Assembly (NCBI RefSeq): GCF_000189635.1
Contig: NW_002476290.1
Location: forward strand, 1 to 64,000
Length of the DNA: 64,000 nucleotides
Direction: 5' to 3'
From: Tetrahymena thermophila SB210
Lineage: Eukaryota > Ciliophora > Oligohymenophorea > Hymenostomatida > Tetrahymenidae
Of this stretch, positions 1 to 64,000 are shown piece after piece. Both the position numbers and the translations under genes were made by a program. The notes below the pieces were generated by a model that saw nothing but the letters and a program-made list of their open reading frames with translations, made no database searches and was not told the origin of the DNA. Positions within the stretch are counted from its first letter, which is position 1, and each line of letters begins with the position of its first letter.

Positions 1-3000
1 AAATATAATTCATAAACTAATTTTTATTTATATAAATTACTTAATTATTTTAATTCAAATTTTATTTTAGTTAGTTTTTTTAGCGTAAGATTTAATTAAT
101 AACCAAACTTTACTGTTTTGCTTTAAATATTTTATATTCAAAATAGTTATTCAGTTTTTTAAATAAAATGAATTCCAAATAATTCTTAATTAAATAAAAA
201 ATTCTTTGTAAAATAAAATTAATTAATATTTTAAAAAATTAAAAATTATATTAAAATTTAATTAAATCTAATTAATTTTAAAATCAATTTATACTCATTA
301 TCTATGTAAATTATTTTATATGGATTTTTTATTTTTGATAAGATTTAATGACATATTTTTATTTGTATTTATTATTTAACTTTTTATATTAAAGTTATTT
401 GATTTAAAGTTTTATTTTTCATATTATTTTAAAATATTTATTTATCATTCAAAATCAAAAGTTCTTTCGATTATTCTCAAATATCATGATTAAACAATAT
501 ATTAAAAAATTATATTTAAAATAAAATACTATTTGCTTTTTAGATTAAAAATTGGTAAAATTTATCAAATATTAAAAATTCTTGATTTAATAATTTCTCA
601 AATAAATCCATTAAAAGCAATAAATTTTATGAATAGATTAAATAAATAAATTATTTTGAATTGAAGAAACAATTTCTACAAAAATATTATTTTTTAATTT
701 TATTTAAAAATATCTTTTTAGTTACTTTGGAGTGTTTCAATGTTTTTGCTAAAATTACTCCAAAAAAAACACTTCTTTTCTTATTTTAAATGCAAATTTT
801 ACATAAATTTAAAGATTGTCAAGTTATTCTTTTCTTCAAACATTAAAAATTTAAAAAATTTATTTGTACAAAAAATTTAATAATTTCAAAATTACTGTTG
901 ATATTATTTTAATTTCATGTTTATAATTGAATATTTTACAATTTCATATAGCTCTCAAAATATATTTTTAATTTTATTTGAATAAAAAAATGCATGCTGC
1001 ATCTTTATAGTTTAAGATCTTAATTTGTTAGGACATTAATGTGTATTTATGATTTAGGTTTGTCCTTATTTTATTTTTTCTTTTATTTATTTATTTTTAT
1101 TTAATTTTATTTAGTTTTATTGTTTCTTATGTTTTTTCTCTCCTATATTGTTTAGGCTCTGTTATTCTTCAATTATTTTATTTATTGTTTTATTATTATT
1201 TTATTTTTATTGTTTGTATTTTATTTTTTTATTTATTTTGTTTATTTTTATTTAATATTTTTTTTATTTTATTTAATTTATTTTTTGGTTCAAGCAGGAA
1301 ATCTCAAGCAAATCTGTTTAAAGCAAAAATTGAAGGCCTTTTAAAGTTTTTTTAAAAAATAGCTAATTATATATTTAATATAGTATATCAAGAGGGGAAA
1401 AGGCAAGAGGTGCTGTATAAATAATACTTTTTAAGATTAGGAGTCAACTGTCAATGAATTTAAACTGTTAATTATCTTGGCGGGATAAGAAAATTAACAA
1501 TAATTGATAAATTCATCAGCAGTATTCTATTAATCTGTGAATTAAAGTACTATTTATTTTGGAGATTTTATATGTTTTCTGAATGTATTCTATTTAGATA
1601 ACATACATTTCTTTAACTGATCTTGTAAAGCAGTTTAAAAGTAGACGTGTCCAATCTAGATGTATTGAGCTTATATTACACTAATAAGTCAATAAAAGTG
1701 ATATGCGTTGCAGCTTGAAATCTACGATTTCTTACTAGAACGCCCGTTAACTAGCTATGAAAATAATTAGTATTAAATGCCCATTTAATAAAAATTAAAT
1801 TCAAAAGTTAAACATATCTCTTATTTCATCTAAAGTGGCTTCCTGATGCGAGGCAATTACATTTAAAAACTAATAAAATGCCCTTTACCATTAATTAGGT
1901 AATTTCTTTAAAAAACTTAAATTTTTCGAGGTTTTTAACACGTCCCTTATCCACTCTACATGACAGCTATTATTTCTCCTGTACCTCTTGCATAAATAAT
2001 TATGCTTTATTTATTTTCAAGCAATATTTTTTCTTTGTTTTTAATTAATTTCCTAATAAATAATTATAAAATTCAAATTTTTTTTTTCCTCTAAGAAATT
2101 CACAAAAATTAAATTTTCTGAGAGAAGACAAAATAAATAAATAAAAATCTTGTTTAATTAAATAAATTATGAGTGTTATCAAAATTCCCAAAATTTAGAT
2201 AAGAAAAACATTCAATTTCTTACTCCTAATGCTATTTTTGAAGGTTCCATATTAAAAACGTTAACATCTAGTGGCATGTTATTTATAGATATAAGCTAAT
2301 TGGGTAAAGTTAGTTAGTATTTAAATAATTAGTATTTATTATAATCTCAATTTTTTGCTCTATCAAAATACATTGAAGTAAAAAAAATAAATGAATATCT
2401 TTGAAAATAAAATTTTGACTAATATCAAAAAGCATTTAAATTTTCATCAGTAATTGATAGCTAACTATTTTTAAATCAAAATAATACTAAAGAAAGGTAA
2501 TTTTAAAATAATAAAATTAAGAAATTATTTTTTTTAAATTACAAATTAGGCAAAAATATCAATAATTTAAGAAGTTAAACAAAAGATTTTGCTGAATTTT
2601 GATTAATTTTTCAATCAAAATTCTTAAACATATCGATAATTTATGATAATGAATAAAATATTTTTTGCCTATCAATAATTATTATGTTTAAATAATATTT
2701 ATAATTCAAAATATTTTTAATAAAGGAAATTTAAAAATTATTTTTTAGATTAGAATGTTTATAAATGATTATAAAAATAGAATTTAAATAAAAGTTAAAA
2801 TAATTATTTTAAATCCAAAAAAAATTTGTATTATTTTAATTTTATTTAAATCTTAAAAGAATATAATTGTTTTTATATTATATTATTTATAATTTTTTAC
2901 TTCATAAAAATAAATTGAATAGTTATCATATTTATAGTGCATTACTAAATTATAACGAAAGTATAAAATTAATTATTATTATTATTATTATTATTTATTT

Positions 3001-3059
3001 TTAAATACTTTTTTATATTACTTGTAGAATATTTTTTTGCTTAGATTAAATTGCTAAAA
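1..3059. other. AT-rich noncoding stretch with a less AT-rich island
   Basis: I see no coding exon here on either strand when TAA/TAG are read as Gln. 1080-1270 is T-rich low-complexity DNA made of TTTATTT units. From about 1385 to 2000 the base composition is clearly less AT-rich than its surroundings, without an open frame. The island is bounded by a short inverted motif: GCAAGAGGT at 1403 on + and its complement ACCTCTTGC near 1984. A noncoding RNA or regulatory region is possible but I could not match it to a known RNA. A short ATT microsatellite lies near 2970-2995. Confidence 0.5.
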
Positions 3060-3099
3060 AAATGTTTTGTATATGTCAGTAATCAAACAAGTTATTTTT

Positions 3100-3840
3100 G
3101 TTTAAAAATATTTAGAAAGACATATATTTTTTAACAGTAGCTTTTTTTGTTAAATTTCTTTAATTATTTGCTTAATGAAGTTTTTTAATATTTTTATTAA
3201 TATAAATAGAGAGAAAAAAAGTGTTTTAAACTATATTAAATTAACTATAATCGTATTATAAAAATCAAATAATTTTTATAGAAAATTCACAATTAAAAAT
3301 AAAGTAAATAGAAAAAAATAAATAGATTAAAAATACTTAGAAAAAATTATATTTTTTATTAGTAGCTAATATTTTTAAATAGCTTTTTAATTATTTGATT
3401 AATGAATATGATTAATAAAAAATAAGAATAGAAAAAAAATGTTTTAAAATTTATTAAAATTTTATTTTTTCCAATTAATTAATTTTAAAAGAAATAGCAA
3501 AACATTGTAATAGGAAAAATAATAATTGGTATAAAAATACTTAGAAAAACTTATATTTTTTAATTGTAGTGATATAATTAGCTTTTTTAATTATTTGTTT
3601 AGTGAATATTTTTAACAATTAGAAAGTAAAAAAATGTTTTAAAATTTATTAAAATAATCATAATATTATGATTAATAAGAATTAATTTTTATAGAAATGG
3701 CATGGTATTTTAATCAGTAAAATAATCAATTAGCCTAAAAAGAATTAGAAAAAATAATATTTTTTAACTCTAATTTGTGATTTAATTTATTTCTTTAATT
3801 ATTTGTTATTGTTGCTTTTGATTATTTTAATAAAAATAAT
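3100..3840. repeat. Degenerate ~200-bp tandem repeat, about four copies
   Basis: A recurring block begins with a variant of TTAGAAAAAnnnATATTTTTTA, followed some 60-80 bases later by TTTAATTATTTG. Copies start near 3110, 3337, 3538 and 3746, giving spacings of about 200-227 bases. The copies are AT-rich and diverged and contain no open frame. This looks like old tandem satellite-type DNA in the intergenic region upstream of the L7 gene. Confidence 0.55.
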
Positions 3841-4184
3841 AGAGATAATTATTTTAAATGTATTTAAGAATTATCAAGTGGAAATTTTAATTTTTTTTGT
3901 AGGTTTATTAAATTTAATGGAAAATGAATAATTTAACATCTAAAATAAATAATGACTATTATAGCAGTTAATAAAAATAAATTTTTACTCTTATTCTAAA
4001 TTCATTAGAATTGAGTAACATATAGCGAAAAAATAATGTACAAACACAATTTTAAACCACTAATTTAAAAAAGATTAAATAGAATTTTAATGAATTTTTA
4101 ATTATATTTTATTAAAATATATTATTGTTTGAAAATAAAATCAAAATTTATAAAAAAAAGAATTAGAAAAAATATTATTTAAAT

Positions 4185-4493
4185 ATGGAAGTAGAAATGC
4201 AAAAATAATAATGAGATGAGGGTTGGTAAACAAATAAATTAATGAAAAAAAAAAATGAAATGAAGCGAATGATTAAAATTAACAAAGATATTTACAAAAG
4301 ACAAAGAAAAATGAATGAATAAAGTGGGTAGTGAAAATAAAGAGATAAAAAATAAGAGGGGGGAAAATTAAAGAGTGGGAGAGAAAATTAGAAGATATAT
4401 CTGGCATTAAAAGGATTAAGCGTAATTTGAAAGGATTAAATAAAGAAAAAAGGTTGAAAATATATACAATATAACATATCTCTAAAATTAAAA
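4185..4493 (+). promoter_or_regulatory. Purine-rich upstream region of the L7 gene
   Basis: The roughly 300 bases before the L7 start codon are strongly A+G-rich on the coding strand and richer in G than the DNA around them, with runs such as GAGGGGGGAAAA near 4357 and AGAGTGGGAGAG near 4373. An AT-rich TATATACAATATAACATAT tract follows at about 4460-4480, just before the ATG at 4494. By position this is the promoter and 5' UTR of a highly expressed gene. No specific factor site is claimed. Confidence 0.4.
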
Positions 4494-6734
4494 ATGTCTA
4501 AGTAAGGAATTTAATTTTTTAATCAATTATAATAGAAATTTACAAACAAAATATTCACAAGCTCATGCCATTTTTTCATTAAAATTAAGGTTCGTTCCTG
4601 AAAACGTCTAAAAGAAGCTTGCTAGAGACGAAAAGTTGAGAAAGGCTAAGGCTGAACAAAGAAAGGCCTCCTCCGCTCAAATGAAGCAAAGAAAGGCTGA
4701 ATGGATCTCCAAGGCCCAAAAGTACGCTGCTGAATACGAAGCTGCTGAAAAGAAGATTGTCGATGAAAAGAGAAAGGTATTTAAATATAGCAAATAGCAT
4801 AAAAAATCATTTTTAGAATTCTGTTTCTTGATAATCTATTAATCCTGAGCAAATTACTAAGTTTTTTTTAGTTTTAGTTGCTGTTCATTCGTTCACTCAT
4901 TATTTCAGCCAGAGTGAAAAAACATTCTTTAAAAAATGCGCTAAAATTCATTAAAACAATAACCAATCAAAATAAATAGAATGATTTTAAATTAGTCCTT
5001 ACAAGCACTAAAACGCTAACTACGTTGCTCTGCGATATTAAATAGATTAATCACGAAATTGAATCGCATATTTAACATCATCAAGTATTAATCTAATTAT
5101 TTATTTATAAAAAGGCCAGAAAGACCGGTGCTTTCTACGTCCCCGCTGAAGCTAAGGTTGCTTTCGCCATCAGAATTAGAGGGTAATTCATCAATTGATA
5201 ATATAAATAAACAACTTCCTCAATGTACACTCACTCTGCATCAAATTAAAACAAGCCAAATATAATTAATTTATAAAGGAATTAGCTAAAATCTTACAAT
5301 ACAAACATACAAATGCATTCATGATCTACTTACTTACTACTGTTGAATTAAAAAAATAAATTAGTAGGAATTTACAAAACAACAAACAAATGAAATAGCT
5401 TCAATAATTAGCTACTTAGTTCATTGATCAGATAATTAAAATAAATAAGTAAATAGGTTATTATCCTTAAATCTTCATTATTAAAGAAAATGTTTTGCAT
5501 GTGGATAGATTTGAGCTAAATTAGGAGTAGAAATAGCTATTCGTACAAAAAAATTAACAAATAGTTAATTAATTAATTAATTTGACTCGTTCAAATCTAA
5601 GCTAAAATAAAAGCAAAATAAAAATTTTATAGTTAGGTATAAATAAGTAAAATGTAACTAAAATTAGAATGAAGCTGTACGTTAAAGAGTAAATGGTAAT
5701 AGTAAATTATAAACTTAATGTGCTCAAGGCGATATCTGATATTAATTAGCTAAATAAGCTAATCCAAATCTTCCATGAACGAACAGCAATTCATTGTTTT
5801 AATAAATTAAAATAGAAAACAAAGATAGTGAGAAAAATCTTATAAGTATAAGTTGAAGCAGGGTTAAAAGAAATCAAATAATATTAAATTAGTCGAGTTG
5901 ATTTGCTTGTTTTGCTCAAGCTTACTAAAAAATATTTTTATCATTAACAACGAACGCTTCTTCATTTTTTATAGAGATATTTAAGTAAATAAACAAGCAA
6001 ACATAATTTGTTAATTTGGGAGTGTACATTTGAAGGAAAATACATAAGAATTTATTTGATCATTTTCTAAATTTATTTCTTAAATTAACAGTGTCAACCA
6101 ATTACACCCTGATGTCAAGAGAGTTCTCAGATTATTCAGACTCAGATAACTCCACAACGGTGCTTTCTTCAGAGTTAACAAGGCTTCTTTGAACATGATC
6201 AAGAGAGTCCTTCCCTTCATCACTTTCGGGTAAAATTCAATTCTTAAAACAAGAATATATTAAAGTTCATTTTGATTTCTGCTGAAAAAAAATAAACTGA
6301 AACGAATTTGCAACGAATAGAAAACATACACAGCAACAGCAGATAGTTGAATGAATTTTAAGATTTAAACTATAAAATGAGCATTTATTTAAATATTTAC
6401 TTAAATTGAAAATAGTTATCCCACCAGAAACACCATCTCTAAGCTCATCTACAAGAGAGGTTTCGCTAAGGTTAACGGTCAAAGAATCCCCCTTACCGAT
6501 AACACCATCGTTGAAAAGTCCCTCGGTAAGTTCGGTATCACTTGCGTTGAAGATCTTATTCACGAAATCACCACTGTTGGTCCCCACTTCAAGGAAGCCA
6601 ACAACTTCTTATGGCCCTTCAAGCTCGATACTCCCAGAGGTGGATTCAGAAATAAGAGACACGCCTATCACCAAGGTGGTGACTGGGGTAACAGAGAAGT
6701 CTACATTAACGACTTGGTCAAGGCTATGCTCTGA
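4494..6734 (+). CDS. RPL7: 60S ribosomal protein L7 (uL30), five exons
   Basis: This is a structural protein of the large ribosomal subunit. Exons: 4494-4501, 4590-4776, 5115-5182, 6092-6229 and 6416-6734, giving 239 aa (human L7 has about 248). Exon 1 is only 8 nt (ATGTCTAA) and splices in frame to give MSKFVPENVQKK. Recognisable L7 segments are [60 protein letters not shown] and [20 protein letters not shown]. All introns are GT-AG and keep the frame. Codon use (CTC, ATC, GTC, AAG) is much richer in C and G than the neighbours, as expected for a highly expressed gene. Introns 2 (338 nt) and 3 (909 nt) are long and less AT-rich than most here, so they could host snoRNAs, though I could not identify one. 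Confidence 0.97.
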
Positions 6735-9367
6735 TTTAATTTATAGTAACAAAAATCCTAACCAATAAACATTGTTTAATGATATGATAAATAACTAAAC
6801 TTGATATATTTTTCATATAAAGTATCCTGTGTTAACATTTTTGTATAATAATATTTAAATGCACTTAACTAACTAGTATTCATTCCATCATTTTGTATTT
6901 AAAAAACTACCTTATAAATTTCAATTAATAAATATCTCTTTACAAAGCTCTCCCTCAATTTATTTATTATAAATTTATATCAATGATAAATAAATACTAA
7001 TATAATATATAAATAACTAACAAATAACATAAACTCACATTATAAAAACTAATCTATCAATCATCTATCTATCCTTCATTAATGTTTCCTTAACAATTTA
7101 TTTATATCTTCTGAATTTTTTTGTTGAATTAAATCCTGCAAAATATTTTTATTTCATCAAATTTTTCTTCTTTTTCATTCATATTTAATTAAAGCTTGAT
7201 AAAAAAAATACTTTCATTTCTAACCCATAAATTAAAATAATATAAATCATTATCTTGCTTCATTTTTATTTAATATTTAAAAAACATAATATTTTCTTGA
7301 AAAAATTAAATTTAGAATAAATAATTATTTTAATAATTATTAAGCAACAAAGAAATAATCGATAATTAACCCAACCATAAAAAAATAAAAGCTATCTAAA
7401 AAAATATTGCATTAGATTTTAATTATGAGCTGGTTAAATAGTATTTCAGTAAATTATTATTATTTTTTTAAAGTTTATTTAATATTTAATAAAATTCATT
7501 TATACAATACAAAAATCAATAAAAATATACATTAGCATTTTGAAGAAATACTATCATTTACTTATAAAATTTTATTTATGGGAAAGATATTAATTTGCTC
7601 TTTGTTGCTATTTAAAGTAGTTTACTTATTTAAAAATAAATTAATTAAAAGAAATTTCATATTTTATTAAATTTAATAAATAAATTCAAAATAACATTTT
7701 AGTTTAAACTAATTTTAATAAACATTAAATTTACATTATTAATGAATAACCAACCTTTCCTCCTTATCAAGCAAGTAAACCCAAATATTTTACTTTAACA
7801 AAAAATAAAAATAACTAAATCTTAAACTTAAAATTTACAAATATATTCATTTTAAAAAATGATTATTACTTAAATACTAATCATATTTTCAAAATTTTAA
7901 TTTTAGCAATATTAAATTTTAAAAAAATAAAAGATTTTTAAAATAAAATTAGTTATTGATAAATAAATAAATAATATATAAAAGCTAAAAGTTATTTTAT
8001 TAATTCTATAATATATTTTTTTTCTTTTGATTGGAAATTTATTTTATTAGCATTATAACTAAATAGAATATCCTTTACTTTTATTTGTGGAAATTAAAAC
8101 GATTTTTTAATTAGATATAATTAATAATTATTTTTAGAGTTATTTACAAAACAAAAGTGTTCTAAAATTTAAATACTTAACAATGTTTATTCTAAAATTT
8201 AAATAATAAATTAATATTCATGAAAAAATAAATTAATTAGTTTTTTTATTTCCGAAGATTTATATTATAATTAAATTTAATTAAGTATACAAAAAACATA
8301 TTAATTATAGAATTTAAAATATAAAATCAATGTATGTATGTTTGTTTATTAGTTTTGCAAATTTTAAAAGTAAATTTACTATATGCTGTAAGCCCTCAAT
8401 AATATTTTATTTTATTCAAAAAAAGTTTAAAATAAATTTTAAAATATTCATTTATTATGGCAAATATATTGTAATGATTTAGGCAAGCTAATATTAATTA
8501 TTTATGATATGTTTAGATAACTAATACAATATCTTTACATTTTAAATTGTCAAACAAACACCCTACTGAAAAAGTTAATACTTTAAGAAAATTAGAATAT
8601 TATTTTTTTAAAAGCAAACAATTAAATTAGATTTATTCTTTAACGAATGTTTAAATTTCAACAAAATTAAAGTTTTATAAGTTATAAGTTATTTTTTGTT
8701 ATAAATTAATATGTACTTTTTTTATTAAAGCTTGATAATTAATATCCATAACAATAGCAAAGCTTTAAAGAATAATTTTTGAAAATGATTATGTTGAAAA
8801 AAAGATATTTTAAATTGATTTTTATATTTTTATTTTATCGTAAATTTAAGATAAATTTTAACATTTTAAAGAAAACAGTTATTGAATGATATAACTAAAT
8901 TAAAGAAAATCTAGTTAAAAATTGTAAATAATTTAAAAGAATTATTATATGATTGTTTAAGCCAATAAAATAGAATCAGAAGAATATTTTATAAGATATT
9001 GAGGAAAGTGTAGAAAGAAATATTATAGCAGATAGATTGTTTTATATAAGAAGATAGATATGTAGATTCTCAATATTTAAAGAAATAAATGCTCGATGAA
9101 ATTTTGCAATTAATTTATTTAATAATTAGCCCAGTTTAAAGCGATATAACTTGATTAATTTCTTTGATTTTTTATTTTTCAATCAAATTTAGATTGAATT
9201 TTCCTCCTTTTAATAAGCAAATAATAAATAAATTAAAAACTGTATATTAAAAATATCTATATTAATATTAGAAGTAAAAATAAATAAAAAGCTATATATA
9301 TTTGATCAAAATAGCAAGCAAACATTCAAGCAAGAAAGGATTTATTTTGTGATAAATTTAAATACAA
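6735..9367. other. AT-rich intergenic region, nothing recognisable
   Basis: Very AT-rich DNA between the L7 gene and the next + strand gene. I see no exon with coding character on either strand, no tRNA-like B box and no clear repeat. The first ~300 bases hold the L7 3' UTR, and the last ~100 bases before 9368 would be the 5' UTR and promoter of the ASCC2-like gene. Confidence 0.5.
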
Positions 9368-11937
9368 ATGAGCAAGAAAAACAATTTTAACAATAAAAAA
9401 AATTAAGGTGGATACAATAGCAGCAAAGGAAAATCTGGTAATGAAACAGATTTTCTGTATAGGGAAGAAGGGGATGATACTCCTTTTATGAGTTTTACTT
9501 TTGAAGATTTTCCTAACTTTGAAATAGATAATGAAGATGATATTGAATTACTTTTTATTCTAAAGAGAATTTGTGCTTCATATAAGTATGTTCTAACATT
9601 AGATTTCAGAAGTTTTTGGAGTACTTTGAAGCATAACTTATTATTGAGAAGAAGCATTAATTCATTTTTGCAATACGCGACAAAGAGAAGATTCAATGAA
9701 TATTATAGAAAAGGACATGAAAGAAAAGATATTGAAAATAGTGAAAGTGAGGTCAAAATTATTTTAAAAGAAATAACAAGGTTAGTCTTGGCCATAATTT
9801 ATAGGATTGTCAGTTGTGAAGAAGAAAATTTGTAAAAAGCCACAGAATTTGGCTGCAGCAAGATTATTCTTGATGAATGGCTTATAGATATCCCAAAGAT
9901 GATTGATTTAATAGCTATTTATGGAGAAAAAAATGGGAAAATTGTCAGAGAAATTATTAAAAAAAGTTTTGAAATGCAAAAAGAATTCAAAGCAGATTTT
10001 GAAGACATGTAAGATAAAATTTTAAAAGAGTATTTAGATCAATTTTACAAGGAAATGCTTCTTTTAAAGAAGAAAGATAAACTAGGTTCAGCAAGCTATG
10101 AGATTGTTGATTCCGATATTGAGAGAAAAGTAGAACTTCTATGCTCAATTTTAGACACTATCTCTTCTATTATTGACATTTTAAATTTCTTTCCAACCTT
10201 TGAAGTTGAGAGCATTTACTAAGATGAGAAGATCAATATCATGCTTGAAAATATCTTATATGAACTGATATTTGCTCGTGAAGAGGCTTGGGTTATGGGA
10301 AAATATAGAGGAGACATTATCTTGTTGATAGATGCTGTGCTAGAGAGAATAGTTTAGTTTTTCATCATGTTTTTCGAGTTTATGATTAAAGTATTTGGAG
10401 ACAAGAACTTAATAAAGCAAAATATTGGAAAAAAGATTACTTCTATGTGGAACAAATACATTAAAGACCTAGGTAAAGTATAAAGCTTCGGTAAAAAATA
10501 AGGGGAAAATCGTTACTGGTATTTGATAGAATACGTTAGTGATAAAGTAGACTTCAACAAACTCTTTGAAGTTGCTCCTGCAGATAATTCTGAAGCCTAT
10601 CAACTTTTCTAAATACAAGTTTTATCAGTTGTTGATGAGAGAAAAAGAAATATCATAGCATATGAAGAGAAAAAGAAAGAATTTGAATAAAAAGGAGACT
10701 ATGAAAAGTAGCAATAGCAAGTGATAGAAGAAATACCTGATATTAAATTCGTTGAAACTATAGTAAAAGAAGACATCATCAAGTAAGAAGAAAAGCAAAG
10801 AAGAGCAGAAGAATTCCAAAAGAAAAAAGAAGAAGAAGAAAGATTGCTTAAAGAGTAACAAGAAAAAGAAGAAGAAATTAAGAGATTAGAGGAAAAGCAA
10901 GAATAACTTACCATGTATTAGAAAGGGTAATTCGATTGTTTAATTTATGAGCTTACAATTTTATTTTTTTAAATCTTTATCATTTATCAGTAGTGAAGTA
11001 ATTAAGTAAAAGACAAGGAGCTTGTTTGATTTTTTGTTTCTTTAATAATTTAAAAAAGCAAATCAAATGATCAAACAACAGATTTATTATTTTTAAAAAA
11101 TATTTTGTTTAAAAATTAATTTAAATAAATTTTATTATATTTATAAGGGCACAAAAAGTTAACTTAAAAATGACAGAAGAACAAAAAAAAAATTATATAC
11201 AGAAATCTCTGTGGTTAGCTATGGAGTATGATGATGAACCAGATGATAGTTATAATTGCTTTTAGCCAGTTGTATAGGGAGGAAATAATAATACAGATGG
11301 CGAAGAAGAGGATGGAGAAGCTGAAAGTGAAGAAGAAGACGAAAATGGAATCAAAAGAAAAAAAGTAGTAGAAGAAGGTTACGATGATGGTAGAAGAGTA
11401 AACAGAAGCAACTAAGGATATCAACCAAAGAAAAAGCCAGCTCACCCAAATAAAACTAATCATTATGAAGCTAAGTAAAAATATAAATCATAGTATTATT
11501 AGAAGTAAGGCAACAATCAAGATAACTATTAAAGATAGTAATATAACAACAAACCTGACAACAGTTAATAAAATTAAGCAGAAAATACCAACAGCAACAA
11601 TAACAATAACAACAATAATTCTAATCAATATCAAAGAAAAAATAATTATTAAAATAGCAACAACAATAGTTCATAAAATAATAATAATTATAATAATAAC
11701 TATAATCAGAATCAATAAAAAGGAGGTTATTTTAAAAAGAAATAAAGAAACGAAGAAGGTTATAGCGGCAGTGAAGATGATTCTGCACCCTAATAATCAT
11801 ACCAATAATCTAGAAACTAATAATATCGTAATAACAATAATAAAGATGGAAATTATAATAAGGAAGGAGGATACAAAAGTAAAAAAGATGGAGGATAACC
11901 TTAAAAAAATATACTTAAAAAAAAGTAATTCGATTGA
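9368..11937 (+). CDS. ASCC2/Cue3-like protein, apparently without a CUE domain
   Basis: Two exons, 9368-10926 and 11148-11937, give 782 aa. ASCC2 (Cue3/Rqt3 in yeast) belongs to the ASCC/RQT complex, which with the ASCC3 helicase splits collided ribosomes. Similarity is in the N-terminal half: FRSFWSTLKHNLLLRRSINS around residue 83 resembles the ASCC2 HRFW...LDSYL segment, and DEWLIDIPKMIDLIAIYGEK around 174 matches its FLFDIPKILDL block. A later EYDDEPDDSY corresponds to the acidic EDEYDDTYD motif of the family. The ubiquitin-binding CUE domain expected between these parts is not visible; a Glu/Lys/Gln-rich coiled-coil-like segment sits there. The tail is an Asn/Gln/Tyr-rich low-complexity region ending in TGA. 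The assignment rests on remembered family motifs, not a search. Confidence 0.7.
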
Positions 11938-12438
11938 GTATAAACTATTTATAAAATGTAATTTCTTTTGAATAACAAATAAAACAAGCCATTTATTAGA
12001 AAATAATAAATTCGATTAATATATTCTTTTTAATTTAAATTATTTTTTTCATCTGTTTATAAATTTTATTTCTTAGATTTTAAAATCTAATTTAAATTTA
12101 TTTTTTATTTATCATAAAAAATAAACGAAAAAAAACTTATTTAAAATCTAAATTATAAAATCTAATTTAAATTTATTTTATTTATCATAAAAAATAAACG
12201 AAAAGCAACTTATTTAAAATCTAAATTTTAAAATTTAATTTCAAATAATTTAAATTATTTTAAATAAATTTTAAGTGTAAAAATATATTTTTTAGAAAAA
12301 TTAAAGTATGTTAAAGAATTTGTTATAGAAAATTTTTTTATTTAATTAATAGAATATATTTTAATAGATATTAATTTTATATAGCTTTTAATTTATTTTT
12401 ATATATGAATATTATATAAATCATCATCATCTTGTGCA
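11938..12438. repeat. Convergent intergenic gap with a two-copy AT-rich tandem repeat
   Basis: This is the 3' gap between the ASCC2-like gene (+) and the LRR-like gene (-). Within it, about 12080-12240 holds two adjacent copies of a ~75-85-base unit containing AAAATCTAATTTAAATTTATTT, ATCATAAAAAATAAACGAAAA and CTTATTTAAAATCTAAAT. There is no coding frame. The only other content would be the 3' UTRs and polyadenylation signals of the two genes. Confidence 0.6.
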
Positions 12439-13809
12439 TCATTTGCTTTTGTCTGTTTTGTCAATCAATTATTCAAGATCTTCGAAAGTAACAAAGTCGT
12501 TTAGTAAATCCTCCCAAACACCTTTAGGGAGAATCTTTCTGTATTTTTTTCTTAATTCTTTGATTGCAATTAGTGAGTAAATGTAGGTTCTTCTAAATCT
12601 AATAAACCTAGAAATGAAGTACTCTAACATTTTTTTAACACGCTCTGTGCGTTTAAACTTAACATCTGATATTTCACGGAAAGCGCATAAATTGGGTAAG
12701 TTTTTTAATATACGAGCTGATTTGTCATATAAAAAGTCAATTTTTTAGCTAAGATTTATAGAGAAGTACATGATAGAGGATTTCTTACTGATGAAGTTTT
12801 TTATTATTTTAACCTAATCTTCTTAGAAATATTTAGGACTTTCAAAATGCAATTTTAATAGCTGGGGCAAGTGGTAAAGAGAAATAAAAATGTCCTCTAT
12901 ACTATTTGTGGCATTAACGCGAAGATGGACATCTTTTAAGTTATAATTATTATTGGTTATTAGTTATGTTATAAAGGTATTGTCAAATAGCTTTGCTTCA
13001 ACAAAATCTAAATTCAATATCTAAATATTGCCTTGCTAGAAATCAAAGACCGTTCCCTTCAAGAAATCAATTTTTGAAAATTTGAGTGAGACCTTTTTAA
13101 GCTAAGTAGCAGTCTCTAAAATTTTGCAAAATAGGAATACTCTTTCTAACTAGATAAAGAACTTGGCTCCAAGTTCAATTTCGAGTTCTTGCAGCTTTGG
13201 AGCTTTTTTTATGAGCAAGAATAATTGATTAAATGAATCATCATTTAAGAAGATGTCATTAAATTAGATTTTCAATTTCTAAATAGAATATTTGAATGTT
13301 CTCACTGATTTTAGAATTTTAGAAAGAGTGTCCTTGGATTTACTAAGACCACGAACGCAGAGAGCGATTTCTTGGATATCTCTGCTTTCTAATGAGTAAA
13401 ATAGGAGATCACTGTAATCCATAAACTATTATTAATACTCGACTGTGAAAGAGAATTTTCTTAAGTTGGAGCATTGATTTATGAATTTTGTGTATTTAGA
13501 GGCTTCCATTAAGCTTTGTTCATCGTCTAATTCTTACTCATTAATAGTTTTCTTTTGGACAATAATTGCTAAATTTTCAATATCCTCTGGATAAGTGATT
13601 AATCCAAGCTTTTTCATGTAATACTGTTTATCTTAGCGAGGGAGCTAAATAATCAATGTGTAATCTTCTTCATTATACTAGCTTAAGAGCTATTTCTTTT
13701 ACTCACTAGTTAAGCTATTGTAGTAATTTTCGATACTTTTTTCGTATGCTAATTTTTAGGCTTCTAATTGCTAGTTGATCTCAGCTTGTGAGAGAGAACT
13801 TGGTGACAT
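12439..13809 (-). CDS. LRR-like protein of unknown function, 456 aa
   Basis: A single uninterrupted exon from ATG at 13809 to TGA at 12439, with many internal TAA/TAG codons read as Gln. The middle half carries irregular leucine-rich segments such as LKIQFNDIFLNDDSFNQLF, APKLQELEIELGAKFFIQ and GNIQILNLDFVEAKLFDN, spaced like ribonuclease-inhibitor-type LRRs. The N-terminal 100 residues are Gln/Glu-rich and probably helical (SLSQAEINQQLEAQKLAYEK). The C-terminal part is basic (RFIRFRRTYIYSLIAIKELR) and ends with DKTDKSK. No signal peptide or membrane segment is visible. It resembles the large, poorly described LRR families of ciliates. I do not recognise a specific function. Confidence 0.8.
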
Positions 13810-14104
13810 TCTCCTCAATAAATCTATTTATTATTATATCTATTTTTTTACTAAAACGAATGGGATAATATTGACTTTATATTATTTTCTCAAAAAAGGA
13901 TTGAGAATACTCAAATCAAAATAATCTTATTTGTTTTTGACACCAGCATAAGATTTCCTGATAAAGAATTAATTTTTTTATTCTGCAAAATAAAATCTTT
14001 CATAACTCTCAAAATCCCACTCTAATAACTCATTTTACTATTTTTGACAAATCAAAGAAAGATAGAAATAAAAAATTTTTTATTAATTAATTGAGCACTC
14101 TTTA
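13810..14104 (-). other. Upstream region of the LRR-like gene
   Basis: About 300 bases upstream of the ATG at 13809 on the minus strand, of mixed AT-rich composition. This is the probable promoter and 5' UTR. I see no extra exon. Confidence 0.35.
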
Positions 14105-14400
14105 AGAATATAATTGAATGAATGCTCATTATGATTATAATTGAATATTTATTCTTTACGATATAATTGAATATTTATTCTTGACGATATAATTGAATAT
14201 TTATTATTTATGATATAATTCAATACTCTTTATGATTTAATTGAATGCTTTTTGTGAATATAATTAAATACATGAATATTATTGAATTCTCTTTTTGTTT
14301 ATATTGAATACTCTTTATGAGTTTAATTGAATATTCTTTATGAATATAATTGAATACTCTTAATGATTTAATTGAATATTATTTATGATAATAATTTAAT
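14105..14400. repeat. Tandem array of ~24-30-base units built on ATAATTGAATAnTnTTTA
   Basis: About eleven degenerate copies of a unit reading roughly GATATAATTGAATATTTATTCTT follow each other, for example near 14160, 14188, 14211, 14235, 14320 and 14345. The period varies between about 24 and 30 bases, and GAATACTC alternates with GAATATTT. There is no open frame. This is a minisatellite in the noncoding stretch upstream of the LRR-like gene. Confidence 0.75.
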
Positions 14401-17400
14401 ATATAAAATGCTTAGGAATGACTAAATAAATAATTGCAGGAATATTCTTTGCTTGTGGAAACAAAAGACATTGAATTATTTATAAATTTAAAAAATATAT
14501 TATTTTTTGAGATGGTTTTTTTAATTCAAGTAAAATAATAATATAAGATTTACTTTGATTTTAATTGCTTTTTAATAAAGTAATTCTTTTTAAAAGTTAA
14601 TAATTGCTAAATTTCTAAAGCATTAATAACAAATAAAAAAAATTTATTTGTGTAATACATAAGATTTATTAAATAAATTAGAAAGCTAATTAATTAATAT
14701 AAAAAATTGACTAAATCTAGATGTTAATTACTCTTCCTTACACTAATTTGATCTTATGACTAAAATAATATTTAATAGACAAAAATTTATAGATATATTT
14801 TTTTAGAGATTAAAATTATTTTTTTGTAGTTAAAAATGTTTAGTTGATGAAATAAAATTAAATATTTATCAATCTTTTTAAAAAAAAATAGAATTTATTT
14901 TAAGTAAATATTATTTTAAAATTAACTAATGGCCTTAATTAATTAAATTGAAACAAAACTAAAGAGAAGTTTTGGTTTTAGCTTATGGTGATTGATATTA
15001 GTTTACAGATGGCTTTTAAAGATTTTTGTACACTTTTCAAATTTTGAGCGAAAAAAAGTGAATTGAAAGATTTTGTCACAGTTCAGAAAAATATTAGTTA
15101 AATGAGTCTAAGATATGAAAAAAAATATTGCAAAATTGTATTTTTAATGCTTTTGAACTCTCTACTTTGTAAATAGATTATGACTCTGCAATATACAGTG
15201 TTTGCGCGCTCGTTGAAGTAAGTAAAGAGAAATGAAAGATTTTATAGAACAGATATTATTATTTGAATTTGAAATAATTAATTTCTTAGATAAACTGGTA
15301 AATTTAATAAAGAAAAATATCTTTCATAACAAATTAGCAAAGCTTTTATCAGACAGTAAAATTTCGAAATAAGATTATTAAATGTATTTTTCTTTGTGAG
15401 AGTAAAACAGCTTTGATTTAATTTGAAGGCAAACTGAAGAAATTCTAATAAGACAAAAGCATTATTAAAAAATTTAGAAAACCTATATCTTTGAAGCGTT
15501 TATTCAGCGGTTAGGATATATATTCAGACAGTACTCTTAGGATAATTTTAATTTAACTTTAAAAGCAATGTAAGAAAAGTTTGCTGGCCTTAAAAATTTT
15601 ATTAATAAAAATTTATTATAAAATTTTTTCTTTAGCTAGCGGCTGGAACATGTAGATTAAGATGTACATTTTTGCATTTATATTTATATTAAAGGGCTAA
15701 ACGAAACAGAATGGGTAGATAAAAAGGTATTTTTTGAAATAAAAGAAAAAGTAAAATGATTTTTTTTTTATTAATGAGGAAGGCGCGTAAGTAAGCAAGT
15801 CTCATTGAAAAAAAATAGCAATGGTAAGGCATTAGAAAAAACTTCGACTTTCTAATTAACAATCTTTTAAATATTAAGGTTGTTATGATATTTACTTTTG
15901 CAATTAGAAAACATAAGTATTTGATTGTTAAATAAGAAAGAAATGCCTATTTGCGGATGTTGCTTTATATAACATAAAAATGAATTAGATAGTTCCTTAG
16001 TCAATAACAACTTGAATTAGTAGGAGTAAGTAAATCAAAAAACAAGGCAAATATAATTAATTCTTCATTTTGAATTTAAATTTAATTTTTATTGTATTTA
16101 AATATATTTTCATATTAAGATTAAAGTAATAGAAAGCACAGCAAGCGCTCATTCTTTCTTTCTTTCATTCATTTATTGTATTTTATGTTCAAATTTAAAA
16201 TATAAAATTTATAAGCCAGCTTAATCCTTTTTAATGTTAAAAAATAATTTAAAAGGACTGATTATTGATAGCCTGGTTTATCAGTGCATTTCTTACATTT
16301 TCATATTAATTAATCGTTTTTATTTATAGAAACCATTGTAGAGTAGGAATAATCACAAAAGATCAGCAAAAAATACTAAAAGCCCATAAAAATAATAAAA
16401 GTCCTCTTTAGAGGAGGGGCTTTTATAAATTTCTGAGAAAGGAGGGAAAAAAGTATGTTAAGAAAATAAATAAAAAACGTCGAAAATAATAGAAACACTC
16501 CTTTTTTTTTTATTTTGTGTTTGCTTTAGATTTATGTTTTGGAACGATCTAATATCTGATTACTATCTAACAGTCAATCTATTTAATTATTACGCTGAAT
16601 GTAAACTCAGATAGAGGACATATCTTACTACGCAATATTCTCAATAAAATACGAAATGTAAATCTATTTGCTTATCTTATCGCCTTGGATTTTTAAGCAA
16701 TTTAATCATTTATGTTAAGAAGTTAGAAGCGGTTCGTCAAAGAAAATACAAAATTTTTAGAATAAATTACATTTTTTTTCATAATATTTAAAAAGGGAGT
16801 CTTTTTAAAAAAATTTCTTTATTTCATAATTTTACTCAAGTCATAGCCTATCACAAATCATTAGAGGCATATTTAATTATTCCTTTTTAACACCTCCTTG
16901 GTGAGCTTACATTTTTAATCAAAGTAAAACTCAGCTAGGAACATAATTTGCATGATCCGCTACCTCATTTTTGAAGTTTGCTAAACTCTTGCTTTTAGTT
17001 ATTGCTATATAAATTATTTTCTGTGAAAATTAAATGAGCTAAGTATCAGTAAATAATATAAAATAAATCTCTAAAGTTAACTCTATTGCATTATGTTTTA
17101 GAGTAACGAAAAATCGTTCATCTACTATTTTCTTTAAAAATTCTCTCCCTATAAAGTGTGGGTGTAATTATCCTAATTAAAATAAACAGTTTTTAATTAT
17201 ATCTAATAACAAAATTTTCTTTTGTCTTTATTATGTATGCTTGATTGCGCTTGCTATCTTACTAGCTAGCTAAATTGCTAACTGCAGTTTTTATACTACC
17301 TCTTCAATTTTTTGATAATCAATCAGCTGATTCCTTTTTTTTTCTTCCTTACCTAATTACTCAAATAATTAAAATTTATTTAATAATTGTTTTTATTCTT

Positions 17401-18418
17401 GAGTTAGTCATTTATATACAAATTTACTGTTCAATATTTTAAGTTTCGTACGATTTTATTTACATAGCAAAAATATGTATAATTAAATTTCTATTTTTAT
17501 TTAATTTTATCTATCATTTTAATGGGCATAAAAAATTGTATACAAATTTAACTAAGAAATTAAAACATGTAAAAAATCAAATTAAAAAAAATATACAGGC
17601 CTTTCATATTTTAAAACAAAGTGCTTGTTTGTTTATTTGTTTATTTAATTGATTGAATTAATTGTGTATGGAAATAGCAAAAAATAAGGGAAAGAAAACT
17701 AAAAAATTTAATTCATCTCAATTTCAATTTATTTGCTTCGTTTCTTGTAAATATTTGCTTAACATAAAAGTTATAAGAAGAAAATTACATTTAATAAGTT
17801 AAATACTTTATAGATAGCAAGAAAATAAATAGTCTTATTATAATAGCTTTTTCTCATACATGTTTTATAAAATTAAAAGGTAGAATAATTATTGAGATTC
17901 CCTCCTAGGTAAAGGATAAAATATAACATTAATTTGAAGGCTAAAATTAGTCTATTATATGCAAATATAGAAAATAAGAGTAGAGAATTTTTTTTTTTTT
18001 GATGATTTCCATAAATGGTGAGAAAGCCAGAGATTCGATAAATTTTAGAAAAAGAATGGTACAAATTTCATAATACAAGAAAACAGGTATAAAAATATAT
18101 AGAGCACATGATAAAGTGAGATAGATAATTTAAGAAATTGATAATCAGGGTCTATTAATGAGTAGAAGTTTGTTTGCTATGGTCTCATTTATTCATGGTT
18201 TGATGTTGTGAGATGATTGGGTTATTTTTATGTCATAATAATATTTTTTTATTTAAAATTATTGGTTAAAATGAGAAACATAGTTTAATTGATTAATAGA
18301 TAGATATAAGTAGATGAATAAGTAGGATTAATTATAGCCTCTATATATTTAATTAACATGAATATTTCTGAGAACAAGAAGAACTTAGTGGGTGGGTGGG
18401 TAGGGCTAAGGGTTTGAT
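14401..18418. other. Long gene-poor region with less AT-rich patches
   Basis: About 4 kb in which I could not assemble a convincing gene. Between roughly 14950 and 17650 the sequence is noticeably less AT-rich than other gaps here (for instance 15160-15240 and 16530-16750), yet both strands are broken by TGA in every frame. A short frame on the minus strand near 16980 (36 codons) and one at 17873-18064 lack supporting features. I found no tRNA B box and no match to spliceosomal, SRP or 5S RNAs from memory. Noncoding RNAs remain possible. Confidence 0.45.
16378..16424. other. Two-step hairpin (inverted repeat) of 47 bases
   Basis: AAAAGCCC at 16378-16385 pairs perfectly with GGGCTTTT at 16417-16424. 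Inside it TCCTC (16402-16406) pairs with GAGGA (16411-16415) around a four-base TTTA loop. The two stems are separated by a 16-base bulge on the 5' side. A strong stem-loop is unusual in such AT-rich DNA; it could be part of a noncoding RNA or just a local inverted repeat. Confidence 0.5.
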
Positions 18419-18475
18419 TGTATGTATGTATATATGTATATATGAATGTAAGCATGTAAGCATGTAAGTTTGTAA
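18419..18475. repeat. TGTA-type microsatellite
   Basis: A short run of tetranucleotide-like repeats (TGTATGTATGTATATATG, then GTAAGCATGTAAGCATGTAAG) lies about 150 bases beyond the 3' end of the minus-strand gene at 18629. It is simple-sequence DNA with no coding content. Confidence 0.7.
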
Positions 18476-18628
18476 TTAGATAATGTTAATGAGAATTTGT
18501 ATCAACCAAAGAAAGCGTTATTAATAGTATAGGACTGCTTGGAAGGAGTTGATTGATTTTTAAATTCATTTATTTGGTCCTTCGTAAAAAAAAAAATATT
18601 ATAAATAATAAAGTTCTTCTTCTCGCGC

Positions 18629-19270
18629 TCACTCTCTCTCTTCCTCCTTTATAGAATCAGCGGGCTGAGATTTGGGAATTTTTGCTATATGGAGCTTTTT
18701 ATAGAAAGCCACATTATTGAGTAAGTCATGGTTTGTGAAGCAGCGACTCAGGAAAAGGATGACGAGGAGATGAATAACTTTGTCTTTAACTCTACTTTTG
18801 TAAAGCCATTCAATTGCATAGATTTGCAAGAAATACTGGAATTGCTTACCATACCTTTCATTTTTGATGATCCTTTACAAGTAATTATTATTCACCTAAT
18901 GGCGATCGCAGAATCTCTTGAACTACTTGATTATGTCGAAGCTGCTCTTGCTGAGAGTGTCGATGCATTCCAACACCAGTCCATCGCTGTTAGTGCTGGT
19001 CATGTATTTGATGAAAGCTTTGATAATGTTTTTTACATTATTGGTTGTGTTGTTAAATTAATTAAAAGATTAAATCAAATCTTCATCGTCTTATTATGAA
19101 AAACCCTTCCAATTATCGATGAAATAGGTGTAAAGCATGACCAAGTAGTCATAAAACTCCTTCTCGTCGCACTCAGACTAGAGATGGGGTGAATTAATCT
19201 TCTCACAAGCGATCAAATTGAAGATCTAAGGTTGAGTGAGCTCTTCTTCTTAGATGTGTTGTTCACTCAT
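18629..19270 (-). CDS. Unknown 213-aa soluble protein, highly-expressed-type codons
   Basis: A single exon from ATG at 19270 to TGA at 18629, with several TAA/TAG Gln codons. The N-terminus is acidic (MSEQHIQEEELTQPQIFNLI). The body is predicted helical, with segments such as EFYDYLVMLYTYFIDNWKGF, NNVKNIIKAFIKYMTSTNSD and VIHLLVILFLSRCFTNHDLL. The last is hydrophobic but followed by charged residues, so I do not call it a membrane segment with confidence. The C-terminus is charged (SIKEEERE). Codon choice is richer in C and G at third positions (CTC, ATC, GAG, AAG) than in most genes here, suggesting strong expression. I do not recognise the family. Confidence 0.8.
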
Positions 19271-22200
19271 AATTTTTTTGTTTGTTTGTTTGCTTTATTA
19301 TTTGTTTTGAAAAAGGTATGGGAAATAAATGAATTTATTTATTTGATAGTTGTTAACCTTAAGCAATAAGCTAGCAGTTGCTTCAAATTTAATAATTGAT
19401 TTTATTTGATTTTTTTTTGTTATTATTCTTATTCTTTTTATCAAGGGAATAAGCACGCCGACAGACTTTTAAAGTTAAGTAAGACGGGAAAAAAATATGG
19501 AATTTTTTTAATTATTATTTAATGAAAGTATACTTTATTCCCAGTATCTCTTTTTTATTGTGGCTCTAATGTATCTTTAGCTTTCTCTTTATCTGTGAAT
19601 TTTTATTCACTCTCTCAAATTTGATGTCTTTATTCAAATTTATTATTTTTTTTTGAAGCCTTATTTTAATTAATTATTTTTTATATCTTTCAACCCAATT
19701 TTTAAAACATTAATCCAATTATAAAAAATTTCTAAATTTCATTCATTTTATTAGCAAATCTATTCAGAATCTATTAATCAATTTTCAACTTATAATAAAT
19801 CAATAAAAAATTCACTTATCCATTACTTTTCTTTTAATAAAAGCAAGCATATCCTCTTTTTCTTTCAACGAAAAATCTAAGCAAAAGTCCTAATTTAAAT
19901 GCGCCTTTTTTGGATTCTGCATGAAATTATATATTAACTCGCACCTTACAATTATTGTTCCGCTACTTCTTTCTATCCACATAAAAATATAATCTAATCA
20001 ATACATTATCATATTCCACAAAACAAAATCATAAATTTATTCATAAATAACACTTTTATGGTAGTGATGTATTTACATCAAAATAGATAAATTATTATTT
20101 CCAAGCATAAATCTGATTTTAGAAATTCTAACTTTCTGTCTCAAAATGTTTCTTTACTTGCTTGCTTTATTTATTTAATTTCTGATTTATTTTAAAATCT
20201 TACAAGAGTAGAGGCTTTTTTTCCTAAATCAATCCAGTTATAAAAAAGCAAATTTATTGCTATAAAAATATCTCCAATGTTCTCATTACTTACTGTATAC
20301 TTTTTTTAAATTAATTTTAACCAAAATTGTTCTCAAATTTAATGGTTCTCTTTTTAAATGTAGAATTTCCAAAATTAACTTTTCATATTGCTTTTGCTAC
20401 ACAATTTTAAGAAGTGAATGGCTTAGTAGCATTTCAAAGTTTTACTTATTTGATCCACATCTAAAAATAAACAAAAAGAAGAAGTAATCCTAACTCGATA
20501 AAAATATTGTTTCTCCAATTAAAAAATCGGACCTCAAAACAACAAGAAAAAATACAAATCTTCAAACTGATATATATTTCTTTACTTTTCTCTTAAATAT
20601 TTCTAAATACCTTACTGTAACCAAAAAATTACCTAAAATATTATCTATTCTAACAGATATTTGCTTATTCTGCTTCATGAAGTCTTATCTAACCAAATAA
20701 AATATTTCTCATAAACTTAGAATGCGTATTGAAGAATATATTTTTATTTTTTTACGGGTTTGTACAAAAAATCATTAAAAAATATTGGTAATGATTGACA
20801 AAAAAATACGAATTATTACTAAAGGCAACTTGATCAAAATAGAGTTGTAAAATAAAATTCTTAGCTTTAAAAAGCAAGACGCCAAAATTAGAGCATGATA
20901 AAGTAATAACTTGCACTTTTATAATGTTGAATAAGCAAGAAATTTTAAGCGAATCCCATTTTTTTTCATTCATTTTAATTAATAAATCGCACAAGCATAC
21001 AAACAAATAAGCAAACATACATACATAAATACGCACATACTTTTTTACATTAAACTCGTAAATGAATTAAATTACACTGAAATAAAATTTTGCATTTAAA
21101 ATTAATTAAAAATGAAGGTGAAGAAATTTTAAAGTAATTAATTATTGTTTCCTTGAATGGGTATTTTCTTATTGCTAGAAAATTAACATCAAATTTAAAT
21201 TTACGTTCAATTAATAATTACTTATTGTCAATTCAATGATTAACTTTTATACTCAATACCTGTACACAATTAATTATTAATATTTTATTTATGTTATTCC
21301 CCAAACATAAATAAATAAATAAGTAGTCTGCCAAAAACTATCAAGCAAGATAAAATATTAGTATCATAAAAAAAATAAAAATTGGATTTATTGATTGCTA
21401 AAATGGATGCGCTTAACAAACTTAATTGAGGAACCTCTACCTAAAATAGCATCTTACTAATTCTACTACATTTATATCCGTTTCTGCTGAACTTTTCAAG
21501 CACTAACTCTGATAAAAATACATTAATTATTAGCTTTAAGACTTGATGATCATGTTTTTTTGATTACTCCTCTATAAAGGTTTTTCTGCAAAATATTATA
21601 TTGACAATAACAAAATCTAAAAATATTCAAACAATACAATTAATTTGTACTATTAAAAAAAGCTACCTCAAAATAGCATAAAAATCAAGCGCATCTTATC
21701 CAAAAGAAATTAAATTATCATCCATACATTTATATATTACAGAAACATATTACGAATTTTTTTCAGATAGAAATAATGATGATAATTTAAACTCTATATT
21801 TTTTTAATTCATATTAAACCTTTTTAAAAATTCTACATTAATTTTATTTAAAAATTTTTATCTTTGATTATTTCATATTTAATAAAATAGCCCGCTTTAT
21901 TTATTTATTTTTTCTCATATTACTAATTATGAGTCAGCTACTTACCTACCTCGTTAGTATATACATACATATAATCAATCATTCAAATAATCACTTTTTA
22001 ATATAAATTATTTAAACAAATGATCTATCTATTTTCTTCTAAGAAAAGCTGAAGTTGATTTTGTAATAACTTGAGTTATAAAAATAAAATTATCGTCTAA
22101 CATTATTATTTTCCTTTATATTTTTTTTGGATGAAAAAATTCATTTATTTTTGCAATAAAGCTTATTTATTATTCTATTTAAATCATTTAAAATTTTATT

Positions 22201-24275
22201 TCTCAATAAGATCTATCTATATTTCTATTACTTTTTGTAATTTATTTTATAAAAAATAATTTATTATTATTATTTTTATCACTCATTCTTTCATTAAATA
22301 ATAAATAATCTAATATTGAATAATATATTTTATCGCTCAATTAAATTTATTTATTTTTACTTATATAAAATATTTAATTATCACTTTAAAATAAAAACTT
22401 ATTCAGATTTTATATTCTTGCAATAACATATTTTATTATACAAATTTACTTCTTTATTCTTATTTATTGTTTTTTTTAATAATTTGAAGTTGTATTTTTA
22501 TTTTTCACATTCAATAAAATATTTTAAAGCATTAAAAACCTGATTTTATTAAATTTCTCTCAATTAATTGAGTTTAAATTATTAATTTTATAAATATAAT
22601 TCAATATTATTTTTTATATCAGAATATTTTTTTTTAAATAATTTTAAATTCTAAGTTTTACATGAGAATCTTGATATATAAAAAAATAATGCCATCATTT
22701 TAAATTTTAATTAAAAAATTTTCGATTTCAAAAAAATAATCATTGCCTTTTTAATAAAAACTCATTCTTAATTTTAATAAGCATATTTTCATATAAAGCA
22801 AAAGTTATTAATCCATAATCTCTTACGACAGCTCTTTCTTCCTAAATTGATTTCGTCAAATATTAATAAATAAAATTTTCTTCAATCTTGAAAGATATCT
22901 TAACAAATGATTAGCAAATTTTTTTAAATAAAAACTAGAAACTATATTTAAATTTTATGAAAATGTTAGAAAAAACTTATGAAATATTTTACATCCTCTT
23001 TATATGCGTAAATATAATGATTTTAAACGAAGAGGAGCTTTTATTAATTGCAATTAAATAAAATTTTGTAAAAGTTTGTAGTAATCTTTAAATTAGTCAA
23101 AAAAGAATTGATTTTTGTCACTATATTTTTTTACACCCAAAAAACTAAGTTTTGAAATTAGGGAAAAAGTTATTTTTCTTTCTTTACCTTTAAAAATGAA
23201 AATTATACAAAAAAATTCTCCAAAATTTACTTAAAAAATTTATAATTTTTATTATTAGTAATAACACCAAATTATTATAATGCCAAATTATTGACATTCT
23301 TCCATATAAATCTATTTGCCTATTCTTAACTATAAATTTTTACCACAAGCTAGCAAAATAGATATAACATTTTTATAAAGCTATCAAATGTAAAATCTTT
23401 TACAGCTATTAAATGTTAATTTATTGATATCAAATTCGTACCTTCATGCTATGTATTAGACTTAATAAATAAAAAAATGCATGTTGATTTTTCGTCATTT
23501 TAAGAAATTGAAAAAGGGAAAAAAATTATTAATTGAAAATTTTAATTCAGCATTCATTCCATCCTCAGAACTAAAGCAGCTTGAAATAAATTTAGAAATT
23601 AATAATTTTCTTGTGAAATTTTATCCTTTCATCCATCCAAATTAATGGCAAGATAGTTAAAATTGCATACCAATGTCATAGTTTTTTTTTGAAGGCACCA
23701 TAAATAATAATTTTGGATCTCAAGCTCATATTCAAGATATAATAAGTAGATAAAACATGTATATGTTATTCTTAGTATATTTTTGTAGAAAAGTGTGTTG
23801 ACCAAATTATATTTGTAAATACAAAATTTTTTATAGACTCACCTTTTACTATGATACTATTTTCGTTCTTGTGTGCTAATCAGCAGATAGTTAACAATAT
23901 TTAATAAAATTAGTGGTAATACTGTATAAAAATAAAAATGTTTGTACTTACAAAATCAAATAAATAGAAATTAAATAAAAAGTTTTTTCTAAACAAAAAA
24001 TATTTAATAATTATAAAACTAAGACTACTTATTTTATACTATATAATGTATTTATTTATTTATTATTTAGAGAGATTTAAACAAATTATTTAACATTACA
24101 AAGTTACTTTTCAAATGAAGAAATTTTTTTAGAATCAATATTATTTATAATTATCATAAATATATAAAATTTAATTGATGATGTAAGGAGTAAACTAATT
24201 CTTAAAAATAATTTAATTATTTATTATAAAATATAAAGATTATTCTTGTTGTTTATTAAATATTTATTATTATTT
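19271..24275. other. 5-kb AT-rich region, no gene recognised
   Basis: It lies between two minus-strand genes. The first few hundred bases, including a TTTG run at about 19276-19300, would hold the promoter of the 18629-19270 gene. Apart from that I find only AT-rich DNA with short frames interrupted by TGA, for example a 94-codon minus-strand frame at 20752-21036 of low coding character. No RNA gene or organised repeat was seen. 22200-22600 is almost pure A/T. A long multi-intron gene with weak exons cannot be excluded by eye. Confidence 0.4.
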
Positions 24276-25640
24276 TCATTTCTTATTTTATATTTGAAAA
24301 ATTATTTTTTTGTATAAATTTTGTGGCTGTTTTTAGTTGTTTAATTGAAAATTTTATTTATCCAAATTTTTCTATGATGGCTCGTTTATTGGAATTGTTT
24401 GAGATATTTGATGATGCTATTATTATTATTATTATAATTGTTGCTACTGAGATAGTTGCTATTTGCTATAGCTCACACTTTGATACTTGGTTGGAATTTT
24501 TGGTAGATATAAGTTTTACCATGCCTTCCCATACTTGTTTTATTATTTTACTTTGATCCTTTCTTCTTTTCTTTTTTGATAGTTTGTTTATCTCAACAGG
24601 ACTTCTAATAAATTTTCGTTATCAATGTGCTTTTTTATATCAGGAGAATGGGCAACAGATCCGTCTAAGTCATTATTTATTTATTCTCTCTTATTCTAGA
24701 CTCTTCTTTGTATCTTTTGGTATTCTGAGTCATAAAAATCATATCTTTAAATCATTTTTTAGATTTTATTTTCTGCATTTATGATAAAGGAATATTTTTT
24801 AGATATAAAATGGTCATCGACATTGCTTTGATTAAATGAATAACTATTTTAAATGGATGGAGGTGTGTGGTTACTAATACTTCTTTTATCACTGTTTTAA
24901 TTAAGACTGCAGTTTAAATTCTATTACTGAAAAGACTAGCTCCTTTCTGATCTTGATAAATGTTAATTCGAATTTAAGACTTCTTTTTCAGGACTATATA
25001 AATTGCATGATGCTTTTTCATCTTATTAAAATGATACTTATGATTTTTTTTTATTAGAATTCTAATAGTAATTCATATGAGGAGAAAGTGATCTTTGTCT
25101 TAGTGACGAAACTGATGCATTATCATAGCTTATGTTTGTATTTATTACTTTATTAGCTTAGCTGTGATAAGGAGAGGAATTATAAATTACAGATTAACTC
25201 ATAGGACTTTAATTTTATTCAAATTTCTATCTTGGATTTCTTAATATTTTTTGAGAGTAGTCTTGTACTTTATGAATAACATATTTGTTTTTTCTTTTTG
25301 ATTCATCTACATCATCGAGCATAATTTCTTCAAGTGCCTTCTTCTAATCTTAATCACTATTTTCTTAAACTGATTACATTAGCTTCTTAGGCAAGTCTTT
25401 ACTGATACTAGATTGGTTCCTTGTCAAGAAAACGCTTATGTCTTTCAGTAATTTTTTAGATCGATGACTTTGCTATTATTATGCTTCTTCTAATTCATCT
25501 TATTAAATGTTCATTCTAGCTTCAGATTCTTGCTATTTTTTTTGCGCCTATTCTCTAATGGAATTAATTCTAATTTAATTACGAAAAGCTAAACCTTTTT
25601 GGCTAAATATTAGTATATTTTAATCGGATTAGATATTCAT
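24276..25640 (-). CDS. Gln/Ser/Asn-rich protein of unknown function, 454 aa
   Basis: A single exon from ATG at 25640 to TGA at 24276, densely populated with TAA/TAG Gln codons. The N-terminal 80 residues are Gln/Glu-rich and probably coiled-coil (REQAQKKQQESEARMNIQQD). The middle is a Ser/Asn/Gln-rich, probably disordered region with phosphorylation-type sites (RQRSLSPHMNYY, SNHTPPS). A more conserved-looking helical segment follows (SEYQKIQRRVQNKREQINND, then NYQKRKEERIKVKQQNKYGK). Near the C-terminus is a glutamine run with histidines. No membrane segment or catalytic motif was seen. An ATG later in the frame is possible, but upstream codons keep the same character. Function unknown. Confidence 0.75.
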
Positions 25641-26054
25641 AGTTTGAAGGACAGATAGATAGATTTATGTATAAAAAAAATTTGTATATATCTTGCGAAA
25701 TAAAAAATATTTAGTCTTTTTGCTATGATAATTTTTACTATAGTTTTATTGGTTATTGATAATAATTGCAATACAAGGATTCTTCAAATTAATTAAAATA
25801 TTGATTATAATATATTAAGAGTAATTTATTACCATTCGATTATGCTTTTTAGATATATTACATATTTATTAAATTTATTTGAATATGAATTTACTTTATT
25901 TGTTTCATGTAGTAAGTTGAATACAAAAAAAGTGAATTAAAATATTAATAATATTTTAAAATATAATTTATAGAAAATATTTACAATAGTTTATTTATTT
26001 ATTTAATTTATAATGAATTAATTATTTTTAGCAAATTTTTAATTAAATTTTATT
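25641..26054. other. Intergenic gap between two minus-strand genes
   Basis: About 410 bases of AT-rich DNA. It would contain the 5' region of the Gln-rich gene and the 3' UTR of the small membrane protein gene. I see no exon. Confidence 0.4.
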
Positions 26055-26686
26055 TCACCTATTTCTTTTTTATACTGCTTATTGATCATCAGAATCACCA
26101 AATATATCAGATATAGCTTTTATTATTCCATCAAAGGAAAGATAAAATCTAACCATCTCACTGGAATATGCTATATAAATGAAAGCAATAACCTTTGTTT
26201 ATTTTTTAAACAAATTTAAAAATTTTATTCATCTTTTTAAATTTTACTGAATTTTAAATTAAAATAGTATCTTTTTTGTTATATTTATAAAACTATACCT
26301 TGAAGCAAACTAAGACACAAGAAACGATCAGACCATAATAAAATAAAAAATAAGTTGTGCTTGAAACCTATTGAAATTCAGGTAGTTCATACTTTTTGTA
26401 CCAAAGCAATATCCAAACTACATCAGTAAACGAAGTTATTACCATCAAATAAAATATTCTTACTATTTAATCCTAAAATATTAAATTATTATTATTTATT
26501 TATTATGCACGATTGTAGAATTTAAATTCATACCTATTTCTTGCCAACCAAGATAATAGCAAATAAAAATAGTGGGAAGTTAATTTCTGCCTTCTAAAAG
26601 CAATTTAATGCACTAACAAATAAGAGCGCTTTTAAAATTTTATTAACTGTTGCTTAATTTTCTTCAGACTCAAATGGCTAAATCAT
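26055..26686 (-). CDS. Small multi-pass membrane protein (weakly AGTRAP-like), three exons
   Basis: Exons 26686-26534, 26472-26299 and 26192-26055, all phase 0, give 154 aa. The protein has about four hydrophobic segments: KALLFVSALNCF, FPLFLFAIILVG, IFYLMVITSFTDVVWILLWY and TYFLFYYGLIVSCVLVCFKV, continuing into IAFIYIAY. It ends with an acidic soluble tail (DIFGDSDDQ). The order of segments, with a charged loop after the second (GKKQDQ) and an F.D.V.I..WY stretch in the third, recalls the AT1-receptor-associated protein (AGTRAP/ATRAP) family. I hold that only loosely. A 5' extension into upstream exons is possible: a frame starting MEISTEHSNKYIQQ lies near 27622. Confidence 0.6.
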
Positions 26687-27814
26687 AGTTTTATTAATTA
26701 CTAAATAATAAATTTTGAATATCTTTAATATATTATTATATATTTTTTATAAATCTATGAAGATTAATTTACTATAGAAAATGTATTTGCTTTTCCAAAA
26801 ATAAATAGTAAATTCTTGTTAATTTTTAAAATATTTCCTAAAGAAAATAAAAATAATTTTTTAATTTTATCTTTAAAAAGCATTATATTTTTTAAATAAA
26901 TAAATATTTGAATTTAATTTTTTAATGTGAAAGCTTTACTTCTAGTCAATTAAAGTTTAAATTATTCGACAAATAATTTTTAAACAAAAGATTAATTTGT
27001 AATATAAAGATTAGAATTTAATTAAATTATTTTTTTAATTTTTTAATTGCTATTTTTTTACCAAAATTAAAAAACAATTTAAAATGTTCTATTAAATTTT
27101 GTTCCAAAAAAAATTGTATTTGCAGCTAAGCTATACACTAATATCTATCAATGTTTTTTATATTCAGCATAATTAAAACCATCTAATATATTAAAATTAC
27201 ATTTATATATATCTATTTTATTCATAGCCATTAATAATATCTAAGAATATAAACTAATTTTGTAGCCTAATATTTATAAGTTAAAAAAAAATTTGTTTGT
27301 TTAACTATTATGATCATAAATTTACTTAACTTCTGTCTTCATATTTTTTAATTACTTTTTAAATAATTATTAAATTTAAGATAATTTTTACAATTTCTCA
27401 CAAAATATTTATTTAATCATTTTAGAAATGTTTTGATTTTTTATATTAAAAATAAATTAATTTCAAAGAAATAAAATATTTATTTTTTTAAGAAAACAAG
27501 GATACACAAAACAAAGGAACTCTTCTATTAATTTACGTTTAGTAGTATATATCAATATATAAAACTTTTTGGTTTATGAATTATTGAATGTACTTGTTGC
27601 TATGTTCAGTACTTATTTCCATACCTATAATAAAGAAAATATTTTGGTCATTTGAGTTTTTAAATTATTAATTGATGGAATAACCAAACCTATCAATTTT
27701 TATTATGAAACATACAACTTATATTTATTTATTAACTAAAAATAAATTATGTTGTAGAAAAATTTATAAAGTAATTATAGTATAGTTGATAAATTATATA
27801 ATTTGGATGGATGT
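26687..27814. other. Intergenic region with one possible small minus-strand exon
   Basis: Mostly AT-rich. Around 27490-27622 on the minus strand there is a less AT-rich frame beginning ATG (27622) that reads MEISTEHSNKYIQQFINQK, preceded by ATTATAG, which looks like an acceptor. It could be a 5' exon of the small membrane protein gene or part of an unrecognised gene. The rest shows nothing. Confidence 0.3.
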
Positions 27815-29806
27815 TCAATTTTAATCTTATTTTTATTACAATTAATTGTTGATTTTTTATAGAAACTATTTTCTTTTATTTTGTTATTCAAAGCTTTTTA
27901 AACTTAAATCATTTTCTTTTATTTCTCTATTATTTGTTAATTATTCATCTTCCTAGGTGTTCCAAATCAAATCCTAAGGTTTAAAAGAAGGATCTGATAA
28001 GTAGCTTAATATTAATTTAGTATCCCAATTGCAGAAGTCAAGCATACATATAATTTGCTCATTAGTTAAGCTATATTACTCATTTAAGTATTTTATCAAG
28101 TTATCCCATTTCTCTTATTTATTTAATTCTTGCTAATAAACCTATAATTCTTCCTCTAAATCTTAAAATAATTTATTGGATGGCTCTTAATTTGCTAGTA
28201 AGTAATTAATAGTTTTTTAGTTTTCTGTTTAAATTTCACCTTAAAAAATTACTTCTTTGTAATGCTCTTTCATTTTATAAATTATATTTTTCTTAAGTAT
28301 TAGCTGCAATAATTCTTAGTTGGAGTCTTCTGAAAGATCTTCCAGCACAGCTTCATCATCTTCACCAGATTCATAAGCATTATTTTAATTAATATTTTAT
28401 ATGTCATCTTTATTGTAAAATAAAGGACTAACTTTTCTCTTTAAATTATTTTCCCTATAAACTAAATTGTTTGGTTAATCTCCTATGTTGAAATTTTAAG
28501 TAAGTTTATTAGAAAAATCTTATTAATTATTGTTTTCTAAAGCATTAAAGTAAAAGTTTTGAGGGTAATTCTAGAATTAATTCATATTATATTTTTATTT
28601 TGGCTCTTGCATTACTTAGTAATAATTTTAATTACTATTTATGCCAAAAGGTGGCTAGTTAAAGACTCCCATAAATTCGCTATTTCTCATATTATCAAAG
28701 AAATTTTAGCTATTTTCTTGCTATATATAGCATTCATGATGCTTCTTCTTTTAAGCGTTCTAAAAATTGCTTTCGTATTATTATATTTATTTAACAACAT
28801 TTTTAAATGACAAATTCTCATTATCATTATCATTATTATTATTATTAGTAGTAGTACTTCCTACTTTATGTTCTTAAATATTTTATGAATTCGTTTAAAA
28901 TTGTTCTTACGAGTTTTTTTGCTTTTCTTTTTAGTCTACCTTTTAAGCCTAATTCTTGATGTTTTAGCTAAGTTATATGGGTTACTAAATATTTTATTAA
29001 TCATCTTTTAGCTATCTGATAATTTATTTTTAAAATAATTTTTTTTTAGTTGTTTCAATCTATTTTTTTTTCTCTGACGAACTATATTCAGAGGAGCTTG
29101 GAGTAACTAATTGCCATTTTTTGGCAACTTTCTACCCTATCTCTTCACCATCACTTTCTTCAACATTTTCTATATCATCCTCAACATATTCCTATTAATT
29201 ATCTCCTTTTTCATCTTTAAAATCTTCCTATCGCCAATCATTTTCCTAAGGCTATTCTAATATTTTTTTAGTTATAACTGGAATTTTTTTTATCAGCTCA
29301 GCCTCTTGTTATGATGTGTAAAACTTAAACTCATACTTTTTTTATCTTTAGTTGAAATCCATAAATTATATGTGAAACTCTTACTTGACTTTATCGAATT
29401 CTAAAATAGAGCAGGATTTATGTAAGAGACCATAATGTCTAGTATATTTATTACATCTTCTATTACGCTTTTCGTTTTCCTAAACTAAGTAAAAATAAAA
29501 ATCAACTAAATTAAGCAGCCTATTCCTATCCAATTTAGAGTGATAATATCTAAACCTAGACCGAATCGACTCAGTCGTTCTGTGAGATTATATTTTATCT
29601 TTTTAGTTTACTAATTCGTTTACAACTTTCAATTATACTACTTTACCTTCTTATTTAAAAAACTTGTAAAAAGCCACTAATATTTTAATGTCTTCAACCA
29701 AAACAAATCTTATCATAGACTTGTCTTGCTCAAATTCTTCATTATCTAAAACTTTTGATAAAAACTCATATATAACTTAATTATCTCTATTCTCAATCTC
29801 TTACAT
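27815..29806 (-). CDS. Gln/Asn-rich protein with a Myb/SANT-like (Rap1-type) domain
   Basis: The frame runs from the first ATG at 29806 to TGA at 27815 (663 aa). It stays open upstream to about 29893 without an ATG, so a 5' exon is possible. An N-terminal three-helix segment looks Myb-like: EDIKILVAFYKFFKQEGK, then QLKVVNELVN, then HRTTESIRSRFRYYHSKLD. It resembles the Rap1/SANT pattern of an aromatic-spaced first helix and a recognition helix with RSRFRYY. A basic segment follows (ENEKRNRRCNKYTRHYGLLH). The middle is acidic (EDDIENVEESDGEE), then a long Gln/Asn-rich stretch. A helical C-terminal part (NEQIICMLDFCNWDTKLILS) is UBA-like in spacing. I infer a DNA-binding or chromatin role, without evidence for targets. 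Confidence 0.65.
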
Positions 29807-30717
29807 TTTCTCTCTTTTTTCCTAAGCGCTATTCAAACTTTTTAAATTAAGATTTGCATCTAAAATCAATAAATTCCGCTTTATTTATTTAATTTTGAAT
29901 CTAATATTTTCTGGTCAATAATCAATTTTTATAATCTTAGCAAAAAATATAAAAAAATCAATTATTTATAAACTACAACTCAAATTTCAAACGCTATTAG
30001 CAGCTACAACCTAAACATTATGTTTAATTACAAACAAATTATTTGAAATTTTTTAATTTTTACTTTTAAAATTTACTTTCATTTAATTGCATAAATTTCT
30101 AAAATTATTTTATTTTTTTTAATATAAAAAATTTTTGTTCATTTAAAGTTATCAAAAATAATTTGTTATTTTCAAGTTTATTTTTAATTTATAAAAACCC
30201 AAAATAAATAAATAAATTAAATTATGAAACAACTAGATCTTTATTTAGCCTTTTAAATAGTGCAAATACAATTAAAAAGATAAAAATAGTTTTTAAAGGT
30301 GATTAATATTTTTAATACTTAATAAAAAGCTATTAGTTATTCAAGCTTTGCTTTGTTTATCAGTCTAAAAAAAAGTAAAATATTTAAACTATATTTCTAT
30401 TAATTAAAAGTCACTTTTTAAATTATTTTAAATTCACTACAATTTTTAAAATTAAAAAATTTATTAAAAATTTTTGTTAACAAATCAAAATTAAAGTAAA
30501 TTGAAATTATTTTAATTATTTAGAAAACATTTAAAATTTAATATATTTAATATAAGTAAAAAATATCAAGAATTAAATACAAAATAAAAATAATTTAGAA
30601 TTAATTCATAAAAATATAATTTAATTTGCAAATAAATATTCAAATACTTTATTTAATTGAAATATTAAAATAACAAGCGCTATTAAGATAGTTAAAACCA
30701 ATACTTCTAGATTAGTT
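29807..30717. other. AT-rich gap between Myb-like gene and P5B ATPase
   Basis: About 900 bases. The first 90 continue the open frame of the Myb-like gene and may be coding through an unresolved 5' exon. The rest is AT-rich with no exon on either strand. The 3' UTR of the ATPase gene lies just below 30718. Confidence 0.4.
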
Positions 30718-33700
30718 TCAAATCTACATATCTTACTATCCTATCTAAATAGCCACTTATTAGCTGTTATTTAGGTTATTTATATTATTTTAATTTGGAT
30801 TGCTTTCTTAAGGATACTCATTTAATTGTGGACTGTTATTAATTTATCTTTCAGGAGTGTCTTTCTTTTTGTGATTTTCCTTTTTCAAGTTACTTTTCAT
30901 GGAATTTACTAAATATGGAAGAGCATATTTTTCATATAACAATGTGATTGTCATATTAGCAAGACAGTAGATGCCAATAAATATTCTCCAATTATAAGGC
31001 ATTACTGAAATTGTTTTGCCTTTTTTTTCAACAGAATCTTTAATCTTTTACAAAAAAATATAATTTTTTTATTTATTTATTTATTTTAATTTTATTTACA
31101 TCGAAAAAGCTCTTGAAATCATCTTAAGTCCAGAATATTGTAAGTACAGACAAAAACAATATAGCAATAAAGAATAGTGTAAAGCATAAATTGGTATAAA
31201 ATGGCTTTTTGAAAACTGATCCAATCGAAAAAGAAATTACTACAGCTATGTACTGAATATTAGTAACCCAGAACAAAGTCTTTTTTATTTTTAAAAAAAA
31301 TATTATTTGCATTTTTAGATAAATAACTTAATAATTAATTAGTCTGTTTTACTGTTGAGTCATAGCATTCACTGACGGTTTTTAAGCTCTCAATTTCACT
31401 CTTATCATACATATCTACACTATCTATATACCAATCCTAACCCTTAAGTACCATTACAGCTATAATCTAATTATACAAATTTTGAATTAAATTTTAAATA
31501 AAATTATTAATATTAAATTCAATTCAAACTATTTTTATTTCATAAATTGATTTAAATTAAATTCGTTCAAACGTTTTTAATTTCATAAATTATTCTCTTA
31601 AATTTATTTTTAGGTTAATTACTTAGAATATAATTTGAATGGATGTCTATCCTACAACTGAAGTAATAACTTCGTGAGAGATTAAATTGGCTGTTGGTGT
31701 TTTGTGAGTCAGTTGATCGGAAGCTTCTGTAAGGCCAAGCATAAAAGCTAGTGGTAATATAATGAACAAATCCCAATATAGGAATTACATGTCACTTGGG
31801 ATACTATTACAGACATATAAAATAGTTGTTGTTGTACATTAGATTAAGCTATAAAGCGCCATATATTTAAAGCATTAGAATGAAGTTACAAGTGATGCTC
31901 TTCCCTCTCTCAGGATTTTTTCTATACAACTAATATTTTGAATTTTACTAGTAAAAGATGCTGCTATTGAAGCCTCAGTATCACTTAGAGAGACACCCAT
32001 ATCTGCATCTTTAAGAGCTCCACAATCATTTGCTCCGTCACCACACATAGCTACAAAAGTATAATTGATTGGGTCTTGTCTTTGAAGTAGTGAAATAAGC
32101 TATTGTTTTTAATCTGGTTTCATTCTTGCATAAACCTTAGCATGAGTTAGGATACCCATCAAGAGAGTAAGATTAGTTTCCTAATTAAGAGGATTCATGT
32201 ATTTTTCAAAAAAATTTCCTGTGATTGTTAAATCTTAATTCAATAAAGGTTCGAGATCGCTTTCTTTCCTCAATTAAATTTATTGGTTGTTTAAAGTGGT
32301 AACTTTTGTTGTTATAGAATAGTCTAGTATCTGTATAGGAGTTTCAGCTTTTATTATTGAGCAGTTCTTGGCCACTTAAGTTGCAGTTAATGCGTTATCA
32401 CCTGTTATCATTATTACAATTATACTCTTCGATTTTAATAATTAGATGTGCTCACTTGTAACAGTTTTTAGCTTATTCTCAAATATCAAAAAGCCAGCAA
32501 ACACTTACTTTTGTTCAAAACTATTTCTCTCCTATTCTAAATCAATCTCTTTCAGCTCTTTAAAGCTTAAACCAATCACACGGTAACCCTTTAAAGTATA
32601 TTACTAAAGAACTTCCTCATAATTTTAAGGAATGCTCCATTTCTCACAAATACTCTCAATCTTTTCAGGAGAACCTTAATTTTCATAATTTATAAATATT
32701 TTTTAGATTTATTTATTTATTTTAACTCAGCTTGATTACTTAAATAGAGTAAAAATATTACTTTTTAATTATTACTTAAACATAAAAAGTTATTTGAAAA
32801 ATATTAATGTTAAAATTAGCATAAAAATAGAATTAAAGTAAAAAAAATTAATTTATTTATTTATTTGATTTACCTTTTGATAAAACAAACTTTTGATTGT
32901 TATAAATAGCGAGGACTGACATCATTTAACACTCTGATTCAAATTAGAATCTTTTGATTAATTTAATTTAGCTCTAAGATGATTCTTTGGTAATTTAAGC
33001 AATTATAGGCAGTCCTTATTCTTTTTAATTTGGTTCTGATTCTTAAATGGAATAATTTGTTTACTTAAACATCTCTATATCCATAGGATCTCCTAACATC
33101 TATCCTTTTAGCAGCATGATGCTGTGACATGAAGCTGTAATTATTTTTTGCATTTCACTATATTCATTTTCTTACTCTGAAGAGAGATTTTCTATATCAG
33201 CTTCTTCAAATTTAGCTTTGTTGCACACCTTAATACATTTAAACGTTAGTCCTTCTTCAGTAAGTGTTCCTGTTTTATCAAAGCAAACAGTCTTAACCTT
33301 ACCACAAACATTAATTTTTTGAGGATTTACACAAAAAATTTAGCTCTAGCTAAGTCTATATTTTAAATAATTACAAATAAATCAGAATTTGAATAAAAAT
33401 TTTGTGTTACCTTTTTAGGGCAAAAGAAATTCCAAAGGAAAGCGCAGTTGGAAGTGCTGGTGGAACACTGATTGTGATGAGATCTAACGCTCTAACTATT
33501 ATTTCAGATATTTCCATATAACCGTTATTGTAAGCAACAATGAAAGAAGGCACTGATATAAGGAAACTTAAAAATGCAATTGAGGCTAACACTAAAATGA
33601 ATTTAATAGAATCAGCATAAAATGACAGTTGGCTGTGTTTTTTTGGGTACATAATTGATCTTATTAAATTGCCTTTTAAAGTCTCAAACGAAATACGAAT

Positions 33701-35264
33701 AGCTTGTGTTCTTAGATGATTTTGAGATAGAAGCTTGCTTCCTGCATAAATTATAGTTTGTTTATTTTCTATGAATAATGAATCAACATTTTCAATATGA
33801 GTTTTTATGACAGGAATACTTTCTCCTGTTAACATGGCTTCATTTACAATTGCACTTCCTTCGATTATTACTAAATCACAAGGAGCAACGTGGTCCTCTT
33901 CTAAATAGACAGTATCTCCAAATACTATTTGTCTGGAATCTATGATTTAAATTTAATTATCTCTAAGAACATTAAACTCCCCTGATTGATGACTTATTTC
34001 TTTAAGCTTTCTAATATTTCTTTTAGCCTCTCTCACTTCCAAAAAAATACTGACAACAGAAGAAAAGAGAATAACAGATGCATAAATACGATATTCATCA
34101 TAATACCACAGACTTATACTAAATATCTAAAAAATGTAAAAAGGAGAAAGTATTTCATCAATAATAATTCTAAAAGCGCTTCTTTCTGGAATATCAGTTG
34201 AGTTTAAACCATTTTTTTTAATTGTTTCAACAACCTAGCCTTCACTAAGTCCACCCTAAAATTAAGAGATGAGTTGCTTATTAGTAAATTAACTCACTTA
34301 ATCACTTAATGGCATTATCTGATTTAACTCTTCATAAAATGCATAACGATAATAGCGATACATAAACATCTAAATTATAAAAATAATATTGAATCTTTTG
34401 TAAATTATAAAACTTAAATATCCTCAATAATTTATTAATTTATTGCATTAAAATTGATGTAATAAGTCTTTAAACTTTATAAACTTCAAAATAAATAAAA
34501 AAATAATTTTTAAAAATTTATTCAAAAGATATTGTAAGAATGTTTGTATGTTTGTTTGTTATTCGTTTTTTTATTTTAAAGGGAAATCAATTTTGCTTTT
34601 TAATTGATATTTAGAAATTAAATATTTATGTGTGTTAGTTAGTTACCTTAAGTCTCCTACCTTGAGGCATTATAATCTGAAGCTATTCAATCTAAATATC
34701 AAAGTCTATTTTAGTAATTTACATAAAATAAATTATAATTTTAATTTCTTATTCATTTTTTTACCTGGACCATATATTGCTACATAGTCAGCTTATTCGA
34801 TTTATACTTCTTTATATTGAAGAAAGATTTTCCAATTAAATTTCCATCTCAGAATCAAATAAAAGAATCCAAGTGTAATAACATATAAAAAGTATGTGAA
34901 ATATAGGGACAGGGTGGCTTACTTTAGGGGTATAATTTACTAAATCAATCCCTCTTCCTAAATGTTTTGATAAAGTACGAAATTAGCTCCCCTTTTAATA
35001 CCCAGTTCATTATTTGATTAATTCAATATGCGACTATTTTTTATAAATAGAAAGATAATAATTTGAAATTTAACAAAATTAAAATGATTTATTATCAAAA
35101 TATTAAAAATGATCTTTTCATAGGAAAGAGAAAACTTAAATTCAATTATAAAAAGCAAAAAACATCTCATAATCGTAAAAAGTTCAGCATTTTTATTGAA
35201 TGCAAAACTAATATATTAATTTTTATTCTCACTCTTTTTCTTGGTATTGTTCAGCCCTTATCAT
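30718..35264 (-). CDS. P5B-type transport ATPase (ATP13A family), ten exons
   Basis: Exons: 35264-35233, 35033-34765, 34705-34647, 34369-34298, 34255-33411, 33355-32874, 32674-31623, 31466-31353, 31279-31100 and 31044-30718. All phases agree and give 1143 aa. P5B pumps are ATP-driven transporters of late endosomal/lysosomal membranes; human ATP13A2/3 move polyamines. Hallmarks in order: an N-terminal membrane hairpin ([20 protein letters not shown]) then [15 protein letters not shown] in the actuator domain; [13 protein letters not shown], whose PPALP marks P5B rather than P5A; the phosphorylation site [19 protein letters not shown]; and [20 protein letters not shown]. The cytosolic C-terminus after the last membrane span is basic then Asn/Gln-rich. 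The catalytic Asp is present, so it should be active. Substrate cannot be told from sequence. Confidence 0.95.
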
Positions 35265-36386
35265 GCCTGAATATTTTGAATACAAATACTGATTGAGAGC
35301 TTCACAGCTATTATATTCCCTTAAATTAATTTAATCCTTAAATTATTGTGAAAGGCGTCAATAATTGATATTATTTTATGATTTGTTTATTTATTAAGAA
35401 AGTTAATTATTTTTGTTAAAAATTGTATTGACCTTTTGTTTATCTATTAATTAATGACTATGTATGTATTGGTCATTCTAAAAAAGCGATAAAAAATACA
35501 ATATAATTAAGATACAATATTTTTTAATTTAAAACCTTAATGCCTACTTTCAAATGTTGATATTAAACAATTTCTAAGTAATATTCTTGCCAAAAACGTC
35601 TACTTTTTTACATAAACAGTAAATTTACAAATTATTCACTTAAAATTATTAGCAATTTTATATAAATTTACAAATTTATATAAAAAATATTCTATTTTCA
35701 TATATTTATATTTATTTGATTAAGTTAATTTCTTCTGCTTTTTATTCATAATTAAATTATTTGTAATATCTATCAAATAAATGATTTTATTTAAATCAAT
35801 TCAAACAAAATTTAAAAGCAAATTCAGCTGTTTAATTTTCTACTACCATAGTTATTAAGATTTCAAACTTGTATACTTATTAGTTTAATCTATTGCAAGC
35901 TCTCAAATTTAATTATTTAATTTATTTAAAATTTAGGTTTATTTAAATTTTTATATTTAGAAATTATTTTAGAAATTTAATTTTTTATATGCTTGCTTGC
36001 TAATATAATATAGTAAATATTAAATTAATAATGCTCATCATAAATTTTCAACAAATATTACTTTCTTACTTACTCATTTTAGAGGAAAAATATATAACTA
36101 CTTTTAATAAATTAATATCAATATAAAATAAATTAATATTTTTGAATGTTTCAAAAATAAAAAATACATATTTATTTGATGGTATTTGTTTTTATATTTG
36201 GAAACTACATTTTTTAGTGCTAAAAATTTAGAAGTATTTCGTTTACGTTGATTTTATTTACTTAATATGATAATACTTATATAATTAATTTTACGTTCTT
36301 TTTGTTTAGTAAAATAGCATAACTCTAATTATTTTTTTTGAAATCTTAATTTTAGAAAGTAGAAAATAAGTAAAAATAGGTAATTA
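35265..36386. other. Divergent intergenic region
   Basis: About 1.1 kb between the ATPase gene (transcribed left) and the K+ channel gene (transcribed right), so it should contain both promoters. It is very AT-rich, with no exon, clear TATA-like consensus or repeat that I can separate from background. Confidence 0.4.
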
Positions 36387-39300
36387 ATGAGAGTGAATAG
36401 TTAAAATGAAAAAACAGAGAATATATTGACAACTATGAGGGCAGGTACAAGCGAATATCATAATATTTAGTTTACAGCAGGATCTAATTTATAGCAATCG
36501 TTGGAGTCTCAAAAAGACTTAAACAAGTTAGAAACAAATCAAAATGAATTAGCAAAATCTTAAAAGAGCAAGAATGCTAAATCTAGCATTTAAAGATAGA
36601 TTGGATTAGGCCTTAAGGATTCAGAAAACAGCGTTATCAGCGAATCTTTCAATAGGTATAATCATAAAATAAATGTTACACCTAATGCTAATAATTATAA
36701 GCATAGTAATACATAAAATATGAATTAAAGCTTATTTAAAAGAAACAATACCTAGAAGCCATCAATTAACTAATTTTCATTTTGGTCAGTCGTTTAAATT
36801 CGCAAAATGATGGAGAGAATTAAAAAAAAATATTCATATGCTAATTTAACTAGCTTGCAATATGAGCTGATTGGAGACAAAAGCGTTTATCATCATAAGA
36901 AAGAAACGTTTAAAGAAAAATATGGTTACAATTAGAACTAAGAAGAAGAGTTACCTAGGCTTTTTAATAGAGTATCTGAATGTTGCAGAAAAACTTTAAG
37001 GTGTCATCATTTAAAAAAACGCATACAATCGTATTTTTAAAATTCAGTTGACTTTATCCCTGTTTTTAATCCTTCAAATCCTTTGAAGTTGTTTTGGGAT
37101 TTTTTAATCAGTCTTTCTCTTTTGCTATTCTTTTTTGCAGCACCTATTCATATTGCTGTTTCATCTCCTATAACATAAATTGTCGAATAAACTTTACTTT
37201 ATGTCTGTTTAGTATTGATAGTTGTAGATACTATTGTTTCCATTAATACAGGATATTTCTCGAAAGGTTAAATTGTGACAAACAGATTCACAATACTTTA
37301 ATTCTATTTAAAAAATTAATTATTTGTGGATATTATTTCAATAGTGCCCTTTTTCTTTACTATTCCATAAAGTAGTTATTCTTTCTTTCCTTCTATACTT
37401 ACTTTGCTAATTTTTATAAAATTTGGAGACTTTTCAAAGATATTCAAAAAGCTAGAAGAGTAGTTTCTATTAAGACCAACAACTACTAATATTGTAGAGC
37501 TTCTAAAGCTTCTTTTTGTGCTTTTATTTGTTGCTCATCTTGGTGCATGTGTTTGGATGTTTGAAGGATTGTAGTCTAATTAGTAATACAAATGGTTTCT
37601 GACTGATAAATTAGATGATATGTGGTCTCCTTAATGGTTAGACCTGTATGTGAAAGCATATTATTTTAATACTGTAACAATGGTTACAGTTGGATACGGT
37701 GATATTTATCCTGTAAATAACTATGAACGTATACTATCTATAGGAACTATCTTAGTAGCATGCTGTATTTTCGCCTATATGTATATGAATTAAGCTTTTT
37801 AAATTAAATTCTAAGAATTGTCAAATAATTTGAAAAAACAGAAAAATGAAAATCAATTATTTTTAATTTCCCCCATTTAAAATAGATAAAATTTTATTAG
37901 AATTGATTCCAAAAAAAAAACACACGCTTTTATTTGAATCAAAGAAATATCAAATTGTCTTTACTATTTTTAATTTACAATTAAGATTGTAATTTTTCAA
38001 ATGGTAAATTGTTATTTTTACATTCTGAATTTAGTTAGAATTTTCAAAAATTTTAATTTTTTCTCGTCAATATTCTTAATTTTATTAATCATAGTAAATT
38101 CTTTCTATAATCATACAAACAAACAAATTAATTACTTTATCTTAAGACAAATACAACAAATACTTTTAAAATATAGAGTTAATTCAATAGGAAACATTTT
38201 TTAAGATTTCTTCAGACACGCTTAGATAGTTAAGGAGAATTTTTATACAATTAACAATTATATGGAGAAAAAAAATATCAGTTCTCAACTGAGAAATAAT
38301 ATCAAAGAGTATTTGAGTTATTACTGGGATGAAGAAAGAGGTAATTTAACAGAAAAAGAATAGAAAATTATTTGCTAGCTGCCTGAAAGTCTTAAAAAAG
38401 AGCTAAAAGTAGAAGCTAACAAGATAGTATTAAAGGACAATCCAATTTTTCATCAAAATTTTAGCAAATTTATAAATGATAAAATTTGTGGAATTATTTA
38501 AGAACAAAGATGCCATCCAGAATAAATTATTATGAAAGAAGATGAATAGGATGATTGTAGTATTTACTTCATCTAAAAGGGGAGAGTAGAAGTATTCATT
38601 AAATAGCTTCATCCAGATGGTAAAAAAAACAAAACAAATTTTATTTATTTTGTTCAGCAAATTAAAAATTTAATTTTTTAGTGTAAATTCATTTTAAAAA
38701 TAATTTCACTAATTTGAATGAGAGAGATCTTTCTATTATTATTATTATAAAATTTAAGAAAGTCTTTTTAATCATTTTAATAAAAGACAAAACCAAATCT
38801 TCTTACTGTTTTTTCAATTTTAATATTTTTAACAAAAATTTAAATTAATAAAAATGCATTTTTACCATTCAAAAAAGGTACTTTAGCCACTAAGTCTATA
38901 ATGATTCTTGAAAAGGGGCAGTACTTCGGGACTTATGGGTTTTTTACAGGGTTGACAAGAAAATAAAGTATTCGATGCATGGAATTCAGTTAGTTTTTGG
39001 TGATTAAGAGAAGTGATTTCATTGAAACTTTAAAATAGTTTAGTGATGATTATGAAAGGTTTTGTATGTTGAAAGATTAACTCATGTTTAATTCTAAAAA
39101 CAGTGGGATTGATTAGTCTTGTTTTGGATGTAGTAGTAAAGACCACTTCTTTTTAGAATGCCCTGCAATTCATTATGCTCCAAACCAGCAAGAGATAATT
39201 AAGAAATATAATTTTACATCAACTCATCATGTCAGAAGATAGAAGAAAAGAAATTTTACTAAGTATTTTTTAAAATGTTTTGATAAAATAATTAATTAAA

Positions 39301-42300
39301 ATTATATTTTTAATTAAAAAAAGATACCACACTTTAAAAGAAATGGATTAGACATTTAGAGATGGCATTAAGTTTATAGAATAAAATGAGAGTTTTTTGC
39401 TAGAATAAGACTGGCTGTAAAGTGTTAGCGAAGATGAAATAAGTGATGATAGTAATAGTGATAGCTACAGTGATAGCAGAGAAGCCTTAGATCATGTAGA
39501 TAAGAATCATGTGTTAACTATATTCAGTCAATTACCCAATACAAACAGTTCTAATTAGCTATAATAAACTGCTGTATTTTATAATCATGAAAAGTAATAG
39601 AATTAAGCAAACCAAAACGATTCTAAAATAGTCAGCAATCTCAATTCTGTTAATAACATGTAATTATATTTATTTCTTTTGTTTTATTAAAATTTTAAAT
39701 TATTTTTTTTCTTCTAGAGATGCTAGTTTAAAGACACATTTAATTGAAGAACCTTCAAGTAATAAAGCATAATAAGTTATTTCTTAAGCAAACAAAGAAC
39801 GTGATGATTTCAATTTAAGTGAAGCTAACCCTTCACCAATATCTAAGCTCAAAAAGGTTAATTCAGAAATCGATACTGAATTAAGTGTTTGCTAGAAGAT
39901 TCAGTCAACCTAAAAAATTAAATTAAATCCTCACAATTCAATCTTTTAGCAAGGTAAAATACTTATAAATATTTTTTAATTTTTTCTAAAAGTTTTTTTA
40001 TTTTCTTTAAATTAATTTTTATCTTTAAGAATTTACAAAAAATAATTTTTTTTGTCTTTAATTAAAATTATTTAAATAAAAATAAAGATAAAAATCTAAT
40101 TTATTTAAAATTTATTTTAAAAGAGTAAGAATTTAAACACCACTAAAAGGAAGATTAATTATAATTAATTGAAAGGAAAAAAGAGTAAGATATTGCAAAT
40201 AATTAATTGAAGTTGTGTTAATCTTAGAATTTTATAGATGTATCTCTAGGACCTAATTAAGCCAACAGTTTTAATTTTACTTTCAAGCAGGATTCTGAGA
40301 AATTAATAAGAAGGTAGAGTTATTGGAATATGAAAGTTAATATCCCAGCTTCTAATAGAGAAATATAAATTCCTTTAGCCTCTGAATAACAACTTTAAGA
40401 TAATAAAGATAATTAAAAACCCAGAAAATAATCAAATACTATAAAAGAAAAAATCGGAAGTAGTAATAATCATATTATTAGTGACATTATTTCTAATGAA
40501 ACAAAATCATTAAATGGTGAAAATTATAGAGGTATTTAGACTTTTAATTAAATTGAAAGTCATTAGCATACGAATGCTTCTTTAGACCTATAATCAAACT
40601 TTACAAAGAGCAAAATACTCATGGGAGATATGCTTAATATGAGTGAGAGTGACAAATCTCTTCCACAGATTCAGAAAGATGAAACTAACTAAAATGAAAT
40701 GAATCTTTTATGTGTATTTGATATCTAAAGATTTGATGATATAGAAGGAATTTATGCTAAAAATCAGTCTCCAAAGTTTGTATCTAATAGCAACAGACGT
40801 TCTTAAGCTATGAAATTGGAAGACGACTTTATTCAAAACAATGGTGGAGAAACTGAAAGGGGATTATTAGAAAATACTAGTTTAAATGAAAGCTAAGATA
40901 TAAAATAAGCTTAATAAAAAGTAAATGGATTAACAATTTAACATAATAAATTATAAAACAAATAATTTGATGAAAAGGCCATTCTTAGATAGAATTTAGT
41001 AGAACCTATTAAAGATAATAAGGTAGAAAACAAAAGCAAAATTATTTAAAATTTAGATTAAAACTAAAAATAATTCTCTTAAAATGAACAAGAAAAGAAG
41101 ATTTTTAATATGAGAATACCAATAGAAAAAATAAATTTGTAAAAAGAGAGTTAATAAACAATCTAAGAAGATTTACCTGATATTGGTAACTATAAAAGAC
41201 TACCAGTTTAGAGAAAATAAGTAACTCATTAAACTTCTATTGAATTAAATCATGCTAAACCAATTGTGAATCAGCTTATAAATGCTAATTAAAGACAATC
41301 TGTTTAACATTTTCAAAGCAACTTTATGGTGAATAGTATTTAAACTTAGAACACTAATTCAAAGCCAAGTTTTACTAACTCAAATATTGCTACAAATTAA
41401 TAGCTCGGAGACCAGCATCCATTAACTAAGCTAGGAAAATCAAATAGGAATCTTATGATTGGAAGTCTTTACAATAAAGATAAATAATAAATTGGTAATC
41501 CTGATTAAATTGATTAAAAAGCTATAAAAAGAGAAAAGTTTTGGAAAAATGTTTAAAAGCATGGATACGATATGGGAGCTACTGATGTAAGCTCTCCACT
41601 TATTTTGAAGGCTAAAAAAAAGTTAGTGGAGATTAATAGTGAAGGTGGTTAGATATTTGGCGCAAATAACAAACTAATGAATAAAATAGCTTCGAATGCT
41701 AGTTAATTTAGTAATCCAACTCATGTAGAAGATAATCAGAGATTCACTCATAAAGGAATTAAGAGCTTAAAAAAAGATTACTCACCAACTTCTTCAATTA
41801 TGAGTTAAAAAAAAGTAGGAACTGACAATCACATACAAAGTCATGAAAGTGCATAGATTGAATAGTTAAAGTAAATGATTTCTAATTTACTTATGAAATT
41901 TGAAGAAACCAAAGGATAATCTCATAGTTAGATAAATGCAATGAGCAGGAAATCTGTTGTTTTTGACAAACACTCTCCATTGCTTTTAATGCATGACTAT
42001 ATTGAAGAAAATAAGCATAATTAAATTTAAAACTCTCCACTTATTTCAAAATATTAACTGCACAATCCTGCTTCACCTTAAATACCTTAGTAATATCCAC
42101 TTAATATTAGGAATTCAGATGATTTAATTAATAGCAACAACATGTATAATTAAGAATTAATTCAGGAAATAATTTTCGATACTATGAAAAACTACAGTAA
42201 ATACTTCCCTGAAAATAATATTTAATTTATTCAAAATGAGCTCAACAAGGTTTCTTAAGAAAAACTAAAATAAATGAAAAAATAAAAAATAAAGAAAGCA

Positions 42301-42663
42301 AAAGCCAATTATTAACTATTTAATTCTCTAGAGCATTTAAGCAGAGACCAACAATTTAAAAGAAGAATTCTCAATTCTAAATTTGCTAAATAAAGTTTGA
42401 TGCACAATACAAGATAAGAATAAAGTGAAGAAGAATTAAATTCTGAAAGAAGTCGCTCTAATTCTGGCTCAAATTCTAAGAGAAGATCGTTATTCTTTGG
42501 AATAGCTAATGAAAACTTTTCTCATGCAGTAAATTCTTTTAAAAATTAAAAACGCCAATCACTTAGTTAGTAATCGATTTCTACCAATCAAATACCTTAA
42601 ATAAATCAAGGTTCACATATAATTCCTCCTCCTGCATAAAAATTTTCCTAATTTAAGAACTGA
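36387..42663 (+). CDS. K+ channel with degenerate cNBD, CCHC zinc knuckle and long Gln/Asn-rich tail
   Basis: Proposed exons: 36387-37819, 38216-38619, 38878-39262, 39324-39659, 39718-39953 and 40124-42663; phases fit and give 1777 aa. A disordered N-terminus precedes membrane segments from about residue 232 (FWDFLISLSLLLFFFAAPI). The pore filter TMVTVGYGDIYP is near 435, which is K+-selective. S6 is followed by a C-linker (INNYMEKKNISSQL, EYLSYYW) and a cyclic-nucleotide-binding-like domain (IYFIQKGRVEVF, EKGQYFGTYGFF). The phosphate cassette lacks the usual Glu. Directly after it, C-x2-C-x4-H-x4-C (CFGCSSKDHFFLEC, 39120-39161) forms a CCHC knuckle. About 1000 residues of Gln/Asn/Ser-rich tail follow. 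The first intron uses a weak GTCAAA donor; reading through it ends at TGA 37935-37937. It is a paralog of the convergent gene at 43188-47417. Confidence 0.82.
39120..39161 (+). other. CCHC zinc-knuckle motif in the + strand channel
   Basis: Codons for C-x2-C-x4-H-x4-C lie about 20 residues after the end of the cyclic-nucleotide-binding-like domain. The spacing matches the canonical zinc knuckle of nucleic-acid-binding proteins. The same motif sits at the same position in the paralogous channel. Confidence 0.75.
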
Positions 42664-43187
42664 AAAAATAATTGAACATTAAAAAATAATATAAATAATC
42701 ATTTATAATTTTTGTTAATAAATTCATATAATTAATTCTTCTCTCAATCAAATAAATAAATCATGATTTGTATTAAAATTATTAAAAATATTTAAATTAA
42801 TTCAAAAAAACAAAATCACACAATTATGTAGAATGTTTTATAAATTAAATTTACAAAGTAATTTATCTAATTTATTTATTAAGTGATTTAATTATATCAT
42901 TGCTAATTTTAAATTAAATATGCTCATTTTTCTAATTAATTTTGCTTGCTACAAAAAGATAGTTATTTGTTTATTTTTATTATTTTTGAAATATTTTATA
43001 AATAAGCTATATGTATGTGAACCCTGATATCATAACCAAATAAAAAAACTTTTTAAAATTAAGAATATTTATAATTATTTTGGATTTAGTAAATAAATAA
43101 ATTTCACTAGATTTCTTAGATTTCTGAGAATTTATGTTGAGCATTTTTATTGTTTTGAAACACATTTTTTATATTTAGAATACTTTA
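42664..43187. other. Gap between the convergent channel genes
   Basis: About 520 bases separating the TGA codons of the two channel paralogs. AT-rich, with no exon; it should contain both 3' UTRs and polyadenylation signals. Confidence 0.5.
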
Positions 43188-46100
43188 TCAGTTTTATTAG
43201 CTATTATTTTTAGGAGAGTTGTTGCTCGAGATAGAGTAAGATTTTTTAAATGATAATTTTTTATTTGAATTTATTTTTTTTATTAGAGGAGCAAATTTTA
43301 CATTAAAGATTGAGTTTTTGAGAGTATCAGTTTATGATTTTAAACCAATATTTTAAGACAACGTTTGCAGCTATATATCATTTTTATTATAATTATAATC
43401 GTCATTATTATTTTATTCATTGAGGTTTTAATAAGAAGTAATCTAGTTATCATTAATCAAATTATTTTTGTTGGAAGTGCATATGGATACTACTTCATTT
43501 TAACTATTATTCATTGGAGAAGTCACATTTTGATTATTGTTAATGTTAAACTGAGAATTAAAATTGAGTGGAGAATTAACAATTATTGATTTCTTTTTTG
43601 GTGAACCTTGAGTTTGTTAGCTTTCTTAAAATGATTACTTTAAAGCAGTATTTTCAAAAAACTTACTTTATTACACTTGATTTTGGAATTTTGAGATGGT
43701 TTTTGTGATACCTAATTAGAGTTTTAACTTTTTCTGAAGTTTACTATTTGAGTTAGGTTGAATAAATGAGGATTCTATTTCTTTACTATTGGTGTTGTTA
43801 ATATATCTTTGTAAAATTTAAGCTCTTCTCTTTTTTAAGTTAGCTATAATTCTATCATAATTATACTGGGGATAGTAAAACTTAAATTAATGCATCTTTT
43901 CAAAGTCGTCAAATATTTTATAATTTTGATAGCCTTGCAAATAAAATAAATGTTGTTAATCGTAGTCATTTTATTAATGCTAAATTTGGGTAGAATCTTA
44001 TTGTTAGTTTTCCTTTCGTTTAATGCATCGATTGCTACCTTCTTTAATTACAGCTAATTCAATATTTTATTTAGGTTGCAATTGATATTAATCATTTTAG
44101 GTACCTAAATCAGACTTTTTACCTTCTGCTTAATTATTTAAAGTTAATTATTGTTCACTATTTTAGTAGGATTTAAATTTAGATCCATCCTATTTTTGCT
44201 ACATATTATGGATTGATTCAATATGTTTAATTATTAGAGGCATTTACTATTTTTGCTCATTGTTCTAAACAAAGTTAAAGACAAAATTCTTCGCATGAGA
44301 CTGCTATTGATTAGCTATGTTTTAATCTTTGCTCGTCTAATGATTTTTTATGTTTGGTGTAAAACATAATGCTTAGTTATATTAAATGCTTTTCCTTGGT
44401 ACAGAAGTATTAAACCCAGTATTTTGATTTAATGTCAATCTTTTCTAAATTTTATTTATTTAAGAAGCTCTTCTCTCTCTTTATTCTTCTTGAATAGTGT
44501 TTGTGGTATTTTTTTAAATATGATCTTTTAATTCAATTTCTTATTTGCTTTATCTAGTTATAATATTTGGTGTTAGAGGAGGATCGTTTATCGTTTTCGC
44601 CCTCATTCTGCCCGAATTCAAGTTAAGCTAACTGTAACGAATTTTATACTCATTTCTTGGAGATCCTTCATCAATAATGCTGCTAGTTTTTTCAGAATTA
44701 AAGGTTTGCTTTGAAATACTTGCTTTTTTGTATGAAAGAGACTCAGGGCTTTTTAAATGAAAAGATTGATCTCTTATTGACATTTTTTTTTTAACAGCGC
44801 TATCTATGTAATTATCTTAGTAATTATGTTTTGCTTCATTATTTAAATTTTAGATGTCAATAAGTAAATCTTTTTTAGCGTTTTCAGAATTTTTATTGGC
44901 ATCTGCTTCAGAAAGCTTAAGACTTTTTTAAAAGCTAACTTCATTTTCATCTTCCTCATCTTAAACTTCATCAGTTTTAAATTTATTTTCTTCACTAGCA
45001 TCACTTGAGTTGCTTTATTCAATTTCATTTTCATAATCATCTTCTGAGTAATCAGAAAATGAACTAACAAATGAATACTCTTCATAGTTTAATACACTAT
45101 CGATATAATCTTGATTTTTTTAAATATATTCTAAAGCTGACTCTGAATAATAAACTATATTTGTTAGTGAATTTCTGTGTCTTTTTTTAGGCCATCTTTC
45201 TTTTTTTTTGCTACGCTCGATAATATCCGTAGAAACATTAAAGCGCGAAATCAAATTCAGTTTATTTGGGATGTAATGAACGTACTGGCAGTCATTCAGT
45301 GAATGGTCAAACTTCTTACAAGATTGACACTTTGTTCCTAAGAGAGTTAGATTGTTGTCGTTTATCAATGAATCGCGTATGAAACAAAATTTTTCATAAT
45401 CTTCTTAAAGGCTGTGCTGTCTCATTAAGTCAATAAAATCCTACCTATCTATGTAAAGTAACTTACAAAAATCTTTTGATTTTACGACAAATTTATGAGG
45501 ATTATCAGTAAAAAAGGACTCGAAACCAAAAGATTCTCCAACTCCAATTGTTTTTATTTTCTTGAGTATCATAAAATTTTGCTAATCATATTATTTTAAG
45601 TTCTAAGCAAATTGCAATTACTGTGGATTATTCTAATTAGCTTAATTCTGATCTAACATTTGGTTGTTTTCGTTATTGCTATTACCATCTTAATTAATTA
45701 TGTTAGACATAGGAAAGTGATAAATATCGAATTCGCCTTTTTCGACAAAAAAAACAACTCCTTTTCTACTCTCAGGACCTTGACTACAAACAATCGTTTG
45801 ATTAGGTGTTGCCTTAAACTCTTTAATGATGTGGATAATTTTTTGAATAAAAAAATCACTAAAATAATGAGTTAATAAGCTTGATTCATGGATAATTGTT
45901 TTATTTGCTTGAAAAAGTAATTCTTTTCTAAGATGATCGCTAAGCTGAGATATTATTTACTACTCCTTCTCAATTTGAGTTTCGTTCCATTCCTTCCAGT
46001 AATACTCTAAATATTCTCTAACCTCACTTTGTAAGTTACGTTGGATGTTTTTCTCTCTCATATATTGGCTTATTACCAGCATATTTTCTTTTCTTTTAGC

Positions 46101-47417
46101 GTTCTCTAAATTTAACTCATTCAAAATACTTCCAATACTATTGATTGCATATGCAAAAACACCACAAGTAAGCATCATTCCAATCATGCAAATAATCTCT
46201 TCAGTGTCATTTTATGGCACAGTATCACCATAGCCAACAGTAATCATAGTAACGGATGCATAATACTATGATCTAATATATTATGTCGACCATGGCTAAT
46301 TTTCTAGCTTATATGCTGTAATCCAAGTAACAGAGAGTCCGCTATTCTTGCCAACAAATAACCAAATGCAAGCAAAAATATGAGAAACAATCAAAACAAA
46401 AACTAATAGTTTTACAAGCTAAAGTAAATTGAGTTGCTTTCTTGTAACTTAGAATTACTCTTCAAGCTTAGTGAGCAATTTTGTGATTCTCATACCTTTT
46501 ATGAAGTAGAGTAATAAAACGATAGCTTCAAAAATACAAACAATAACATAAGTTTTATACGAACTTGTATAGGATGAAAACTTTTGGTCTTATCCTATTT
46601 TTAAATGCCATCTATGAAGCTCAAAAATCATAGCTTATAAGGTTAATATATCAGTAAATCCATTTTTTACTATGTATTTTTTGATAATGTCTTCTCTTGT
46701 TTTTACAAGTCTTCCTCTTTAATAGTATCCAGTGTTTGCACATATAACCATATCTAAAGACTACAAAACAATAAATACAACCATTAATGTGTAGTTATCA
46801 CCAGCATAAGTAGAAATACTATCATAAATATCTGTAATTCTAACTGAACAAATAAAGCATAGAATGAGTATTTTAACACACATACAGAAATCCCAAAAAA
46901 GCTTCCAAATTGAATTAGGATCTATAATTGGAAAATTTCCAATAGTGTATTAAATGGCTCGTTTAATGCAGCTCAAATTAAAGTTTCTCTATATCCCTCT
47001 CAAGATATCCAAGGTGTTTATTTATTGTTGCTGCTTATTCATTAATGATTATAACTTCTTTAACTTCCTCATTTAGCTTGCTTAAGCCTCGTGAATAAAA
47101 ATAGGAATTTCAAAATTAGAATTATTATCTTTGTCTTGAATAGTATTCACAGATTTTTCTGATATGTCTCCTACCAAATTATAATGATACTCATCTAACT
47201 TGTGAAACCTCCTAGAAGGTAACTTATCGATTAAATTCCTGATTCTTGTTTTGAGTTTAACATTCTATATTAGAGATTTTATACTAATTCTGTCATTTCT
47301 TTCTCGCTCACGCTCTCTCTCGTAAAATGTATACTGTTTCCTAAAAGAAAAATATTTTAAATTTTCCTTATCTTTCTTATCAGAATATTAGCTGTTACTC
47401 ATAAAAATCATCGACAT
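43188..47417 (-). CDS. K+ channel paralog with cNBD-like domain and CCHC zinc knuckle, single exon
   Basis: An uninterrupted frame from ATG at 47417 to TGA at 43188 gives 1409 aa. The order is the same as in the + strand paralog: basic N-terminus (EREREREERNDR-like, near 47310), membrane segments beginning near SIWKLFWDFCMCVKILILC, pore filter MITVGYGDTVP around residue 393, S6 (MLTCGVFAYAINSIGS), C-linker (SQYMREKNIQRNLQSEVREY) and cNBD-like fold (GVVFFVEKGEFDIYHF, GVGESFGFESFF). A Gln/Asn-rich insertion interrupts the cNBD, and the cassette arginine is not evident. The CCHC motif CQSCKKFDHSLNDC is at 45329-45288. A long Ser/Asn/Gln-rich tail ends in SNNSPKNNSQQN. Unlike its paralog it has no introns. 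It probably acts in the plasma or ciliary membrane; gating ligand unknown. Confidence 0.88.
45288..45329 (-). other. CCHC zinc-knuckle motif in the - strand channel
   Basis: C-x2-C-x4-H-x4-C (CQSCKKFDHSLNDC) follows the cyclic-nucleotide-binding-like domain at about residues 697-710, close to the position of the motif in the + strand paralog (about 694-707). All four metal ligands are present. Confidence 0.75.
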
Positions 47418-48776
47418 TTCTTTCTTTATGAGCTTTAATGAAGAAACGATTTATTATCTAGTTATAAAAGTTACTTTAGTATAAATTCTACTTTTATACT
47501 AAATTTGCAAGTAATAAAAAAAGGCTTAATTACTTCTTACTTTTAATATATATTTATGCAATTAATACTTTATAAATTCAATGCAGTAATAACTGCAAAT
47601 TATATTTGTTTAAAAATTTTTCTAAAAATAAGATTGATAATTAAAAAAGTTCATCTATTTTATGATATTTTCATGCAAATTATAAAATAAAAACAAATCA
47701 AAATACAATTTTTTTAATGGTTCCAAATTTTTAAAGTGTAGAACAAATAAATAAATATATAACTAAATTTGAACGAGTTATATTTTATTTTAAACATCTT
47801 TTGTTAAAAATGTGTAATAGATATTTAAATTTTTATTTAGTTTTATTTCAGTATAAATTTAAAATAATTTAATTATATTTTTACACATACTAAGTAAATT
47901 TTCATTAGCAATAAAGCTAAAAAATTGAATTAGTTATCAATTAAATATCATCTATTTATAAACTAAAATTAGATATTTAAAACATTTATTCAGTTTAATT
48001 TTGGATATAAAAGTTATACCTTAAGATTATTTAGTTATATTGTGAGCAAATATTTAGTACATTTTAATTGCTAATAAAGGTAAATTTTAAAAAATTTAAT
48101 TATTTATATAGCATTAAAAACATTCTATTTATAAATGAAAATTAGATATTTAAAACATTTATTCTGTTTTATTTTAGATATAAAAGTTATACCTTAAGAT
48201 CATTTAGTTATCTTTTGAGCAAAAATTAGTACATTTTAATTGCAAATAAAGGTATACTTGAAAAAGTTGTATATCATTAAAAACATTCTATTTATTAATG
48301 AAAATTAGATATTTAAACATTTATTCAGTTTTATTTTTAACAAAAAATTGAAAGTTTACATTTATTTATATTATAAAAACATATTTGGTGCATTTCTATC
48401 ACAAGAATAGTTAAAATATAAAAAATATAATTTTAATTACATTTATTTCGCATTTATTAATTTAAGTAGGGATAGACTGAATATGAGAATATGAGATTTT
48501 TTTAATTTATAAATGCTGAAAGCCGAATATGAAAATAGACATATGGCCGAACATTTGGTCTATAATTACATTAAAGTTAATTTTTAGTTTAGATGTAATT
48601 AATTTATTATTTTAAAATATATGATCATAATTAAACTATTTAAAATTTTATAAAATTGTTTCAGTAAATTGTTTTTTAATAAATATTAATCTAAAAACTC
48701 AAAATATTTAAATCAAAGCCAAGTTATTGTCAGTATATTTGTAATTAATGAAATTAGTATTGATATTTTTATATTA
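47418..48776. repeat. Intergenic region with a ~165-bp tandem repeat
   Basis: Between 47815 and about 48350 a unit of roughly 163-171 bases is repeated about three times. The marker AAAATTAGATATTTAAAACATTTATTC occurs near 47965, 48136 and 48300, followed each time by TATACCTTAAGAT and AGTACATTTTAATTGC variants. A more diverged copy precedes them. The rest is AT-rich. 48470-48560 holds a less AT-rich patch with repeated GAATATGA and GGCCGAACATTTGG. No exon is seen. The part next to 47417 is the promoter side of the channel gene. Confidence 0.65.
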
Positions 48777-50785
48777 TCATTACTTGTTAAAGTAACCAGG
48801 AGGTTTTTAAAAGGAAGAAGAATGATTGAAATTATTGTTCTTTTAGTATGAATTATTAAATAAAATGCTGCTTTGTTTATTTAAACTCTCTTTGCTCATA
48901 TTAATATTGTTATTATTAATGTTCTAACTATTTTAGCCGCTTAAAAGAATGCTATTTTTCTTATTTAAGCTATTTTATAGAACATAGTCGTTACTATTAT
49001 TTTTATTTAAAAGTGAATTGTACAACCTATCTGAAGATTTATTTAATGATCCATAATTTTAAGGATTCTTATCTAAATTTAAATTGAATTAAGGCTACGA
49101 AATATGTTGTTGCTGATTCCTTAACTAATCTTCTATAATTTATTATTACATTTTTTTTAAAGAGAATTTCTCACTTAGCCCCATTTTTTCAAGCAACTAA
49201 TTATGAAATCTGTGGTTATACTCATCAATTAATTGTTTATACCTTAAATTAATCATATAAAATTTAGATAAGATTTGATAAAGTAATCAAAATGAATGAA
49301 TTCTCTTACATTTAAGGATTATACTAGTAGTAATACCACAGTAATTATTGAAAGGCCTGTTAATTTTTTTCAGCCTCTTCTTTTTCAATCATCTATTTTT
49401 GAATAAATAAATAAATAAACTTTTAGTGATTGTTAAATAAAATCTTACTGGATCGATATAGTTTATTCCGTATTTTCTGTCCTAGCCTATTTTACGATAT
49501 AAATCATTTCTAAATTTATCTAAAATGTTGTACATTTCCTGACCGCTGAGCAAAATTGATTAGTTTTTTAGTGTGCTTGGTTGCATATAATCCAACTTAT
49601 CCAACACAACATTAAATTTATTTATGTCTTCTACGTACTATTTTGCTAGATCCTTTTAAGGGTTGTTTACTTCATATAATACATTTTGTCTAACTTTTTC
49701 TAGCAAATTTACAAGGTCATCTCTAGATAGCTAGACAACTTGATTATCTTCTTCTTTAAAATTTTAAGAGGGAGGAATATAGGGAGTAGGATTTTTTTGA
49801 ATTACTTAAGGGGAAGGTTTTTAATAAGTCTATTAATTAATAAAGAACTGATAAAAATTTCTTTTTTTTATTTTTAACTTACGATGTAATTCAAAGAAGG
49901 ATTATAATTTTTTTAACTTGGAGTTCTTATGCTTTCTCTTGATTGGACAAAGTTTGAAATGAGTTACTCTTAAGAAGGTTCTTTCTCGATTATTGGTTAT
50001 AATTTTGGAGTAGGCTATCTTTAAAAGCTTTGTGCCTTTAATGTTTGTTATTGAGAAATAGAGGGAGTCTTTTGGATGCTTGGCTATTTTATTGACGAAG
50101 GCTTTTTATGAAATTAAATATTATTTTTTTCAATATATCTTTCAGTGCATTTTAAAAGCAGCCACTTTAAAGTTGATGTTTCTTATTTAAAAGTTTCTAT
50201 ACCTTCTTTATTTAGATCTTTTAAACTAGAGAAGTCTTTTTCTACCAAAAGATTATAGTAGAATAAGTAAATAAGATTTGCACTAAATTACGATTCATTT
50301 TAATTTGATATTTCAAATGCTGGAAGAAAATTTATCTCAGGTTGAATGTTTAATATTTTGGAAAACAAAAATTTAGAAATCGCCATAGTTGTATCTAAGT
50401 CGTGATAATTTAAAGCTGTGACGGTTTTATCTTTTATCTTATAGATAAGTAAAGTCCAAACTCCTTGATACAAAAAAAAGATAGTGATGTATTCCCATTT
50501 TTCTGTATAGTTAGTTCCTAGAGTATTCTCAAACCCTTGGATAAATTGATAGTTACCTGTATTTGCACTATCATCGAAATTCTGCATATTCACACCAATA
50601 TAAAATATCTTCCACTTATATTTATCCTTCAAATTTACATTCTGCATATAAGCCATAAGAAATCTCATAGAATCAATAGTAACCTCATTTTTAAAAACAA
50701 TTTAATACAAATCGCGAAAATGTACTTCCATATCTAATGCCTTAAATGCAGTTTCCTTTTAATTAATTTAAAAAATTTTCTTCAT
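48777..50785 (-). CDS. Gln-rich protein with a possible degenerate Ulp1/C48-like region, four exons
   Basis: Exons 50785-49883, 49829-49449, 49392-49310 and 49242-48777, with consistent phases, give 610 aa. Residues 1-170 resemble the fold order of Ulp1/SENP cysteine proteases: FKALDMEVHFRDLYQIVFKN, TIDSMRFLMAYMQNVN (like the WLND helix), KWKIFYIGVNMQNF, and GVWTLLIYKIKDKTVTALNY in the place of the HW.L strand. The catalytic His would be Val, the following Asp is not aligned, and no QxxxxDCG block is visible, so it is either inactive or not a member. The rest is Gln/Ser/Pro-rich with a helical middle (DLVNLLEKVRQNVLYEVNNP) and an Asn-rich C-terminus. It lies 432 bases downstream of the SP-RING-like gene in the same direction. 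Function inferred only weakly. Confidence 0.6.
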
Positions 50786-51217
50786 TTTATTAAAATAACT
50801 TAATTTTTCTATGTTTATAAAAATTTTTTTAAAAGATTGAAATGACTTTTAAAGTTTACTCTTAATATAAATTAAATACAAAATAAAATTTTTAAACTTT
50901 AGTATTAACAATAAGATTAAATGCTTTTAATTAAAGTTTTTGAAATATATTTTGTAACATTTTTGTTAATTTTAACTTGAATTAATTGATGGATGGATGG
51001 ATGATACTAAAAAATAAGTACTTGATAAATTAGTATTCAAATAAACTAAATAAGAGGCTCATACTTAAAATTATGAAAATTAATTTTTAAAATTCTAGAA
51101 AAATAGAACAAACTCTTTTTTATTATTGTTATTTCATTAAAAATATTAATCTATTCTTTACTATTTTAATTTGTTTAAAATAAATGGTGCCTTTTTGAAG
51201 TTCTCAATATTTAAGTT
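50786..51217. other. Short gap between two minus-strand genes
   Basis: About 430 bases of AT-rich DNA with no exon. It could instead be an intron if the SP-RING-like and Ulp1-like frames belong to one gene: a GTAAAT donor-like site occurs at about 51434 inside the upstream frame. Confidence 0.35.
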
Positions 51218-51967
51218 TCAAAGCAAAATTGTAATGAATTAATTTATTATTAACTAACTTATTTTTATAAAATATTTGATAGAGTTTTATTAAAATGATT
51301 TCATTTATCTAAAATCAAAATATTTAAGTATTTCTATTTATAGCTTGAAGGTAAATATTTATTATAGATTTATAAGTTGTAATGAATGTTCAATAAAAAA
51401 GTAATTAATGAGCATAATTATTAATTAATTTACAGAAAAATCAGCTGGCCAATCATTTTTGTATTTTTCCATTAGAGAATTTAGGTCTTAATTAGAGTAG
51501 TCTTCAATTTTCGGTAATATAGAGTCTTCATTTTCTTCTTCGGGAATATCGACCATGCTTAAATGATTTTTACTTTGATCAAAAACAGGATCCCATTTGC
51601 CATTTTTATAAATTGTGATTTTTTTAATGGACTAATTTTTTTGATATGAATCATCAATAATTTTTTATAAATTTGAGTCAAGCTAAAAGGCATTTAAATA
51701 TATAGGAGCATTACAATACTAACAAGTAAATTTAAAATTTCCATTATATTCTGCGTCAGTTGTAAATTTTTATACTAAGTCCTCTTAAGAATAAATGCAT
51801 TCAAGTGTTAAACATTTTGGATTTCTATATGGAGTCACTTTAGCATCATTCTTTAATACGTAGCATTAAAAGCTTTGCTAATCTTTTTTCTTTGAGAAAA
51901 ACTGGTTTTAAATATCCTTCGATGGTTTCAAATATTGTATAAATCCTTTTATTTTATCCTAAGACAT
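51218..51967 (-). CDS. SP-RING (MIZ)-like zinc finger protein, 5' end uncertain
   Basis: The frame runs from ATG at 51967 to TGA at 51218 (249 aa). Residues 50-110 fit the SP-RING pattern of SUMO E3 ligases (Siz/PIAS): PYRNPKCLTLECIYSQEDLV, then FKFTCQYCNAPIYLNAFQLD and NLQKIIDD. The zinc ligands Cys, Cys and CxxC are present, but the usual His of the CxHxxC turn is Thr. An acidic segment follows (VDIPEEENEDSILPKIEDYS), which may include a SUMO-interacting stretch. After residue ~178 the composition becomes very AT-rich, so the true protein may end or splice at a GTAAAT site near 51434. The frame is open for another ~100 bases upstream of the ATG, and a MHVITSCLIRKE frame near 52190 may be an earlier exon. 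Confidence 0.6.
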
Positions 51968-54636
51968 TTTAAGAGTGGAATTAGTTTTATAATGTCCTAT
52001 TTATTCTTTTTTTAGCAAATTCCTACAAGTGTTTGTTACCTTTAGTTTAAAAATTGATAATTATTACTATCAAAAAATTGAAGATATAACTAATTTCCAA
52101 ATTCTTTTTTCTTTATTTAACACTGATCAAATAAATTATGATGAATATAGTATTCATGCTCTTTTCGTATTAAGCAACTTGTTATAACATGCATAAACTA
52201 AAAATTATTTTACTTAAACTTTATGTATATTTATATTATGAATTCATCATTTTTTTAAAAACATAAATTTAAGTTTCAAATTAAACAAATTATTAATGAA
52301 TTAGCTTGAAAGTTAGTTATCAGTATAATCTATTTTTCAGTAAATTATTTTTAAAATTAATCTTATTCTATTTTTTAATCAAAAATAAAATATTTTTTAA
52401 CAATTTATTATTTTTTATTCGATTTTTAGGATTAAGAAGCAAAATTCTAATTATTCTAGCAAATTAAATAAATTAAATTTTTTATTTTATTTATTTGGTA
52501 TTTACTTAATAAGTAAATTATTAAGCAATAAAATTATTTAATTGATGAAACTAATATTTAAGTTTCTTTTATTAAGGATTCTATCAAATTATGTACCGTG
52601 GGTACGCATGAATAAGGATTATCAAAAAAAAAATCTTTTTAAAAATTTTATCCTTTTTTATCCTTATTTTAAATTCATCCTTATTCAAAAATTATCCTTA
52701 TTCATACGTACCCACGGTAGACTTAATCATTTTCTTATGGCAAAAATATATTCTATATTTTCTAAGTCCTTCTATTTGAGCTGCTTAATTTTAATAAAAA
52801 TAATATTTTGAAAGATCTGATTTAAAAATGATGAAAAATATCTTAAAAATTATTAAACACTATTAAATTAAATAAAATATTTCGATTATTATCTTTTTTA
52901 TTGTCTTTATTTATAAATTTATATTAGTTAGTGTTGAATTTCGGAAATTATTTTGAAGGAAGACCAATAAAAATCTATATCCTGTATAATATGTTAAGTT
53001 AAGGATGATAATAGATAGTTATTTTAAATTATATTTTTTAATATCCTTTTAAACTACAAAAATTTTATATGGAGTATAAAGAGTTTATTTATGCTTTCAT
53101 AATATGAATGAATTTTTCCTCCATCAAATAATTTAAAGTTTTAAATATTAATTGAGTTTGTCTAAATAACTAAACAGATGGATAGATATCTTGTGAATTT
53201 ATCTAAAATTAGATATAATTATAACAAGTAATATTTGAAAAGAGAATTACTATCTCTTTATAAGAGTACTTTCTACATGAATTTCGGTTAATTTATTATA
53301 TTCAATTTTATTATTATTATCAATATATGCTTTAAAGCAATGCTTTAATAATCAAATATGAAATATGGATTAATTTTGCTTCCATGAAAATAATTTATAG
53401 TTTAAAATATTAATGAGTTTTTTAAAATGTTTAATTATTTAAAAGCAGATTTATTCTGATATCTATAAATTTAAACAAAATAAAGGAGAATCATACTAAA
53501 CTCTTTCTTTCAAAATAACATCGATAATTAATTATATTTGATTTAAAAAGGTACTTTTAACCTGAATTTTTAGATTAAATAATTATTTTAATTCTTGACC
53601 ATTTTAGTGTTAATTGACTTGCAGAAATATATTTTGAAAGTCTTTCACTCCCAATTTTTAGAGATGAAGAAACTTAATATTTTTAATTTTAAACCTGAAT
53701 TTTTAATTAAATATAATCTTATAATTTTTAGATTTAAAATATAATAGATAAATAAATCATTTATAAAATTTAAAAAAATAAATAATTAATATTGAGAGAA
53801 AAGCCTTTCTATTTAAGTTAACTTATTTTGTCAATTAAGAGTACAAAATAAGTTCTTTCTTTTAAGACATTTGAAAATTATGAACTTTTTACATTCAAAA
53901 AAATTTTTATGTATAATTTAGCATAAATAATTTTATGAAATGGCTACTTAAGTCATACATTAATTAACATGCTTTATCTAAAAAAGATGTATGTTTATTT
54001 ACATTAAAGCATAATAATATTTTCTTTTTTGTTTCCTTGTAAATTATATCATTCTATGTTATTTAACATATTTCCTCAACTACATTATTATGATTATTAC
54101 AAAAATAGAAAGTAAAAATGCAATGATTATATATGCTTCAAAATTTATAATACTTTTATTTTTCTTAAATTAGAATGTGGGTGATATAAATTTTGCTTAA
54201 AATTAAACCCTCACAAACTGTTTATACAGTATAATATGTACTAAATGTTTTCGATCTTATTTCTTGGTTTAAAATAAAGTTCTAAAAAGATAGTTAAAAT
54301 ATAAACGCTTGAATCAAATATGAAAAAAATAATTTTTAATATTTCAAGACCAAATTGGCCATTTTATTCATGAATTTTTTCTATTTAAATTATTTCAAAC
54401 ATATATTCAACAATTTAAAAAAATTAATAATTTATTGTATATTTCTCTTTTTTTAAAAATTTTTTTATGCTATTTTTCTTTTCAGGCAAGTTATTTGAAA
54501 AAGGATTTTTTAATTTCAAATTTTGATATTTTCTGTTTTTGCTTTTTTACTTTAAGAGTTAGACTTTAAAAGTAAGTATAAATACATAATTTTTATGTAA
54601 TTATTTTTAAAATAAAAAAAATATATTTTAGTAAAA
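51968..54636. other. Upstream region of the first duplicated surface-protein gene
   Basis: The first ~230 bases may hold 5' exons of the SP-RING-like gene. From about 52480 the sequence belongs to the first copy of the tandem duplication and is alignable with 56280-58282. It contains no exon but carries the MITE-like element at 52594-52719. AT-rich motifs just before the ATG (ATATATTTTAGTAAAA) are shared by both copies. Confidence 0.5.
52594..52719. mobile_element. 126-bp MITE-like element with ~28-bp terminal inverted repeats and TA ends
   Basis: The left end TACCGTGGGTACGCATGAAT is mirrored by the right end ATTCATACGTACCCACGGTA, and the inverted repeat continues through AAGGATTAT with few mismatches. 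The interior holds further ATCCTTATT copies in both orientations, so the whole element can fold into a hairpin. It encodes nothing. The duplicated segment at 56280 reads straight through the site (TTTATTTAGGCTTAATC) with no element, which serves as an empty site and suggests a TA target duplication, as for Tc1/mariner-type elements. Confidence 0.85.
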
Positions 54637-55740
54637 ATGAATAATAAAATTATTACTACCTTATTCATACTTGCTATTTTTTCCAGCTTTGTTTACAGTG
54701 ATAGCTAATGTTAGAATCACTTAGCTTACTAAAATGTAAAGTTTCTCCTTTAAGAAATTGCTTAGGGTGTTAGCTAAAGTACTCAGGATAAAATCAATAA
54801 TTTTTTCTCCTAATTCTAGAATTAAGATCCTTAAGTCATCTCTCAAAGTGCTTTAGATGTCTGCGATTAAAATAATAACTATGCAGACCACTATTCTTGT
54901 TGTGACAAAGATATTACTTCATTCTTAGAGTTTGCTCCATTTTATGCTTTAGACTTCCTCACAATGTAATAGAATGTTGTATAAAAATTATTAAATAATA
55001 TTGCAAATTTTATTAATGATTTTTCATGTAACTCTTAAGAATCTAAAACTAAACCTAAATCATTTGATGATTTGGTTTAAAATGAAAATCTTCCTCTTTT
55101 GTAAGATCTTGTCAAAAAATCAAGGAGTTGCCAGGCCAGTTATCTCACTCAGATAACAAATCTAATAAGAGGTACACTTTGCACAGTTTGTATTGGAGTT
55201 GATTAACTATCTGAATACTTTGACTCTGACTAAAACCTTTATGTCAGTTAAGCAAGTGTGAATGAGTTTTAAGATGCTGTAAATGACTCTATTAGTTGTT
55301 TCTCTAATTTGGTTTCCTGGAATAGTAGTGACAGCAGCTAACACAGCTTTAGAGATGTAGTTTATGAAATAGTTAGCTATTACATTGATCCTGAATGCTA
55401 AAATAGAATTTTAGGGTACTTTTAAAACTTAATAAATACTAACTTAAGTAACTCGTCAAATTATTGCACCTTAGAACAAATTTTTTCTATTGAAAATGGA
55501 TGCTTAAATTCTCAAGATCTTATTTTCCAAAATACAGATTCTACAAACAGAATGAGAATATTGTAAAGTTCAAATTAATCAACTGGTTTTTCTGTTTCAT
55601 AAAAAAATGGCTCAAACGTATTTGTCGAAAGTAAAAAAACAAATATAATTTGTAATAATGGTTGTGTTGTTATCTCCTTTTAAGGAATAACTAAATTTTA
55701 TTTTGGCTTTTTGTTAACATTACTTTTGATATTTTAATGA
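54637..55740 (+). CDS. Secreted Cys-rich, probably GPI-anchored surface protein, copy 1
   Basis: A single exon from ATG 54637 to TGA 55738-55740 (367 aa). It has an N-terminal signal peptide (IITTLFILAIFSSFVYS) and a hydrophobic C-terminus (KFYFGFLLTLLLIFQ) with no charged tail after it, which fits a GPI-anchor signal or a terminal membrane anchor. Between them are about fourteen cysteines, in groups such as YSCCDKD, SRSCQAS, GTLCTVCIGVD and ICNNGCVV, so the ectodomain is probably disulphide-bonded. Several N-x-S/T sites are present (NDS, NSS, NLS). The protein is close to the copy at 58283, with the middle third almost identical and the first third more diverged. I do not recognise the family; it is likely a ciliate surface protein. 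Confidence 0.85.
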
Positions 55741-58282
55741 GTAAATATGTGTTATCCATGTGATAGTAATTTATTTGAATAAAATTTTAGTTTTTTTATT
55801 AATTCAGTTTGATTCTGTGAATGTTTGTTTTTGAGTTTTTAGAATATAATTAAAAGTGAAAGCAGTTTAGTCTAATAAAAATTTACTTTTTTAATTAATT
55901 AATCAGAATAGTGATGTCTTATGATTTCTTTGAATATATTTCAATTTAATTAAATTATTAAAAAAATAAATTAATCAAGAAAATAAAAAAGTTAAAGGTA
56001 AATAAATGACTATGAATATTGTTTAATTTACTTTATATGTTATAAAAATATATCTTTTTAAAAAAATGGAATAATAAAGAAACAGATTTTTAAAATTTAG
56101 AAAGATAATCTAACTATAAAGATATAAAAAATAAAATTTTATTTAAGTTTAAGATTAAATATTTAATGAATTTATTAATATCGAAAAAATATATTTTCCT
56201 TGTTCTTATAAAGATTTTGTAAATTTTCTAATAGAACAAAAACAAAAATTTATTCTTACAAATTAAAAATTTTTTTTTTTTGATTTTTTCTTAATAAAAA
56301 AATTATTCAGCTAATAAAATTATTTAATTGATGAAACTAATATTTAAAGTTTCTCTTATTAAGTACTTTATCATTTATTTAGGCTTAATCATTTTCTCAT
56401 GGCAAAAATATTATCACTGAAAATCACTAAATCCTTATATTTGGAGCTGTTTAATTTTAATGCAAATTATATTTTGAAAGAAAAAATTACAAGAAGATTT
56501 TAAATATCTTAATAATTACTAAGCACTATTAAATTAAATAAAATATTTTCAATATAATCTTTTTTATTGTCATTATTTATAAATTAAAATTATTTATTGT
56601 TGAATTTTGGAAATTATTTTGAATTAAGATAAATCAAAGTCTTTATACTTCCTGTAAAATATATTTTTTAAATCAAGGATGATAATAGTAGTGTAAAATT
56701 ATATTTTTTAATATCCTGATTAATCAAAAAAAACTTTATATGAAGTATAATAATATGAATATGCTTAAAAGGCATACATGCTTTCATAATATGAATGTAT
56801 TTTTCTTCCATCAAAATAATTTAGAGTTTTAAAAACTGATTGAGTTTGTCAAAATAATTAAACGGCTAGAGAGGTATCTTGTGGATTTATCTAAAAATAG
56901 ATATGATTATATCAAGTAATATTTATTTAAACCTTTTCTTACATAAACTTAAAAAGAGAATAAGTATAAGTATTAATTCTTTCTATATTAATTTCGGTTA
57001 GTTTATTATTTTAAATCTTTTAATTAAGATTTATTTAAACTTGAAAGCAATGCTTTCATATAGAAATATGAATATATTTTGCTTCTATCAAAATAATTTA
57101 TAGTTTAAAATACTAATGAGTATTTTAAAATGTATAATTATTTATTGAACAGCAGATATATGCTGATATTTCTAAATTTAAACAAAATATAGGTGAATAA
57201 TAAATAAAAACTATTTAAACTCTTTCTTTCAAAATAAGATAGATAATTAATTATATTTGATTTAATAAGGAAGGTACTTTTAACCTGAATTTTTAGATTA
57301 AATAATTATTTCAAATCCTGACTATTTATTTTTGTGTTAATTGACTTGCAGAAATATAATTTTGAACATCTTCCACTCCCAATTTTAGAGATGAAGATAA
57401 TTAATAACTTTAATTTTAAGCCTAAATTTTTAATAAAATATAATCTTTTAATTTTATGATTAATAATGTAATAGAAAACAAACAAATCATATTTTAAATT
57501 TTTAAAAATGAAGAATTAATTAAGAAAAAAAAAGATTTTCTATTTTAATTTACATATTTTGTTAGTTTATTACAAAGTAAGTTTTTTTAAGTCATTTGAA
57601 AATTATGATTGATCTATTGACTGTCAAAAAATTTTTATATATTATGTAGCATCAATAATTTTAAGAAATGCTTAACTTAAATATTTACTTACATATAAAA
57701 ATAATAATATTTTATTTTTTATTTCCTTGTAAATTATAACATTCTATATTATTTAATGTATTCCCTCAACTACTTTATGACTATTAAAAAAATAGAAAGT
57801 AAAAAAATGTAATTATTATGAATGTGGATTTTCTAAATTTATTTTGTTTAAAATTAAACCCTCACAAACTATTTATACAGTATATATATGCAGTAAAAAC
57901 GTTTTAAATCTTATTTCTTCAAAGAAAATAGTTAAAATTAAAACGCTACAAGAAAAAAATAATTTTTAATATTTCAAATCCAAATTGGTAATCTTATTTA
58001 TCAATTCTTTCTTTCTATTAAAATAAATTCAAACATACATTAGACAATTTAAAAAAATGAATAAAATTTATTGTATCTTAATAATTCTCTTTTTTTAAAA
58101 TTTAAATTTTTTATGTTATTTTTATTTATTAGATAAGTTATTTGAGTAGTATTTTTGAATTAAAATTCTGATATTATCTGTCTTGAGTTTTTTACTTTAT
58201 GAGTTAGGCTTTAAAAATAAGTAAAAATTCAGAATTTTTAAATAATTAATTTTAAAATAAAAAAAAATATATTTTAGTAAAA
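55741..58282. other. Noncoding spacer between the duplicated genes
   Basis: About 2.5 kb. 55741-55985 is the 3' flank of copy 1, about 55985-56280 is unique AT-rich DNA, and 56280-58282 is the duplicated 5' flank of copy 2. No exon is seen. The region carries the empty site of the MITE near 56375. Confidence 0.6.
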
Positions 58283-59615
58283 ATGAACAAAAAAATTATT
58301 ACTACCTTCTTCATACTTGCTGCTTTTTCCAGCTTTGTTTACAGTGATGACCAATGTTAGAATCATATAGCTTACTAAAATGTAAAGGTCCTCCTTTAAG
58401 AAATTGCTTAGGGTGTTAGCTAAAGTACTCAGGATGAAATCAATAATTTTTTCTCCTAATTCTAAAATTAAGATCCTTAAGTCATCTCGGAAAGTGATTT
58501 AGGTATCTGCGCTTAAAATAATAACTATGCAGGGCACAGTTCTTGTTGTGACAAAGATATTACTTCATTCTTAGAGCTTGCTCCATTTTATGCATTAGGC
58601 CTCCCTACGATGTAAAAAAATGTTATTTAAACATTTTTAAATAATATTGTAAATATAATTAATAATTTTCCATGTAACTCTTAAGAATCTAAAAATAAGC
58701 CTAAATCATTTGATGATTTGGTTTAAAATGAAAATCTTCCACTTTTGTAAGATCTTGTCAAAAAATCAAAGAGTTGCCAGGCCAGTCATCTCACTCAGAT
58801 AACAAATCTAATAAGAGGTACACTTTGCTCAGTTTGTATTGGAGTTGATTAACTATCTGAATACTTTGACTCTGACTAAAACCTTTATGTCAGTTAAGCA
58901 AGTGTGAATGAGTTTTAAGATGCTGTAAATGAGTCTATAAGTTGTTTCTCTGATTTGGTTTCCTGGAATGGTAGTGACAGCGGCTAGCACAGCTTTAGAG
59001 ATGTAGTTAATGAAATAATTAGCCATTACATTGATCCTGAATGCTAAAATAGAATGCAAGGTTACTTTTAAAACTTAGTAAATACTAACTTAAGTAACTC
59101 ATCAAATTATTGCACCTTAGAGCAAATTTTTTCTATTGAAAATGGATGCTTAAATTCTCAAGATCTTATTTTCCAAAATACAGATTCTACAAACAGGATG
59201 AGAATATTGTAAAGCTCAAATTAATCAAGCGATTTTTCTGCTTCAGAAAATAATGGCTCAAATGTATTTATCAAAAGTCAGAAAACCAATATAGTTTGTA
59301 ATGCTGATTGTGATGTTATTGCTTTTTTAGGAATAAATAAATTTTATTTAGGTTTTTTATTAATATTACTATTAATAGTTTGATGAGTAAATTTGTGTAA
59401 TTCATGTGATAGTTAGTCATTTAATCAAATAAAAATTTACTTTTTAATTAATTAATTTTGATTCATTCTCTGGCTGGTTTTATTTGAAATTTTAGAATAT
59501 AATTAAATTTAATAATAATTTAGTTGAATAGTAATTTAATTATTTAATGTTATTTTGATTTTTTTGAATGAATATTTTTAAATTTAATTAAATTATTACA
59601 AAACAAATTAATTAA
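56280..59615 (+). repeat. Tandem segmental duplication, copy 2 (~3.3 kb)
   Basis: Counterpart of 52480-55985 in the same orientation, with the same order of landmarks and the same gene. It differs by many small indels in the AT-rich flank and by absence of the 126-bp element. Similarity fades after about 59615, in an AATTAAATTATTA-rich stretch that also ends copy 1. Confidence 0.88.
58283..59383 (+). CDS. Secreted Cys-rich, probably GPI-anchored surface protein, copy 2
   Basis: A single exon from ATG 58283 to TGA 59381-59383 (366 aa), paralogous to 54637-55740. The signal peptide (IITTFFILAAFSSFVYS), cysteine positions and terminal hydrophobic stretch (KFYLGFLLILLLIV) are conserved. Changes cluster in residues 50-150 (for example QSALDVCDQ to ESDLGICAQ) and in the last 60 residues, whereas about 58690-59205 is nearly identical in DNA. 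Both copies are intact, so both are probably expressed. The function is unknown; a surface antigen or receptor-like role is a guess based on architecture. Confidence 0.85.
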
Positions 59616-61449
59616 CAAATAAGAGCACGTAAACAAAGTGAAAGTTTATTTTAATTATGGTAATTAGGAGAATTAGAACGAAGGAAATAAGTAAGGATTA
59701 AAAAAATTGTAAAATTAATACTTTTTCAGAAATTAATTTATTAATGTCAAAATAATTTCTTTAAAAAATTTTGAATCTTAAAATTAATGAAATAAGAATA
59801 AATATTATAGCATATTAAGTTGTTTTGTATATAGGAGAATATTTTATCATTAGATTAAATGGAAAAATACAATCATTATTGGCTTGCTTCATATATGATA
59901 ACTTCTCTTTCTTTTATTATGAAAATATATCTTAAAAATTTAAAATTATTAATTTTTTTATTATTTGTAATAATATCTAATATGAAGATATTTTTACTAA
60001 AATACTTTTTATATTAATAGAACTTTTATTAAAAAACAAATATAAGTTGAATTAATCAATCAATTCTTTAGAATTTCTATAAATTTAAAGGAGTTTCTTG
60101 CTTTAATTAAGATATATTTATTTGAAATCATATGAATGTAACTTTATTTTTAAATTAAAAAATAAAATGAAATATTTGTTAATTTTATTAATTTATTAGA
60201 TTTTTATTGACTGTAAATAATTTTAGGGAATAAATTTAGTTAGCTAATAATTATTTTAAGCAAATTAAATTTCTTTTTTCTTTCATAGCTTCTTTATAAA
60301 TGTCAGGAATAATTTATTTGTGGATATTATTTAATTTTGGGATAAACATATAATTAAAGTTTTAAAGGTGGGTTATTTTCGTTTGCATATCTAAATAAAT
60401 TACTAATACTTGTTCTAATTTAATAATTCACACAAATTATGTAAGGATTTGATCATTTTAAAAATATTGTTTAGCTGCATTTAAATATAATTTTTTTATT
60501 AAAAATGAATTTACGAGCAAATTTATTTTGATACTTTTTCCATCTTCTGTTAATTAAGTATTGTGTTGGGTTAATTGTTTTATGTATCAAATACAAAATA
60601 TACAAACTCATAAAATAATACTTGTAAAATTTGATTAGAATTTTTAATTTGTACCCAAATTATTAATCTAAAGAATTTCAATAATAATATTGTAAAAAAA
60701 ATTTTAAAATCAAACACTTGAATATATAATACATATTGTTACTCTGATTTTGGGGTTTAGTAAGTAAGAAAGTCACTATTATTGTCTTTGTAATTACTTT
60801 AATTTTACAACTATAACAAACTAAATATTAACTAACTATCTTTCTGAATTTAAAATATCACCAAGTAAACTATAAAGTTACAATTTACTTAATATTTTGA
60901 TTAAAAAATAATCTATTATAGAGGATATTAGATATATTCTATTTTATATTCATTTTATATGCTTTTTAGAGAGAAAAAACAAATTATGAATGAATTTATA
61001 AGTTAGTAAGCTCATATTTTTAGAATATGTCGTATTTCGATTTCTACTATAATTAGTATTTTTATAAGATGAAAGAATAGAAGGAAAACAATTAAAAGCA
61101 AGTTTATTAAAAAATAATATTTAATCTTGAAAGAATTACGTCTTATTTTATCGATTTTAAACTACAGCAAAATGTGGTAATTTAAAAAAGTGAACATTAC
61201 ACTAATAAATTTTGGTAATTCACGGGAGTTGCGAGTAGTGCGAACATGTTCGCTGTTCGCAATGTTCGCAACTCCCAGGAGAATTCATAAATTTTACATT
61301 AAACATGAAATAAGGATCAGATCTTCTTTTATAAATTAATTAATTGATAAAAAATTAAAAAATTAATCAACTCTTAAAACTTAGAATTTATCAGTATTAA
61401 ATAAATAAACAAAAATAACAATATTTATACCATAGCAACAATATTTTAA
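59384..61449. other. AT-rich intergenic region
   Basis: The first ~230 bases are the duplicated 3' flank of copy 2. The rest is AT-rich DNA without exons, apart from the GC-richer palindromic element at 61206-61296. The last ~150 bases are the promoter side of the pseudokinase-LRR gene. Confidence 0.5.
61206..61296. mobile_element. GC-rich palindromic element, MITE-like
   Basis: Outer arms TAAATTTTGGTAATTC (61206) and GAATTCATAAATTTTA (61281) are imperfect inverted repeats. Inside them GGGAGTTGCGA (61224-61234) pairs exactly with TCGCAACTCCC (61266-61276). The core contains a perfect 14-bp palindrome GCGAACATGTTCGC (61240-61253) followed by two direct copies of TGTTCGCAA (61254-61271). It codes for nothing. 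The local GC content is far above the surroundings. It could be a miniature transposon or a protein-binding palindrome. I saw no second copy in the window and could not define a target duplication. Confidence 0.55.
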
Positions 61450-64000
61450 ATGGGTTAGAAATAGGGAAAATCAAAGTACACGCGTTAAAAAAAGCTAACT
61501 ATGAATACCTCTTAGCTATTAAAAGATTTTTTTAAGGGAACTTCATATAAGTTTGAAAGATTTATTGAAGAAAATGAGTTTTAGTATATCGTTCAAGCTA
61601 AATCAAGCGAGCATCAGTGCCTTGTAGCTGTTAAAATTTTTAAGTATATGAATAATTTACAGTGCTTAGAAGCATATGAATTTGAAAAGAGTACATTGAT
61701 GAAGACTAAAAATGAAAGATATGCACTATAATTATTGGATTGCTTATAAAACTTAGAGATTAATATGAGTGGAATAGTCATTGAATTTTGCGATTGTAAC
61801 ATATAGTTGATTCTTCTATGATAATAAAATAATTTCAAATATTTAACTTAGGCAGCCTTTCCGCAGTCTCTAGTTTGAATGCATTTAGCTTTTAGCAAGT
61901 TTTAGCACTTACATATCAACTAATAAGAGGATTATAAGTACTTTAATAGCATGGAATATTCCTTAAAGATGTAAATTCTGACAATATTTTATATAGCTGG
62001 AGAAAAAACAAATTCATAATTGGTAATAATTAATGCCATCTAAATATTATTAAATTGATTTTTAACAATAAATAGCTAACTTTTCTAAACAGCAAATGTA
62101 ATTAGAAACTTCATTATTGTAGGAAGAAAAGGTAATTTGCTAATTATTAATTGTTTTTATATCTTCTTTGATTAAAAATTGATGTAATAACTTGTTTCTG
62201 ATTTATAGAAGTTTAGAAAAAAATTAATATTGAAAGTAGATATATCTCACTATTTTGTTTATTTAATTAAAGAATGATGATGTTTTTTCTATTGGTCGAA
62301 TATTAATCGAAGTATTTCTACAAAGATCTTTATAACCTCTTGAATGCAATAATCTCAAAACTTAATTTATTTTAGAAGCTATTCCTGAACTAGTAAATCA
62401 TCAACACATAAACTTTGTCAAAGATATTTTAGCTAACATGGTAAATCCTAACTAAAAAGAGATATTTTAACCTGTTTAGCTCCTTCATACATTAAATAAC
62501 TATCTAGTTGATGAATTATGCTTGTAATCTTTGATATTACCTGCTCTTTCGAGTGAAAATTCTGTATAAACTCTAAAAAAAATTAAAATAGAAAACTTCA
62601 ATGACTTAAATAAAATAAAGGAATACTAGGATATCTCCATAAACTTACAGTAACTAAAAATTTTAATTACTCTTAATACTTTTCATACTAAGCACAATAA
62701 GTTATTCTGAAATTTGTTTTTATAAAATTTTATCTAAATTTGCATTTTTCTTAAATTAAAAAAAATTATTTACTCCGAAAGCAGTAATCAAGTTTGATTT
62801 AATTTTTTTTTCAATTTCAACATAAAAACTTTATCTAGAGTTTTTTTAATAGTTCTATTGATTTTTTTCTATTATGCTATTACCATTGTTTAATTTAAAT
62901 TTTTATAATTTTGTTAAAACACAACAAAAAATTTCAATTAGCATAAATTTATCCTTTTTAATTAGAATATCCTTATTCATTAAAAATTAAAAAAAATTTA
63001 TTTATTAGGAATTATAATATATTTTCTAAAGAGGCAAAAACGATTGCAGAACATATTGAAAAATGTAGTAGTGTTTCTAAGCTAACTCTTAATTTATTGT
63101 AAGTTTTTATGTTATCATATCATCCTTTTAAAAGACCAATTTATAATTATAGAGGTAATTATATTTTTGCAGGAGGAGCTAAAAAGATTGGAAGTAGTTT
63201 AGAAAAATGTGAAAACTTAGCATACTTAAATCTAAATCTTTAGTAATTAATTACTTTCAAAGAAAATCAATTATTATTTGTATATATTCTTGAATGAAAA
63301 AAAAATTAGAATTACATATTTTAAATCTGTTAGTTTGAAAATTAATTTATTATTTTAAATAAATTTCAAAAGAGGTAATCATATATAACCTGAAGGGGCT
63401 AAGAATATAGGAAGTAGTTTAGAAAAATGTCTAAATTTATGTTCATTGAATTTGAATTTGGTGTAAATATATTTTTTTATACTGATTTTGTTTTAATACT
63501 TATTAAATAACACAAAAGATTAAACGAACTTGGAGTTGAAGGAGCAAGAAATATAGGACTTTGTTTGGAAAAATGCTAAGGTCTTCATGAATTGCATTTA
63601 AATCTTTTGTAAAATAAATTTCTCTTTAAAATTCAAATAGCTGTCATAAAGTTATTAAAATTTATTGTAAAATCATTTTAGGGGAAATTATATTGGATCA
63701 GAGGGTGCTAAGTACATCGGAAACAGTCTGGAGAAATGTTAAAATATTACACATTTAGACCTTAATCTATAGTAATGAAATATTATAGAAAAAATTATAA
63801 TATTTATTTTTTTAATTTTATTTTATTTAGGAGCAATTATTTGTTTGTAGAAGGAACAAAAAGCATTGGTATGAGCTTGCAAAGATGTTAGAATATAACA
63901 AATTTAAATCTTAATCTTTAGTAATTAATTATTTAATATTGTCTACTTGAAATTTTAAATTTTGAAAATCTAACAGATTAAATGAGCTTGGAGTGGAAGG
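61450..64000 (+). CDS. Protein kinase-like (probable pseudokinase) plus leucine-rich repeats, cut by window end
   Basis: Exon 1 61450-61795 and exon 2 61852-62131 encode a kinase N-lobe (CLVAVKIFKY with the VAVK lysine) and the catalytic loop HGIFLKDVNSDNILY, which keeps Asp and Asn. The DFG motif is missing: IIGNNQCH stands in its place. The C-lobe (NDDVFSIGRILIEVF) resumes at about 62273 after one or two introns whose exact joints I could not settle. From 63009 come six exons of exactly 90 nt (63009-63098, 63153-63242, 63373-63462, 63519-63608, 63682-63771, 63831-63920) and a seventh starting at 63977. Each encodes one 30-residue LRR like GNYIGSEGAKYIGNSLEKCQ...LDLNL. Similar kinase-LRR genes are common in Tetrahymena. 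The function is unknown. The gene continues beyond the window. Confidence 0.8.
63009..64000 (+). repeat. Array of 90-nt LRR exons, one repeat per exon, phase-2 introns
   Basis: Six complete exons are each exactly 90 nt and a seventh is truncated by the window end. They are separated by introns of about 54-130 nt, all phase 2. The consensus is x(G/N)NxIxxEGAKxIGxSLEKCxNLxxLNLNL, a ribonuclease-inhibitor-like LRR with an invariant Cys. The modular layout allows repeats to be gained, lost or skipped without changing frame. Confidence 0.88.

Follow-up and report, generated by a model that had tools for sequence, protein, structure and literature searches.

The window analyzed here is a 64,000-nucleotide stretch of Tetrahymena thermophila DNA on contig G000:C228, and all own-genome comparisons were made against the corresponding 101-Mb genome of 445 contigs. 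When TAA and TAG are read as Q (code 6), the window shows open channel frames that belong to two convergent genes, gene 1 on the plus strand (36387-42663) and gene 2 on the minus strand (47417-43188). The splice model of gene 1 has at least six exons. Exon 1 (36387..37780, +), which is also supported by a code-6 open reading frame (ORF), encodes the N terminus, S1-S6, and the pore motif TVGYGD (37686-37703, residue 434). Exon 2 (38177..38619, +) can be aligned with gene 2 and covers the end of S6, the C-linker, and the first half of the cyclic nucleotide-binding domain (cNBD). Exon 3 (38878..39262, +) holds the second half of the cNBD, the last cNBD helix (DYERFC, residue 670), a putative zinc knuckle, and a basic tail; an alternative acceptor 9 bases downstream (38887) also keeps the frame. 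The remaining C-terminal tail (39324..42663, +), modeled from code-6 ORFs, is Q/N-rich and is split over exons at 39324-39659 and 39718-39953 and a last exon that runs to the TGA at 42661-42663. Gene 2, by comparison, is a single ORF (43188..47417, -; ATG at 47417) for a K+ channel of 1,409 amino acids. It contains the pore motif TVGYGD (46224-46241, -; residue 393), a cNBD with a long N/Q-rich insert, a putative knuckle, and a long Q/N-rich tail. The cNBD was placed at 45414..45790 (-, upstream edge approximate) by Pfam cNMP_binding (9.1e-07) and alignment, the Pfam-matched half being 45414-45557.

Pfam analysis of the spliced gene 1 protein returned Ion_trans (2.2e-13), Ion_trans_2 (3e-13), and cNMP_binding (5.8e-12). 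In gene 2, Ion_trans_2 was found at 4.7e-11, and Ion_trans fell slightly under its cut-off (24.8 versus 25). Both proteins thus carry cNMP_binding and Ion_trans_2 above the cut-off, and gene 1 also Ion_trans, which bears out the GYGD pore and cNBD-like domain ascribed to both genes by an initial sequence-only reading of this locus. Gene 2 aligns through the C-linker to CNG, SthK, and SKOR channels, placing a C-linker and a cNBD after S6. With pore, channel fold, C-linker, and cNBD present, the two genes are predicted to encode cNBD-bearing 6TM K+ channels of the CNG/HCN/KCNH/plant Shaker superfamily. They were previously described as convergent paralogs, and they are indeed convergent and paralogous. 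A recent duplication is not supported, each gene having closer relatives elsewhere in a 63-row tree, though not with strong support. The channel pair adjoins a partial P-type cation ATPase (33281-34369, -; E1-E2_ATPase, 8e-31), which lies alongside a piece of a haloacid-dehalogenase-type hydrolase (31527-32579). A DUF4441 domain (PF14536, 6.8e-31) is located at 18632-19456 (-).

Directly behind the cNBD, both proteins contain the motif CX2CX4HX4C, read from the sequence and supported by the family alignment. The putative zinc knuckle of gene 1, CFGCSSKDHFFLEC, spans residues 694-707 (39120..39161, +), and that of gene 2, CQSCKKFDHSLNDC, residues 697-710 (45288..45329, -), close to the shared position of about 695 noted earlier. 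These are the sole two matches in the window on both strands. The expected number is 0.02 (mean of 100 shuffles) and none of the shuffles gave two matches, which rules out a chance origin. In the 74-residue stretch that begins with the last cNBD helix, the proteins are 30% identical, and they have in common the four ligands as well as DH, HY, and PN; the knuckle has been kept despite its diverged surroundings, as had been proposed. Both knuckles have the ligand spacing of zf-CCHC (PF00098), and this Pfam family gave no match to either window protein up to an E value of 10. AlphaFold models of the C-linker-cNBD-knuckle region (three-sequence alignment; mean pLDDT, 40.6) and of the knuckle module (two-sequence alignment; mean pLDDT, 48.2) were too poor for ligand geometry. 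A Foldseek search with the latter, low-confidence model found no match.

The homology of gene 2 to CNG, HCN, SthK, plant SKOR-AKT-KAT, and KCNH channels covers the channel, the C-linker, and the cNBD (E values of about 1e-7 to 1e-21). In the best 59 of 69 matches the best-aligned stretch stops before the knuckle, and such stretches alone are not proof of its absence. To our knowledge, none of these families carries a CCHC knuckle. The module profile does match chain C of PDB entry 7W5Z ("Cyclic nucleotide-binding domain protein," 1,471 amino acids) over 63/63 positions with an E value of 2.2e-17. Like the window genes, this protein has a TVGYGD channel, a C-linker, a cNBD, and a knuckle, CYNCKKIGHISSSC, in the same order; unlike them, its nucleotide cassette, FGEISFFSGLSRKAS, is intact and its knuckle is of the Gly-His type. 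The genome of the window contains one place that is 95% identical to this protein over 188 amino acids. In their accessible parts, two papers describe 7W5Z as T. thermophila mitochondrial complex IV (PMC10060162, PMC10227065), one of them stating that its COX3 is mitochondrially encoded (PMC10060162), and these parts of both papers make no mention of a channel-like chain C protein. The sequence under which chain C is deposited, shared by two chains, is that of a K+-channel-like protein with a knuckle. This would be explained by a mislabeled sequence or by the presence of a channel-like protein within complex IV.

The module is widespread in the T. thermophila genome. A search with the 74-residue module of gene 2 scored at least 150 places, and a search with the 188-residue cNBD-plus-knuckle region of 7W5Z chain C at least 56. 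The two protein searches combined give at least 197 distinct places, with 9 common to both by position. Among the 128 places that were read, both window genes included, 127 have all four ligands at the exact spacing: 75/76 places of the first set (gene 2 query), 40/40 drawn from the at least 56 of the 7W5Z chain C query, 4 further places, one of which was found through the knuckle itself, and 8 places chosen by their pore. The one exception, L044, has three residues instead of four before the His. Two rows were removed before counting: L072, which is the same place as L019, and L006 (G000:C246:100623-103889, -), where an intron apparently interrupts the knuckle after the His and ahead of the final Cys. 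L070, with an intron just upstream and an intact motif, was at first removed and later counted again. The sequence-only reading would have been refuted if most orthologs had lost the ligands, and no such loss was found. Its view of the knuckle behind the cNBD as an extension shared by a family of ciliate K+ channels is supported by this count.

The first two sets (76 and 40 places) were selected by a similarity that includes the knuckle. The best control for this selection bias is the pore search, for which we took the top-ranked eight pore matches that had no module match among the places listed by the two protein searches and had not been read before. A knuckle lies downstream in 8/8 of these high-ranking channels; the control covers high-ranking pores, lower-ranking ones without a module match falling outside the count. 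Conversely, a pore motif was found upstream on the same strand at 49/56 loci with sufficient upstream sequence. When 115 knuckle DNAs were compared, all were distinct, with both TGT and TGC and both CAT and CAC in use at the ligands. Because the DNAs all differ and mix synonymous codons, the constancy of the protein is due to selection rather than to recent copying. In an independent Pfam zf-CCHC search of the genome, 45 of the 71 matches listed (above the cut-off) fall in channel modules, most of them assigned by position and not by reading; for two the assignment depends solely on a pore match that lies 0.7-1.1 kb upstream, and for another two solely on a cNBD match. Two of two sister modules also scored above the zf-CCHC cut-off. 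A further His at +17 (CPxxH) occurs in 97/115 channel knuckles and in 0/24 other knuckles of the genome and is a mark of the channel-knuckle family. The knuckle behind the cNBD thus looks like a family hallmark, as judged from these sequences, and not a curiosity of two genes. Outside this genome, no relatives were found in bacterial/archaeal or viral contigs, in scans that reach close relatives only.

Two more modules, both CFGCQQIGHTVDKC, lie beyond the window on its own contig (L107 and L108; G000:C228:76900-77600 and 83000-83700). Elsewhere, module and cNBD matches are found in tandem arrays on contigs C22, C33, C112, C145, C174, C238, C391, and C422 of G000, with many spacings of about 5 kb, which suggests local duplication.

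A knuckle on every cNBD was rejected, as 11 of the best 20 cNBD places had no module match in the stretch examined. From their cassette signatures, we take four of these to be PKA-R-like (L001, L003, L011, and L012) and two to be PKG-like (L010 and L020). The other five form a tandem cluster on G000:C428 (L002, L004, L005, L014, and L016) with a C-linker-like lead and a canonical-looking cassette. No such motif was present in the stretch read for this cluster, which makes it a natural control group; since it is without the motif, not every cNBD protein of the C-linker-like type needs a knuckle.

CCHC knuckles that bind nucleic acids have a Gly before the His, an aromatic residue after the first Cys, and a hydrophobic residue after the His. 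The window knuckles do not show this full face. Gene 1 has Phe after the first Cys (+1) and after the His (+9) but Asp before the His, and gene 2 has Gln, Ser, and Asp at the respective positions. RNA sensing, which the sequence-only reading had put forward, is made less likely for the window pair, where the Gly before the His is absent from both knuckles and gene 2 also lacks the aromatic and hydrophobic residues. A 75-member sample that includes the window genes (and near-copies) is similarly poor, with the Gly in 8/75, the aromatic residue in 27/75, and the hydrophobic residue in 33/75. In contrast, the other knuckles of the same genome have them in 20/24, 22/24, and 19/24, a control taken from 26 Pfam matches that, being Pfam-picked, leans canonical and draws 7/24 members from one locus; a hand count without these seven gives 15/17 for the aromatic residue and 13/17 for Gly-His. 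Lys and Arg are also fewer in the sample than in the other knuckles (0.95 versus 1.96 per knuckle). The 40-member group drawn with the 7W5Z chain C query retains far more of the face (Gly, 28/40; aromatic residue, 38/40; hydrophobic residue, 40/40), and this difference from the 75-member sample indicates two grades of knuckle within the family. By their residues, the 40-member grade could still bind a base, and the grade of the window genes could amount to little beyond a metal site, the Phe residues of gene 1 excepted.

These observations bear on the possibility that the knuckle is a nucleic acid module that tethers the channels to RNA, such as local mRNA, or through which RNA gates them. The face of the 40-member group and the Phe pair of gene 1 are consistent with such a role, as are the PDB matches that rank best after 7W5Z chain C, namely, the knuckles of TUT4/7, LIN28, retroviral nucleocapsid, and AIR2. 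These zf-CCHC proteins (PF00098) share the exact ligand spacing with the channel knuckles, which differ from them in sitting as a single copy on a membrane channel and in having the additional CPxxH; the knuckles of the window genes also lack the Gly before the His. The scarcity of the face and of basic residues in the 75-member sample and the fact that each module read has a single knuckle argue against an RNA module, which we regard as distinctly improbable.

A different function had been suggested by the nucleotide-binding cassettes, in which a Glu contacts the ribose and an Arg the phosphate of the ligand. Both cassettes were previously reported to lack the standard contact residues. This applies fully to gene 2, whose cassette, FGFESFFTDNPHKF, has lost both Glu and Arg; gene 1, FGTYGFFTGLTRKQS, has lost the Glu but retains the Arg. 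Neither gene thus has the Glu-Arg pair of the cyclic nucleotide-gated subset, and the knuckle could be imagined as a sensed-ligand site that replaces the cyclic nucleotide in members with a decayed cassette. The wider family speaks against this. Cassettes could be read in 63 knuckle-bearing members (from 75 loci with the exact motif and 4 chosen by their pore, minus 16 with an unreadable cassette), which were preselected for the exact motif with L044 left outside, so that ligand constancy rests on the 127/128 count and not on their tree. Both Glu and Arg are kept in 24 of the 63 and not in 39 (21/63 in a cruder count). On the 63-row tree, which was built from few columns and is weak at many of its forks, there are at least 10 changes of the Glu/Arg state, 4 of them being forced by well-supported branches. 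The state of the cassette has no significant association with the knuckle aromatic residue in this sample, where independent pairs are too few (12/24 versus 14/39; P = 0.30). As knuckles accompany intact and decayed cassettes alike, they are not a simple replacement for the nucleotide, and we consider this proposal of the earlier reading, which is otherwise partly supported, highly unlikely.

The last cNBD helix is the lid helix, which closes over the bound nucleotide in CNG, HCN, and PKA proteins, and the aromatic, Gly, and hydrophobic face of CCHC knuckles is used to hold a purine. The presence of this face in the 40-member group, together with the position of the knuckle immediately after this lid over cAMP or cGMP, raises the idea of a nucleobase-reading lid. 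Such a lid would grip either an RNA base or the purine of the cyclic nucleotide that is bound, and so determine ligand choice, and the window genes would be decayed descendants in which the zinc fold serves as a constitutive cap. The lack of a significant association between face and cassette in the 63-member sample counts against it, and we view it as a long shot.

By sequence, the putative CCHC knuckle extends the cNBD almost without exception across a very large radiation of Tetrahymena K+ channels. We favor, at about even chances, its interpretation as a zinc-stabilized cap behind the cNBD lid helix that would serve gating or assembly. The knuckle starts about 24 residues past the beginning of the last cNBD helix. 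It would constitutively bind one zinc ion and serve the lid helix as a rigid cap or docking knob, in contact with its own subunit, a neighboring subunit, or a partner protein. The knuckle would then belong to the gating ring both in members that still answer to a cyclic nucleotide and in those that do not, and the conserved His four residues after the third Cys (CPxxH) may be structural or an alternative ligand. A purely structural role does not demand the aromatic residue (38) and the Gly (28) that the 40-member group keeps, and this counts against the cap. So do the shortened spacing of L044, the missing zf-CCHC match of both window proteins, and the C428 cluster, whose cNBD is followed by no knuckle in the stretch read.

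Three Cys residues and one His behind a gating domain, more constant than the nucleotide cassette, would also suit a zinc or redox switch in which zinc loss or thiol oxidation alters gating. CCHC knuckles generally hold zinc very tightly, and this fits a structural site better than a sensor, making a switch rather unlikely. Docking of a partner protein, for targeting to cilia or cortex or for subunit choice among paralogs and with no role in gating, is an unlikely but somewhat more credible alternative. The surface between the constant ligands is variable (entropy of about 2-3.6 bits at inner positions) and so would be suited to pair-specific contacts. No partner is known, and a site immediately after the lid helix points to coupling with the cNBD.

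The two halves of this architecture, a cNBD channel and a CCHC knuckle, are of known kinds, and we have not seen their joining reported. Our literature search, with most subscription papers lying outside it, turned up no description of channels of this type with a knuckle. The accessible part of a study of Tetrahymena species-specific genes lists the CNBD among seven main domains and mentions no knuckle in the CNBD genes (PMC6564038). The two domains may already appear next to each other in databases where T. thermophila proteins are annotated with Pfam. According to the accessible part of PMC3341644, T. thermophila has 396 genes of the voltage-gated ion channel superfamily. A knuckle behind the cNBD at about 200 places (at least 197) would give a large part of this radiation a gating ring that differs from that of animal and plant channels. 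The knuckle is a handle for spotting the family in other genomes, and its mutation in T. thermophila, where there is an equivalent protein, could reveal a new form of K+ channel control.
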